From: Arthonia radiata
Lineage: Eukaryota > Ascomycota > Arthoniomycetes > Arthoniales > Arthoniaceae
Assembly: GCA_002989075.1 (NCBI GenBank)
Contig: PSQN01000003.1
Location: 1,802,340-1,866,339, forward strand
Reading direction: 5' to 3'
DNA length: 64,000 nt
Made by a program: the position numbers and the translations under genes. Below the pieces are notes generated by a model. It was not told the DNA's origin. It made no database searches and worked only from the letters and a program-made list of their open reading frames with translations. Within the stretch, counting starts at the first letter, position 1. Every line of letters starts with the position of its first letter. Below, piece by piece: positions 1 to 64,000 of the stretch.

Positions 1-694
1 CCGGACGCTCGATCCAGATACTTTGCAAGCCGACCTTCTTCGCAGGCTCATGATCCGCAAGCAGCCCATGCGCAACATGCAGGATATCTTCTTTACGCAC
101 GCCAAACATACTCTCGGACTTGCTGAAGAGGTACTCGAAGTTGCGCAGGTCAGGCTTGTAGCTACCAATATCCTGCGCTGTGAAGACGGCATCGAACTCG
201 AAGGACTCTAGCGCGCCCTCCTTGGTCGTCTCGAACAGCGCATTCGTGATGTTAGATACAGGCACGAGTTTCACGCCCATTGCGCGCAGCTGCTTCAGAG
301 CAGGGACGGTGTCGGGAAAGGCCTTCCATTCCCTGACGCTGTCACCGAACGCGGCGGCACGAGCATCCAAGTCTTTTTCGCTGACTTGGTCAGTGCCGAG
401 GGACAGCTCGCGCCGCGTGAGGAGCTTGAGTGACTGCGCGAGGATCTCGTTGTATGGCGTCTTGGGCTGGGTATCTTTGAGCACCTGCTCTACGTCGTCC
501 CAGGCGCGGTAGAGCTTCGCGTTATCTGTCTTGAGCGGATGAGAGGAGCGTAGCAGGTCCTGCAAGAAAGCGAGATGCTTCAGGGTGCCGCTCTCGCAGT
601 CGACGAGCGTGCCGTAGATGTCGAACGAGACGAGCTTGTAGGAGCTCAAGGGCTTGCGTGGGACGCATGGACTATTGATTTCGGTGACGGTCAT
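1..694 (-). CDS. HAD-family hydrolase, 2-haloacid dehalogenase type II-like (3' end outside window)
   Basis: The reading frame runs from an ATG at 694 to the window edge without a stop, giving 231 residues of a protein whose C-terminus is missing. It shows the haloacid dehalogenase motifs in order: motif I FDIYGTLVD with nucleophile Asp25, motif II VSN (residues 146-148), the motif III lysine in SYKPD (Lys180), and a HVAHGLLADHEPAK segment (207-219) that resembles the C-terminal active-site segment of type II dehalogenases. A helical cap region lies between motifs I and II. The DxYGT form of motif I is typical of L-2-haloacid dehalogenases, which replace a halogen with hydroxyl through an Asp ester. 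Many fungal members have no proven substrate, so the chemistry is inferred from the family. No signal peptide is visible, so it is probably cytosolic. No intron is needed in the visible part. Confidence 0.88.
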   Translation of the reverse strand, partial: MTVTEINSPCVPRKPLSSYKLVSFDIYGTLVDCESGTLKHLAFLQDLLRSSHPLKTDNAKLYRAWDDVEQVLKDTQPKTPYNEILAQSLKLLTRRELSLGTDQVSEKDLDARAAAFGDSVREWKAFPDTVPALKQLRAMGVKLVPVSNITNALFETTKEGALESFEFDAVFTAQDIGSYKPDLRNFEYLFSKSESMFGVRKEDILHVAHGLLADHEPAKKVGLQSIWIERP

Positions 695-1378
695 GTCGAG
701 CCGGCTCTACGATAGCGTCTTGGTTGGAGTGATACGTACGCTCAATGCAAGGTCTACAGACTCTTATGATCGATGCACGCTGCGAGCTTAGTTTATGTAC
801 TCTGTTACTTGAGTCCGAAGGTCAGTCCGACACGGGTGCTTGCGTGATGGCCCCGCGTCGGGCAAGATGAGGACCTTGATGACCTGAAAGCAGACGCTCG
901 CCTCGTAAACAGCTTCGGAGCTGGACTTGAACACTTTTCATCTTCAATTGCCTTCAAGGAGTGGCAGACGCCTCATGTTCAGCGTTCATGTTGGAAAACA
1001 ACGAGATGGGTAATAAACGGGGAAATGACGGGATTCCATCGATCGGCTCCTCGGCCCACCTGCACCTGCACCAACAGCCTAGGTAGGTAGATCCATAGTA
1101 CAGGTAGCTCTTTCCTTCACAGCTTCTGCTTTACTCTGTATTTCATTTCTTTGAGAATTCTCCCGTCTGTGCACCAGCAGCCCTTACAGAAGGAGTCAAA
1201 AGACTGAGTTGCGGCCAGGTTAGTGTCACCATAGCTCTTGACATAGGAGGCCATCAAACCGACCAGAGGTCCTTGTCGTCTTGTCAGATCCGAACCGAAT
1301 TGAGCCTTGCTCGCCAGACAGACAGATCACATCATTGTTGCTCCTTTCTGCACCTCATCACCAAGCAAACAACTGCCC
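695..1378. other. Intergenic, divergent promoter region
   Basis: This stretch separates two divergently transcribed genes, the HAD hydrolase on the minus strand and the metallo-beta-lactamase-fold protein on the plus strand. It should contain both promoters and 5' leaders. I see no convincing coding frame, RNA gene or repeat in it. The only longer frames begin at non-ATG codons just before 1379. Confidence 0.6.
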
Positions 1379-2473
1379 ATGGGGTCACAATTTTTGGCAA
1401 AGCCAAAGGTGCCGCCAGACCCGTCCGGTGGCATACCTCGTTCTTCTGCCACGGTAGACGTCCGAGTGATTGACAGCACCACTGACATCAACATACCCAC
1501 TAATGTCCTTTTCGACAATGAGATCAAAGGTCACAGCAACCTGCACATTCCGTCGCACTCGTTCCTCATCTCGCACGATGAAAGACACATATTGTTCGAC
1601 TTGGGAGCACGCAAGGATCTCGAGAACTTGGCTCCCAAGGTCCGAGATAGAGCTCTGAAGTGGGCCAAGGTAGAGAAGAACGTCGCTCAGATTCTAGACG
1701 AGGGCAGCCTCGGCGTCAAGGCCCGTGACATTGAGGCAGTCATCTTGAGCCACCATCATTGGGATCACATAGGCGCCATGACAACATTCCCCAAATCCAC
1801 GCAGCTCGTTGCAGGCCCCGGGTTTCGTGAGGCTGTCTTACCTGGCTATCCGACCAATGCTGATTCGCCCATGCTTGAGGCTGACTTAGAAGGCCGCACT
1901 TTCCGAGAGATCGACATACGCGCTGAAGGGAAAGGCTTGGTCATCGTGCGTTGTGATGCCTTCGATTTCTTCGGCGACGGCAGCTTCTACCTACTCAGCA
2001 CCCCCGGTCACGCTCCCGGTCACATAGCAGGTTTAGCCCGTGTCACGCACTCACCAGATTCATTTATGTTATTGGCTGGGGATGCATGTCACCATAGCGG
2101 CGAGATCAGACCCACAGAATATCAGCCGCTCCCTGCTCAGCTGGATCCTTCTCCAACCCCTAAGATCTCACCTTGTCCAGGTTCAATATTGCAAAGGCTG
2201 CAGCCCGACAAGAGTGCCACAAAGCCGTTCTATTCGGTGAAGCCGAGTTTTCCGACAGACTTCAAAAGTTGCGAAGAGAGCCTAGGAAAGGTGGAAGAGC
2301 TGGACGCGTACGACAATGTGCTCGTAGCTATGGCTCACGATCCAGAATTGAAGGGACTTCTGAGCTTCTATCCGGAGACGGCTAATCATTGGAAAGAGAA
2401 GGATGTGAAGAACAAGGCAAGGTGGTTGTTCCTTCATGACTTTCGTGAAGCGATCGATGACGAAGTGACATGA
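1379..2473 (+). CDS. Metallo-beta-lactamase-fold hydrolase
   Basis: A single-exon frame of 364 residues. The ATG at 1379 (context gcccATGGG) is preferred because the frame upstream of it lacks another ATG. The zinc-site signature HHHWDH is at residues 125-130 (HxHxDH form). It is followed by the third-histidine motif STPGHAPGH (207-215), the bridging Asp in GDACHH (Asp235), and a late AHD motif (319-321) for the last ligand. These are the dinuclear zinc ligands of the metallo-beta-lactamase superfamily, and the layout resembles quorum-quenching lactonase-like and related fungal hydrolases. About 70 residues between GDACHH and AHD form a longer insert than in compact bacterial lactonases. There is no signal peptide. 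The substrate cannot be told from sequence; lactonase is one possibility. The gene is divergent from the HAD hydrolase. Confidence 0.88.
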   Translation: MGSQFLAKPKVPPDPSGGIPRSSATVDVRVIDSTTDINIPTNVLFDNEIKGHSNLHIPSHSFLISHDERHILFDLGARKDLENLAPKVRDRALKWAKVEKNVAQILDEGSLGVKARDIEAVILSHHHWDHIGAMTTFPKSTQLVAGPGFREAVLPGYPTNADSPMLEADLEGRTFREIDIRAEGKGLVIVRCDAFDFFGDGSFYLLSTPGHAPGHIAGLARVTHSPDSFMLLAGDACHHSGEIRPTEYQPLPAQLDPSPTPKISPCPGSILQRLQPDKSATKPFYSVKPSFPTDFKSCEESLGKVEELDAYDNVLVAMAHDPELKGLLSFYPETANHWKEKDVKNKARWLFLHDFREAIDDEVT

Positions 2474-4185
2474 TTTACGAAACTGCGAAGACTAATCTTG
2501 CTCGCAAGTCAGCTTCAACAAGAACACTTGACCAGGTAAACGAGAGTGAATGGAAGGCTGACCACAGCTGAAAGAGTACTTCAGTACGGACCAAATCCGA
2601 TATTAATCAGACGCACTGAGGCTCCACATGCACGACAGACGTCAATCGGCTTTGTATGGACATAACATTGCTCCTTCACCTCAGTGAGTAATACTGCCAT
2701 CTTTGTCAGACTTACAGGGGTGCGCAACTGTCACGTCCTGCGAAACCCAGACTTACCGTGCAATTGCTTAACACGATGATCCTGCGCATTCACGTCCCGC
2801 TCAATACTTATGCGAAGGAGCTTGAGGTTCGCGTCTTGAGCCTTGGACTGCAATCTCAGAAGCTCCATTCAATCCGCTGAGAAGCGGTAGTTCCCGATGT
2901 TTCCCGCAGCGAGGCAACGAAAGAGCACAGTGCATCCTCTATGACTACAAATTACGAGCGCAAGAGCAACAAGACCGGGAAAGGTAAATAAAACGCAAAG
3001 CTGGAAGATACGACATTCGAAGCAAGGGTCACCGCTCCGTTTGCCTGTAGGCAACTGCCCCTCTACTGGTCGTTCGCCTTCCGCATCGCGTCAAGCAACC
3101 CTGAACAGTATCCAGAAAGAGGCAAGCAAGATCTCCCTACTTGTTAAAGTATAGTTTTCAGGTGCGAAAACTTTATGCGCGTCAGATGCAGCCCCGAGAC
3201 CGACATTTGTTAAGATCACATGCAGCTTTGTCAAAAGGCAGAGGAAATCTTGCGCTTAAGAGATACCAGTTGAAACAAGTCTGCGACGCTTGTCGGCACA
3301 GATCGTTGCTGATCCCCGTCGAGTCGTTGTCAACCAGCTACAGAATGTAACGGCGGCCCTCAGATGCAACTACCGAGACATCGAGGCGTCTGACGGCCAC
3401 CAATGGATAAGCACATCGCGTGGCCATGGAAATGATGCTGCGGCCGACCCTAATACGCGTTGGTTCTGGCCCCGACTTTGCAGTGCTGATTAGGTACAAC
3501 CAGAAACCTAAAGCCTGGCACTAGTGTCACGAGACGGCGACTGGGCACGATCTTTGTAGCTCACTGGTAGAGCGGGTCCTTCCACTGGCTGCTAGTCTTA
3601 ATCCATTAACACTCTGCCACGCGAGCGGCAAGGGGCAGTTTTCCCCCGGTCGACTCGGAGCTTTGTGGTCGAATCTGCTCACCAGCTGAACGAATCTGTC
3701 ACAGTCTCCAACTTCGGCTGTCAACCCGTATCTGTCAGATCTGCATCTCCATTGGATCTATACAGGAATGTGTCACGCCGGTGTGATTGCGAGTGCGGCC
3801 CGCTCATCATCTAATTAGAGCGCAGAGACCACTGCTTGATCGCTGCTTGTCGTAGTCTCGACAGCAGTATAGAAGGGAGAACGCTCATTCGCCAACCCCC
3901 AGTGTCATGCGGCTTTGCTCCGACAAAACGGGGATCCTCAACGGCTAGAGTATTGATGGTCGATGCACACAGACGCGGAAGCAGTCGGTCGATTTTTAGA
4001 CATCCTCTGACCCCTCACAGATTGGCTATAAAGCGCTTGGCCGTGAGGTCACTTGGATGATATCTTGATTCAGACTGGTCCTTCTAACCCTCTCCTCCTG
4101 GCACCAGATTTTTCACTTTCGTGGCAAAAATTGCTCCAATTTCAATTCTCTCCTCTCATTGCCACCCTTGTGACACGTTTCCACC
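2474..4185. other. Long intergenic region, no gene recognised
   Basis: The 1.7 kb between the MBL-fold gene and the next gene has only short frames, mostly on non-ATG starts and without recognisable domains. A gctataaagc TATA-like site lies near 4025-4034 with CT-rich sequence between it and the ATG at 4186, so the last 200 bp is probably the promoter and leader of the downstream gene. A tRNA-like string near 3555 was examined and rejected. Confidence 0.5.
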
Positions 4186-4990
4186 ATGGACGTAACACTT
4201 CAAAACCCAACACTTGAGGGTCTCGCTGGCAGACTCCATAGCGAAGTCCCTATTCTTCCTGCAGACCGCCCATACGTTCGTCTGTGGAGAGGGCGTGGGA
4301 ATCTCTTTACCACTGCTGCAATGGGCCTACTGCCAGTTCAGGAGACCACCTCTCCACCGTCATCCCCACTCGAAACCAACAGTCACACAGAAAAGGTCCA
4401 CTTTCTTTCTGATGTGTCAGAGTTCCTGAATATCTTCGACTCCGCAGACATGACTATGCTGCGCGAGGCCGAATTTCAAAACCGAGAGGGATCTGATGTG
4501 GCGCCTTTCGCACTGTTGCGGGCTCAATTGCAAGACATTCTTCATCCACAAGCTCAGAGAACCTCAGCGACTGGACTACCGTTGAGGCGTCAGACAGAGT
4601 AAGTCAAACGTCAAGGCGAGACGATCTTCCGTTAGTGATCAGTGCTTCTGGCTAATATCACAATTCAGGGCAGGCCATACCAACACAATCTTCGACATAC
4701 TCCAGATGGCCTCGCCTGCGCTTCGTCACGACTCACAAGTCGCGCGCATCGAATCTTTTCAGAACTCGACTGCGGACAGGCGTGTCTATCTACTGCTGAA
4801 CGGGCACGACCTGGTCGCTGCCTACGGTCGCCTGAAAGACGACCACGGAATCTCCCACGAATTGTTCCTGCATGAAGCGCTAGCGGCCGGATCGCCAATT
4901 CTCTCCGCGCACACCGACGGTCTACGATCAGTTGCGGAGCAGGCAGAGCACTTCCAGCTGGTCGTGGTGTCCGTGCCTTCGTCTACCTAA
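4186..4990 (+). CDS. Hypothetical protein, two exons
   Basis: The ATG at 4186 has a strong context (ttccaccATGGac). Exon 1 is 4186-4598. A 70-nt intron (4599-4668, GTAAGT at the 5' end, gctaat branch-like site, TTCAG at the 3' end) is followed by exon 2 at 4669-4990. Joining them keeps the frame and gives 244 residues. I do not recognise a family. The N-terminal half has a proline/serine/threonine-rich stretch around residues 48-66. The C-terminal half looks helical, with a leucine-rich segment (about 172-185) and an acidic/basic patch. There is no signal peptide or clear membrane segment. The intron call is well supported because both exons are open and the second exon alone lacks a plausible start. 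It could be a lineage-specific regulator or binding protein, but nothing visible decides this. Confidence 0.6.
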
Positions 4991-5411
4991 CACTAGAGTG
5001 TGTCAATGTCAACGAAGCTCGGAAATCTATTCCCTGTGTCATCTCCACCCTGATAACCTGTATCAATGATTCTAACCATTCGTACTACTTTCACAATACA
5101 GCTTCAACACATTCGACCATTCAAGCTCTTACAGCACTCGGTTTCACAGACGAGAAGCCACCGTGGGTAACCGTCGTCCAGCCCAGCGCCAACCGATAGT
5201 CATCTGCAGCGTTGTAGGTGCAGAGACAACAGATCAGTCACAACACGATGTTTTCCATTCGGCGTCGAAAATTGTATGTTGTGTGCGACCACCAAACCCA
5301 CTGAGAACCAAAAAATATGAAGAGCTGGACTCTCCACACAAGCACAAGCAGCATTCTATTCATACATGTAATACTACAGAGCGCGTTCCTAGCTCATTTC
5401 ATCTTCAGACG
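4991..5411. other. Intergenic, convergent 3' ends
   Basis: This stretch lies between two convergent genes and should hold both 3' untranslated regions. Frames here are short and unsupported. No RNA gene or repeat is seen. Confidence 0.5.
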
Positions 5412-6479
5412 CTACTCATACCACTTACTCACCTCCTCATGCTCCCAGAACTCCCCACTCGTCGTTCCCACATCCCCCACCGCCAACTTCACCGGCGTCG
5501 CAGCCCCCTGATCCGGCGTCTTCCGCCCATTCTGCTTACTCATATCCGTCTTCACGTACCCCGGGCAACAGCAATTCAGCAGCACGCCCTCCATGACACC
5601 CTCAAACTTCCCCTGCACGATCTGTCGTCCCAGGATTCGGCTCATTCCCGTCACACCTGCCTTGCTCACGCCGTACGCGGTGCTCGGCCAGCCCTCTTTG
5701 TCATGTGTGCCCTCCTCCACCTTGTCTTGGTATTCTTCCATCAGTTCTGTGATATCGGGTATTATGCGCGCCTCTTTGAAGCGTTGCGTGAGTTCGGGGC
5801 TGTATTTGTTGAGCTTGCCGACCATGCTGGACACGTTGACGACGCGTCCGTTTTTGCGCATGTGCGGGAGGAGGGACTGTGTGAGCGCGAGCGTGCCGTA
5901 GTAGTTGCAGGCGAGGGTTTTGCTGACGATGCTGGCGTCGAAGCCGTCGAGGGCGACGCCGCTGTGTTAAGTTAGTCTTGCTTTGTCCTGACTGGAAATA
6001 AAGAGATGACAGTGAGAGTTTCTGGGAAAGAGGCGTACGCATTATTGACCAAGATATCGATACCGTCCGGATGCTCCTTCTTCAAGAAGCCCTCAAACTC
6101 CTTGATGCTCCCTCCATTCGAAATATCCAGCGGCGCGTACTTGACGGTCGTGGGACCGCCATCAGTCTGCAGCGCCTTGGCGGACTTCAGCGCGGCGTCT
6201 TCTTGAATCTCTTTGAGGGCGGTCTGGCCGCGGGTCTGGTCGCGGGCGGTGAGGTAGATGAGGAGGGGGAGGGGTGGATTATTCAGAGGGGAGGTGGGGT
6301 ATTGGAGGGCGAGGTTGCGGACTGGGACTGTTAGCTAGAGGCGGTGAAGGGAGTGGTAGGGAAGGCGCTGGGTAGGGCACAGTGTAGGCAACGAGGCAGC
6401 GACTAGAGGGCGTACCGATGGCGAAGCCGATGCCTTTGTTGGCGCCTGTGACGGCGGCGACGCGGGTTTGCGTGGCCAT
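5412..6479 (-). CDS. Short-chain dehydrogenase/reductase, carbonyl reductase (CBR1)-like
   Basis: Three exons on the minus strand: 6416-6479, 6039-6321 and 5412-5961, with introns of 94 nt (6322-6415) and 77 nt (5962-6038), both starting GTACGCC. The joined frame is 298 residues. The cofactor motif TGANKGIG is at residues 11-18, NNAG at 114-117, a catalytic serine at 160/161 (NVSSM), and Tyr212/Lys216 in YGVSK. The insert between the serine and the tyrosine (about 165-210) is long and helical, as in the monomeric carbonyl reductase branch, which reduces carbonyls with NADPH in the cytosol. Both introns interrupt conserved motifs (GFAI|VRN and NNA|GVA), which makes the joins secure. The substrate is unknown. 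It is divergent from the inositol monophosphatase gene. Confidence 0.93.
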
Positions 6480-7042
6480 GGGGGGCGGTGAGATGGCAAG
6501 AGCGGTGAGTACAATATCTCGAATGAGTTCACTGATTCCGGGGTTCTGATGAGCTTGTGTTGGCGTATATAGCGTCTTGTTGCCTGTCGACGCTGACCAA
6601 GCGACTTCGAGATGATTTTGCTGATGTCATGTTGTTCGGCGTCGGTGTGGATGTGGCCGGTAATCAATGCTATAAATGCGTGTATGTCAGATAATCACTG
6701 TAAACTACCATTTCTCCCCGACGGCAACGGCGAGCCTAAAGCGCCTTCAACCATTGAATGCAATCCACCATCGCTGGAAAGCATGACATGCACGCATCTA
6801 GCCGCGGAGAATGCTCTCACGCAAGCCTCTGGCACCTGGGTATTTTCGCCAACGCTGCACTCATTTGCGGAGAAACAAGAACGGTGTAGTGAGCCAATGA
6901 TGTCGCGACGTGCCCAAGACCGGAGAGCTTTTAGACCATTTCAAAAAAGTTTTGCTTGCTTCAATTACGTGTTCTGTCCAGTATATACTCATAATATTAT
7001 ATACAAGCAGAGGCTACAGATCCAGTAGACTTGATAACCATC
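6480..7042. promoter_or_regulatory. Shared divergent promoter region (SDR / inositol monophosphatase)
   Basis: The 563 bp lies between the start codons of two divergent genes, so both promoters must be here. The half next to the plus-strand gene is AT-richer, with gtatatactc and attatatac TATA-like sequences near 6979-7003, which suits a core promoter 40-65 bp upstream of the ATG at 7043. A 138-codon frame crosses the region but has no recognisable features and is not called. Confidence 0.5.
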
Positions 7043-8271
7043 ATGGCAGACCACAACCTCCAAGAGATTCATGATTTTCTCATTGAGATAGCGGAGCGCG
7101 CAGGGGACATGATCACTTCTGCAACACCTACAAGCGCCGGCTCAGGCTCGAAAAAGAATTGTGCGTTGAATCTCGTCGTGAACTCATCTTCTCATTCATC
7201 GCGGTTTCCCTATCATCCAGTGGAGAACATGCAACACCTTCGTGACCACTAACAAACCCCCACCCAGCCGCCGACCTCGTAACCGAAACCGACAAAGCCG
7301 TCGAAGATATGGTCTCAAGCACGCTCCGCGAGCGATACCCCTCCTTCGCCTTCATGGGTGAGGAGACCTACAAGCCCGGCGACAGCCTGACCAATACCCC
7401 CACGTTCATCGTCGACCCCATCGATGGCACCACGAACTTCGTGCACGCCTACCCCTACGTCTCCATCTCGCTCGGCCTGGCCATCGACACAAAGCCCGTC
7501 GTCGGCGTAGTGTACAACCCCTTCAACAGAGTGCTGTACTCCGCCGTCCAGGGCAAAGGCGCTTTCCTAAACCGCGAGGTCCCGCTGCCGTTAAAGGTCG
7601 ATCCGTCCGCCAAGGGCAGCAGCACGTTTGGCACACATACGGGCGCCGCGGAGCAACGCACGCTCGAGCTGCTGACGGATTTGGATCAGGCGCTCGTGGC
7701 GATTGAGTGGGGGAGCGATCGCACAGGCCCGGACTTCGAGACGAAGTGGAAGACGTATGCGAAGTTGGCTGCGAGTAAGGAGAGCGGAGGTGGCATGGTG
7801 CATGGGATTAGAAGTTATGGAAGCGCGGCGCTGAATCTGTGTGGTGTCGCAGAGGGGAGTCTGGATGTATATTGGGAAAGTGGGTGCTGGGTAAGTCTTC
7901 GATCGTCCACGCATGTGATTCTGTACCTCTCTACGATCATTTCAGCTACCCTTCTGCCGGCACTACTGTAGGACAATTGCCTACGATGCAGTTGTAACTC
8001 GCCATGTGTGCTGACATTGTTCCCTTAGGCGTGGGATGTATGCGCAGGGATGTGTATCTTGAGAGAGGCGGGCGGGTTGTGCGTGGACGGCAACCCGGGC
8101 AGATGGGTGAGTGCGCTGTGGAAAGCCATGTGTTGAGGGTATTTGCTCACTTCGATGCAGGACGTCAATGTTGATGACCGAAGATATCTCGCTGTGCGTA
8201 AAGGTGTCGACAGGAAGGTCATTGAGCAGTTCTGGAGTTGTATAGATGGGCGGCTGAGCTACAGTGCTTGA
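7043..8271 (+). CDS. Inositol monophosphatase-family phosphatase
   Basis: Four exons: 7043-7160, 7268-7890, 8029-8106 and 8161-8271, with introns of 107, 138 and 54 nt. The joined frame is 309 residues. The Mg2+-binding signatures are GEE (residues 70-72), DPIDGTTNF (89-97), and WDVCAG...REAGG beginning at Trp249 with the metal ligand Asp250. These define the FIG superfamily, and length and order fit inositol-1-monophosphatase, which releases inositol and phosphate. Filamentous fungi also have an IMPase-like gene (qutG) in the quinate cluster, but no other quinate gene is nearby. The exon 2/exon 3 junction falls immediately before the WD motif, which confirms that intron. It is cytosolic, with no targeting signal. 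The gene shares a promoter region with the SDR. Confidence 0.95.
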
Positions 8272-8430
8272 AAACATTGCTGATTTCGCAATTTTGGGCA
8301 GCATAGACAAATTTATCATTGCTGTGCGGCCAGGCGCTTAGCCTATTGATCTGTTTCATGCATCGTAATGCGTACAGTTGAAAAGCTCCAGACGCCCTTG
8401 AGCTATGCAAACATCTCTAAATCCGAGCGT

Positions 8431-9313
8431 TCATGACCCACTGCCTAGGATCCGTGCAATGATCGTGTACACCACCACCGCCAGTATCCCCACTAACAGC
8501 TTGTGCTCACCTAACCAGCCTCGGCCAGCTTGTCGCGCTTGCTGACCTCCTCCAGCGACCGCACTTAGCGGTCCATTACTCGCGCTAGCTCGACGCCGCA
8601 GAGCATCAGCGCCAGGCACACATGATGCATTCTTAGGATCCGGCACATAGCGCCCCGTCTTCGGATCGATTCTATGCTCCGTCATGAACTTCCAGTTGTC
8701 GGCATCCAAATCGGGCCACTCCGCACGGAATTTTGCCCCTCCATCACCTGCCTTTACGTTGCCATGCCCTGACGCGTTCGAGTTGCTGATGCCGGCGATC
8801 GTCTTCGGTGTCGAGCCGCCGCCGGTGCTGTTCCACCAGCGCGTTGATGAGGCGAACATTCGTCGCTCCTTCTCTGTGGCGCTGACACTGCCGGTTGTCA
8901 TTTCGTCGGATGTCATGAAGCTCATAAGACCGATGAGGATTGTGGAAACCTCCCATGCGGGGTTGAAGGTTTTGGGGTGGAAGTCGCTGATGCTGAGGCA
9001 GAGGCGTGTGGAAGGTTGGAAGCGACCGCTGGGCGTGTGCATGCGGATCGCTGGTGGTGCGAAGGGGTATGTGGGAGGGAAGATGAGCGTTCCTTGAGGA
9101 GAGTTAGCGATTGCAGCCGTACAGTAGGAGGTGATTGGAAGGCTCACCCCAATATTGGCCGCCTTCGTATGGGGTCTCAGGTGGTCCAGTCAGGATGTAA
9201 TGCCATTCGAGGATGTTATTCTCGGACGGGTGGGCGACAATGTATGGAGGTGGGTTCTTTTGTATGATTTGGTATTCCCTCGTAAGGCGCTTGTGAGCGG
9301 CGCGGGTCGCCAT
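8431..9313 (-). CDS. UBC6: Ubiquitin-conjugating enzyme E2, Ubc6/UBE2J type, ER tail-anchored
   Basis: Two exons (9148-9313 and 8431-9092) separated by a 55-nt intron give 275 residues. The N-terminal UBC fold includes YILTGPPETPYEGGQYWG (about 39-56), the catalytic cysteine Cys87 in TRLCLSISDFHP, and the NPAWEVSTIL segment (99-108). The usual HPN tripeptide is replaced by a TPSGRF segment, as is normal in the Ubc6/UBE2J class. After a low-complexity linker of about 130 residues, a single hydrophobic helix (about 254-272) lies close to the C-terminus, which is a tail anchor. Known family members work at the ER membrane with the Doa10 ligase in degrading misfolded proteins. Intron placement inside YWG|TLIF is secure. 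It is divergent from the CapA-like gene. Confidence 0.95.
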
Positions 9314-9714
9314 GTCGAGTGACAGTCGTGACTTGTATGGAAGATTTGGCTTCGAGAAGTGTACGGTGATCCAAGAAAGCGTGATTTCGGCAAGGGTAGA
9401 GGCTTATATGGTGGAAAACGAACGAAGTGCAAAGGAAGAGACAAGACAAAACGCTGGAGAAGCGTCACCGGACAATATTGACGCCCGACTTTTAAGGCAT
9501 GTATTACATTTCCTCGCCGTGTTTGAGTTTCTATCAAACCACTCCCAACACTCGATGTCTGCTGCATCCTATTTGCAGGCGAAGGCAAAGACAAAGGCAA
9601 AGGCAGAGGGTTGGCCCTTATCGAGTCTCTAGACAAGCTTCTCAAGCAGCGTGCAGGCTCCACATACGAAGAGCGCTGGCTACACTGAGTACCAACGTGA
9701 CAACAAAAACAGTC
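9314..9714. promoter_or_regulatory. Divergent promoter region (UBC6 / CapA-like)
   Basis: The 401 bp lies between the UBC6 start and the CapA-like ATG. The CapA-like frame stays open upstream to an ATG at 9499, but the added residues include an Arg/Gln run from a purine-rich repeat (ggcaaagacaaaggc, about 9580-9605) and look untranslated. No TATA box is obvious. Confidence 0.5.
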
Positions 9715-10922
9715 ATGGAAGCTCAAACCTATTCTATAAACTTGGTAGGGGACGTCATGCTTGGGCGTCTCATCGACCAACTCTTTCCTACCCACGTTGA
9801 CGAGCCGGAGGAGGCGAAGCACGTGGCGTCATTCGTAGCATCAAATCCCCAACTTAAAGGCTATGGGCCCGTGTCGCCCTGGGGCAACACGCTGCCATTG
9901 TTCGAGACCTCTGACCTCAACATCATCAATCTGGAGACCTCTGTGACTGCTAGTAGTTTGCCCTGGCCGAACAAAGTGTTCAACTATAGGATGCACCCTG
10001 CAAACATTCAGGCACTCGAGCCCGCAAAGATTGACTATGCCAGCTTAGCGAACAACCATACTCTCGACTTCGGCGAGCGAGGCCTTCGAGATACGGTGGA
10101 GGCTTTGAAAAAGGCCAAGGTGAGCTTTGCCGGCGCCGGATTGACTGCAGAGGGTGCCGTATCGCCAGCCATATTGCAGATATCATTTCAATCAAAGCAG
10201 CCAAACTCGCCAGATGAGAAGCCATACAGAGTACAGGTATGGTCAGCGGCCGATCATCCCGCGAATTGGTCGAGAGTGCCAGGGTTCCATCTTATAGATT
10301 ACACTGCAAAGACAAGAGGGAGACTCAAAGATCTTATATCCAGGACTTCTGCCTCTGATGCATCGCTCAAAGTCTTTAGTGCGCATTGGGGTCCAAATTA
10401 TGCTTGGACGCCTGCGGAGGAGATTCAGTCACTTGCCCACTTTCTAATTGATGAGTGCGGAATTGATATCATTCATGGTCATTCGTCGCACCACATACAA
10501 GGCGTGGAAACATATAAGGGCAGGCTTATCATCTACGGCTGCGGGGACTTTGTGGATGACTACGCACTCACACCTGAATATCGTAATGACCTTTCCGCGG
10601 TGTGGAGGGTCAGCTTGAGCGAGGACGAGGTAAGTCTGGGCTACATCATGTACTTCGGCGTTGCTGCGACGGGATATGGCAGCGCGCTCTTTTGCCTTAT
10701 CACAAGCACGCCGTACTAACTTACAATTCTCAGGGACGTCTTAAATCCCATATGCTGGAGATGTTCCCTACAAAGATTGTTCGCTTCCAAACCCAGCGCT
10801 TATCAAAAGACGACATAGACCATGACTGGGTTTACAACAAATTCAAGCAGCTTTGCAGAGACCTTGGGACCAACGTCGAGAATGATATTGGTGAGGATAG
10901 TCAAATTATTATCAAAATCTGA
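9715..10922 (+). CDS. CapA/PgsA-like capsule-synthesis-type metallophosphatase
   Basis: Two exons (9715-10629 and 10734-10922) around a 104-nt intron (GTAAGT; actaac branch; TCAG) give 367 residues. The PGA_cap (CapA) domain spans nearly all of the protein. Metallophosphatase-like motifs are GDVMLGR (12-18), NLETS (72-76), LANNHTLDFG (111-120), FSAHWG (221-226), HGHSSHH (254-260) and YGCGDF (274-279). In bacteria the family is needed for poly-gamma-glutamate capsule synthesis; fungal homologues are common but mostly uncharacterised. The ATG at 9715 is chosen because the domain begins at once after it. An in-frame ATG at 9499 would add 72 residues of low-quality sequence. There is no signal peptide or membrane segment, so it is probably cytosolic. 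The second exon is short (63 codons including the stop) and adds a C-terminal helix region. Confidence 0.9.
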
Positions 10923-10989
10923 ATTGGACATTCATTCTTTCCATGACTCTCCTGAGCTGCGCCTCAAGCAGTCTTCCCACGTGGTGCTA

Positions 10990-11436
10990 TCATTTCTGAA
11001 GCCACATGGGCTTCGTCCGGCTGAATGAATCGCTTCTCAAAGACTCCCCGAGTAAAGGTTCCACCTCATCGTAACGGCGTGATAACGGACCCTCACGGCC
11101 GTTGCTTGGGTCGAATTGATCGGGAATGTCAAGCGGAGGCTTCACGATGAGACAGCTAGCTTGGTGACGAGTGAGAAGATCCAGAGCCTTCCTGACATTG
11201 AGCGTATCGAGCAAGGTGTATTTTGTTGACAAGATTCTGTCCGCCTTCTCCTCTGGCAGAGCAAACCAGCCGATCCGGATGTCGGTAGGCTCGAAGGGCA
11301 GTGCGGCTGTCCCAACTTCGAATGCGATCTGGGCCTTCAGGCCATCTAGTGTGAGATCGATCAGGTTGACGGTCAAGGGAAAGACTTGTTTGGGCTGTTG
11401 CATGTGGATGAGCGCGAATGTTCTGTTGTGAGACAT
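10990..11436 (-). CDS. Small hypothetical protein
   Basis: An uninterrupted frame from the ATG at 11436 gives 148 residues. I do not recognise a family. The middle part (about residues 18-60) alternates hydrophobic and polar residues like a beta-rich domain. The last 40 residues are charged and probably disordered. The frame stays open upstream of the ATG, but only with a non-ATG start. The gene sits between the CapA-like gene (convergent) and SAM50 (same strand, 325 bp upstream of this ATG). It is called on length and ordinary codon use, so it may be spurious or have an unseen 5' exon. Confidence 0.45.
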   Translation of the reverse strand: MSHNRTFALIHMQQPKQVFPLTVNLIDLTLDGLKAQIAFEVGTAALPFEPTDIRIGWFALPEEKADRILSTKYTLLDTLNVRKALDLLTRHQASCLIVKPPLDIPDQFDPSNGREGPLSRRYDEVEPLLGESLRSDSFSRTKPMWLQK

Positions 11437-11760
11437 CTCAGTGCACTGGGAGAAGGATGACTGACAGTGAGCAACCAAGAATGCAGAGGACGACAGGAGC
11501 ACACGGAGAGGATATCAGCTCGTACGGGTCATACTGCAACAAAGATGGCAATGGTTGGTGAAAGCTTTTTGTCCAAGCCGTGCAAATTATTTGCTAGCAT
11601 CCAAAGCCAACAAGTTGCAATTAAGCGTCGCGGATGCTTCAAACTTGAGCGTTTGAGAGAGCCACACCGACATGCTTTGTCTCCCATACTTTTGCTATTG
11701 TACACTCTATTTGTATCCGACGATGCTCGACCACACAAGACCCGTGCCGCGAACAAATCC
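11437..11760. other. Intergenic between two minus-strand genes
   Basis: This stretch should hold the 3' untranslated region of SAM50 and the promoter of the small hypothetical gene. No supported coding frame, RNA gene or repeat is seen. Confidence 0.45.
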
Positions 11761-13460
11761 TCACAGGAAGCTGATGCCGACACCCAAACTCAGCCCTTTG
11801 CGCGCCTCCTCACCTCTCCGTACAATCAACGGCAAGCTGAAGTTGAGCTCAAAGCGCGCCACGGGCATGGCGTAAACAACGCCTACGCCAGCAGCTACGC
11901 TGGGCATCTCCTTCCCAAGCTCGCTGAGTGTGTAGCTCACACTCTGCTTCACGTCTGCTGGAGTCAGCTGTGACGATTGCCCACCCTTCTCTGACGCTTG
12001 TCGTAGATCTTGCAGTCCAAGTAGGCGTCCACCGTTCATGAACAGCTGTAGCCGTAACGGCACGTCCTTGCCCGCTCGTGGAAACGGTAGGTAGAGGCTC
12101 GCACCGCCTGCAGCATACACGTCCCCTCCGACACTGTCATTGCCATCTCGAGGTCCCAGTCCAGCTATTCGAAAACCCCTGACATCCGTCGGTCCGCCGA
12201 GCGTGAATCGATCATTGACACGACTGTTCTGCGGTGGAGCGCCCAGCGGATCTCGTCCCAGCGCAAGAGGGTATAGCAGGCCACCTCTCAGTCCCGCCGT
12301 GAAGCTAATGCCTGAATCTCTTAACAGTGGCACCGCAATTTGATTCTCCACCTCCGCCTTTGCAAACGCAACATCTCCCCGCAGCGGTCCCACACCTGCG
12401 ATCTCCGTCACAGCCCGCATCAGGGTGCCGGTGCTGGGAAGCACAGGGTTGTCCCGCATATCTCTTGTGTACGTGTGCGTCACCGACGACTTGAAGCTGT
12501 CGCCCGCATCCTGCCGTATGCTTGGGCTCGCGCCTTCACCCAAGCCTGTTAGCTGCCGCCACAGCCCTCCATAGCTCAATTCATGCCTGTGGCCACCTTC
12601 TGTGCCGTATCTGAACTTCGCAAAGCCACCTTTCAGGATTTCTTCATGGCTCGCCCACGCCTTCTGCGTCGCGCTTGCGAGCCCGCTGAGTTCAAATCGG
12701 AAGTCGGGGTTGGACAGGACAGGGGTGTCAAAGCTTGCGCTGTACGCGCTGCGCGTTCGTGTGCCGCGGGATGCTGTGGCTGAGAGAGATTCAGCGCCGC
12801 CGAAGATGTTGCGGAGAAGGAGTTGGCCTTGGACTGAGCCGTCGTTAGAGCCAGCCCAGGCGCCAGTGGTGAGGACGAGGCGGGACTTTTCGCGGACGGG
12901 GAGGGTAGCGGCGAGGTCGGTGGCTGTAGTGCTGGGGTCTGTCGGGTCGGGTTTCTCGAGGTAGAGGGGGATGGGTGTTTCGAAGATGTCTGGGAGAGAG
13001 GTGAGCAGCGGACGGCTTTCGAGGTACTGGGGATGATGGCCTACCAAAGCGGTTGAGCCTGTCAACACTTTTGCCTATCTTGGAGATGGCCTCTTGGAGT
13101 GTGTACGGCGCCTCATTGTTGGCGCTGAGGAGTGGATTGAAGATGCGACCAAGGAAGCCTTCGCGCGTGTAGTTTGCGTTGCGGACGCTGATGGATGAGA
13201 GGGTGGTTGGAAGGGTAGTGTTCTCGTCGATCTGCTTAATGTCAACCGTGCTTGCAATTGGCTGAACATCAAAGTCTCTGACCAGCTCTGTCAATCGTGC
13301 GTGAGCTTTGGCTTGCTGTACGAGCACTCTGCGCTGGACTTCTTCCTCGTGTCGCAACTGAGCAGATGGGTCCTGCGAGCCTCTAAGCTGCTCGAATGGC
13401 TGCGGAAAGTCAGCGAGCTGCTGGTAAGCCAGGAACAGTAGCACTTACGCTCTGTGCCAT
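11761..13460 (-). CDS. SAM50: Sam50/Omp85 mitochondrial outer-membrane beta-barrel assembly protein
   Basis: Three exons on the minus strand: a 12-nt first exon (13449-13460, four codons), 13045-13399 and 11761-12989. Introns are 49 nt (13400-13448, GTAAGT) and 55 nt (12990-13044, with the unusual GTAGGC 5' site). The joined frame is 531 residues. An N-terminal POTRA-like region (about 45-150) is followed by a C-terminal 16-strand bacterial surface antigen domain. The conserved L6-loop motif VRGF is visible in GPTDVRGFRIAGLGPRDG, and the protein ends in a beta-signal-like strand (KGLSLGVGISFL). The second intron join creates RF-DIFETP, the usual sequence before the barrel, which supports the odd donor site. 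Known role: core of the SAM complex, which inserts beta-barrels such as Tom40 and porin. The start is 186 bp from the divergent tRNA-Thr. Confidence 0.95.
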
Positions 13461-13612
13461 CTCCTACGGCGCGAGTTCTCTCTTGAAGGTCCGATCAATT
13501 CGAAGCTCGTTGCGAAATCGGTCGGTCCCCAAAGCTCCGGCTGAAGTTCGGCGCAATTAGCATCCCCTGACGTCCACAACAGCACGTGGCCCCTCTGCTG
13601 TATTAGAAAATC

Positions 13613-13622
13613 TTTATATATT
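13613..13622 (+). promoter_or_regulatory. TATA box upstream of tRNA-Thr
   Basis: The string tttatatatt lies 25-34 bp upstream of the tRNA 5' end at 13647. An upstream TATA element at about -30 is known for Pol III tRNA genes in fission yeast, and its position here supports 13647 as the 5' end of the gene. It could also serve the divergent SAM50 gene, which starts at 13460. Confidence 0.6.
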
Positions 13623-13660
13623 GATGTACGTTTAGCTAGGACATCTGCCCTCTTAGCTCA

Positions 13661-13719
13661 GTATGTCAAATACTCCATCTTGAACAGATGGTAACAGCTA
13701 CTGACGGGTCACGAATTAG
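13661..13719 (+). other. mRNA-type intron candidate in the tRNA D-loop (59 nt)
   Basis: The segment begins GTATGT, has ctactgacg (CTGAC branch-site consensus) at 13698-13706, and ends TTAG. Its length and branch-to-acceptor distance (about 15 nt) match the mRNA introns of neighbouring genes. Removing it precisely joins TAGCTCA to GTGGTAGAGC, the standard D-arm. It is not at the canonical tRNA intron position, and a bulge-helix-bulge substrate is not evident. Confidence 0.75.
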
Positions 13720-13741
13720 GTGGTAGAGCGCATCACTAGTA

Positions 13742-13751
13742 TATGATGTCG
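13742..13751 (+). other. Canonical-position tRNA intron (10 nt) after base 37
   Basis: The segment tatgatgtcg lies directly after A37. Without it the anticodon loop has seven bases and the variable loop five. It repeats the 3' anticodon-stem strand (tgatg), so the stem could pair with either copy. This suggests a small tandem duplication origin. The tRNA splicing endonuclease would be the expected enzyme. Confidence 0.7.
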
Positions 13752-13784
13752 ATGATGAGGTCACTGGTTCGATTCCAGTAGAGG

Positions 13785-13850
13785 GTGAGTCTTCAATAGA
13801 GCATCACTATTCGTTCTCAGAACAACATGTGCTGATATCAATATCTCCAG
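13785..13850 (+). other. mRNA-type intron candidate in the 3' acceptor strand (66 nt)
   Basis: The segment begins GTGAGT, carries a gctgat branch-like site at 13831-13836, and ends CTCCAG. Removing it joins AGAGG to GCA, which completes the acceptor stem and supplies A73. Without removal the stem would end in a G-T pair with a G discriminator. An internal TCAG at 13817-13820 is an alternative acceptor but does not restore the stem. Confidence 0.7.
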
Positions 13851-13853
13851 GCA

Positions 13854-14279
13854 TTTGAACAATTCAACGCCTCAATAAGTTTTTAGTTTTTGACCATACC
13901 GTGGTTGTTGCTGCTATGCCGTCTATACATGTTTCGGGTACAGCATGCACTGTACAGCATGCGCCAAGATATAAACAACAAGCCTCTTTGAGGTGGTACT
14001 CATGTGCATTCTCCTCGCAGGCGAGCGTATTGCGTTTGAGTCCCTCTCAGGTTCGCTGTAAAAGACGATACTCCATATCCATACGTGCCAGACTATTTCT
14101 ATCTATACTTGACACGCGGCCCCTGAGGTCGGAGTCCGCAAGCAGCATGTCCCCGTCGCAAGATCAAAGGAAGCTCCCGTGTTGCGCGAGGGGCCAGAAC
14201 AGCTCGTGGATTTCGCTAATCCTTCAAGCTGTCTTCTTCGACATCTAATCCGAGTGTGGTCAGTGGCTCCTCCGCTGCC
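13854..14279. other. Intergenic, promoter of glycosyltransferase 1
   Basis: This contains the tRNA terminator runs and then the promoter and leader of the plus-strand glycosyltransferase. A direct repeat acagcatgcactgtacagcatgc lies near 13939-13961 (two copies of acagcatgc). No coding gene is recognised; a 115-codon frame here lacks supporting features. Confidence 0.5.
13880..13891 (+). terminator. Pol III terminator-like T runs
   Basis: Two runs of five T (13880-13884 and 13887-13891) lie 27-38 bp after the tRNA 3' end. They are the first T4-or-longer runs beyond the gene on this strand. A Pol III transcript would therefore contain all three introns. Confidence 0.6.
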
Positions 14280-15944
14280 ATGGCGGAGAATCTTCGTCTA
14301 AGAAACGCCATGCACGGCGGATATCGGCGCGCCTCGCAAGCGCAAGATGAAGAAGGGCAAGATCTACTCGCGAGTAAATTATACAAGAACTCAACACCGC
14401 AGTCTTGGACCTCAAGGGTCCTTCGAAACCGCTCAATTGCAGAGGCATGCGTAGCGGTACTCCTGCTTCTCAGCGTATTCTCCCTTTTGCTGAGAACGGA
14501 AGACCCACGCGACACCGTCAAAGACTTCCTCCGTCCATTCAACCATCCACCCAAGTCGCCTGCACAACAACCACTACGCGAGGATGGTCTGCACCTCATC
14601 ATCCCGACCTCGCACCCCGACATCAACCTCTGCAAGCTTCTCCTCGGCGCGTCCCTGCTCGGCTATCCCACCCCCATTCTCGCCGCCTGGAATGAGGAAT
14701 ACAACCGCGAAGGCATCCTCGGTGGTGGCAGCCATGTCGCCAAGGTCTCTAAAGTCCTCGAGTACCTTCAACTCCTCCCAGCTGATCAGGATGACGACCT
14801 CGTCATGATGCTGGACGCCTACGACATCTGGCTGCAGTTGCCGCCCTCTGTCTTGATCTCTCGCTACTTCGAGCTTCTTTCCACGGCCCAATCCAATTTG
14901 GAGACCACTCTTGGCGTCAATGCCGTGCGCAAAGAAGGGCTGGAAAATCTCATCCTCTTCGGCGCCGGCAAACGCTGCGCCCCCAATCAATCTCACACCG
15001 TCGCTTGCTACGCCATCCCCGACTCTCCGCTCCCCACCGACCTCTACGGCAACAACACCGACACCATCATCGGGCACACCTACTGGTACTCCACGCGCCA
15101 GCGCTACCTGAACTCCGGCTCCATCATTGGGCGTGTTGGGCCCATGCGCCGCATGTTCGCCGAGGCGTGGAAGCTGATTGAAGTGCACCCCGACAAGGAT
15201 CCCCTCGACGACGGCAGCGGAGGCAGCGACTTCATGTACCACGGCTCCGACCAGAGCATCTTCGCGGGCATGTACGGAAGGCAGGAGTGGGCGCGCGAGA
15301 AGCTGCGGCTGAAGCATGCGGGGCGTGGCGCCAAGGTCAGGAGTAGCAGTATCCTGGGCACGCCGATCGATAATGTGCTTGAACCGAGCGTGGCGCACGA
15401 GCATATCGATCTCGATTTGAGCGCGGGGAATCCGTGGGAGTTTGGCATGTTCCTGGATTACTGGAGTGACGTGTCACATCAGACGGTGAACTCGGAGACG
15501 GACGGGACGTGGCTTCATTACAACAAGCAGCCCGTTGCAGCGCAGATTGGCGAGCGTACGCACTTCGACTGTGCTCCTCACATCCCTGACGGCGTCCCGG
15601 TGGATGTCCTCAACGCGACTATCCCTGGCCAGCGCGACGAGGGCTGGGAAAGCCGTTCACTGTACACGCATCTGTGTCTCGGGCGTGTTCCGGTAATGGT
15701 GCACCATAACGGTGATAAGGGACGGCGGGAGAGCGATTGGCCGCGGATGTGGTACCTGGGCAACGGCTCAGAGATGATGGAGCAGCTGTGGAAGACGCTG
15801 CCTGGAGAGCCGGGCAGCTTTGAGGATGCGACGAGGCGGCCACGGTTGAGGAGTGCTGGGGGCGCGTGGAGTGATAAGGGAGATTATATGGCATGGAGTG
15901 AGGTTTGTCCTGGGGAGTGGCATGGGGAGATATTCACACATTAG
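14280..15944 (+). CDS. PLOD-like glycosyltransferase, type II membrane protein (GT1)
   Basis: A single-exon frame of 554 residues from the ATG at 14280 (context ctgccATGG); the open frame just upstream has only a GTG. A cytosolic tail of about 52 residues precedes one hydrophobic segment (about 53-72), giving signal-anchor topology with the catalytic part in the Golgi or ER lumen. The domain opens with LHLIIPTSH (105-112). It contains a DxxD-type metal/nucleotide motif, LDAYDIWLQLPP (178-189), then LNSGSIIG (277-284) and GSDQSIF (322-328), in the same order as the glucosyltransferase domain of procollagen lysyl hydroxylases (PLOD). N-glycosylation sequons are present. Donor and acceptor are unknown. 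It is a clear paralogue of the convergent gene at 16536-18353; both end in a WS-x-(V/I)-C motif. A 276-codon antisense frame is a shadow. Confidence 0.85.
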   Translation: MAENLRLRNAMHGGYRRASQAQDEEGQDLLASKLYKNSTPQSWTSRVLRNRSIAEACVAVLLLLSVFSLLLRTEDPRDTVKDFLRPFNHPPKSPAQQPLREDGLHLIIPTSHPDINLCKLLLGASLLGYPTPILAAWNEEYNREGILGGGSHVAKVSKVLEYLQLLPADQDDDLVMMLDAYDIWLQLPPSVLISRYFELLSTAQSNLETTLGVNAVRKEGLENLILFGAGKRCAPNQSHTVACYAIPDSPLPTDLYGNNTDTIIGHTYWYSTRQRYLNSGSIIGRVGPMRRMFAEAWKLIEVHPDKDPLDDGSGGSDFMYHGSDQSIFAGMYGRQEWAREKLRLKHAGRGAKVRSSSILGTPIDNVLEPSVAHEHIDLDLSAGNPWEFGMFLDYWSDVSHQTVNSETDGTWLHYNKQPVAAQIGERTHFDCAPHIPDGVPVDVLNATIPGQRDEGWESRSLYTHLCLGRVPVMVHHNGDKGRRESDWPRMWYLGNGSEMMEQLWKTLPGEPGSFEDATRRPRLRSAGGAWSDKGDYMAWSEVCPGEWHGEIFTH

Positions 15945-16535
15945 ATGGTAATCTATGAGCTTCTGTTGGATCGATTGCATTGAGAGGACATTTTGAGAGT
16001 CAAGTAAGTACCCGGCATCATCACGTACCACGACTTTATTGTGGTGCCAGCTCGCTCTGCATCCAGTGCCTGTTCCTCTCAAGTTCCGCTAGCTTCATCC
16101 GACGATTGCATCACGATTAGGTGGACGCTTGAGTCGCCTTGGAATGTTGATTCGTGACTGAGGTGTCCATATAAGACCGTTGCAGGGTCCTTCACAGTTG
16201 GCGCAAGCATCCGCGTGTTACTCTGGCACGAGTTGTGCGATCTCCGGGCAGCCACCCTGACACTTGGCATTGTGTCGCTGCGATCGACCACGCGCGAGCC
16301 CGACTCGCGTAGCGGCGCTTCTTTGGGTCGCGCTTGCCTGATGCTTGGGACACTGGAACGACGAGATTAGATGTGGCCTAATATTTGGTGACCCGATTGA
16401 GGTCTTGACTTACTCATCATCCAATGATAGACTCGTGTCAGATCGCACGTCAGCCTGGGAGCCCGACCATTCGACACCTCAGCGGATCGCGATCGTGTCA
16501 TGCTTTCTCGCGTATTATCCTCAGCTTGCTCAATC
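15945..16535. other. Intergenic between two convergent paralogues
   Basis: The 591 bp holds the 3' ends of both glycosyltransferase genes. No supported frame, repeat or RNA gene is seen, and I see no obvious inverted repeat linking the two copies at DNA level. Confidence 0.5.
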
Positions 16536-18353
16536 CTACGGTTCCGGCTCGTTTACAAAAACACTCTGCTCAGAATGTCCGCAGATCTGTGACCAATCCA
16601 TCCAGTCTCCGTAGTCCGCTACGGCGCCGCCAGGCTGTAGACCAGACGAGAGTTCCATGACCGTTTCCGGTACGTAGGGGTACCAAGTGCGGTTGTTGCT
16701 CTTTGTGGTGACATATGGCACATCGGCGCGTACCACTTCGGCGTTCCTGATGATCGCCTCCGCGTAGGGTGCGAACCACATGCGAAACCACCACAGATCG
16801 AGCCAATGCTTGGGGGGCGTGTAGTGGATCAAGCCCCAGATGCGGTTCGAGGCGATGTTGTGGCCGAGGAGGAGGTCTGACCACCCAATGTTACGGGGTG
16901 GCACTGCGGCGGTGGGGCCCAATTCCCCGTTCGTCGCATTGCTGTTTCTAGTGTTGTCGCGAACAAGATGATCGAACGGTCCCCGGGATTCAGAAACGTC
17001 CTTGGGAAGCCTTCGTCGCTTGTAGGGCGCGTCGAGCAATGGATCTCTCAGCGGTGGAGTCTCCACATCGCCATATGAAGCAGTATTTGCGATGGCTGCA
17101 ATAGCGGCGTTGAGAGTCTCTGTTGAGTCTCTTGAGCCAAGCGCTGGCGTTGCATTCTCGAAGCGTCCCCAGGTGATGAAGTGGTCGTAGTAGGCGACCG
17201 TCTGAAATAGCTGCGACTCGTAGTCAAGAGTGATGTGGAACTCAGTCTTCTCGCCTGGGTCGATTATGGGCTCCTGTAGTCGGACATCCTCGTAATGGCC
17301 CTCGCCACCCCAACCATCGTGAACCCACTTGTTCTGCGTGAAGGACTCAGGCAGGGTCCCTGAGATGTTCATGCGGGTGAATTCTTGAATGCCCCAGAGA
17401 TCGGAGAAGTAGAACTGGTCCGAGTCGACGGTGTAGTGTTTCTCGATACGGTTGTGCGTCGCTTGGAACAGTGCGCGCAAATCCTCCGCCGGGCCCATGA
17501 TTGTGCCTGAGTTGAGCCAACGCGGCTGATTGTGATGTCGCCACTTCTGGGAGTCCGTCTCTGGTCCAAACGCCCAACGTGACAAGGTGGTATTTGGCAC
17601 TGCCCAGCACGCGGTACGGTCCATCTCTTCTGGCCAGCATACTTTGTCAGGGCCAAAGAGAATCGACTGATACAGACCGTGGTCACGCATGAGCTTCTCG
17701 CCATCCGGTCCGAGTGAGGCTCGCAGGTGCAAGTTTGCAGCTTCGATGACGGAGAAATAGCGCTGGATCATAACATCGGGTGGCAGCTGCATCCAGATGT
17801 CAAAGCCATCGATGATGAGAACAAGGTCATCGCGGCTTGTCGAGTGGAGAGTCGTTGAATTGGTGGGATTGACGATGCGGTTCAAGTAGTCGAGTATGCC
17901 TTCTACCTTGCCCATGTGCACTTTGTACGGATCCTCATCCACCGGCGTATCCCAATTGATCAGGATTGGCGTGGGAAAGCGCGTAGCAACCGCACTGGTG
18001 AGTAAGCGGCAAAAGTTCTTGTTGCTGTTGGTCGCGGGGATCAAGAAGTGAAAGCGGCCACGGTTCTCAGACTGCGGGACTCCATCGTGGGCTTCGCCGT
18101 CTTGGCCCCCACCGAAGAATGACTTCAGGTAGTTCGAAGACGGCACGAAGGAAGACGAAGAGCCATGAGCTGCTTGAGATGACGAGACATGAGCAGACTA
18201 GGTGGACAATGAGCTCTTTGCTTGAGGAAGACATGGCATGAGATGTCTTACCTTGCTACCGATTACTATGAGGAGAAGGAAGAATGCGCAGGCGGACCCT
18301 ATGAAAATTCGTGGACTGCAGAAGTCGCGTTTCAAAGCGACAAACGCAACCAT
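16536..18353 (-). CDS. PLOD-like glycosyltransferase, type II membrane protein (GT2)
   Basis: Two exons: 18252-18353 (34 codons) and 16536-18197, joined across a 54-nt intron (18198-18251, GTAAGA...CTAG), give 587 residues. The long exon alone lacks an ATG start. The short exon supplies one, plus a hydrophobic signal anchor (about residues 15-32, rich in F, L and I). A Ser-rich linker follows. The catalytic domain shows FHFLIPATNS (83-92), the DxxD motif IDGFDIWMQLPP (163-174), LNSGTIMGP (262-270) and DSDQ (292-295), the same order as in GT1. The C-terminal part holds a longer insert than GT1 (about 350-460). The luminal domain and membrane anchor suggest Golgi or ER glycan assembly. The substrate is unknown. 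The 5' exon is inferred from splice signals, frame and the anchor. Confidence 0.82.
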
Positions 18354-19535
18354 AGTGCGCGATTAGCAATGATTTGCAAGCAAAGCCAATGCGCAAAGGC
18401 CCCAAGGTTTCTCAAAGCAAAATGGACCATGTGCTCGGGGCACTCAGATGGGAGAGGATGGAGATACTGCGTTTGCACACGTCCATGTGGGCATGGTGAC
18501 GGCCGTTGCGATGCTTGTCACGCCGTAACCGCGGTCGTGAGAGAGCTTGACGAGCGCACAAGCAAACGAGCGAAACGCTGACTGCCAAGGGCCAAGAGGA
18601 CAAAGCAGGTAGATTGTCGGACAAAGTCAGCCCTGCCACGCGTCCGCACGCTGCAAGGTGCTCGTGCAAGAAAGTTGATGCGAGGTGGTACGAGTCGGGA
18701 GCGCGCTTCCAGGGTTCCCACTTCTCCGTGGTCATCCTGCAAGTTACGTAGGCTGTGGGGGCACCGGGGGTGAGAGATTGAGGCCACGTACCCGCCAAGC
18801 ATGCTATCTGCCGCTTGAGCCGCTTGTATTCGAAGGAAATGGGGACGGTGTACGGAGTAGACGCCTTGCTCGCCCCCGTTGGTGGAGGTGGTAGAGGTGG
18901 AGGTGGAGTTGTGGAAAGTAGACGGCCGTTTCAATCCGCGCTGCAAGATGACACGACGGACTCGCGCCAGCACCGAGATGGCCCGCCGCTGGAGACACGC
19001 TAGCCCCCCGAAAGGAGGCGGTGCCAAGCCCCGCACGGACGCACAGCTTGTTTGCTCGTGTGACCCATTCACCCACTGACAGCTGGCCAGTGTGTCCCTA
19101 TTCTCCCTCTTACGCCGCGGCGGATTTGCATCACTCGTCTCTATTTACGGATTCTCGCAGTACCCATCCGAGCAGTGGATGACTCTACCAAACCGAGGAT
19201 TAGCGTCGGCGTCTCTTCACACATGCCCTGAGCAGCATCTCTATCGCGATACACATGTGAAACGCAGTAATAAAGTCCGAGTCTGGCGGGCTCCATCACC
19301 AAGGCAGCTCGGCAGCAGACTTTGGCTCGACCAGCGTCACACAATGGCCCGGGAGACATGCCAAAAGGCGTCAAGAAAATTCTGAAGCCGTTGATTGCAG
19401 CACATCCCAATGGAGAGGGTCAGCATGTGCGTCACCGATGAGCAGATCAAACATAGGTGAAACACACAGAACCATTGACATGTTATTAGTAGTCTATACA
19501 CATGTTTACGCAATCGCACTCTTTAGCTGCACATG
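18354..19535. other. Intergenic, promoter of GT2 and 3' side of transporter
   Basis: About 1.2 kb with no recognised gene. A purine-rich ggtggaggtgg-type low-complexity stretch (about 18880-18915) makes short open frames on several strands, which are not called. No RNA gene is seen. Confidence 0.45.
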
Positions 19536-20710
19536 TCATGACTTCGTCTTACTGTCTAGCTCTGTTTTGGTGTACCACGCGACTCCACCAAGTGCTATCG
19601 CCATGCCCAGCCCATTGATCGGTGTGACCGTCACGCTGAAGAAAACCACACCGAGCAGAATCGTCAGCATTTGCTTGGTGTTGGCTGCGACCGCCATTGT
19701 CAATGCGCCAGCTGCCTTGTTGGTCTTGAACGAGCTAATGTTGAGCAGGAACGCGAGCACGCCGTTGCCCAAGACGGCCAGCAGCACGCCTCGCTTGAGT
19801 GACCCCTGCTCGTAGGCGACCGTCAGAGAACCGTACTCGCCAGCCAGAAACGCGCATCCAAGACTTTGAAGTGCTGCCAGTGGAGCTAGTCGCAGGAGCA
19901 GCTCAAGCGGTGGCAACTTCAATCGGCCAACCATCAGTCTGTTCGTCGCCATGGTTTTGACGGCCGCGAGGACGACGCCGAGCAACGTGAGCAAGAAGCC
20001 CACGAGCGTGAAGTAGTAGTCGCCATACGTAGCCAAGCCGGCGCCGGCGATGATGGGAAGCAGCGAGAGGTAGGTGAGCGTGCCGTAGGTGCGCGAGTAA
20101 AACACGCGATAGAGCAGGACTGTGAATGCTGGACAGGTTGACCGAAGGGTTTGGTGGAACGGTACAGACACCAACGCGCTACAGCCGCAATTAGCATAGG
20201 CACTGGAACATGATATAGCTCGCCGACGTACAGTGAAATGTTCGAGACCGCAATGTTGGCTGTGAACAGGACGGAGAACGCTACGAGCACCAGACTCTCG
20301 CGTGTCGTCAATCTCGTCAGTGTGAAGAAACCATTGAGGTGCAGTGCAGAGCAGCCGATCGCGAGGCATGTGGCGTGCACGGACGTCAATATCCAAGGAA
20401 AGGCGAAGACGCCGAGGATGGCCTTGTTGTAGATAGTGAGCGAAAGGTTGAGCGTGAAGTAGATGCCGAGGAGCAGCAGCTTCGTCTTCGTGCTGACGTG
20501 GTACTCCAATCCATCACCGACGGGCGGTACTGCAGTTGACCCCTCAATCTTTGACGTTTGCTTGCTCAATCCGTCTTCAAGCATCTCAAGGTCCAGTAGG
20601 GCCCGCGCTTCATCTTCACTGTCGCGCGCGTCGTCATCGCTGGTGCTGAACCGATCTGGCGCGGGCAAAGACTGAAGCTCTTTCTCCGGGTGACCGTGAT
20701 CGTGCGCCAT
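19536..20710 (-). CDS. SLC35/TPT-family sugar-nucleotide or triose-phosphate transporter
   Basis: Two exons (20232-20710 and 19536-20178) around a 53-nt intron (GTACGT...TGTAG) give 373 residues. A hydrophilic acidic N-terminus (about 1-75) is followed by about ten hydrophobic helices. Motifs typical of the TPT/SLC35E-type group include the YNKAIL segment in TM1, VSVPFHQ after the intron join, GLATYGDYYFTLVGF, an AAVKTMATNRLM segment with the conserved Lys-Thr pair, and GEYGSLTV. The join ISL|ALVSVPFH restores a conserved membrane segment, supporting the intron. The family exchanges sugar nucleotides or phosphorylated C3 compounds across Golgi or ER membranes. Divergence from the UDP-glucose dehydrogenase gene makes a UDP-sugar a reasonable guess but not proof. 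The ATG at 20710 is the only in-frame ATG before the acidic tail. Confidence 0.88.
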
Positions 20711-21619
20711 GCGAAAAATGGGATGCAGTAGCGCCTGCAATGAATGTGCTTCGATCGTCAAACGAGTGCTCTCAGCGCGCGTCGAGTGTGGGAGATGGCA
20801 TCAGGCGAACGGGCCTTCAGTGATGGCGCAGCGGGACTGATAGACACGTGAGAGCGAGACTAATTTGTCGACGCATGTTCCAAGCGCAACAAAGGAGGGG
20901 CGTCTGAGGCGGATTGTGGCAAGCAAAAGTGAAGTGGCAGGGCAAAGTAAAATTCAAGCGCAGATGAGAGTATTGGGCGGTTGTCGTCAGTGCCAAGGAT
21001 GATGAATGCACGAGAAGCAGGGATGCATTTAATTTACCTGACGTGTCGCAACAACGAAGATGGATCTGCACTTGCCAGGGTGGAAGAGGGATTGGTGGAG
21101 GGCGAGGAGCCGGAGGGATGCGAAGCCGCGCAGGATGCTGACGACGACTGGCTCACTTGGTCACAGTTCACTGGAGAGTGCGGAAGTTGGAAGGGGTGTT
21201 TGGTTGATACGGACACTGCTCCATGGGAGACCTCAAGAGAAGGGTGTCCCGCGTGTCCCGTCGTGCCAAGATCCACTCGTCCGTCTCGCACGCAACCGCC
21301 CGGCTCCGATCCTAAAAGGGTGTCTCTCACCTATTACGAGCAACGTATGGAAAGCAGCTCCTGTCACGCCTGCTTCACACAATCGCTTCGGAGATGAACG
21401 AGACACGTAACCCGTCATGGCTGTCGCGTACACCCGCCAGATCGGCTCTTGGCGCAATCTATGCGCGCCGCTCCTTCGCCCGGCATTCTGCCATTGTACT
21501 GTCACTGCTTGCTCCCTCCAGGTGATTGATCATTGAGATTGATAAGCCTTTAGCCTTCAGGGGCGTTCCGATCAAAATGTTAAGCCTCGTGCCGTCGCGT
21601 TGATCTCTTGACATCGACC
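20711..21619. promoter_or_regulatory. Shared divergent promoter region (transporter / UDP-glucose dehydrogenase)
   Basis: The 909 bp between the two divergent starts must contain both promoters. A frame of about 130 codons (20999-21397, plus strand) lies here but has no recognisable domain and unconvincing composition, so it is not called. No repeat or RNA gene is seen. Confidence 0.5.
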
Positions 21620-23681
21620 ATGCTGGTTCTGCCCCAGGACCAGATACACGCTCAGCGTGCATTTCGTGACACTAAGCCCGATTCTGAAAACTGTTTAGAC
21701 TCATCCTCTCCCCCATACCACTCCAATGGTTCAATGAACTATTCCAAGACTGTCAATGGCGATCACAAGCACGACACACGTCGTCACACGCTGAGGAATT
21801 CTTTTTCGGCGACTGCAATGTCGACACGCAAGGTAAAGAACATATGTTGCATTGGCGCGGGTTACGTGGTGAGTCGGGCTCGCTCTACGATGCCTCGGGA
21901 GAAATGCTAACATGGAATCGTAGGGAGGCACCACATGTGCCGTTGTTGCCAACAAATGTCCCGACGTTCAGGTGACGGTGGTGGATCTGAACGAAGAACG
22001 CATCCGAGCCTGGAAGTCGGATAATCTGCCCATTTACGAGCCAAATCTATATGAGCATGTCGCTTTAGCTCGCGACGGTGTGCCCGGCAAGCGTCGCCCA
22101 AATCTCTTCTTTTCAACAGAGGTGGAAGCAGCGATCGAAGCAGCGGATCTCATCTTTGTAGCTGTCAACACTCCGGTAAGCCGAAGAATCACGCTCGTCT
22201 GCCCTCTGAACAATGCTGCAGACCGACAAAGTCACAGGACAAAGAAGTGACGGCCGCTCTCCGTTCTATCTTCTTTACATAAGTAATGCTGAAAGACTGA
22301 TGGTGCTGACTGAGTTTGTGCAGACCAAATCTAGTGGCATTGGCGCAGGGCGTGAGTGAAGCCCCTTCTCTCCAGCTGCATTCATCTAACGCCGACCATA
22401 TTTAGACGCGCTCGACATTTGCTATCTCGAAGGTGCTGTGCGAACGATTGCCTCAGTCTCCAAATCAGACAAGATCGTCGTCGAGAAGTCCACCACACCA
22501 TGTCGCACCGCGGAGTACATCCGTGAGATACTTGCTGCAAACGGCAGGTCTGGCGTTCACTTTCGCGTCCTCTCCAATCCGGAGTTTCTGGCCGAGGGCA
22601 CGGCCATTTCCGACCTTCTCAGCCCTGACCGAATTCTGATTGGCTCCATTCGTGGCGACGAGCTTGAGCACCAGGCAGCTGAGGCTCTCGCCGAAATCTA
22701 TGCAGCATGGATACCAAGGGATCGCATCATCACAACAAACCTCTGGTCAGCGGAGCTGAGCAAGATGGCCGCCAATGCCTTCCTGGCTCAGCGGATATCG
22801 TCGATCAACTCCATCTCATCCATATGCGAAGCCACTGGTGCTGATGTAAGTGAGGTGGCGCATGCAATTGGACTTGACAAGCGCATCGGACCGCAGATGT
22901 TGAAATCTTCTGTGGGTAAGTGCAATCATCAAGTGAAATCTTTCCTGCCCACGCGTCTCAGCTAGTTGTGCGTCGTTGATGTAGATAAGACCTCCATCCA
23001 GCCTACTCCGCATTCAACCATACTGACCTCACCATCATAGGCTTTGGCGGCTCTTGCTTCAGAAAGGACGTGCTCGGACTTGCTTATCTCGCCCAGTCTC
23101 TCCATCTCCCCGAGGTCGCAGCGTACTGGGACCAAGTCGTCAGCATCAACGAATTCCAAAAAGACCGGTTCGCGCGACGAATCGCGGCCTGCATGTATAA
23201 CACACTGTCGGGCAAAAAGATGGCCGTCTTTGGGTTTTCCTACAAGAAGAATACTCGTGACACTCGGGAAAGTCCAGCAATATCAGTAATCAATCAGCTG
23301 GTAGCTGAGCGCGCGAGCGTGGCCGTCTACGATCCCATGGTTGAGCAACAAGACATCTTTAACGAGCTCTACACGACCAATAACTCCCGTGAGACGGTCG
23401 ATCGACACGTCGCAGTGGAGAAGGATCCGTATGCCGCGGCCGAAGGAGCACACGCAGTCATTGTCCTCACAGAGTGGGATGACTTCAAGGTTACGCAACT
23501 CAATGGATACGAAAGCAAGACAGCAGATGAGACACAAAGACGGCCCGTCGACTGGCAGCACATCTCGAAGATCATGACGAAGCCTTCGTTCGTCTTTGAT
23601 GGGAGGAACGTCCTTGATCATGAAGCGCTCGAGCGGATGGGTTTCCAAGTGGAGTGCATCGGTAGAAGAATAATGCGGTAA
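21620..23681 (+). CDS. UGD1: UDP-glucose 6-dehydrogenase
   Basis: Five exons: 21620-21868, 21924-22175, 22324-22351, 22406-22915 and 23041-23681, with introns of 55, 148, 54 and 125 nt. The joined frame is 559 residues. The NAD-binding motif GAGYVGG (79-85) is split by intron 1. The substrate-binding segment SNPEFLAEG lies in exon 4. The catalytic-cysteine motif [10 protein letters not shown] places Cys352 at the start of exon 5. A C-terminal UDP-binding domain follows ([13 protein letters not shown]; ends near GRN). The enzyme oxidises UDP-glucose to UDP-glucuronate with two NAD+, in the cytosol. Exon 3 is only 28 nt but encodes the conserved TKSSGIGAG loop, so it is real. The first ATG gives a 66-residue extension before a second Met in front of the fold, and the shorter form (493 residues) is possible. 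Confidence 0.93.
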
Positions 23682-25619
23682 GCGTCGCGGATTTCATATA
23701 AGCGGAGCCGTTTTCACTCGGAACAGCTGTTGTAGATTCGATTTAAATGCCCTGGGCGAACTATCATGTGCGCTTGAAGAGCAGGCCACTTCTGAGACGC
23801 GTAGCCTTGACACCATGTGAGTCGTGAAGGAAAGACTCGAGACACGATGCCTGGAGATATTGCGTTCCTATCGAGTGACCTCAAACCCACTCACGGGGAT
23901 TCACGGTTCGGCAAGTAAGCACTAATCCTGAAACGCCTCCGATTCGGTAAATCCCCGGCCTTGGCGTCTAAATTATCCGGGCCGAGGCTCGTGTATCATC
24001 ACCCCGTATGCCTGCACTCTGTTCTGAGATTCACACTGGCATGATCAACGCAACGTCGTAAGCGCCCCGACATGGTGAACACGGCAATGGGCCGGAATTT
24101 TCATCTTTTACAAACAAGCCAAGGAAACAATCGGCCGAATTCCAAGCGCCCAGAATCTCATCAGTGTCATCAAGCTGTGAGCGACACTCAGGGGCAGACG
24201 GCAATGTGGAGTAGAGCGCATGCGAGTGGATCGTGAAAGCATTGTATCACCAGCGCGATCCAGGCGTGTAAGCCGGCAGAAGGCGCGCCGAGCGTGTCAT
24301 CAGCGACGAACGCCGATAGGTCGTAAGCAGGTAAGGAGTCGATTACAGCTCTCGCTGTTGCTCGTCGGCAGCTCAGCGACCCAAGTGTGGTGCAGTGCCC
24401 TCGAGCATTTGGAGGCAGATAACGCCAGCACGTAGTCGTCCGCAACAACCCGGTTGAAGACCGATTTCTAGTATTGCAGGTGGACCGTTCAACAAGACTC
24501 AGAGCCAAGCAACGCTCACTAATCGGACTCAAGGCTATGTCGACTTCGGCGACCACGACGGAAAGCTTCTGTTGCTGTGCATAAACCAGAGATGTTTCTC
24601 AGCGACCCTTGATCTTTTCCGAGGCATCACGGGCGTTCTAACTGCCCTCTGAAAAGGTTTTTATGCCGGAATGACGCGGCTGTCCCGATCAGTCAACCTC
24701 CTCACGCTCTCCCGCTTCCCTCGGTCCAACAGTCTTGGCCTCAACGGCCTCATCTCAAGTGCAGCTGTCTCCGATGCTTCTGTATCCCATTGATTCCTGC
24801 AACAGTCGGAATGACCATGTGCTAGGCCCTACTTATCTCATTCCACAGTGTCACCTTGGTGGCGCACACTATTCCTGCCACTAGATAGCACATAACGTGC
24901 GCCGGCAACACCATGGCGGAACTGCTATGCCTATACCTATGCTGATGCTATCTTTATTGACGAGAATGTTCACATCGGGGTACCAGGTGAGCTAGAAAAC
25001 ATAGCTAAAGAAACGTGATCGTTGCAATCATGTGCGAGCAGATGAGGTCATCGTGAGAAAGTGACGCTGACTCGAGTTCTCATCAATTACTATCTAGGAC
25101 GCCATACAATCCTCGAGAGACCGTATCCATGATAAGGTCATCCTAGCCTAATCGCCGGCATCTATTGCTTACTCCACAGAAGAGCAGCTCTCGTACTCTG
25201 TCTTGAGCCACCCCTACGAAACGGAGGGTATGCCGTGCCCGTGCTACAACGACGAATACAAGCCAAGGGCACTTGGATGCACATGACGAGATGCACATCA
25301 CATAATCACTAACATCTTTCTATGCTTGACTAGGCTACGCCGCCGGCCGGTTCTGTGCGATGTTAATCATTCTAAAGCACGCATGTGAGTCCAAGATCCA
25401 CTCCAGCTATTACGAGAAAGGACGGTTCACATGAACAAGTAGTTCTTGGTCCGTTTCGCATTCTCTATGACATCCCCGAGCATCTCATTTCGCAATCTTC
25501 TCGCCACTTCTTCTGTGACACAAAAAGTCTTCATGTGAGCAGCGTCTCCCGCACGCGCCATCAGACCACTGTAGTTGTCCAAGATCATTCGACTATGATT
25601 ACCTTGTCAATACATTTAC
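23682..25619. other. Gene-poor region
   Basis: About 1.9 kb with only short frames and no family resemblance that I can see. The right part grows slightly AT-richer and precedes a decayed gene, so old degenerate coding sequence may be present. No tRNA or repeat is recognised. Confidence 0.4.
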
Positions 25620-26250
25620 TACTCAAATAGCTCCATCCATCAACCCACCCCGTTTCGCTCTCCTTCACCATGTCGCTCCGGTCGCCCAACGGCCATCTGA
25701 CATGGATCGTCTCCACATTGTTGCATCCTTGTCGTCGAAGCCGGTCGTTTTGTCGCAAGCCAGCGCGCGGGTGAATTTCCGGCTGTCTTCCACCTTCCAG
25801 CACATCACCGAACATCAGAAACGGCGAATTCGACACGTTGATCGAGCGATGGTCCGAGCGTACGGCGCCCAGAAGTTACTGGTCTCGATCCATGCCCCGG
25901 GATGCAGCATCTTACAGCATTGAGCGAAGAGGCTTTACCAGTCAAGCACGACCTGCACCATGTAGCGGATATGGATGAGGTCGATTTTCTCTTCCAGGCC
26001 TCAATTTGGCTTCAAGATGTCGACCTTCTCGAAATGACAGTGCTTCGGTGCGCATTCTTTTGGTTCGGGAGGTGCGACGTTGACGTCTTTGACCTGGCAG
26101 TCGGGAATTGAACGAGCGGGCTCAATCGCCCACACGCCGTTGCCGCAGCCGATGTCGAGGACTTGGGCGTTCTTGGGAACGTTAACGGAGCGATGAAAGA
26201 GTCCGCCATTGAAGTGTATGCTGGTGCTGCAAGTCTACGCCGGTTTTTAG
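25620..26250 (-). pseudogene. SAM-dependent methyltransferase pseudogene (LaeA-like class)
   Basis: On the minus strand one reading shows the class I methyltransferase motif I, VLDIGCGNGVWAIE (about 26166-26125). Downstream in the same frame are IDLIHIRYMVQ (about 25980-25950) and the post-motif segment CCKMLHPGAWIE (about 25920-25880). This order is that of fungal LaeA-like/TAM-domain methyltransferases. Two in-frame stops lie between these motifs (TGA near 26008-26010 and TAA near 25939-25941). A frame change near 25840 leads to a C-terminal remnant with VETIHVRWPLGD. The N-terminal part is barely recognisable beyond a DLQH remnant near 26230. Both stops could come from C-to-T changes of Gln/Arg codons. 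The original function is unknown. Confidence 0.65.
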
Positions 26251-26879
26251 CAACGTCCTCTTGCCTTCTCTCAGAGGCACGGAGCTCACCAAGTCGAGCG
26301 CTGTCACTCCAGGCAGTGCATTAGTAGTCATTAAGCATCTCGTCTGTGAAGGCAGCGTACCTGGTCCGTTGGTCTCGGCAACGGGTATTGTGTGCGAGAG
26401 CCGCTGTCAAAGGATCCAGCAAGCGTCCGAGTGCCTTCAGGCTGCAATCATGACTACCTTTGCGCCATCCTCCTGTGAGGGCAATGTCTTCCAGACGAGA
26501 ACGGGTACAGCTTTGACGCGGTACCAGCCAAGGCGGAAGTCCCTAAAGGGTGTGTGAGCGGCAGGCGAGGATATACAAGAGCGTGCCTAAGACCGAGAAC
26601 ACGGTGCGATGCGTATCTTGCCAGAGAGTATGCAAATCAAGCACACGTGGCTTATGAGAGAGGAACAAAGGTTCTGTCTCACGACTGCACGTGTTCCACG
26701 CGCGGAGCAGCTAACGACTATCTTCGGCGGGACTCAACCTCTACATGCGCAAATACACATAGTATTCGAGAATATATACTACACACACGATCATCCGCCA
26801 GGAGTGCAAGTAACCGAAATATACCTTCAGACTGACGCCTCCTCGGCCCTCCGGAAGCATTACAGGCAGTCGCCGCCTC
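26251..26879. other. Intergenic, possibly more methyltransferase remnant
   Basis: Short open frames on both strands have no recognisable motif. The left end may hold the lost N-terminus of the adjacent pseudogene. The right end is the 3' side of the glycoside hydrolase gene. Confidence 0.4.
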
Positions 26880-28338
26880 TCATGTGGTCAATCTCACGGC
26901 CCACCCATCGTTCCCATTCGCAGCATTCCACGTAACGGTCACCGTGTTTCCGGACACCGCAACGTTCTGACTGTTGAAAAGTGTCGGCGCGTTCACGGCG
27001 CCCCCGTTGCTGTACGGTATGTTGAAAACCTGCGCCCGCAGTGACGTCGCGGACGAAAATCGACTCGCAACGTTCTGAAATGCAACACTGACACTCCCAG
27101 TATAGAACTGGCTTCCAACTAAGGCTGTCGCATTGTTTTGAGATGCTGTAGCGTACGCGTCAATTTTGCTGCCGGATGTCGTAGAGCAGGGCGATCCCGT
27201 CATGTCCGCGTAGTATTTATACGCTTGGTACTCGCCTGTTGTGCTGTACGTGGAGCCGCTTTTAATGAGCAGCTGTGCAAGCAAGTCGTTGAGCGCAGCG
27301 CCACCGGCCCAATTCCCCCGTAAGCTTTTCAACTGTCAGCTACTTCGTCCTACGCAATTACACTCTCCGATGATATGGCCTCACCCATTGAACTTCAGCC
27401 GCTCATACCGCGCCTTGAACCAATTGCTGTAGCTTGGGACTTGCTGCGGCCTTGCACCATATTCATTGTTTTGAAGGCCAATGCCAGTTGTCAAGCCGTA
27501 GCTTTGGACATAGGCAGGCAAGTACTGTTCCGAGGTCAGTGGCCTTATCCCGAGTCACCCATGCGAGACATCAAGATACCTGCGCTGGGGGTATCGGGTC
27601 GTTGTTATCAGGTGCCGGAGCCTCCAGGTGCCAGTTCCAGACATCCGGTTGCACGCTTTGCCCGCCATTGCCACGGAGGTACGACAAAAAGGCGTTCCAC
27701 CATGCATTGCCTTGGCGTGGGCGATCTGCGGTGCTTGGACCAACGATGGGCAGAAAATTGCTCCCTCCAGAAGGAAACGCTGCTCGCAATGCTCGGGTGC
27801 CCCGCACATACATGGCATTAAATTGACTCTGTGGCCGTCCACCAAAGTTGATGTCAGGCTCATTCCACGGCTCGAGCTGTACGATGTAAGAGGCGGAGGC
27901 CATCCCGTTGGCTCTCACATCGTTGATGAGCTGCTGAACGAAAGCGTCGTACTTGGTCCAGTCTCCATTGTCACCAGGATACGCAAGGCTCGATGCTTGC
28001 GTGAAATCCGCACCCCAAAGGTCCGCCATCTTGACGATCATGATGCCATTGTTCTGCCGAATGCGGCGAAATGCGTCGACGGTGGCTCGAAAGCGAGTCT
28101 GGTAGCTGGACATGCTCGATGCATAGCCGGCAGGCTGACGGTCGGTTTGAGCGCCGCCAGCAGATTCATAGTTGATCTTGAGGTCCGAAAGGTACGACTG
28201 CGGTGGATTGGAGGCGGAAACGCCATAGAGGAGGCCTTGCCCAAAAAGCTGGGGTGAGCCTGAGCAAGTTCCTAAATTCACTGTCGTCGTGTCGCATAGG
28301 GCGAGAGACGCGAGAGCGAGCAGGCTAAAGGCGTGCAT
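26880..28338 (-). CDS. Secreted clan-A glycoside hydrolase (GH39-like is the nearest guess)
   Basis: Three exons (27580-28338, 27385-27524 and 26880-27324) with introns of 55 and 60 nt give 447 residues. The first 15 residues (MHAFSLLALASLALC) form a signal peptide, so the protein is secreted. The TIM-barrel part has WNEPD (158-162) with Glu160 as acid/base, as in clan GH-A. Exon 2 supplies NNEYG with Glu274 as the likely nucleophile. The C-terminal part (about 350-447) is Ser/Thr/Asn-rich and beta-like, possibly a small accessory domain. Exon 2 alone has no start, but the two joins keep frame through both acids. Clan-A families with similar motif spacing include GH39 (beta-xylosidase, alpha-L-iduronidase). 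I cannot assign the family or substrate with certainty. Confidence 0.82.
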
Positions 28339-29050
28339 GATGTCCTGAGTGCACGTTAACTGTTCGGCCACCACAGGAACGCTATGCGAGCAATGAGTAT
28401 TTCAGTCCGGCAAAGCAGAGACAGTAAGGCTTGATGTAGGTTTGTGGAGTCGACGCGATTGTGGAGCACTTTCTCAATCGTCTCAAGCGACCCTTTCCGC
28501 TGCAACGGCAATCCATGCTTGTGTGCTAGTTCAGTGACAAGCACGTATAAGCCCCGCACGATCGTTGAGCCTCCCGTTAAATGTTCATCATCCTAGTCGC
28601 ACGATTGTCAAGGTTTCGTCCAATGAAGGGCGGGGAAGGTGCTTATAAGTGCTTAATCGAGTATCTCTTGCACTATGGACGGCAATTTTAGTGCGACTTG
28701 CAATGATCTGCACTAACGCATACGTTCACCTAGATTTGGCAAAGCCTGGCTACTACCCCACAATTGGTCAGGATCGAATTGCACAAGCTCCCGCTTTGCG
28801 AGCTTGCACCTTCGTCATACTACAGTGCAATTGACATGTGTTGCTGCCGTTCTGTAGTTCTGTGAATGCCCGTCGCGCTTTTTGGCTTAGATGATTTGTC
28901 GGTGTTCTGATCCGGACAGCATTTTGTGTTTCAATACTTTTAAAGCTTGCAAATACTTGAGGTCAACCTATCTGAATAGTGTTCTTGAGTCGATTGCTGT
29001 AGTCCAAGGTCATTAAGTTTATTGCAAGCTGCGCGCTGGTTGGTTAGATT
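28339..29050. other. Intergenic, transition into AT-rich repeat block
   Basis: This contains the promoter of the glycoside hydrolase gene and then the boundary where composition changes from balanced to strongly AT-rich, around 29000-29050. A 61-codon frame at 28649 has no features and is not called. No gene is seen. Confidence 0.5.
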
Positions 29051-29699
29051 CTTGCTTCTACTGTTCTTATAACAGCAAGAAAGAATAGTCGTATATTCTA
29101 TTAGAGCATATTGAGTGTATTATAGATTATATGTCTATAGAAACTATAAAAATTTTCTATTATAGTTAAGATCTAACATATATACTAAAAATAAAATTAC
29201 TAAGATTCAAGCTAAAGCAAATTTAAGTAGAAGCTACTAATTAATTAATCTATATCTTTTACTAAATATAAGACGTATAAAGAGCTTAGACTAATATAAG
29301 CTATCTATTTATACTACTAGATTTAATTAGATTATCTATTAATTAAAGCTATATTTTTAAGAAAATTCTGAAGAACCTAGGTAGTCTAATTTATACATAA
29401 TTAAGATTATATATTTACTATTAAATAATCTTTACTAATAAATATAATCTATAGTATTATCATAAACCTAGCTTTTATATAAGTAAGGCTAAATTATTCT
29501 TAAAAGTAGTAATAGCTAGAAGTTATATCTATAAGTTTTTAAGTATTATATAAAATATAAGATATATTCAATAAGTTTAAGAATATTTTTATTTATATAG
29601 TATATATATCTCTTATAATTATTATTATTATAATAAGAATATACTTAATCTATAGATAGAAAAGTTCTAGAATGAGTTTATATTCTATAGAGAATTAGA

Positions 29700-29850
29700 A
29701 AATTACTAAGCTTATAGAGCTATATAGAACTATAGTCTATTTATATATAGTATATATATTCTTATCTATATATAATTAGTATTTATATTAAATTTTCAAA
29801 ATATAAAAGAAAGGTCTTAGAAAGAACTTAATAGTATAGAAGATTTTATA
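29700..29850. repeat. Outlying copy of the ~240-bp repeat family
   Basis: The order agctatatagaactatag, a long TA-rich stretch, then aaaagaaaggtcttagaaag matches the order in the three copies at 31.86-32.47 kb. It is more diverged. Its separation by about 2 kb suggests a dispersed rather than purely tandem family. Confidence 0.4.
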
Positions 29851-31859
29851 AAATAATAGTATTACTTTAGCTATAGAGAGATATATAATAGTATAGATAT
29901 AAAGGATATAATATATACTATATATATATATATATATATCTATCTATCTATAGAGCTGTATAGCTATATAAACCTAGTATATTAAATTAGTTCTAATCTA
30001 AGGTTTACCTTAATTCTAATTTAGTCTATATTAGCTCTATATATTATCTAAACTGAGTCTAAATTATAATTCTAGCTTAAAACCAGTTTAATTTAGATTA
30101 TAATACTATATTTTTTAGAAGATAAATATATAACTACTAAATTAGTATCTAAAATACTAAAAATTAATAACTTTAGCTACCTTAGATAATTTAAGATCTA
30201 AAATAGATTTATTTATATATATACTAATACTTAGTTATCTTACTAATATACTGCTAATTATATTCTAAAAACATAAGAAATAATTCTTAGTATATTAGTT
30301 TTTAGACTATAGAAGACTAGAGAGATATATGGATATATATATATATATTTAATCTATTTTAGCTTATATTTTAGTCTATTTATGTTCTAATAGAATAGTC
30401 TAGACTATAATTAGCTATATACTATATAGTATTTCTTTCTATTTATAGTATATATTAAACTCTTCTATAATTTAAACTAGTAGCTTTATCTTCTATAATA
30501 ATTATAGCTATAAGATATATTTATATAATAAGCTAATTACTAATTTGTTTTCCTTTAAGTATCTATAATAAATATATAAGTTTCTTTCAGTATTAGATTA
30601 CTTTTTATATAGTAGATAGATATTATATAGAAGTATAAATAGTATAAATAATACGTTTTAAATATTGTACTAATATAGCCTTTCTATACTATTAATATAG
30701 AGGCTTATAACTCTATCTATAGATTGTATTTAGCTAGTAAGATATATTAGATATATTACCTATATATATAAGATTCTAGTGGCTATTTTTAGTATTTATT
30801 AGTATACTAAATTGGTTTCAGTAATCTAAATTAATCTAGATTAGTTTGGTTTACTTTAATTTAGTTAAGATTATATATAGAGCTAATCTATTAATTTAGT
30901 TTTAGTTTAGATTAGAATTAATTTAAAAGATAATTTTTAAAAATAGAATAATCTTATAGTATAAGTATCTAAAGTCTAGATTATTTTTATAGCTAGTATT
31001 AAAAATACTAGACTCTAATATTTACATTGAATCTACTAAAACTAGTATCTTAATAAGTAGTAAAGAAATATTATGTTAGTTACTATATAATTTAAATATA
31101 ATCTAATAAACTATATCTATATATATATTAGAATAATTTTATTATTGTTAGATTGAAATCTAGATTTAGAATCTCTTTAATAGCTACTATATTAAGTATT
31201 TAAATTTCTATATCTAATAATACTAAAATATTTATTATAATTCTAATTCAATTAATGTTACAGAAAACTAAATATGTTTAACTATAAGTCTTAGTTTAAG
31301 TTGGAAATTTTATAGAAAAAAAAGTATAATCTAAAAATCTAGTTTATCTAGTTTATAAATTAAAGTAGAATACTTAGATAAGTTTTAATTTGACTTATTT
31401 TTAGTGTTTTAAATAATTTAGATCTCTTAGAGACGTTATTTATCTATATAGCAGATATAACTACTTAATCTAGATTGAACTAAATTTTAACTAGAACTCT
31501 AGTTTAGTTTAGTTTAGGTTATATATTAGGCTTATTTAAACTAGATTAAAATCAACCCTTAGATTGAGATTAATTTAATATATTAGAATTAAATCTTCAA
31601 TAAAAATATAATATATTGATCTATAAAGCTGAGGCTAAAATATTCTCTAAAGGGATAATAGTTAGAGGCCGCATCTTAGGTTTTTTAAAGATAACTTAAC
31701 TTATAGGATAAACCCTATAAATTAAAGAACATCAGTTTATATAAAAATAATATATATCTTTTATAATTAGTATAATAAAGATATACTTAATTTTATAGGT
31801 AGGAAAGTCCTAAAACAAGTTTTTACTCTATTTAAAGCTAGAAAATAATTACTAAGCCT

Positions 31860-32470
31860 ATAGAGCTATATAGAGCTAAAACTCTCTTAAATATAATACT
31901 AGTAGTCTATAAAGTAGTTATATATCTAAAAGTATCTATAATTTTATTATAATAGTTATACAAGAAAGCTCTTAAAAAGAGCTCTATAGGACAGTAGATA
32001 TTAAAAATTTATAATATTATGTAGGCTATAGAGACATATAATAAGATAAATATAATAGATATAATAAGCGCTAAGTCTAAAATTATATAATTAGGCTATA
32101 GAGCTATATAGAGCTAAGACTTACCTATAGACAATACTAGTATTCTATATAGGAATACTATATATAATTTAAAATTATTTTTTATTATAATAAGTATAAA
32201 AGAAAGCCCTTGAAAAGGGCGCTATAATATAGTAGAAATAGTATATTTATAATATTAATTAGGCTATAGAAATATATAATAAGATAGATATAATAGATTT
32301 AAAAGGTACTAAGTAAATAGAGCTATAGGGCTATAGGGCTATAGGGCTATATAGAGCTAAGACTTATCTATATACAATACTATATATATAAATACTATAT
32401 ACATTTTTTATTATATTAAGTATAAAAGAAAGCTCTTTAAGAGAGCTCTATAGTATAGTAGCTCTAGTAA
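31860..32470. repeat. Tandem repeat, three units of about 240 bp
   Basis: Three successive units each run from tagagctatatagagcta through a TA-rich middle to aagaaagctctt...gagctctata. The gagctct-containing ends fall near 31970-32000, 32200-32225 and 32430-32455. Each unit ends in a short imperfect palindrome around the gaaagctctt/aagagctct core. The last unit begins with a ctatagggctatagggctata micro-repeat. The function is unknown; it may be part of a non-coding end of a retroelement. Confidence 0.5.
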
Positions 32471-34599
32471 AAATATAACGTTATTTAAGTAGTATAGGCC
32501 TTATTATTAAGATACAGTATACAACGGGCGCTAAGCTTTAAATTATGTAATAGAAGAGAACCTTTAATAGACCTAACTTTATAAGTAAGAAATATATTGG
32601 TATATATTATAAAAGCTTTTTTATTTATATTGTCTAAAGTATTATAACCCTATTTAGCTTCTACTTCTTTACTTTATATAATAATTAGCTAAAAGGTAGA
32701 TAGATTATATTATTTTAGTTTAGTTTAGTTTTAGAATTAGAATTCTATTTATATTTATATTAAATAGATAGTATATAGAACTAGTAATAAGATAAGTATA
32801 CTAAGATAGCTAAAAGTAGCTAAGGTTAGATTTAGATTAGACCTAGAAAGTAGTATTAAGAGTTTTAAATTACTTTAATTTAGAAGATTAGAATATCTTA
32901 TAGCCTATTCTATAGATTAAGATACTATTATAATATTACACTAAAATAGATATAGAATAGTTTTAAGACTAGATATACTATATCTAAGAATACTTATAGA
33001 TTTAGATGTTATAACTGCTACCTCTACTATAATAATAATTTCTACTAATAATCTAGTTATAACAGTTATTATTAATATAATTGTAGTAGAAATAAGATCT
33101 AATCTAGTTTTACTACAATACTATAACTAAAAAATTACTTTATTGTTTACTAAAAATCTACAGCCGGTCTAACTCTACTTAAGATTTATATTTTTATCTA
33201 GTTCTAGTATAGGTTATATTTATAAGATCTTAAACTTATAGCTTTACTTTTCTTTCTAAGTCTAGCTTAGCTAAATAATTACTATACTAGATAGTAGAAT
33301 ACTTTTTTAATACTATATTTTAGCCTAAATTTCAATTGACTTATTAGTAAATTAAGGAATTTTTTTAAGTTTTAATACAAAAATAGACAATTTTACTAAT
33401 AGTCCTTAGATAAACTATTAGGTATAGCTTAAAATAAGAGAAAAGAGAGTCTTTATAATAAGATAATAAAATAAGTAGAACTAGAGTAGAATTAGATAGT
33501 GCTAAAGGCTTAGAATTATAAAGACTATAAAATAAGAACTATTAGAAGAGTTTAGTTAGAAGTTTATATACATTACTAAGCTAATATTCTAAACTACCTA
33601 ATTTAAAATATCTAAAATTATTTAGTTAGAAAGGTAGAGAGCTAACTAGACTAAGCGTAATTTATAGTTATAATACTTACTATTCATTAGAAGCTTATAC
33701 TTAAGAATAAAAGATTTTTAAAAATTATAGTTAAAGTATAATAAATATAATGAACTATAGTATCAAAAAAGTATTTACTAAATAATTTATTACTTATCTT
33801 TAGTATTAAAATCTAAAAGATAGAAGTATCTATTTTAGAAGTTAGTATTCTTTTTTATAATTCTCTTAAAAAAGTATATTAAATAGTTAGTAAATTTAAA
33901 GAAGTTAAAATTAGTATTATAAGTTAAAAACTTATTCATACTTTTTTAATAGTTTTATACTATAGTATACTACATATTTATAAAAGAGTTTATAGCTTTT
34001 AGCTAATAGTTCTCTATCTTTACTATATTATACTTACTAATAATAGTAGTAAGTAGTTATTAGAAATTAAACTTAAATAACTTTAAATTTATTTAATAAT
34101 ACTACTTTTTAATTAAAATCTGTAATAAGTTAATAAGCTATTACTATTCTTTACTCTTTTTTAATACTACAATAATAGCAATTTAAAAGTATATTTATAG
34201 TAAATATATATTGAGTAGCTATTAAGAGCTATTTATATACTACTTTATATATTATAAGTATATTTATAAATAAAGAAGGTTATAGCTAAAAGTTAAGTAG
34301 AATATAAAAGTATATTTATATATAGAAAGATAGAAAGCTTAGTATAACTAATTAAAAGATAAATATAAGTAAAAATAAATAAAAAGTAGATAAAAATATA
34401 TATAATATATTAAATAAAAAGATAGAAATAAAATATATAAAAAAATATAATCTTAGCTATATATAATAAGTATATATAGTAGTTATCTAAAGTAGTATAC
34501 TCTATAGTATCTTAAAGTAGAGTATAGTAATAAAGTTATATATACTACTAAGGTATACTAAATAAGCTCTTACTAGAATATAGAATAACTATCTCTACT

Positions 34600-35466
34600 A
34601 TTATAGATAATATTAAGATAAACTTATTAACTATAGTATATAGAGAAATAATAGAATTTTAAAGCTATAAAACAACTATCTAGAAAGCTAAAACTACTAT
34701 TTAAGTTAGTTTAAATCTACTTACTAAGCCTTTACTTTTATCTAAATAACTAGAAGATAGAGTTAATAAAAGATAAACTAAATAGTAATTTAAGATAAAG
34801 AATAGTCTTGTTAATATAGTAGGTATATTAATAGCTTTTAAATATAGTAATTAGATAATTTAAGCTAATTTTATAATACTACTTCTCTCTCTATTTAGCT
34901 AGTTATTCTTAACTAGTAAGATAATAGAGGATTTTAACTATATTAGTTAGAGTTTATATAGATAGTATTTATAGAAGCTTTCTAGTAAGTTTTAGATATA
35001 TTTAAAGTCCTTAATTAGATACTATTAGTAGTCTTTATTATATTTATACTATTTTATCTAAGCTTAAATTTACTTTTGACATTTTTATATATTAATAATA
35101 TCTTTAAATACCTATTTATTATTATTATTTATTATAATTAGCTCTAATTTTAGATATTTTTAGCCTTTTAAAGATTAACTAAAATCCTTTAATAGTATTA
35201 ATAAGTTAAAGGCTCTATAAATTTCTATAGATTTTAGTAAGTTAAGAGTATAAATAGTCTTTTATTAATAAATAATTATATATAGTCTAATATACTTATA
35301 ATTAAGCTTCTTCAATAGTTAATTAGTCTTTGTATTTTTAATTAATAATTAAACTTTATTACTAATTTTAAATATAGTATTAAACTACTATTTATTAGCT
35401 TACTCTATTATTTTTAGTTATATTTATTTTATATTTACTTTATTTTAAGCCTAAAGTTTTTTAAAC
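34600..35466 (-). mobile_element. Old gypsy copy E, integrase-like part
   Basis: On the minus strand the translated pattern weakly resembles a Ty3/gypsy integrase core, and it adjoins element A exactly where the rest of a minus-strand gypsy polyprotein resumes on the other side (42695-44887). I read this as one element split by element A. It is a heavily broken fossil with many breaks and is AT-rich throughout. The family placement of this part alone is uncertain. Confidence 0.4.
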
Positions 35467-35471
35467 CTACT
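35467..35471. repeat. Target-site duplication CTACT, left copy (element A)
   Basis: The five bases ctact immediately before the left LTR are repeated exactly at 42690-42694 immediately after the right LTR. This fixes both ends of element A and shows a single insertion event. Confidence 0.85.
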
Positions 35472-35982
35472 TGTTACGATCTTACTATATTGAGCTAGTA
35501 CAGGGCTAAGCGCAGCCAGCCTCATTAAAGCATTATACAGTATACCCAACGACTCCGATATAGCGACGTCAGCAACGTCGCTATATCGCAATATTATACA
35601 GCATACCCGACGACTTTAACATAGCGACGTTAGCAACGTTGCTATATTGCAATAGAATCCCAACTACGCGACAAAGGGACTGTCGGGACCGTCGGACACA
35701 GAGAAACATACCTTTATACCTTAGACTATATAGCTAGACTAATAGCTAACCTTAGGATAGACTTTAGTCTATTAACTTAATATCTAAATACAAGTTCTTT
35801 AATTATATTTAAGTAACGTACTTTACCTTCTATTTATCTTAGTTAAGCTCCTCTTACCTTCTGTAATCTATTTCGCCTCTCCTACCTTTTAGTTTCTAGC
35901 ACATAAGACACCTACTACTAAGGTTAATAAGTACACAAGGCAAGTAAGCCTTAGTTTAGTTCTCCTAGCGATCGGCGTTATA
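35472..35982 (+). repeat. Element A left LTR (511 bp)
   Basis: Starts TGTTACGATC and ends at the position matching the CA terminus of the right copy, directly before the tttaatagactcgc primer-side segment shared by copies A, C and D. It contains a 61-bp tandem duplication (units from 35532 and 35593), each with an inverted repeat around tagcgacgt/acgtcgcta. Confidence 0.85.
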
Positions 35983-38900
35983 CTTTAATAGACTCGCTAC
36001 AAAAGTAGAGAAAGTAGATTAATTATGTCTACTACTTTGATATCCAACAGCCGCGACGCTACGAACAGGCTAACTAGTAAAATAACCGCCACAGATAAGA
36101 TATCGGACGTTAACACTAAGATAGGTAAAAGCTTCTCTAATAAATGTTTTGAACTCACTTTATTTCTAACACGCTTAGCCGTATATTTTAAGACTTATAA
36201 GGATTAGTTCCTAAATAACAGCACTATAGTTTTATTTGCCGCATTCTATATAAATAGCGAGGCATATAAATAGTTTAACTTTTATTTTAAAGACTACCTC
36301 TACAAGGCACCTAACAAACGACAGAAAGAGACTAACGAGCTCTTCTCTAGCTTTGCTGCGTTTTAGTAAAAGCTCCGACAGGTGTATAGGAATACAGATT
36401 CCGGACGTACTACTGTACGTAAACTTAAAACACTCTACTAAATAGGACCAGCCAGCCGATACGCCGCTAAGTTCCTATAGTATACTAACTAAACTAGATA
36501 GGATAAAAGACCTCTGGTCGACACCTTTTATAAAGGCTTAAAAGACTATATTAAGGAAATTATCTATATCTGTAGAGAAAAGTTTACCGAACTAGAAAAG
36601 TTTATAGAACAAGCCAAGAAAATTAACGACAGCAACTTTAAGCGACAGCTAGAAAAGAAAGGAGCTAATTTAGATAAGTTTACCTAAACTCAGAGTAAGT
36701 ATAACTTACGATAAGACCGGGGTAACCCAATAGAATTAGATTTTATAAAGTCCCGTAAAAAACTAAACAACTAGGAACGAGAATATAGAATAAAGAACAA
36801 GCTATGCTTGTATTACGGAAAACCAGGGCATTAATTTAAAGAATACCGTTCTAAAAAACAACAGTTCAACAGTACTAGCAGAAATAGACACAATAATCGA
36901 TTTTAGAGACCCCGTTTCCCACGACAATAGTTTAACGTAACTACCTAGACACAGGAAGATACTTACTAAGTTACTTCTAACGAAAAGCACAACAAGCTAA
37001 ACCTGTTTAATCTACATAAGAATTGGGATACGGACAGTAAGTTATAGAAAGAGACAAAGGAACGACAAATAAAATAGAAACAATAGAAACTATAAGACTA
37101 GAACAATATTAACCGCACAATTCCGAGGTAACAGGTATAAGATACCGTTGCACTACACGAAACACTATTCTAGACTACGTGCTACAATAACGATTGTACG
37201 ATTTACGAATTTAATAAGTTAGGATTAGAATAGTAGCCAAAAAAACCGATATCTCTGAAACAAGGCTCGACACAAGAACTAGGACTCATTCGAAGACAAT
37301 CTAGGTCACCTTATCTAAAAACCTAAGGGAAATTTAAGGGAGAACAGACTATAGAGGCTAAGCAAGATAGCAGCTATAATGCGTTATAGGCAAGATAACG
37401 ACTCAAAGACAAAAATATAGATTCTAATGGTATAGAATCCTCGCTCGAGGACGATATTAACTAGGAAGAATAAACCCTAATTCGTTAGAAAGGAATAATA
37501 TAGAGACTTTGTTAGTTAGCCTTCTACAATAGAAAGTTAAGCGCTAATAAAAATATTAACGACATTTTAGGATATATTTACTTACGTTTACAACAACTAG
37601 TAAACTACCTTATTAGAGGTCTAGAATTGCATAGCTAGTACTAATATCTTCGATCGACAATATACAACCTACAAACACAACGAGTTTTAATTAGCGATAG
37701 TTATATAATTAAAGCAGGGATCGTAAACAATAAACTAGACGTTATAATTAAAGTAGTACTAAAACACCTTATATAGGAATTCTTACAGCAAATTAACTAA
37801 CAATAGGTTCCGGTACCCAGAATACTCTAGAACGTATACAATTAACAGAAAAAAGACTAGACCGACTACTTTAAGGGCAGTAGTACCGGCCCGTTCAACA
37901 GTTAAACTCTCTAAGAGTCTAGCTCTATATAAGCTCGGCTTCTTATAGAACATACCTACACACTCGGACAACAATAAACTATAGAAACATTAAAATTATA
38001 ATCGATTTAGACGCAACGAGCAACTTTATCTTAATACGCTACGTTAAGGAGTACTAAATACAAATATAAAAAAAGAAATTACCCTACATACTGTCTAGAT
38101 TTCAAGGGGTAGAGAGAAGAGTCGACTACAAAACTTCATTAATAGGTATAATAATTAAGAACTATTAAAAAGAAATTACTTACAATATCGTAGATATTAA
38201 CCAACACTATGCTGTACTAAGTATACCTTAGTTATAACAATATAATCTAGAAGTAGATTAAAGAACTAAGAAACTCCTCTTTACTAAGTTTAAGTACTCT
38301 AAACAAGAGTCGTTCTACAGAATAGATACTTTATAAGCTATCTTTAATAGTAAAGATAAGGAGCGCGATAAAGAACTTACGCGGATTAGCACTACTATAC
38401 TCCGACACTTAGACATCTTACGAAAGGAGTCTAACGCAGTATCTTATCTGTAGCTAGCTACACGCAAGTATAAATAAGAGACGACTATACGCCAACGATT
38501 CTATACGACAACAAGTACTTAGTTAATTACTAAGATACTAAAGAAATACAATTAATTCTAATACTTGTTTAAGGAAGCTAAGCCGAACTCAGCTCTCCTA
38601 GAATACAAACTATAGGATTACACAATACCTTTACAAGAAGGTAAGACACCAATATTCGGTCTAATATACTTTCTATTAGAAGCAGAGAATTAAGCGCTCC
38701 GCGACTATTTTAACGAAAACCTTAAAAAAGGATTTATCCGAAAATTAACATTACTAGCCGAATACCCGATACTCTTCGTACCAAAGAAAAATAGTAAACT
38801 ACGACTCTATGTAGATTATAGACAATTAAACAGAGTAACTATTAAAAACCGATACCCGCTACTACGCATCGACGAGGTTACAGACCGATTATATAACGCG

Positions 38901-41489
38901 CAATAGTTTACTAAGTTTAACCTACAAGGAGCCTACAACCTAATCCGTATAAAGAAAGGTAAAGAATAGAAAACAGCCTTCTACACTAGATACAGACTTT
39001 TTAAGTATTACATTATACCCTTTAGACTAATAAACGTACTAGCATTATTCTAGAAACTAATTAACAACATACTCAGTAATTATCTAGATATATTTATAAC
39101 TGCTTATTTAAACGATATCCTAGTATACAGCTGTATACTAAAAGAACATAAGAAACATATTAAAAAGATATTAGAAAGATTGGCGCGTATCGATTTATAA
39201 ATTAATATTAAGAAAACCTAGTTTTATCAACAATCCGTCGAATTTCTTAGATTTATAATTACCAAGCACGGTCTCTAAATAAAAGATTCGAAGATCTAAT
39301 CTGTTCTAACCTAGCCTACACTAAAGAATATAAAATAACTACAATAGTTTCTTAGTTTTGCTAACTACTATAGGCGGTAGATATCTAACTTTAATCGAAT
39401 TACAGCACCGCTGTCTCAACAGATAAAACAATCGATAGGATTCTCTTAGACGCAAAAAGAACAATTAGTATTTAAAGAGCTTAAGGAAGCTTTTAAGATC
39501 GGGCCCGTACTAGCAATATTCGACCCTAACCTACCGATTATTATAGAAACAGACGCGTTAGACTATACGATTAAAGTATACATAAGTTAAAATAACAAGG
39601 AAAGAAAGCTTAGACTAGTAGCTTTCTACTCAAAAAAGATATTACCCACAGAACAAAACTATAATATTTACAATAAAGAGCTTTTAGCTATTATAGCAGT
39701 ATTTAAGACATAGCAAGCTTACCTAGAAGGAGCAAACTATACAATTATAGTATATACAGACTATAAGAACCTAACTTACTTTACAACAACAAAGAAACTT
39801 AACCGCAGATAAGTTAGATAGTTAGAGACTATAGCTCTATACGACTTTATTATTACCTACAAAAAGGGTTCTAAGAACGATAGAGCCGACGCTCTAAGCC
39901 GACGTCTAGATTACCTTAATAATAAGGATCACGTCGAGCACGCAATATCCTAAGAACAGAATAATAAGATTAAATACAATCAATTAGCTATAACAACTAA
40001 GTTTGTTATTAAGCCAGACAGCTGAATTCTAGACATCCTAAACGACTCTAAGACCTACTAGAAAAACGAGAAACGACACCTAAGATTAACTAAGAACAAT
40101 AGAGGCTATTACGAATTCTAAGGTAAAATCTACGTTCTAAGGAATCTAATCTAATATATTATCAGTAACTTTTACGATAACCTAACGAAGAGACACAAAG
40201 GTATCGATAATACTATTAAAAAGATTACACGAACCTACTACATCCTAAAAATCTAACACTATATTAAGAATTATATCTAAGAATACGACGTATACGTAAG
40301 AACTAAGCACCCAAGACATTTACTATATAGTAAACTATAACTACTAAAGATACCCAAGAGACTATAGTATATAGTCTTACTAAACTTTATTACTAAGTTA
40401 CTAATCTCCAAGGATCTACTCACAGAAGTAGCTTACGACGCTATTCTAGTTATATACAATAAACTAACAAAGTACGCGTACTTCGTATCTTACAAGAAAG
40501 CCAGCAACTCAGAACAGTTAGTATATACCTTCCTTCGGATTATCTTAGCCAACTATAGTTAACTACAAAGAATTGTTTTAGACAGAGACTAAAAATTTGT
40601 CTCACGATTTTAAACATCTCTAATACAACAACTAGAAACAAAACAAAAGATATTTACGTTATTCTATCTACAAACAGACGGACAAACGAAACGAACGAAT
40701 TAAACACTAGAACAGTATCTCTAAGCATATATTAACTACCAGCAGAACGACTAGGTACAATTACTACTAGTAGTACAAGCTACGCACAATAATACAAAAA
40801 ACAAGACAACTAACATAACTCCGTTCTATACCTTATATAGCTATTACCCTCTTTAGGGAAGACAACTACAAAATAACACAGAAAATAAATCAGCTACGCA
40901 AATAGCTACAAGCATAAAAGCTCTATACCAGTAGTTAAAGTCTAACAGCGAATTTATTAACGAACGAACAAGGAAATAGTATAATAAGTTAAGAATAACC
41001 CTAAACACAAGCATAAAAGAGGGGGGAAGAGCTTACTTACTTATAAGAAACATAAAAACTATTAAACTAAGTAAGAAACTCAACTATACTAAGACAAGAC
41101 TGTTTAAAATCTTATAGTAATTAAGACCCGTAACATTTAAACTTAAACTCTTAAAAACAATAAGAATATATCCTATATTCTATATAGCGCTATTAAAACT
41201 AGCCTACTTCCGAGAAGTAGAACGACCTAACCTAGAAATCCTTTCTAACAACCAAGAACCCGAGTATAAGGTCGAAACGATTCGAGCCTATAAACAATAT
41301 CGAGGCAAACGACAGTATCTTATAAAATAGAAAGGATATCCTAAACATAAAAATTAATGGAAACCAAAATAAAACCTAACTAACTATAAAGACACTATTC
41401 AACAATATTAGAACTAAGATATTAATCGGTCGTAGTAGCACTAACACCCTAATTTACTATCTAGTGCGTCTCGCTAGTACCTAGGTTAT

Positions 41490-41830
41490 CTATAAACGAA
41501 CCAGCTTACTATATTAGTAGCCTACTACCTAACTTCGGGTATAGATTATTATAAAAATCTATACTTAAGCTACTTAGTATATCTACAATATTACTATTAA
41601 ACATAGCCGCCAGCTATTCTTCCTCAAACAATATATCGTTCTAATCTATCTTATTCTACGTCTAAACGCGCAACCTTTTAAGCTCCTTTTTTAAATCTAC
41701 TACCGCCGCTTTAACAGCTTTGCGCTACCTTTTCGCCGTACAAACGACTTTCTTCTCTTTCGCTAGACGCTTACGTTGCCTTTAGAGAGCATCTAACACC
41801 TATAAGTACTAAGAATAGATACTCTAAGCT
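41490..41830 (-). other. Opposite-strand coding-like segment in element A
   Basis: Between the chromodomain region and the 3' LTR the sense strand shows no gypsy domain. The opposite strand has a Lys/Arg/Leu-rich, coiled-coil-like coding pattern. Comparable segments occupy the same place in B (about 45700-46010, plus strand) and C (about 57780-58100, minus strand). It is a broken part of a fossil, and its function is unknown. Confidence 0.45.
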
Positions 41831-42178
41831 AAAATAAGTTAAACTAACACGAAAAACAAACGTAAGATAGGAACTAACTATCTTTCAACGACAGACAAAC
41901 GTTACACAACTTCTTATTGCGAATATACATAAAACACGATACCTTTCTTAACTTTAAAACACACTTCTTACCTAGATAAGAGCAACAGAAACACAGAAGC
42001 ATCTTTCAACTATAGACTTTAGCAAAAATAGTATTAATCTCGAGCGCTTTATTAGCTTTAAAAGCCTTCTTAACTTTAAGTATAACGACTTATAGAACTA
42101 AACCTACTACAGAGCAACGACGAGGTTTTAATGTCTTTAGGGCCGTCGAGAACAACTAGCCTTAAAGAGGGAACCTTG

Positions 42179-42689
42179 TGTTACGATCTTACTATATTAA
42201 GCTAGTACAGGGCTAAGCGCAGCTAGCCTTATTAAAGTATTATACAGTATACCCGACGACTTTAATATAGCGACGTCGGCAACGTCGCTATATCGCAACA
42301 TTATACAGTATACCCGATAACTCTAATATAGCAACGTTAGTAACGTCGCTATATCGCAATAGGATCTCGACTACGCGACAAAGAGACTATTAGGACCGTT
42401 AGATACAGAGAAACATATCTTTATACCTTAAACTATATAGCTAAACTAATAGCTAACCTTAAGATAAACTTTAGTCTATTAACTTAATATCTAAATATAA
42501 GTTTCTTAACTATATTTAAGTAACGTACTTTACCTTCTATCTATCTTAGTTAAGCTCCTCTTACCTTCTATAATCTATCTCGCCTCTCCTACCTTTTAGT
42601 CTCTAGTACACAAGACACCCACCACTAAGGTCGATAAGCACACAAGGCAAGTAAGCCTTAGTTCGGTCCTCCCAGCGACCGGTGTTACA
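42179..42689 (+). repeat. Element A right LTR (511 bp)
   Basis: Starts TGTTACGATC and ends GTGTTACA, followed by the ctact duplication at 42690-42694. Same length as the left LTR and with the same internal 61-bp duplication, differing mainly by C/T and G/A. Confidence 0.87.
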
Positions 42690-42694
42690 CTACT
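42690..42694. repeat. Target-site duplication CTACT, right copy (element A)
   Basis: Exact match to 35467-35471, on the outer side of the right LTR. Confidence 0.85.
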
Positions 42695-44887
42695 TATTAC
42701 TAGATCTATTTTATCTTTCTATACTCTATTATATACTAATTAGTCTTAATTAATAGCTTTAATAATAGATTTAAAGCTTATTTTAGATTTAGATTTATAT
42801 ATTATTTTATATAGTAATATCTTAGTTATTTTAGAGACTATAGTATTAGCTACTAGTTTTACTACTAGAAGTATATTATACTAGTTATCTTAAAATTAAT
42901 TAATAAATATCTAGAGGTATACTTCTATACTTTAGTAAGAGACTTTAAATTACTTATTAGTCTAAGAGGATTATACTATTAATAGCTTAAAGTTTACTTT
43001 TAGCTACTTTATTAATTTTTTTTAAACTATACTTATAAAATAAGAGTTTTAATTTGATATTAATAATCTTAAAAGCTCTTACTTATACTATATATTTTAG
43101 TATATTAGCTTTATTATTAACTCTATATTTATATTACTTAAACTAAACTTATAGGGAAAAAAGGTTTTTAGCTTAGTAAGTTTATTAACTAAAACTAAAA
43201 TAGTATTATCTTTATTTAGTTTTAACTCTAAAAGATTAGTAATGAAGTTTATAGTATAGTTAAGATTAGACCTCTTAAGAGCTAATAATAGTTAAAGTAG
43301 TTGTATAGATTTCTTATTTTAGAGTTTTATTCTTTAATAAATATAATAATTATTAATAAACCATTTAATCTTCTAAGATAGTTACAAAAATTAGTAGTAT
43401 TAAGCTAGCTATTAGATTATATTACTAGTTTCTAAATACTTTATTTTTATAAAGAAGTATACTTTATTAAATACTTTAGTAATATATAAGCTAGAGACTA
43501 TAAGATATTTTTATACTAGTAATAAGCTATTTAGATTAAAGTAAAGAAAAAGATAGTATTTTTTTATATTCTTTTTAATTAAATTATTTTTTTAGTATTT
43601 TACTAAAGTATAATAAATTTAATTAAATGTCTTATTTTTCAGATTTATATACTTAATTAATTCTTTAAGAAGTTTAAGTAGCTTTATTTTATACTTTATC
43701 TTAATTAAGTAAACTTAATAGTCCTACTAAATCTTAAAGAAGAGTTTATTAGTTAGTAATAAGGTTTTAAATATATAAGAGTCTTTTTTTACTCTTAAAC
43801 TTAAAACTCTTTACATTAAAGTATCTACTTTTTTATTTATAGCTTCTTATTAGTATGTAATCTTAAAGTTAAATATTAATAGAAATTCTATTTATTAAGC
43901 TTACTATTAAGTTAGTTACTCTATAAATATAAGGTACTTTAGTACTTAGTAGTCTATAAGAATCTATATTAACTTATTAGTTAGTACTAATTATAGTTTT
44001 AGTTAAAATATCTTAAAAATTTTAAAAATTACTAGTAGTTCCTTATTATGAATTATATAATTTACTTTTATAGAGTTAAGACTAAATAACTAATATACTA
44101 TAGATCTTAATAGACCTTCTTTATTAAGCTATAATAATATACTAGCTATAATAGAATTAAAAGAGTTATATTCAATAAATAATTACTCATCTAGTTAAAA
44201 GTATATTATAACTAGCTTTTTACTAACTTTTTCTTTTAGTTACTTAAAAGCTTTATTATAATAAGTATTTTATAGTCTACTATTTTTCTTTATTAGGTTA
44301 TTTAGTAGCTAAGCTATCTTACTAAAGCTATAAATAAATCTTCTATAGTAGTTATAAAATTTTAGAACTTTTGATATAGTAGTAATATCTCCTTACTATA
44401 GTAATTTCTAGTCCTTAATAGCTTAGATCTTTTTAGATTCTATTTTAGTTTTAGTTAATATAATAATAAGTCTTAGATACTTAACTTTTTACTTATAAAA
44501 CTTATACTTTTTAATATCTATATATAGACTAATAAACCATAATTATACTAAGACTTATTAAATATACTTCTTATATTTCTTTTTAGTTCTACTAAAGATT
44601 AATATATTATTTAGGTAACCTAATATATACTTATTAAGTATATTTAAAAAAAATTTATTTATAAAATATTGGAAAGCTAAGAGTATATTATATAATTTAA
44701 AAGAAACTATATTATACTTATAGTTTTTAAAGTAAGTTATAAATATTATAAGATTTAAATCTTCTTTTAATACTATTTAAAGCTAGTAGAAGACTTATTA
44801 AATATTAAGCTTTAAAAACTATTAAGTCTTAGTAATTTTTACTAATATTTTTTTAAATTAATAGTAATAAATATAAGTCTCTCTAAC
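42695..44887 (-). mobile_element. Old gypsy copy E, reverse transcriptase/RNase H part
   Basis: On the minus strand the translated pattern follows a Ty3/gypsy polyprotein: a reverse-transcriptase active-site region near 44600, then the connection and RNase H region down to about 43800. The sequence differs from copies A-D, so it is a separate family or an older lineage. It is split by element A on the left and by element B on the right. It is a strongly AT-rich fossil with many breaks. Nesting makes it the oldest copy in the window. Confidence 0.6.
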
Positions 44888-45336
44888 TGTAACGCTGGTT
44901 GCTGGGAGGACCGAACTAAGGCTTACTTGCCTTATATACTTATCGATCTTAATAGTACGTATCTCGTATATTAGAGACTAAAAGGTAAGAAAGGTAAGAT
45001 AAATTATAGAAAGTAAGAGAAGCTTAACTAAGTAAATTAAAGATAAAGTACGTTATTTAAATATAGTTAAGAAACTTATATTTAGATATTAAGCTAATAA
45101 ACTAAAGTTTATCTTAAGATTAGCTATTAGTTTAGCTATATAGTTTAAGATATATAAGTATATTTCTTTATATCTAATAGCCCTAATAATTTCTTTGTCG
45201 CGTTATTAGAATCTTATTACAATATAGCAATATTACTAATATTATTATATCGAAGTTATTGTGTATCCTATATAACGCTTTAATAAGGCTAGTTAGGTTT
45301 AGCCTTGTACTAGTTTAATATAGCAAGATTGTAATA
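44888..45336 (-). repeat. Element B 3' LTR (about 449 bp)
   Basis: In plus orientation it starts tgtaacgctggttgctggg, the reverse complement of the A-type LTR end, and ends gattgtaata, matching the reverse complement of the LTR start. It has a single copy of the 61-bp segment that is duplicated in element A. Confidence 0.75.
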
Positions 45337-48300
45337 TAAAGTTCTTTCTTCAAAGCTAGTCGTTTTTAACGGTTCTAGAGACATTAAAACCTTATTATTG
45401 CTTAGTAACAGATTCAATTTTGTAAGTTATTATATTTAAAGTTAAAAAGACTCTTAATACTAATAAAGCGCTTAAAATTAATACTATTCTTACTAAAGTT
45501 TATAGTTAGAAGATACTTCTGTATTTTTATTGCTCTTAATTAGATAAAAAGTGTCTTTTAAAGTTTAAAAAGGTATTATACTTTATATAAATTTATAACA
45601 AGAAGTTATATAACGTTTATTCGTTATTAAAGGATAATTAGTTTCTATTTTAACGTTTATTTAGCTAATTTTAACTTATTACTTACTTAAAGTATCTATT
45701 CTTAGTACTTATAGGTATTAAACGCTCTTTAAAAGCAGCGTAAGCGTTTAGTAGAAGAAAGAAAAGTTATTTATATAGCGAAATAGTAGTATAAAGCCGT
45801 TAAAGCGGCAGTTGTTAGTTTAAAGAAGGAGTTTAAAAAGTTATGCGTTTAAACGCAGAATAAAATAAATTAGAATAATACTTTGTTTAAAGAAAAATAG
45901 CTAACGGCTACATTTAACAGTAATATTGTAGATATACTAAGTAGTTTAAGTATAAATTTTTGTAATAATTTATATTCAAAGTTAAGTAGTAGACCTATAA
46001 TATAGTAAGCTAGTTTATTTATAGACAACTTAAATACCGGCGGGGCGCATTAAGCAGTAGATTAGAACATTAGTACTGTTACGATCAATTAATACTTTAG
46101 TTCTAGTATTATTAAATAGTGTCTTTATAGTTAGTTAGGTTTTATTCTAGTTTCTATTAATTTTTATATCTAAAGTATTCTTTTTACTTTATAAGATACT
46201 ATAGTTTATCTTAATATTGTCTATAAGCTTAGATTATCTCGATCTTATACTTAGGTTCTTAATTATTAGAAAGGATTTCTAAATTAGACCGTTTTACTTC
46301 TTAAAAATAGGCTAGTTTTAATAGCGCTATATAGAATATAGAGCATATTTTTATTATTCTTAGAAGTTTAAGCTTAAATATTACAAATCTTAGTTATTGT
46401 AGAATTTTAAACGGTTCTGTTTTAGTATAGTCGAGTTTCTTGCTTAATTTAGTAGTCTTAAGATTTCTTATAAGCAAGTATACTTCTTCCCTCTTTTTTA
46501 TGCTTGTATTTAAAATAGTTCTTAATCTATTGTACTAGACTTTTGTTTGTTCGTTAATAAACTCGCTGTCCGACTTTAAATACTAGTATAGATATTTTAT
46601 ATTAGTTACTATACGTATAGCGGTTTTATTTTCTATAGTATTCTATAATTATCTTCTTTAAAGAGGGTAATAGCTATATAAGGCGTAAAACAGAGTAGTC
46701 TTTATTATATTGTTTTTAGTATTATTGTACGCTACTTACATAACTAGTAATAGTTATACTTAGTTGTCTTGCTAGTAATTAATGTATACTTAAAGGTACT
46801 GTTCTAGAGTTTAGTTTGTTTATTTTATTTATCTATTTGTCTGTAAATAGAATAATATAGAAATTTTTTGTTTTATTTCTAATTGTTGTATTAGAGATAT
46901 TTAAAATCGTAAAATAAATCTCTAATCTCTATTAAAAATAATTCTCTATAGTTATTTATAGTTAGCTAAAATAATTTAAAGAAAGGTATATATTAATTAT
47001 TCTAAATTACTAGCTTTCTTATATAATATAAAGTATATGTATTTTATTAGTTTATTGTATATAACTAGAATAGCATTGTAAGCTATTTTTATAAGCAAAT
47101 TCTTAAAAGATAGTAACTTAGTAATAAAGTCTAGTAAGACTATATACTATAGTTTCTTAGCTATCTTTAGTAGTTGTAATTTGCTATAAAACGAATGCTT
47201 CGAGTGTTTAGTTCTTACGTATATATTATATTCTTAGATATATTCTTTAACGTAATATTAAATTCTCAGAATATAGTAAGTTCTTATAATCTTTTTAATA
47301 GTATTATCGATTCTTTTATATCTCTTTATTAAATTGTCGCAAAAATTGCTAATAATGTGTTAAATTAGATTTCTCGGAACATAAATTTTTCCTTAAAATT
47401 TATAATAGCCTTTATTGTTCTTTATTAATCTTAAGTGTCGTTTTTCGTTCTTCTAATAAGTTTTAGAGTCGTTTAAAATATCTAGAATTCGGCTGTTTAG
47501 TTCAATAACAAACTTAGTTGTTATAGCTAATTATTATATCTAATCTTGTTATTATATTCTTAGAATATTACGTACTCGATACACTTCTTGTCGTTAAAGT
47601 AGTCAAGTTGTTGGCTAAAAGCGTCTGCTCTATCGTTCTTAGAACCTTTTTTGTAGGTAATAATAAAGTTATATAGAGCTATAGTTTTTGACTATTAAAC
47701 TTATCTTTAGTTAAGTTTCTTTATTATAGTAAAGTAAGTTAAGTTCTTATAGTTTATATATACTATAATCGTATAGTTTACTTTTTTAAGTAGGCTTGCT
47801 ATATCTTAAATACTGCTATTATAGCTAAAAGCTCTTTATTGCAGATATTATAGTTTTATTCTATAACTAATATTTTTTTAAGTAAAAAGCTACTAATCTA
47901 AGCTTTCCTTCGTTATTATTTTAACTTATATATACTTTAATAGTATAGTTAAACGCATTTATTTCTATAATAATTAGTAAGTTAGAGTTAAATATTGCTA
48001 ATATAGATTTAATTTTAAAGGCTTCTTTAAGCTCTTTAAATACTAATTATTTTTTATATTTAAAAGAATTCTATAAATTATCTTGTCTATTAAAACAGTA
48101 GTACTATAATTTAGCTAAAGTTAAATATCTATTGCCTATAATAGTTAGTAAAACTAAAAAACTGTTGTAATTATTTTATATTCTTTAGTATAGGCTATAT
48201 TAAAATAGATTAAATCTTTAAATCTTTAAATCTTTTATTTAGAGACTGTACTTAGTAATTATAAATCTAAGAAATCTAATAGATTGTTAGTAAAATTAGA

Positions 48301-51300
48301 ATTTCTTGATATTAATTTATAAATTGGTACGTACTAATCTTTCTAATACCTTTTTAATATATTTTTTATATTTTTTTAGTATACGGCTGTATACTAGGAT
48401 ATTGTTTAAATATATAGTTATAGATATATCTAAGTATTTACTAAGTATATTATTAATTAGTTTTTAAAATAATACTAGTACGTTTATTAGCTTAAAAAGT
48501 ATAATATAGTACTTAAAAAGTCTGTACTTTGTATAAAAAGCAGTTTTCTATTCTTTACCTTTTTTTATATAAATTGAGTTATAAGCTCTTTATAAGTTAA
48601 ACTCAATAAACTATTATACGTTATATAATTAATCTATAATTTCGTTAATATATAGTAGTAGATATCGATTTTTATAGTTATCTTATTTAATTACCTATAG
48701 TTTATATAAAGTTATAATTTACTATTCTTTTTTGATATAAAGAGTATTAAGTATCTAGCCAATAATATTAATTTTTAAATAAAACTCTTCTTTAGGTTTT
48801 TATTTAAATAGTCACAGAGTACTTAATTTTCTACTTCTAATAAAAAGTATATTAAACCGAATATTGGCGTTTTACCTTTTTATAAAGGTATTATATAATT
48901 TTACAGTTTATACTCTAAGAGAGCTAAGTTTAACTTAGCTTTCTTAAATAAGTATTAAAATTAGTTATATTTCTCTAGTATCTTAGTAATTAGCTAAGTA
49001 CTTATTATTGTATAAAATCGTTAGCATACAGTTATTTTTTATTTATACTTTCGTATAGTTAACTATAGATAAGATACTATAGTAAACTTTTCTTATAAGA
49101 TAACTAGTTGTCGGAGTATAGTAGTACTAACCCGTATAATTTCTTTATTGCATGTCTTTTTTTTACTACTAAAAATAGCTTATAAAGTATCTATTTTATA
49201 GAACAACTTTTATTTAGAGTATTTATATCTAGTAAAAAGAAGCTTTTTAGTTCTCTAGTTTACTTTTAAGTTATATTATTGTAACTAAAGTATACCTAGT
49301 ACTACGTAGTGCTAATTAATATTTACGATATTATAAGTAATTTCTTCTTGTATATTTATATTTAATATTCCTTAACATAGCGTATTAAGATAAAGTTGTC
49401 TATTACGTTTAAATCGATTATAATATTAATGTTTTTATTGTTTATTATTATTTAAGTGTATAAGTATATTTTATAAGTAGCTAAGCTTATATAGAGCTAT
49501 AATTTTAAAAGATCTAACTATTAAATAAACCGGTACTACTGCTCTTAAAGTAGTCGACTTAGTCTTTTTATATTAATTATATACATTCTAAAGTATCTTA
49601 GATACTAAAATCTATTATTAATTAATTTACTATAAGAATTTTTATATTAAATGTTTTAGTATTACTTTTATTATAACATTTAGTTTATTGTTTAAAATCT
49701 TTACTTTAATTATATAACTATTACTAGTTATAACTTATTATGTTTATAAGTTATATATTGTTAGTTAAAAGTATTAGTACTAACTACGCAATTTAAGACT
49801 CTTAATAAGGTAGTTTACTAATTATTATAAGCGTAATTAAATATATTTTAGAATATTGTTAATATCTTTATTAGCGCTTATCTTTTTATTATAAAAGACT
49901 ATCTAATAAAGTCTCTATATTATTCCTTTCTAACAAATTAGAATTTTTTCCTTTTTAATTAATATTGTCCTTAAGAGAGGATTCTATACTATTAGAATCT
50001 ATATTTTTGTCTTTAAGTCGTTATCTTACTTATAACGTATCGTAAATGCTATCTTACTTAGCTTCTATAGTTTGCTCTTTCTTAAATTTCCCTTAAGTTT
50101 TTAGATAAAGTAACTTAGATTGTCTTCGAGTAAGATATAGTTCTTATATCGAACCTTATTTTAGAGATATTAGCTTCTTTAACTACTATCTTAATCTCTA
50201 CTTATTAAACTTATAGATCTTATAATTATTATTATAGTAAGCGGTTTAAAATAGCGTTTTATATAATATAACGGTTTCTAATGTCTATTGCCTCGAAATA
50301 GTACGGTTAATATTGTTTTAGCCCTATAGGTTTTATTATTTCTGTTTAATTTATTGTTCCTTTATTTCTTCTTATAACTTATTATTAATATTCTAATTTA
50401 TATATAACTCGAATAGGTTTAGTTTTAGTAAAAGTCCTAAGTCTTAGAGTATATTGTAGAATTTTGTTAGCGTAGTTATATTAAATTATTATTGCGGCAA
50501 GTAGAGTTTCTAAGATTAATTGTTACACCCGCTTTTTTCTATACTGTTAAACTATTGTTTCTTAAAACAGTATTTCTTAATTTAATGCTCTAGTTTCCCG
50601 TAGTATAAGTATAGCTTATTCTTTATTCTATGTTCTCTATTTAGTTATTTAGTTTCTCTTAAGGCTTTATAAAATTTAACTCTATTAAATTGCTTCAGTC
50701 TTATTATATATTTACTCGATTCTTTGTTTTATAGAACTTATTAATAGAATTACTCTTCTTTTCTATTTATCTTTTTAAAGTTACTATTATTAATCTCTTT
50801 TGTTTATTATATAAGACTATTAATATTGTTAAACTTCTTTTTATAAATATAAACTATTTCCTTAATATAGTTCTTAAGCCTTTTATAAAAGGTTTTAATA
50901 AGAAATTTCTTGTCTTATTTTATTTAATTAGTATACTGTATAAATTTAGCAGTATATCTACTTACTGGTCCTATTTACTTAAGATTCTAAAGCTTTTTAA
51001 TAGCGATACGCCCAGCGTTGGTTTATTTAAAGATCTTTTAAAGCTTTTTTTAAAAGAAAATAAAGCTAGCAAAGAATTTATTAGTATCCTTATGTCTTCT
51101 CTTTATCGAAGTAAATAAAAAAATGTTAAGATAGTACTTAATTTACTTATAAGTATCTTTATTTATATAAAAGGTAGCAAATAGAACTATAGTAGTATCG
51201 TTTAAAAACTAGTTTTTATAAGTTTTAAAGTATACGACTAGGCGTATTGAAAATAAAGTAACTTTAAAACGTTTACTTTAAAAACTCTTTTTTATTTTAA

Positions 51301-51433
51301 TATTAACGTTTAATATCTTATTTATACTAGCTATTCTATTAGCTAACCTATTTATAGCGTTATAGCTATTAAGTATTAAAGTAGTAGATATAATTAATCT
51401 ACTTTCTCTACTTTTATAGCGAGTCTATTCAAG

Positions 51434-51597
51434 TATAATACTAGTTACTAAAAAATCTAAACTAAGGCTTATTTACCTTATATACTTATTAACCTTAGTA
51501 GTATGTATCTTGTATACTAGAGACTAAAAGATAGGAGAAATAAAATAAACTATAAAGAGTAAGAAGGACTTAACTAAGTAAACTAAAGATAAAGTAC
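51434..51597 (-). repeat. Element B 5' LTR, first part (interrupted)
   Basis: About 164 bp of the LTR end can be followed, starting next to the conserved gcgagtctatt primer-side segment. It stops at aaagtac, where element C begins. The remainder should lie beyond elements C and D, outside the window. Confidence 0.75.
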
Positions 51598-52069
51598 TGT
51601 TACAAATACTAAGCCCGGGACGGCTGAGCGAACCCCCGAGCATCAATACTTACTACTTGCTAGGACGCTAACAGGTACTAGCGTACTTTTAGCCGACAAG
51701 ACCTCTTTTACCGACAGCGGCTAAAGCGGGCACGTTGGGCTAGAAAGCCGTAGTTATCTATAAGAACATTAGCAGCTACAGTAGCTTTAGAGGACCTCTT
51801 TTGTACCTTAGACTATATAGCTAAACTAATAGCCGACCTTAGAATAAACTTTAGTCTATTAACTTAATATCTGAATATAAGTTTCTTAACTATATTTAAG
51901 TAACGTACTTTACCTTCTATCTACTTTAGTTAAGCCTCTCTTACCTTTAGTAATCTGTCTCGCCTCTCCTATCTTTTAGTCTCTAGTATACAAGATACCT
52001 ACTACTAAGGTTAATAAGTATATAAGGTAAGTAAGCCTTAGTTTAGTTCTCTTAGCAACTAGTGTTATA
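51598..52069 (+). repeat. Element C 5' LTR (472 bp, variant)
   Basis: It starts TGTTACAAATACTAAGCCCG, unlike the TGTTACGATCTTAC start of A and D. From about 51800 onward (ttagactatatagct...) it matches their LTRs to the end. The first 200 bp is notably GC-richer than its surroundings. Confidence 0.8.
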
Positions 52070-55000
52070 CTTTAATAGACTCGCTACAAAAGTAGAGAAA
52101 GTAGATTAGTTATATCTACTACTTTAATATTCAATAGCTACAACGCTATAGATAGGTTAGCTAATAGGATAACTAGTACGAGTAAGATATTAAATGTTAA
52201 TATTAAAATAGAAAAAAGCTTCTTAAATAAACGTTCTAAAGTTACTTTATTCTTAATACGCCTAGCTATGTACTTTAAAACTTATAAAGACTAGTTTTTA
52301 AACGATACTACTATAGTTCTATTTACTACCTCTTATATAGATAAAGATACTTATAAGTAGGTTAAGTACTACTTCGACGATTTTTTATTTACCCCGATAA
52401 AGAGTAGGCGCGAGAATACCGATAAGTTCTTTGCTAGCTTTATCTTCTTTTAAAAGAAGCTTTGTAAAATCTTTAAACAGACCGACGCTAGACGCGTCGC
52501 TATTAGAAAGCTTAGAAACCTTAAGCAAATAGGACCAGCGAGCAGATACGCCGTTAAATTTATATAGTATGCTAATTAAATAAGATAGAACGAGAAACCC
52601 CTTATTAAGACCTTTTACGAAGAACTTAAGGATTATATTAAGAAAATAATCTATATTCGTAGAGAAAAGTTTAATAATCTCGATAACTTTATACAACGAG
52701 TAAAGAAGATTGACGACAGTAACTTTAAAAGATAGATAGAAAAGAAGGATAACTCTACTAATAGATTTTATAGGATAAAGAATCGAGCAAACTTACGATA
52801 AGATTGAGGCGATCTAATAGAGTTAGATTTTATTAAGCTTTAAAGAAAACTAAACAATTAGAAAAGAGAACATAAAATAAAGAATAAGCTATACTTGTAT
52901 TGCGGGAAACTAGAGCATTAAGTTAAAGAATGCTGTTCTAAAAAATAACAGTTTAACAGTACTAGTAGAAATAGGCACAACAATTAATTATAGAAACTCT
53001 ATTTCCTACAACAATAGTTTAATATAACTACTTAGATATAAGAGAACAACGGTTGCAATAAAACGATAGAGCTACTAGCAGCCTTTATTGACCGCTGGTA
53101 TATTAACTTAACCGAGGGTCGTCTTCTTTAAGAATTAGATCTCTTATAGAAGATTATCTAGAACTAGTATAAGTACGTTACTAAACTAACTAAGAAGCAA
53201 AAGAATATTTACTAGAGTACTTTTTATAACTAAAAAAATACTCACTAGGTTTTATCTAACGAAAAGTACAACGAGTAGAACTTATTTAACTTATATAAAA
53301 ATTAGAATATACATAGCGAGTTATAAAAAGAAATAAAGGAACGACAAATAAAATAGAAACAATAAAATCTATAGGACTAGAACAATACTAACCGCACTAT
53401 TCTAAGGTAGTAGATATAAGATACCGTTATACTATATAAAACACTATTCTAAACTATATGCTACAATAATAATTATACGACTTACGAATCTAACAAATTA
53501 GAATTAAAATAGTAGCCAAGGAAACTAATATCTTTAAAATAAGGTTCGATACAAGAATTAGACCTTACTTAAAGACAACTTAGGTTACCTTACCTAAAAA
53601 CTTAGGGAAATTTAAGAAAGAACAGACCGTAGAAGCTAAGCAAGATAGCAGCTACAATACGTTATAGACAAGATAACGACTTAAAGACAAAAATATAGAT
53701 TCTAATAATACAAAATCCTCTCTTAAGAACGATACTAACTAGAAAGAACAAACTCTAATCCGTTAGAAAGGAATAATATAGAGACTTTATTAGTTAGCCT
53801 TTTATAATAGAAAGTTAAGCGCTAATAAAGATATTAATAATATTCTAGAATATATTTACTTACGTCTATAACGACTAGTAAACTACCTTATTAGAGGTTT
53901 AGAATTGTATAGTTAGTACTAATATCTTTAACTAACAATATACAACTTATAAATATAATAGGTTTTAATTAGCGATAGTTGTATAACTAAAGTAGAGATT
54001 GTAAACAATAAACTAAACGTTATAATAAAAGTAGTACTAGAACATCTTATACAGAAATTCTTATAGTAAATTAACCGACAATAGATTTTAGTATCTAGAA
54101 TACTTTAGAACGTATACGATTAACAGGAAAAAGACTAAACCGACTACTTTAAGGGTAGTAGTACCGGCCCGTTTAACGGTTAAATCCTCTAAAAGTCTAG
54201 CTCTATATAAGCTTGACTACTTATAGAATATATTTATATACTTAGGCAACAATAAACTACAGAAACATTAAAATTATAATTAATTTAGACGCAATAGGTA
54301 ACTTTATCTCGATACGCTACGTCGAGGAGTATTAAATATAAATATAAAAGAAGAAATTACCCTATATACTGTCTAAATTTCAAAAAGCAGAGGAAAAAGT
54401 CGACTACAAGACTTTACCAATAAATATAATAATTAAGAACTATTAGGAAGAAATTACTTATAATATCGTAAATATTAATTAGTACTACGCTATACTAAGT
54501 ATACTTTAGTTGCAACAATATAACTTAAAAGTAAATTAAAGAACTAAGAAACTCCTTTTTACTAGGTATAAGTACTCTAAATAAGAGTCGTTCTATAAAA
54601 TAAATACTTTATAAGCTATTGTTAGTAGTAAGGATAAGGAGCGCGATAAAGAACTTATATAGGTTAGTACTACTATACTCCGACACTTAGATATCTTACA
54701 AAAGAAGTCTAACGCAGTATCTTGTCTATAGCTAACTACACGCAAGTATAAATAAGAGACGACTATACACCAACAATTCTATACGACGACAGATACTTAG
54801 TTAATTACTAAGATACCCGAGGAATACAATTAATTCTAATATTTATTTAAGAAAGCTGAGCCGAACTCAGCTCTCCAAAAATATAAACTATAGAATTATA
54901 TAATACCTTTATAAGAAGGTAAAACGCTAATATTCGGTCTAATATACTCTCTATTAGAAGCAGAAAATTAAGCGCTTTACGACTATTTCGACAAAAACCT

Positions 55001-58000
55001 TAAGAAAGGATTTATTTAGAAGTTAATATTACCGGCTAGATACTCGATACTCTTTATACTAAAGAAGAATAGCAAACTACAACTTTACGTAGACTATAGA
55101 CAATTAAACAGGGTAACTATTAAAAATCGATACTCTTTACTATATATTAACAAAATAACAGACCGATTATATAACGCGCAATAGTTTATAAAGTTTAACC
55201 TATAAGGAGCCTATAACTTAATTTATATAAGAGAAGATAAAGAATAGAAAACAGTCTTCTATACTAGATACAGACTTTTTAAGTATTGCGTTATACTTTT
55301 TAGGCTAATAAACGCACTAGCATTATTTTAGAAACTAATTAACAATATACTTAGCAATTATCTAGATATATTTATAACTGCTTATCTAAACGATATTCTA
55401 GTATATAGCCGTATACTAGAAGAATATAAGAAACATATTAAGAAGGTATTAGAAAGATTAGCGCGTACCGATTTATAAATTAATATCGAGAAAATCTAGT
55501 TTTATTAATAATCCGTCGAATTTCTTAGATTTATAATTATCGAGCACGGTCTTTTTAATTTAAAAGATTCGAAGATTTAATCTGTTTTAACCTAGCCTAT
55601 ACTAAAAAATATAAAATAATTGTAATAGTTTCTTAGTTTTATTAACTACTATAGGCAATAGATATCTAACTTTAGTCGAATTACAGCACCACTGTCTTAA
55701 TAAACAAAATAATCGATAGAATTCTTTTAGATATAAAAAGAACAATTAGTATTTAAAAAGCTTAAGAAAGCTTTTAAAATTAAATCTATATTAGCAATAT
55801 TTAACTCTAACTTACCGATTATTATAGAAATAAACGCGTTAAACTATACTATTAGAGCATATATAAGTTAAAATAATAAGAAAAGAAAGCTTAAACCAGT
55901 AGCTTTCTACTTAAAAAAAATATTATCTATAAAATAGAACTACAATATTTACAATAAAGAGCTTTTAGCTATTATAGTAGTATTCGAGACTTAGTAAGCT
56001 TATTTAAAAGAAGCAAACTATACAATTATAATATATACAGACTATAAGAATCTAACTTACTTTATAACAACAAAGAAACTTAATTGCAGATAAGTTAGAT
56101 AGTTAAAAACTATAGCTTTATACAACTTTATTATTACTTACAAAAAGGGTTCTAAGAACAATAGAGCCGACGCTCTAAGCCGACGCTCTAATTACCTTAA
56201 TAATAAAGAACACGTCGAGCACGCAATATTCTAAGAATACAACAACGAGATTAGATACAATTAATTGGCTATAACAACCGAGTTTGTTATTAAACTAAAC
56301 AATCGAATCTTAGATATTTTAAACGACTCTAAGACCTACTAGAAAAACGAGAAACAATACCTAAGACTAATTAAGAACAATAAAGGCTATTATAAATTCT
56401 AAGGTAAGATCTACGTTCTAAGAAATCTAATTCGACGCGTTATTAGTAACTTCTACGATAACCCAATTAAAGAACATAAAGGTATTAATAATACTATAGA
56501 AAAGATTATAAGAACCTACTATATCTCGAGAATCCGATACTACGTTAAGAACTATATCTAAGAATGCAACGTATATACAAGAACTAAGCATCTAAAGTAT
56601 TTACTATACAGTAAACTATAACTACTAAAGATACTTAAGAGACTATAGTATACAGTCTTACTAAACTTTATTACTAAGTTACTAATCTTTAAGAATCTAC
56701 TTATAAGAGTAGCTTACGACGCTATTTTAGTTATATACAACAAACTAATAAAATACGTATACTTTGTATCTTACAAGAAAGCTAGCAATTTATAATAATT
56801 AGTATATATATTCCTTCAGATTATTCTGGCTAACTATAGTTAATTACAAAGAATTATCTCTAACAGAGATTAAAAATTTGTCTTACAATTTTAAATATCT
56901 CTAATACAACAACTAAGTATCAAACAGAAAATATTGACGTTATTTTATTTACAAACAGACGGACAGACAGAATAAACAAATTAAACACTAAAATAGTATC
57001 TCTGAGTATATATTAACTATTAGTAAAACAACTAAGTATAATTACTACTAGTAGCGTAAGTCGCGTATAACGATATAAAGAACGATATAACTAAAATAAC
57101 TCTGTTTTATGTCTTATATAGCTATTACCCTCTTTAAAGTAGGCAACTATAAAATACTACTAAAAATAAAACGGCTATACGAATAGCGACTAGCATAGAA
57201 ACCCTGTATCGGTAGTTAAAGTCTGATAGCGAGTTTATTAACGAACGTACAAGGAAATAGTATAACAAGTCGAGAACTATTCTGAACACAAGTATAAAAA
57301 AGGGAAGAAGAGCTTATTTACTTATAAGAAACATAAAAACTACTAAATTAAGCAAAAAACTCGACTATACTAAGACAAAACTATTTAAAATTTTACAGCA
57401 ATAAAGACCTATAACATTTAAACTTAAACTCCTAAAGACAATAAGAATATATTTAGTATTCTATATAGCGCTATTAGAACTAGCCTACTTTCGAGAAGTA
57501 GAACGATCTAATCTAAAGATTCCTTTTAATAACTAAGAACCTGAGTATAAGGTCGAAACGATTCAAGCTTATAGATAATACCGAGGTAAACGATAGTATC
57601 TTATAAAATAGAAAGGATACTCTAAATACGAAAACCAATAGAAACCGAAATAAAACCTAACTAACTATAAAGACACTATTTAACGATATTAGAACTAGAA
57701 TATTAATTAGTTGTAGTAGTACTAATACTCTAATTTACTATCTAGTGCGTCTTACTAATACTTAGATTATCTGTAAACGAGCTAGCTTACTATATTATAG
57801 GTCTACTACCTAATTTAGAAAATAGATCTTTACGAAAATCTATAGATAGCTCGTTAGGCGTATTTAGTATATTGCTACTTAATATAGTAGTAAACAACTC
57901 TTTCTGCTTTAACAGCTTATTACAATTTAATTTGTCTAAGATAGACGCTCGCAATACGTCTATTTTCTTCTTTAGCTGCAAGACTTTTTATTTCTTATAA

Positions 58001-58499
58001 AGCTACTCTTCTAAAGTAACCTAAGCTTTTCTCTCCGCTTCTTCTTTCAACTACTTCTTCTCGGTACAACGCTTCTTAGTACGTTAAAGAGTATCGAATA
58101 TTTAGAGGTATTAAGAGCGAATAAAATTAGCTAACGGGCGCGTTAGTAAAAGAATAGAAAGTAAGTAAAAAAGAAACTAACTATTAGCTAGCGAGGGACA
58201 AACGTTATAAAGCTTCCTTATATAAATATAGCTTATATATATATACTAACTAGATACTAAAAAATAACGCTAACTTAGACGAGCGTAATAAGAGCAAGAA
58301 AGTATTTTGTTGCTGTAAGTTTTAATTAAGAAGACACAGACCTATTTTTAATTAGTACTAAACAGTAATACAGCAATCTTAGGTATAATAACTTATAAAA
58401 TAAATCTAAGAGACTGCAGTAAGTCGTACTTATACAGTATTAAAGAGAGTAAGGAGCAAAAGTTAGTTAGAGACAACTTAACTAGAAGAAGAGGGATTG

Positions 58500-58547
58500 T
58501 ATTACGAATACTAAGCCTAGAACGGCTAAGCGAATCTTTAAGCATTG
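58500..58547 (+). repeat. Element C 3' LTR, first 48 bp (interrupted)
   Basis: The string attacgaatactaagcc, then aacggctaagcgaa, matches the start of the C-type LTR at 51598 apart from C/T and G/A differences. It stops where the LTR of element D begins. Confidence 0.75.
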
Positions 58548-58997
58548 TGTTACGATCTTACCGCATTAGGCTAGTACAAGGCTGAGCGCAGCCAGCCTTA
58601 TTAAAGCATTACACAGTATACCCGACGACTCCAATATAGCGACGTCGGCAACGTCGCTACGTCGCAATAGGATCCCAACCACGCGACAAAGAGATTGTCG
58701 GGACCGTCGGACATAGAGGAACATACCTATATACCTAAGACTATATAGCTAGACTAATAACTAACCTTAGGATAGACTTTAGTCTATTAACTTAATATCT
58801 GAATATAAGTTTCTTAACTATATTTAGATAACATACTTTACCTTTTATCTACTTTAGTTAAGCCCCTCTTACCTTTTATAATCTATCTCGTCTCTCCTAT
58901 CTTTTAGTCTCTAGCATACAAGATACCTACTATTAAGGTCGATAAGTATACAAGGTAAGTAAGCCTTAGTTTGGTTCTCCTAGCGACCGGCGTTATA
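58548..58997 (+). repeat. Element D 5' LTR (450 bp)
   Basis: It starts TGTTACGATC like element A but carries one copy of the 61-bp segment, which explains the 61-bp length difference from the 511-bp LTR of A. Confidence 0.82.
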
Positions 58998-61900
58998 CTT
59001 TAATAGACTCGCTACGAAAGTAGAGAAAGCAGATTAGTTATATTTACTACTTTGGCACCCAATAGCCGCAATGCTACAGATAGGTTAGCTAACAGGATAA
59101 CTAGTACGAGTAAGATATTAAACGTTAACATTAAAATAAAAAAAAGCTTCTTAAATAAATATTTTAAAGTTACTTTATTCTTAATACGCCTAGCTATATA
59201 CTTTAGAACTTATAAAGACTAGTTTCTAAACGACACTACTATAGTTTTATTTGCTACCTCTTATATAAATAAAGATACTTATAAGTAGGTCGAGTATTAC
59301 TTTAACGACTTCTTATTTACTTTAATAAAGAATAGGCGCGAGGACACCGACGAGTTCTTTACTAGCTTCGCCTTCTTTTAGAAGAAGCTTCGCAAAATCT
59401 TTAAATAGACCGACGTTAAACGCGTCGCTATTAGAAAGCTTCAGAACCTTAAGCAGATAGAACTAGCGAGCAGGTACGCCGCTAAATTTATACAGTATGC
59501 TAATTAAATAGGATAGAACAAGAAACCCCTTATTAAGACCTTTTATAAAGGGCTTAAGGATTATATTAAGAAAATAATCTATATTCGTAGAGAAAAGTTT
59601 AACGATCTCGATAACTTTATATAACGAGTAAAGGAGATCGACGACAGTAACTTTAAAAGATAAATAAAAAAGAAGGGTAACCCTACTAATAGGTTCTATG
59701 AAGCAAAGAATCGAGCAAACTTACGATAAGACCGAGGCGATCCAATAGAGTTAGATTTTATAAAGCCTCGAGAAAAACTAAACAACCAGAAAAGAGAATA
59801 TAGAAGGAAGAACAAGCTATGCTTATATTACGGAAAGCTAGGGCATTAAGTTAAAGAATGCTGTTCTAAGAAACAATAGTTCAATAGTACTAACAGAAAC
59901 GGACACAACGATCGATCTTAGAGACCCCGTTTCCTACGACAACAGTTCAATATAACTACCTAGACACAAGAAGACACTCATTAGGTTACTTTCAACGAAA
60001 AGCACAACAAGCTAAACTTATTTAATTTACATAAGAACTGGGATACAGACAGTAAGTTATAGAAAGAGACAAAGGAACGACAAATAAAACAGAAATAATA
60101 AAACCTACAGAACTAAAACAATATTAACCGCATTATTTCGAGGTAGTAGGTACAAGATACCGTTGCACTATACGAAACACTATCTTAGACTGCGTGCTAT
60201 AATAACGATTGTACGACCTACGAATCCGATAAATTGGGATTAAGATAGTAGCCAAAGAAACTAATATCTCCGAAACAAGATTTAACACAAGAACTAGGCC
60301 TTATTCGAAGACGACCTAGGTCACCTTACCTAGAAACTTAAGGAGAATTTAAGGATAAACAGACCGTAGAAGCTAAGTAAGATAGCAGCTACGATACGTT
60401 ATAGGTAAGACAACGACTCAAAGACAAAAATATAGATTCTAATGGTATAGAATCCTCTCTTAAGAACAATACTAATTAGAAAGAGCAAACTCTAATCTAT
60501 TGGGAAGGAATAATATAGAGACTTTGTTAGTCAGCCTTCTACGAGAGGAAGTTAAGCACTAATAAAGATATTAATAATATTCTGAGATATATTTACTTAC
60601 GCCTACGATGACTAGTAAACTACCTTATTAGAGGTCTAGAATTATACAGTCAGTACCAATATTTTTAATTAACAATATACAACTTATAGACATAATAAGT
60701 TTTAACTAGCAATAGTTATATAATTAAAGCAGAAATTGTAAACAATAAACCAGACGTTATAATAAAAGCAGTACTAGAATACCTTACACAGGAATTCTTA
60801 TAGCAAATCAACCGACAATAGGTTTCGGTATCTAAAATACTCTAGAACGTATACGATCAACAGAAAAAAGACTAAGCCGACTGCTTTAAAGGTAGTAGTA
60901 CCGGCCCGTTCAACGGTTAAACCCTCTAGAAACCTAGCTCTGTGCGAGCTCGGCTTCTTATAAAACATATCTACACACTCGGGCAACAATAAAACAAAGA
61001 AACATTAAAATTATAATCGATTTAGACGCAACAGGCAACTTTATCTCAATACGCTGCGTCGAGGAGTACCAGATACGAACACAAAAGAAGAAATTACTCT
61101 ACGTACTGTCTAAATTTTAAGGAGTAGAGGAAAAAGTCGACTACAAGACTTTACCAATAAGTATAACAATTAAGAACTATTAAGAAGAAATTACTTATAA
61201 TATCGTAGATATTAACTAGCACTATACCGTACTAAGTATACTCTAGTTACAACAATATAATTTAGAAGTAAATTAAAGAACTAAGAAACTCCTCTTTACT
61301 AAGTATAAGTACTCTAAATAAGAGTCGTTCTGCGGAATAAATACTCTACAAGCTAATTTTAGTAGTAAGGATAAGAAGCGCGATAAAGAACTTATACGGG
61401 TTAGTACTACTACACTTCGACACTCAGATATCTTATAAGAGGAGTTTAACGCAGTATCTCGTCTATAGTTAACTACGCGCAAGTATAAACAAGAGACAAC
61501 TGTACGCCAACGATTCTATACAACGACAAGTACTTAGTTGATTACTAAGATACCCGAGAAATACAATCAATTTTAATACTTGTTTAAGAAAGCTAAGCTA
61601 AACTTAGCTCTTCTAGAATATAAACCGTAGAATTATACAATACCTTTATAAAAAGGTAAGACGCTAATATTCGGTCTAATATACTCTCTATTAGAAGCAG
61701 AAAATTAAGCGCTCCGCGACTATCTTAATAAAAATCTTAAGAGAAGATTTATCTAAAAATTAACATTACTAGCCGAATATCTAATACTCTTTGTACCAAA
61801 GAAGAATAGTAAACTACAACTCTACGTAGATTATAGACAACTAAATAGAATAACTATTAAAAACCGATATCCTTTACTACGTATCAACGAAATAACAGAT

Positions 61901-64000
61901 TAATTATACGACGCGTAATAGTTTACTAAGTTTGACCTACAAGGAGTATATAACCTAATCTATATAAAGAAAGGCGAAGAATAGAAAACAGCCTTCCGCA
62001 CCAGACACAGACTTTTTAAGTATTGCGTTATATCTTTTAAGCTAATAAACGTACTAGTATTATTTTAGAAACTAATTAACAATATACTTAGTAATTACCT
62101 AGACATATTTATAACTGCTTATCTAAACGATATTCTAGTATACAGCTGTATACTAAAAGAATATAAAGAACATATTAAAAAGGTATTAGAAAGATTAGCG
62201 CGTACCGATTTATAAATTGATATCGAGAAAACCTAGTTTTATTAACAATCCGTCGAATTTCTTAGATTTATAATTACCGAGTACGGTCTCTAAATAGAAG
62301 ATTCGAAGATCTAATCTGTCTTAACCTAGCCTATACTAAAGAATATAAAACAGTTACAACAGTTTCTTAGTTTTATTAACTATTATAAGCGATAAATATC
62401 TAACTTTAGTTAAATTACAGCACCACTGTCTTAACAGACAAAACAATCGATAGAATTCTTCTAGACGTAAAAAGAACAATTAGTATTTAAAGAGCTTAAG
62501 AAAGCTTTTAAGATCGAGCCTATATTAGCAATATTCGATTCCAATCTACCGATTATTATAGAAATAGACGCGTTAGACTATACGATTGGAGCATATATAA
62601 GTTAAAACAAGAAGAAAAGAAAGCTTAGATCAGTAGCTTTCTACTCAAAAAAAATGTTACCCACAGAACAGAACTATAACATTTACAATAAAGAGCTTTA
62701 GCCATTATAGCAGCATTCGAGATATAGTAAGCTTACTTAAAAGAAGCAAACTATACGATTATAGTATATATAGACTATAAGAACTTAACTTACTTTATAA
62801 CAACAAAAAAACTTAATTGTAGATAAGTTAGATAGTTAGAAACTATAGCTTTATACAACTTTATTATTACCTACAAAAGGGTTTTGAGAACGATAGAGTC
62901 GACACTTTAAGCCAACGTCCCAATTACCTTAACGACAAGAAACACGTCGAGCACGCAATATTCTAAGAGCATAATAACGAGATTAGATACAATTAATTGG
63001 CTATAACAACTAAGTTTGTTATCGAACTAGACAGCCGAATTCTAGACATTCTAAACAACCCTAAGACCTACCAGAAAAACGAGAAACGACACCTAGGATT
63101 AACTAAGAACGATAGAGGCTACTACGAATTCTAAGGCAAAATCTATATTCCGAGGAATCTAATCTAATATATTATCGGTAACTTATACAATGACCCTACA
63201 AAGGGACACAAGGATATCGACAATACTATTAAAAAGATTATACGAACCTACTATATCCCGAGAATCTAACACTACGTCGAGAATTATATTCGAGAATATA
63301 ATATATGCGCAAGAACCAAGCACCCAAGGCATTTACTATATAGTAAACTATAACTACTAAAAATACCTAAAAGACTATAGTATACAGTCTTACTAAACTT
63401 TATTACTAAGTTGCTAACCTCTAAGGATCTACTTATAGAAGTAGCTTACGACGCTATCTTAGTTATATACAACAAATTTATAAAGTACGCATACTTCGTA
63501 TCTTACAAGGAAGCCAGCAATTTAGAACAATTAGTATATATATTCCTTTAGATTATCCTAGCAAACTATAGTTAACTATAAAGAATTGTCTTAGACAGAG
63601 ACCAAAAATTTGTCTTACAATTTTAAATATCTCTAATACAACAATTAGAAACAAAATAAAAGATGTCTATATTATTCTATCTACAGACAGACAGACAAAC
63701 GAAACAAACAAATTAAACGCTAGAACAATATCTCTGAGCATACATTAACTACTAGCAAAACGACTAGATACAATTATTACTAGTAGCGCAAGCAGCGCAC
63801 AACGATACAAAAAACAATATAACTAAGACAATACCTTCTATGCCTTATACGGCTATTACCCTCTTTAGGGTAGATAACTAGAAAACACTATAGAAAACGA
63901 CACTGCTACGCGAATAGCAACGAATATAAAAACCCTGCACCAGCATTTAAAGGCTGACAGCGAGTTTATTAATAAACGGACAAGAAAATAGTATAACAAG
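58548..64000 (+). mobile_element. Element D: Ty3/gypsy element of the A type, runs off the window, broken
   Basis: The LTR at 58548-58997 is followed by gag, zinc knuckle (about 59815-59880), protease, RT (about 61700-62210), RNase H and integrase regions in the same order and spacing as in element A. The window ends within or just after the integrase region, so the 3' end is not seen. It keeps more G and C than B or C and, being innermost in the nest, is the youngest of B, C and D. It is a fossil with many breaks. Confidence 0.82.

Follow-up and report, generated by a model that had tools for sequence, protein, structure and literature searches.

In standard teaching, nuclear tRNA introns form a class of their own that is cut out by a dedicated enzyme, and the spliceosome acts on RNA polymerase II (Pol II) transcripts, U6 and U3 being the exceptions. 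One published account (PMC5832005) states that, among small structured RNAs, an intron had so far been known as a frequent feature of U3 and U6 only, and the rDNA of lichen fungi is described in part of another as holding spliceosomal introns, for example one of 57 bp in Cladonia grayi (PMC8527467); the word tRNA occurs 0 times in the main text of the latter. Disrupted tRNA genes have also been described: in Cyanidioschyzon merolae permutation, introns or both affect 34 of the 43 nuclear tRNA genes (PMC3978253), the tRNA inserts of the Guillardia theta nucleomorph measure 3-24 nt in a section of PMC4090602, in which the string "spliceosom" occurs 0 times, and further cases appear in parts of PMC8450103. 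Among the open-access matches listed, none reports spliceosomal introns in tRNA genes by its title or the start of its abstract, preprints and most subscription papers lying outside the scope of that search. We know of no earlier report of such introns.

The tRNA-Thr(AGT) locus considered here lies in the window, by which is meant the whole 64-kb stretch of DNA that was analysed (G000, C9:1802340-1866339), within an assembly of 33.5 Mb and 16 contigs that was searched as the genome. Its parts, in window coordinates, are as follows.

13615-13622, plus strand: TATA-like element TATATATT, at -32 to -25 from the tRNA start
13647-13853, plus strand: the locus, 207 bp
13647-13660, plus strand: exon 1, tRNA positions 1-14, comprising the 5' strands of the acceptor and D stems with T8 and A9 between them and A14 at the end
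13661-13719, plus strand: mRNA-type intron 1, 59 nt, following A14 of the D loop (14/15); starts GTATGT, CTGAC at 13701-13705, ends TAG
13720-13784, plus strand: exon 2, the remaining D arm, anticodon arm, T arm and acceptor positions 66-70, holding the 37/38 insert
13738-13740, plus strand: anticodon AGT, within exon 2
13742-13751, plus strand: tRNA intron at the canonical 37/38 position, 10 nt, placed by the cloverleaf parse and by the ARAGORN call of Thr(agt) after its removal
13767-13777, plus strand: B box GGTTCGATTCC, uninterrupted (pattern match C9:1816105-1816115)
13785-13850, plus strand: mRNA-type intron 2, 66 nt, interrupting the acceptor stem at 70/71; starts GTGAGT, CTGAT at 13832-13836, ends CAG
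13851-13853, plus strand: exon 3, G71, C72 and A73; the same GCA closes the unsplit acceptor of tRNA-Thr(TGT), L053
13880-13884 and 13887-13891, plus strand: first T5 runs 3' of the gene, likely Pol III terminator

With all three inserts taken out, the cloverleaf parse gives a 72-nt tRNA with 21/21 pairs and A73, the stems being GCCCTCT/AGAGGGC (acceptor), GCTC/GAGC (D), CATCA/TGATG (anticodon) and ACTGG/CCAGT (T), and ARAGORN calls the product tRNA-Thr(agt). The earlier note had proposed that a 72-nt tRNA-Thr(AGT) emerges once these segments are removed, which is correct to the base, and the coordinates and splice motifs that it gave for the 59- and 66-nt segments stand on re-reading of the sequence. 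When the 10-nt insert is kept and both mRNA-type introns are out, ARAGORN returns only "???" (agta), and in the unspliced window no tRNA is found by ARAGORN (bacterial setting) or by Rfam at the gathering score. Unlike the 10-nt insert, which occupies 37/38, those of 59 and 66 nt interrupt the tRNA at 14/15 and 70/71. Accumulated damage was sought as a sign of a pseudogene, and after insert removal the number of broken pairs is zero. The mature sequence stands in a 72-nt alignment with Thr-CGT and Thr-TGT.

How firmly each insert is fixed differs, intron 2 being less well supported than intron 1. When every segment of 30-100 nt upstream of the T arm was deleted in turn (9,372 segments), 19 of these blind removals tied for the top cloverleaf score, with starts at 13660-13666 and ends at 13717-13722, and among the 19 only 13661-13719 has GT...AG ends. 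Removal of intron 2 raises the cloverleaf score by little, from 63 to 64: a near-complete stem persists without it, with a G1.U72 pair and G73, and removal gives G1-C72 and A73. The sequence AGAGGGC followed by A73 is restored by 11 of 994 segments, so that structure alone leaves the 3' end of intron 2 loose; because structure is insufficient, this end rests on the GTGAGT/CTGAT/CAG signals together with the insert that Thr-CGT (L035) also carries at 70/71, where the gain on removal is equally small (59 to 60).

The pattern recurs across the tRNA genes of this genome. Candidates were drawn from B-box plus terminator patterns, from the Rfam tRNA family and from small fetched regions; up to three GT...branch...AG segments were then removed and the cloverleaf scored, each candidate insert having to show a branch-type motif (loose YTNAY) and to score 4 or more for its splice signals. 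The 140 B-box-like sites yielded 33 tRNA genes by cloverleaf score, 17 of which need removals, and the final tally, an incomplete enumeration of a subset biased to intact B boxes, is 18 split genes among 34 recognised tRNA genes, with 30 GT...AG inserts at 25 positions. The sample of sites with an exact B box (GGTTCGANTCC, 36 sites) holds 18 recognised tRNA genes, 10 of them split. The 18 split genes and their mRNA-type introns are these.

Thr-CGT (L035) and Ser-CGA: three introns each
Thr-AGT, Thr-TGT (L053), Arg-CCG (L029), Pro-CGG (L095), Ser-GCT, Tyr-GTA and Ala-CGC: two introns each
Ala-TGC, Leu-CAG, Leu-TAA, Lys-TTT (L033), Gln-CTG, His-GTG and Trp-CCA (L093): one intron each
Ile-AAT: one intron, 19/21 pairs, the weakest case
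Pro-TGG (L107), C11:832900-833250: the 18th gene, with introns at 3/4 and at 60/61 (inside the B box)

All three Thr isoacceptors found (AGT, CGT, TGT) are split, and the spliced forms keep 19-21 of 21 cloverleaf pairs in the 17 of 18 split genes for which pairs were counted. Pro-TGG L107 was found as a foreign match of the spliced-tRNA query and parsed by hand; it and Pro-CGG both have an intron at 3/4, and its 60/61 intron contains three copies of TTCTGAC. An insert at 37/38 is also present in 15 of the 18 split genes (14 of 17, plus L107), and because the parser treats every insert there as canonical, an mRNA-type intron at 37/38 would be undetectable.

Several assignments behind these counts were made case by case. 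Arg-CCT (L005) scores slightly better with a GT-AG removal, yet is intact without it, and was counted as unsplit; for L095 the automatic parse took a wrong intron end, giving Arg-TCT, and the hand parse gives Pro-CGG. The weak members of the unsplit set are L076 and L097. Left uncounted were several candidates, L032, L058, L062, L066 and L099 among them, and the pattern matches C2:716309, C3:1707532 and C11:1292590. Of 1065 candidates in the genome search with RF00005, 63 received a score; Ala-AGC (L031) is one of the genes that this search misses. Outside the 34 genes, L091 (C6:519979-520045) is an RF00005 match just above cut-off, at 29.6 bits and covering positions 8-63.

Controls with a reversed motif bear on whether such removals could succeed by chance. 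A cloverleaf score of 54 is reached by 15 of the 140 sites unspliced, by 31 with real motifs removed and by 17 with the reversed motif, which offers slightly fewer candidates per site (4.1 vs 5.0 for the real one). Within the 18 loci then called split, which were picked by their success with the real motif, the numbers are 2 unspliced, 18 real and 3 reversed, and within the 15 then called intact they are 13, 13 and 14; of the other 107 sites, which lie beyond the tRNA set, not one reaches 54, whether unspliced or with either motif. Given the final 18 split genes unspliced, with L005 left out and L107 included, ARAGORN reports no tRNA for 10, a different isotype for 7 and the anticodon assigned here for one (L098), there with a misplaced 98-nt insert. 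With mRNA-type introns out and 37/38 inserts kept it agrees in 14/18, the exceptions being L027, L037, L092 and L095, and with all inserts out it returns the assigned isotype in 18/18 (L095 with its hand-corrected end). Such acceptance is no proof of exact ends, because L095 with the wrong end was also accepted, as Arg(tct). Of the 18 split genes the Rfam tRNA search picks up 6, with 4 scoring above cut-off. Comparison with unsplit paralogues agrees with the splicing in two cases: once spliced, Arg-CCG (L029) again has the AGATTGTGGGTTCGAGTCCCATCG present in unsplit Arg-TCG (L003), and spliced Lys-TTT (L033) equals unsplit Lys-CTT (L070) around the junction.

The 30 inserts themselves start with GT and end with AG in every case, with G at +5 in 26 and T at +6 in 25, and measure 49-66 nt (median 54). 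CTRAY occurs in 27 of the 30, vs 10.7% of random 55-nt windows, and in all 27 the branch A lies 10-15 nt from the insert end, although 5-38 nt were permitted; the consensus is partly built in by selection, which left the branch distance and the exact +5 and +6 bases free. Judged by ends, branch site and size, the inserts appear to match U2-type spliceosomal introns. Their likeness in size to mRNA introns, claimed in the earlier note, is borne out by the two homology-defined mRNA introns of the window, just two in number, which lie on the minus strand.

12990-13044, minus strand: Sam50 mRNA intron, 55 nt, GTAGGC...CAG, with CTCAC and without CTRAY
20179-20231, minus strand: TPT mRNA intron, 53 nt, GTACGT...CTAAT...TAG

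Prediction of window mRNA introns by frame joining gave 27 noisy candidates and was dropped for these two. The Sam50/Omp85 protein of the window matches Coniocarpon cinnabarinum at 82% over 94%, two higher-placed matches standing at 85% and 80%, and the TPT-family transporter matches the same species at 75% over 56%; for both proteins this is the best relative that bears a species name. Coniocarpon belongs to Arthoniales, Arthoniomycetes, so this fungus is probably a member of that class and may form lichens. Elsewhere in the window, two long open reading frames, 14220-15944 on one strand and 16536-18197 on the other, both weakly match a PLOD glycosyltransferase domain.

The relatedness of the introns was also considered. 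In one blastn query, 28 introns gave 19 matches at E <= 1, each at its own locus, intron 1 of Thr(AGT) being unique in the genome, and the idea of introner copies was rejected, no intron sequence of that query matching beyond its own locus. In global alignment, the score of the Thr 70/71 pair is equalled or exceeded by 326 of 378 intron pairs and that of the Pro 3/4 pair by 93 of 378; neither same-position pair stands out, so that common descent of the Thr 70/71 or of the Pro 3/4 introns is neither shown nor excluded. T5 is absent from the 30 inserts, and as proof of selection this was dropped, since 0 against a chance expectation of only about 1.5 is too weak.

The earlier note had pointed to split U6 genes of other fungi as a precedent, and U6 proves to be split in this genome too: the three matches above cut-off all carry an mRNA-type intron at one shared place, in the arrangement CCCCTGCA|GT..TTACTGAC..AG|CTAAGGATGAC.

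C12:477511: U6, L104
C14:1994194: U6, L105
C2:1988232: U6, L106

These introns measure 51, 55 and 56 nt, start with GTGCGT or GTATGT, contain TTACTGAC and end in CAG or AAG; five weaker U6 matches (E 0.19-0.80) were left out of the count. Seven 5S rRNA matches above cut-off are uninterrupted, covering model positions 1-120 in 119-122 bases. They are dispersed on four contigs (C14, C9, C16 and C1) and, unlike U6 and many tRNA genes, unsplit.

Promoter and terminator features were examined around the same genes. A TATA-like pattern lies at -46..-25 of 10 of the 18 split and 4 of the 16 unsplit tRNA genes, vs 1.8% of random windows, the pattern and range having been chosen after the upstream sequences were inspected. 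In fission yeast Pol III transcription is TATA-assisted, and by analogy the upstream elements seen here would fit such transcription. TTTT is absent from 13647-13879, and genome-wide the pattern of a B-box-like site followed by T5 and GC/GT has 34 matches vs 8 for the reversed pattern. Within the limits that we take for the A box and B box in placing introns, the A-box region is interrupted by 9 of the 30 introns, in 8 genes, and the B box by two introns, at 52/53 in Gln-CTG and at 60/61 in Pro-TGG; such interruption could damage Pol III transcription of the genes concerned.

Taken together, these features make it very probable that tRNA-Thr(AGT) is functional, that the spliceosome and the tRNA endonuclease together mature a Pol III pre-tRNA, and that many tRNA genes of this genome have gained spliceosomal introns. 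Pol III would transcribe the entire gene, starting at 13647 and running through to the T runs, assisted here by the TATA-like element upstream and by a B box that is intact. In the nucleus, the major spliceosome would take out intron 1 from the D loop and intron 2 from the acceptor stem, each as a lariat; the 10-nt intron at 37/38 would be excised by the tRNA endonuclease and the exons joined by the ligase, and trimming of the ends and addition of CCA would leave an ordinary 72-nt tRNA-Thr. Directly observed are the anatomy of the locus, the splice signals, their recurrence in genes for tRNA and U6, and searches that turned up no near-identical intact copies; from the sequence we infer Pol III transcription, spliceosomal removal, the order of the steps and the use of this tRNA in translation. 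Standing against this explanation are the unsplit 5S genes, the interrupted A and B boxes and the Sam50 mRNA intron without CTRAY, and also the unsplit genes that share an anticodon with a split one, the selection behind the consensus, ARAGORN's acceptance of a wrong intron end in L095 and the small structural gain from removing intron 2. It is also probable, at a somewhat lower level of confidence, that the spliceosome is an essential tRNA processor in this lineage, about half of the tRNA genes, including all Thr isoacceptors found, maturing only by its action and often by that of the endonuclease as well, so that the spliceosome would limit translation capacity.

A narrower reading, otherwise compatible with this explanation, is that only intron 1 is real, the acceptor being AGAGGGU with G73, and 13785-13850 simply 3' flank with chance signals. 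The scores of 63 without and 64 with the second removal, and the parallel 59 and 60 in Thr-CGT, would suit this reading, but the full GTGAGT/CTGAT/CAG signals, the insert at 70/71 of Thr-CGT as well, the GGCA that closes the unsplit Thr-TGT acceptor and a first T-run only at 13880 make it unlikely. The earlier note had left a choice between processing by the spliceosome and introns inserted into a gene now dead, and the former is strongly favoured by inserts of this kind in 17 further tRNA genes, by the 19-21 of 21 pairs kept in the split genes for which pairs were counted, and by blastn searches that found no near-identical intact copies of the genes queried. Across the genome, blastn with spliced Thr(AGT) finds its own locus alone and no second copy; a single query of 17 spliced tRNAs gave 28 matches, at the own loci of 16 and at C11:833048, itself the split Pro-TGG, with no match for Ser-CGA, which has short exons, and with L095 entered in wrongly spliced form. 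No near-identical intact copy of the 17 queried genes was found by blastn, an absence that covers near-identical copies only, because the split Trp-CCA query missed the unsplit Trp-CCA L006. Unsplit genes with the anticodon of a split one are Trp-CCA (L006, good), Pro-TGG (L008, uncertain) and, as weak cases, Ala-CGC (L097) and CGG (L076), so that some split genes may be dispensable; none of the 16 unsplit genes is a Thr gene by the cloverleaf parse. At C3:815151-815302, 7 bp separate Trp-CCA (L006) from a Met-CAT-like tRNA gene (L085) arranged in tandem with it, and neither is split. L008 and L081 (C7:416249-416544, minus strand) are adjacent tRNA-like genes with 72-76-nt anticodon-loop inserts, taken as unsplit and uncertain in isotype, which ARAGORN reads as Phe and Pro. 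That Thr(AGT) is a dead relic with inserted introns, translation being served by other, intact Thr genes, is very unlikely. It draws on the incompleteness of the tRNA survey, on the blindness of blastn to diverged intact genes such as L006 and on the weak unsplit L097, which ARAGORN reads as Thr(ggt) with an 84-nt insert. Decay would have broken pairs, but 21/21 are kept here and 19-21 elsewhere, the blastn matches fall on own loci or on a gene itself split, and Thr-AGT, Thr-CGT and Thr-TGT are split alike; the recurrence of the pattern in 18 genes thus speaks against a dead gene, as does the lack of near-identical intact copies among the blastn matches.

The remaining alternatives concern the enzymes. 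Spliceosomes normally act on Pol II transcripts, and it might be supposed that the spliceosome removes these introns from tRNAs made by Pol II, or from a longer Pol II transcript containing the pre-tRNA; the A-box regions broken in 8 genes would agree with this. U6 is a Pol III gene in other organisms, and its introns here are of the same type. This similarity, together with the TATA-like elements near -30, the 34 against 8 matches for T5 with GC/GT after B-box-like sites, and the T5 runs that follow a TTTT-free Thr(AGT) gene, renders Pol II synthesis highly improbable. The tRNA endonuclease that cuts at bulge-helix-bulge (BHB) motifs needs no GT/AG, G5/T6 or CTRAY signals. To regard the inserts as non-canonical tRNA introns cut by it would require the GT...AG ends of 30/30 inserts, their G5/T6 bases and the CTRAY placed 10-15 nt before the end in 27 to be incidental, along with similar signals in U6 introns and in the window's TPT mRNA intron, and this we hold to be exceedingly improbable. 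In its favour are the many positions beyond 37/38, as in archaea and Cyanidioschyzon according to part of PMC3978253.

If spliceosomal removal is the true explanation, a single genome abolishes the divide between tRNA introns and spliceosomal introns, its supply of tRNA depends on the spliceosome, and genes persist despite interrupted A and B boxes. Folding of such tRNAs would have to await, or tolerate, spliceosome assembly. Split tRNA genes are poorly handled by tRNA finders, and genomes that seem to have too few tRNAs may hide the same arrangement. The many intron gains would have taken place at sites free of coding constraint, which bears on the origin of spliceosomal introns.

The 10-nt insert at 13742-13751 shares its position with the canonical nuclear tRNA introns that are removed by the SEN endonuclease at 37/38, from which the 59- and 66-nt inserts differ in lying at 14/15 and 70/71 and in having GT, branch and AG signals. 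Introns at non-canonical places are also a feature of archaeal, C. merolae and Guillardia nucleomorph tRNAs, but in the accounts cited those introns are treated as BHB-type or are very short, many of the Guillardia ones having no defined BHB (PMC3978253). Spliceosomal introns of lichen rDNA, as partly described, are likewise mRNA-type, similar in size and located in non-coding RNA of lichen-forming ascomycetes, and differ in that they belong to Pol I transcripts, whereas those described here lie in tRNA genes. The introns of fungal U6 snRNA and U3 snoRNA, in the accounts drawn on here, similarly interrupt structured small-RNA genes with ordinary pre-mRNA splice signals; there two RNA families are affected, and here 30 introns are distributed over 18 tRNA genes, with up to three in a single gene.
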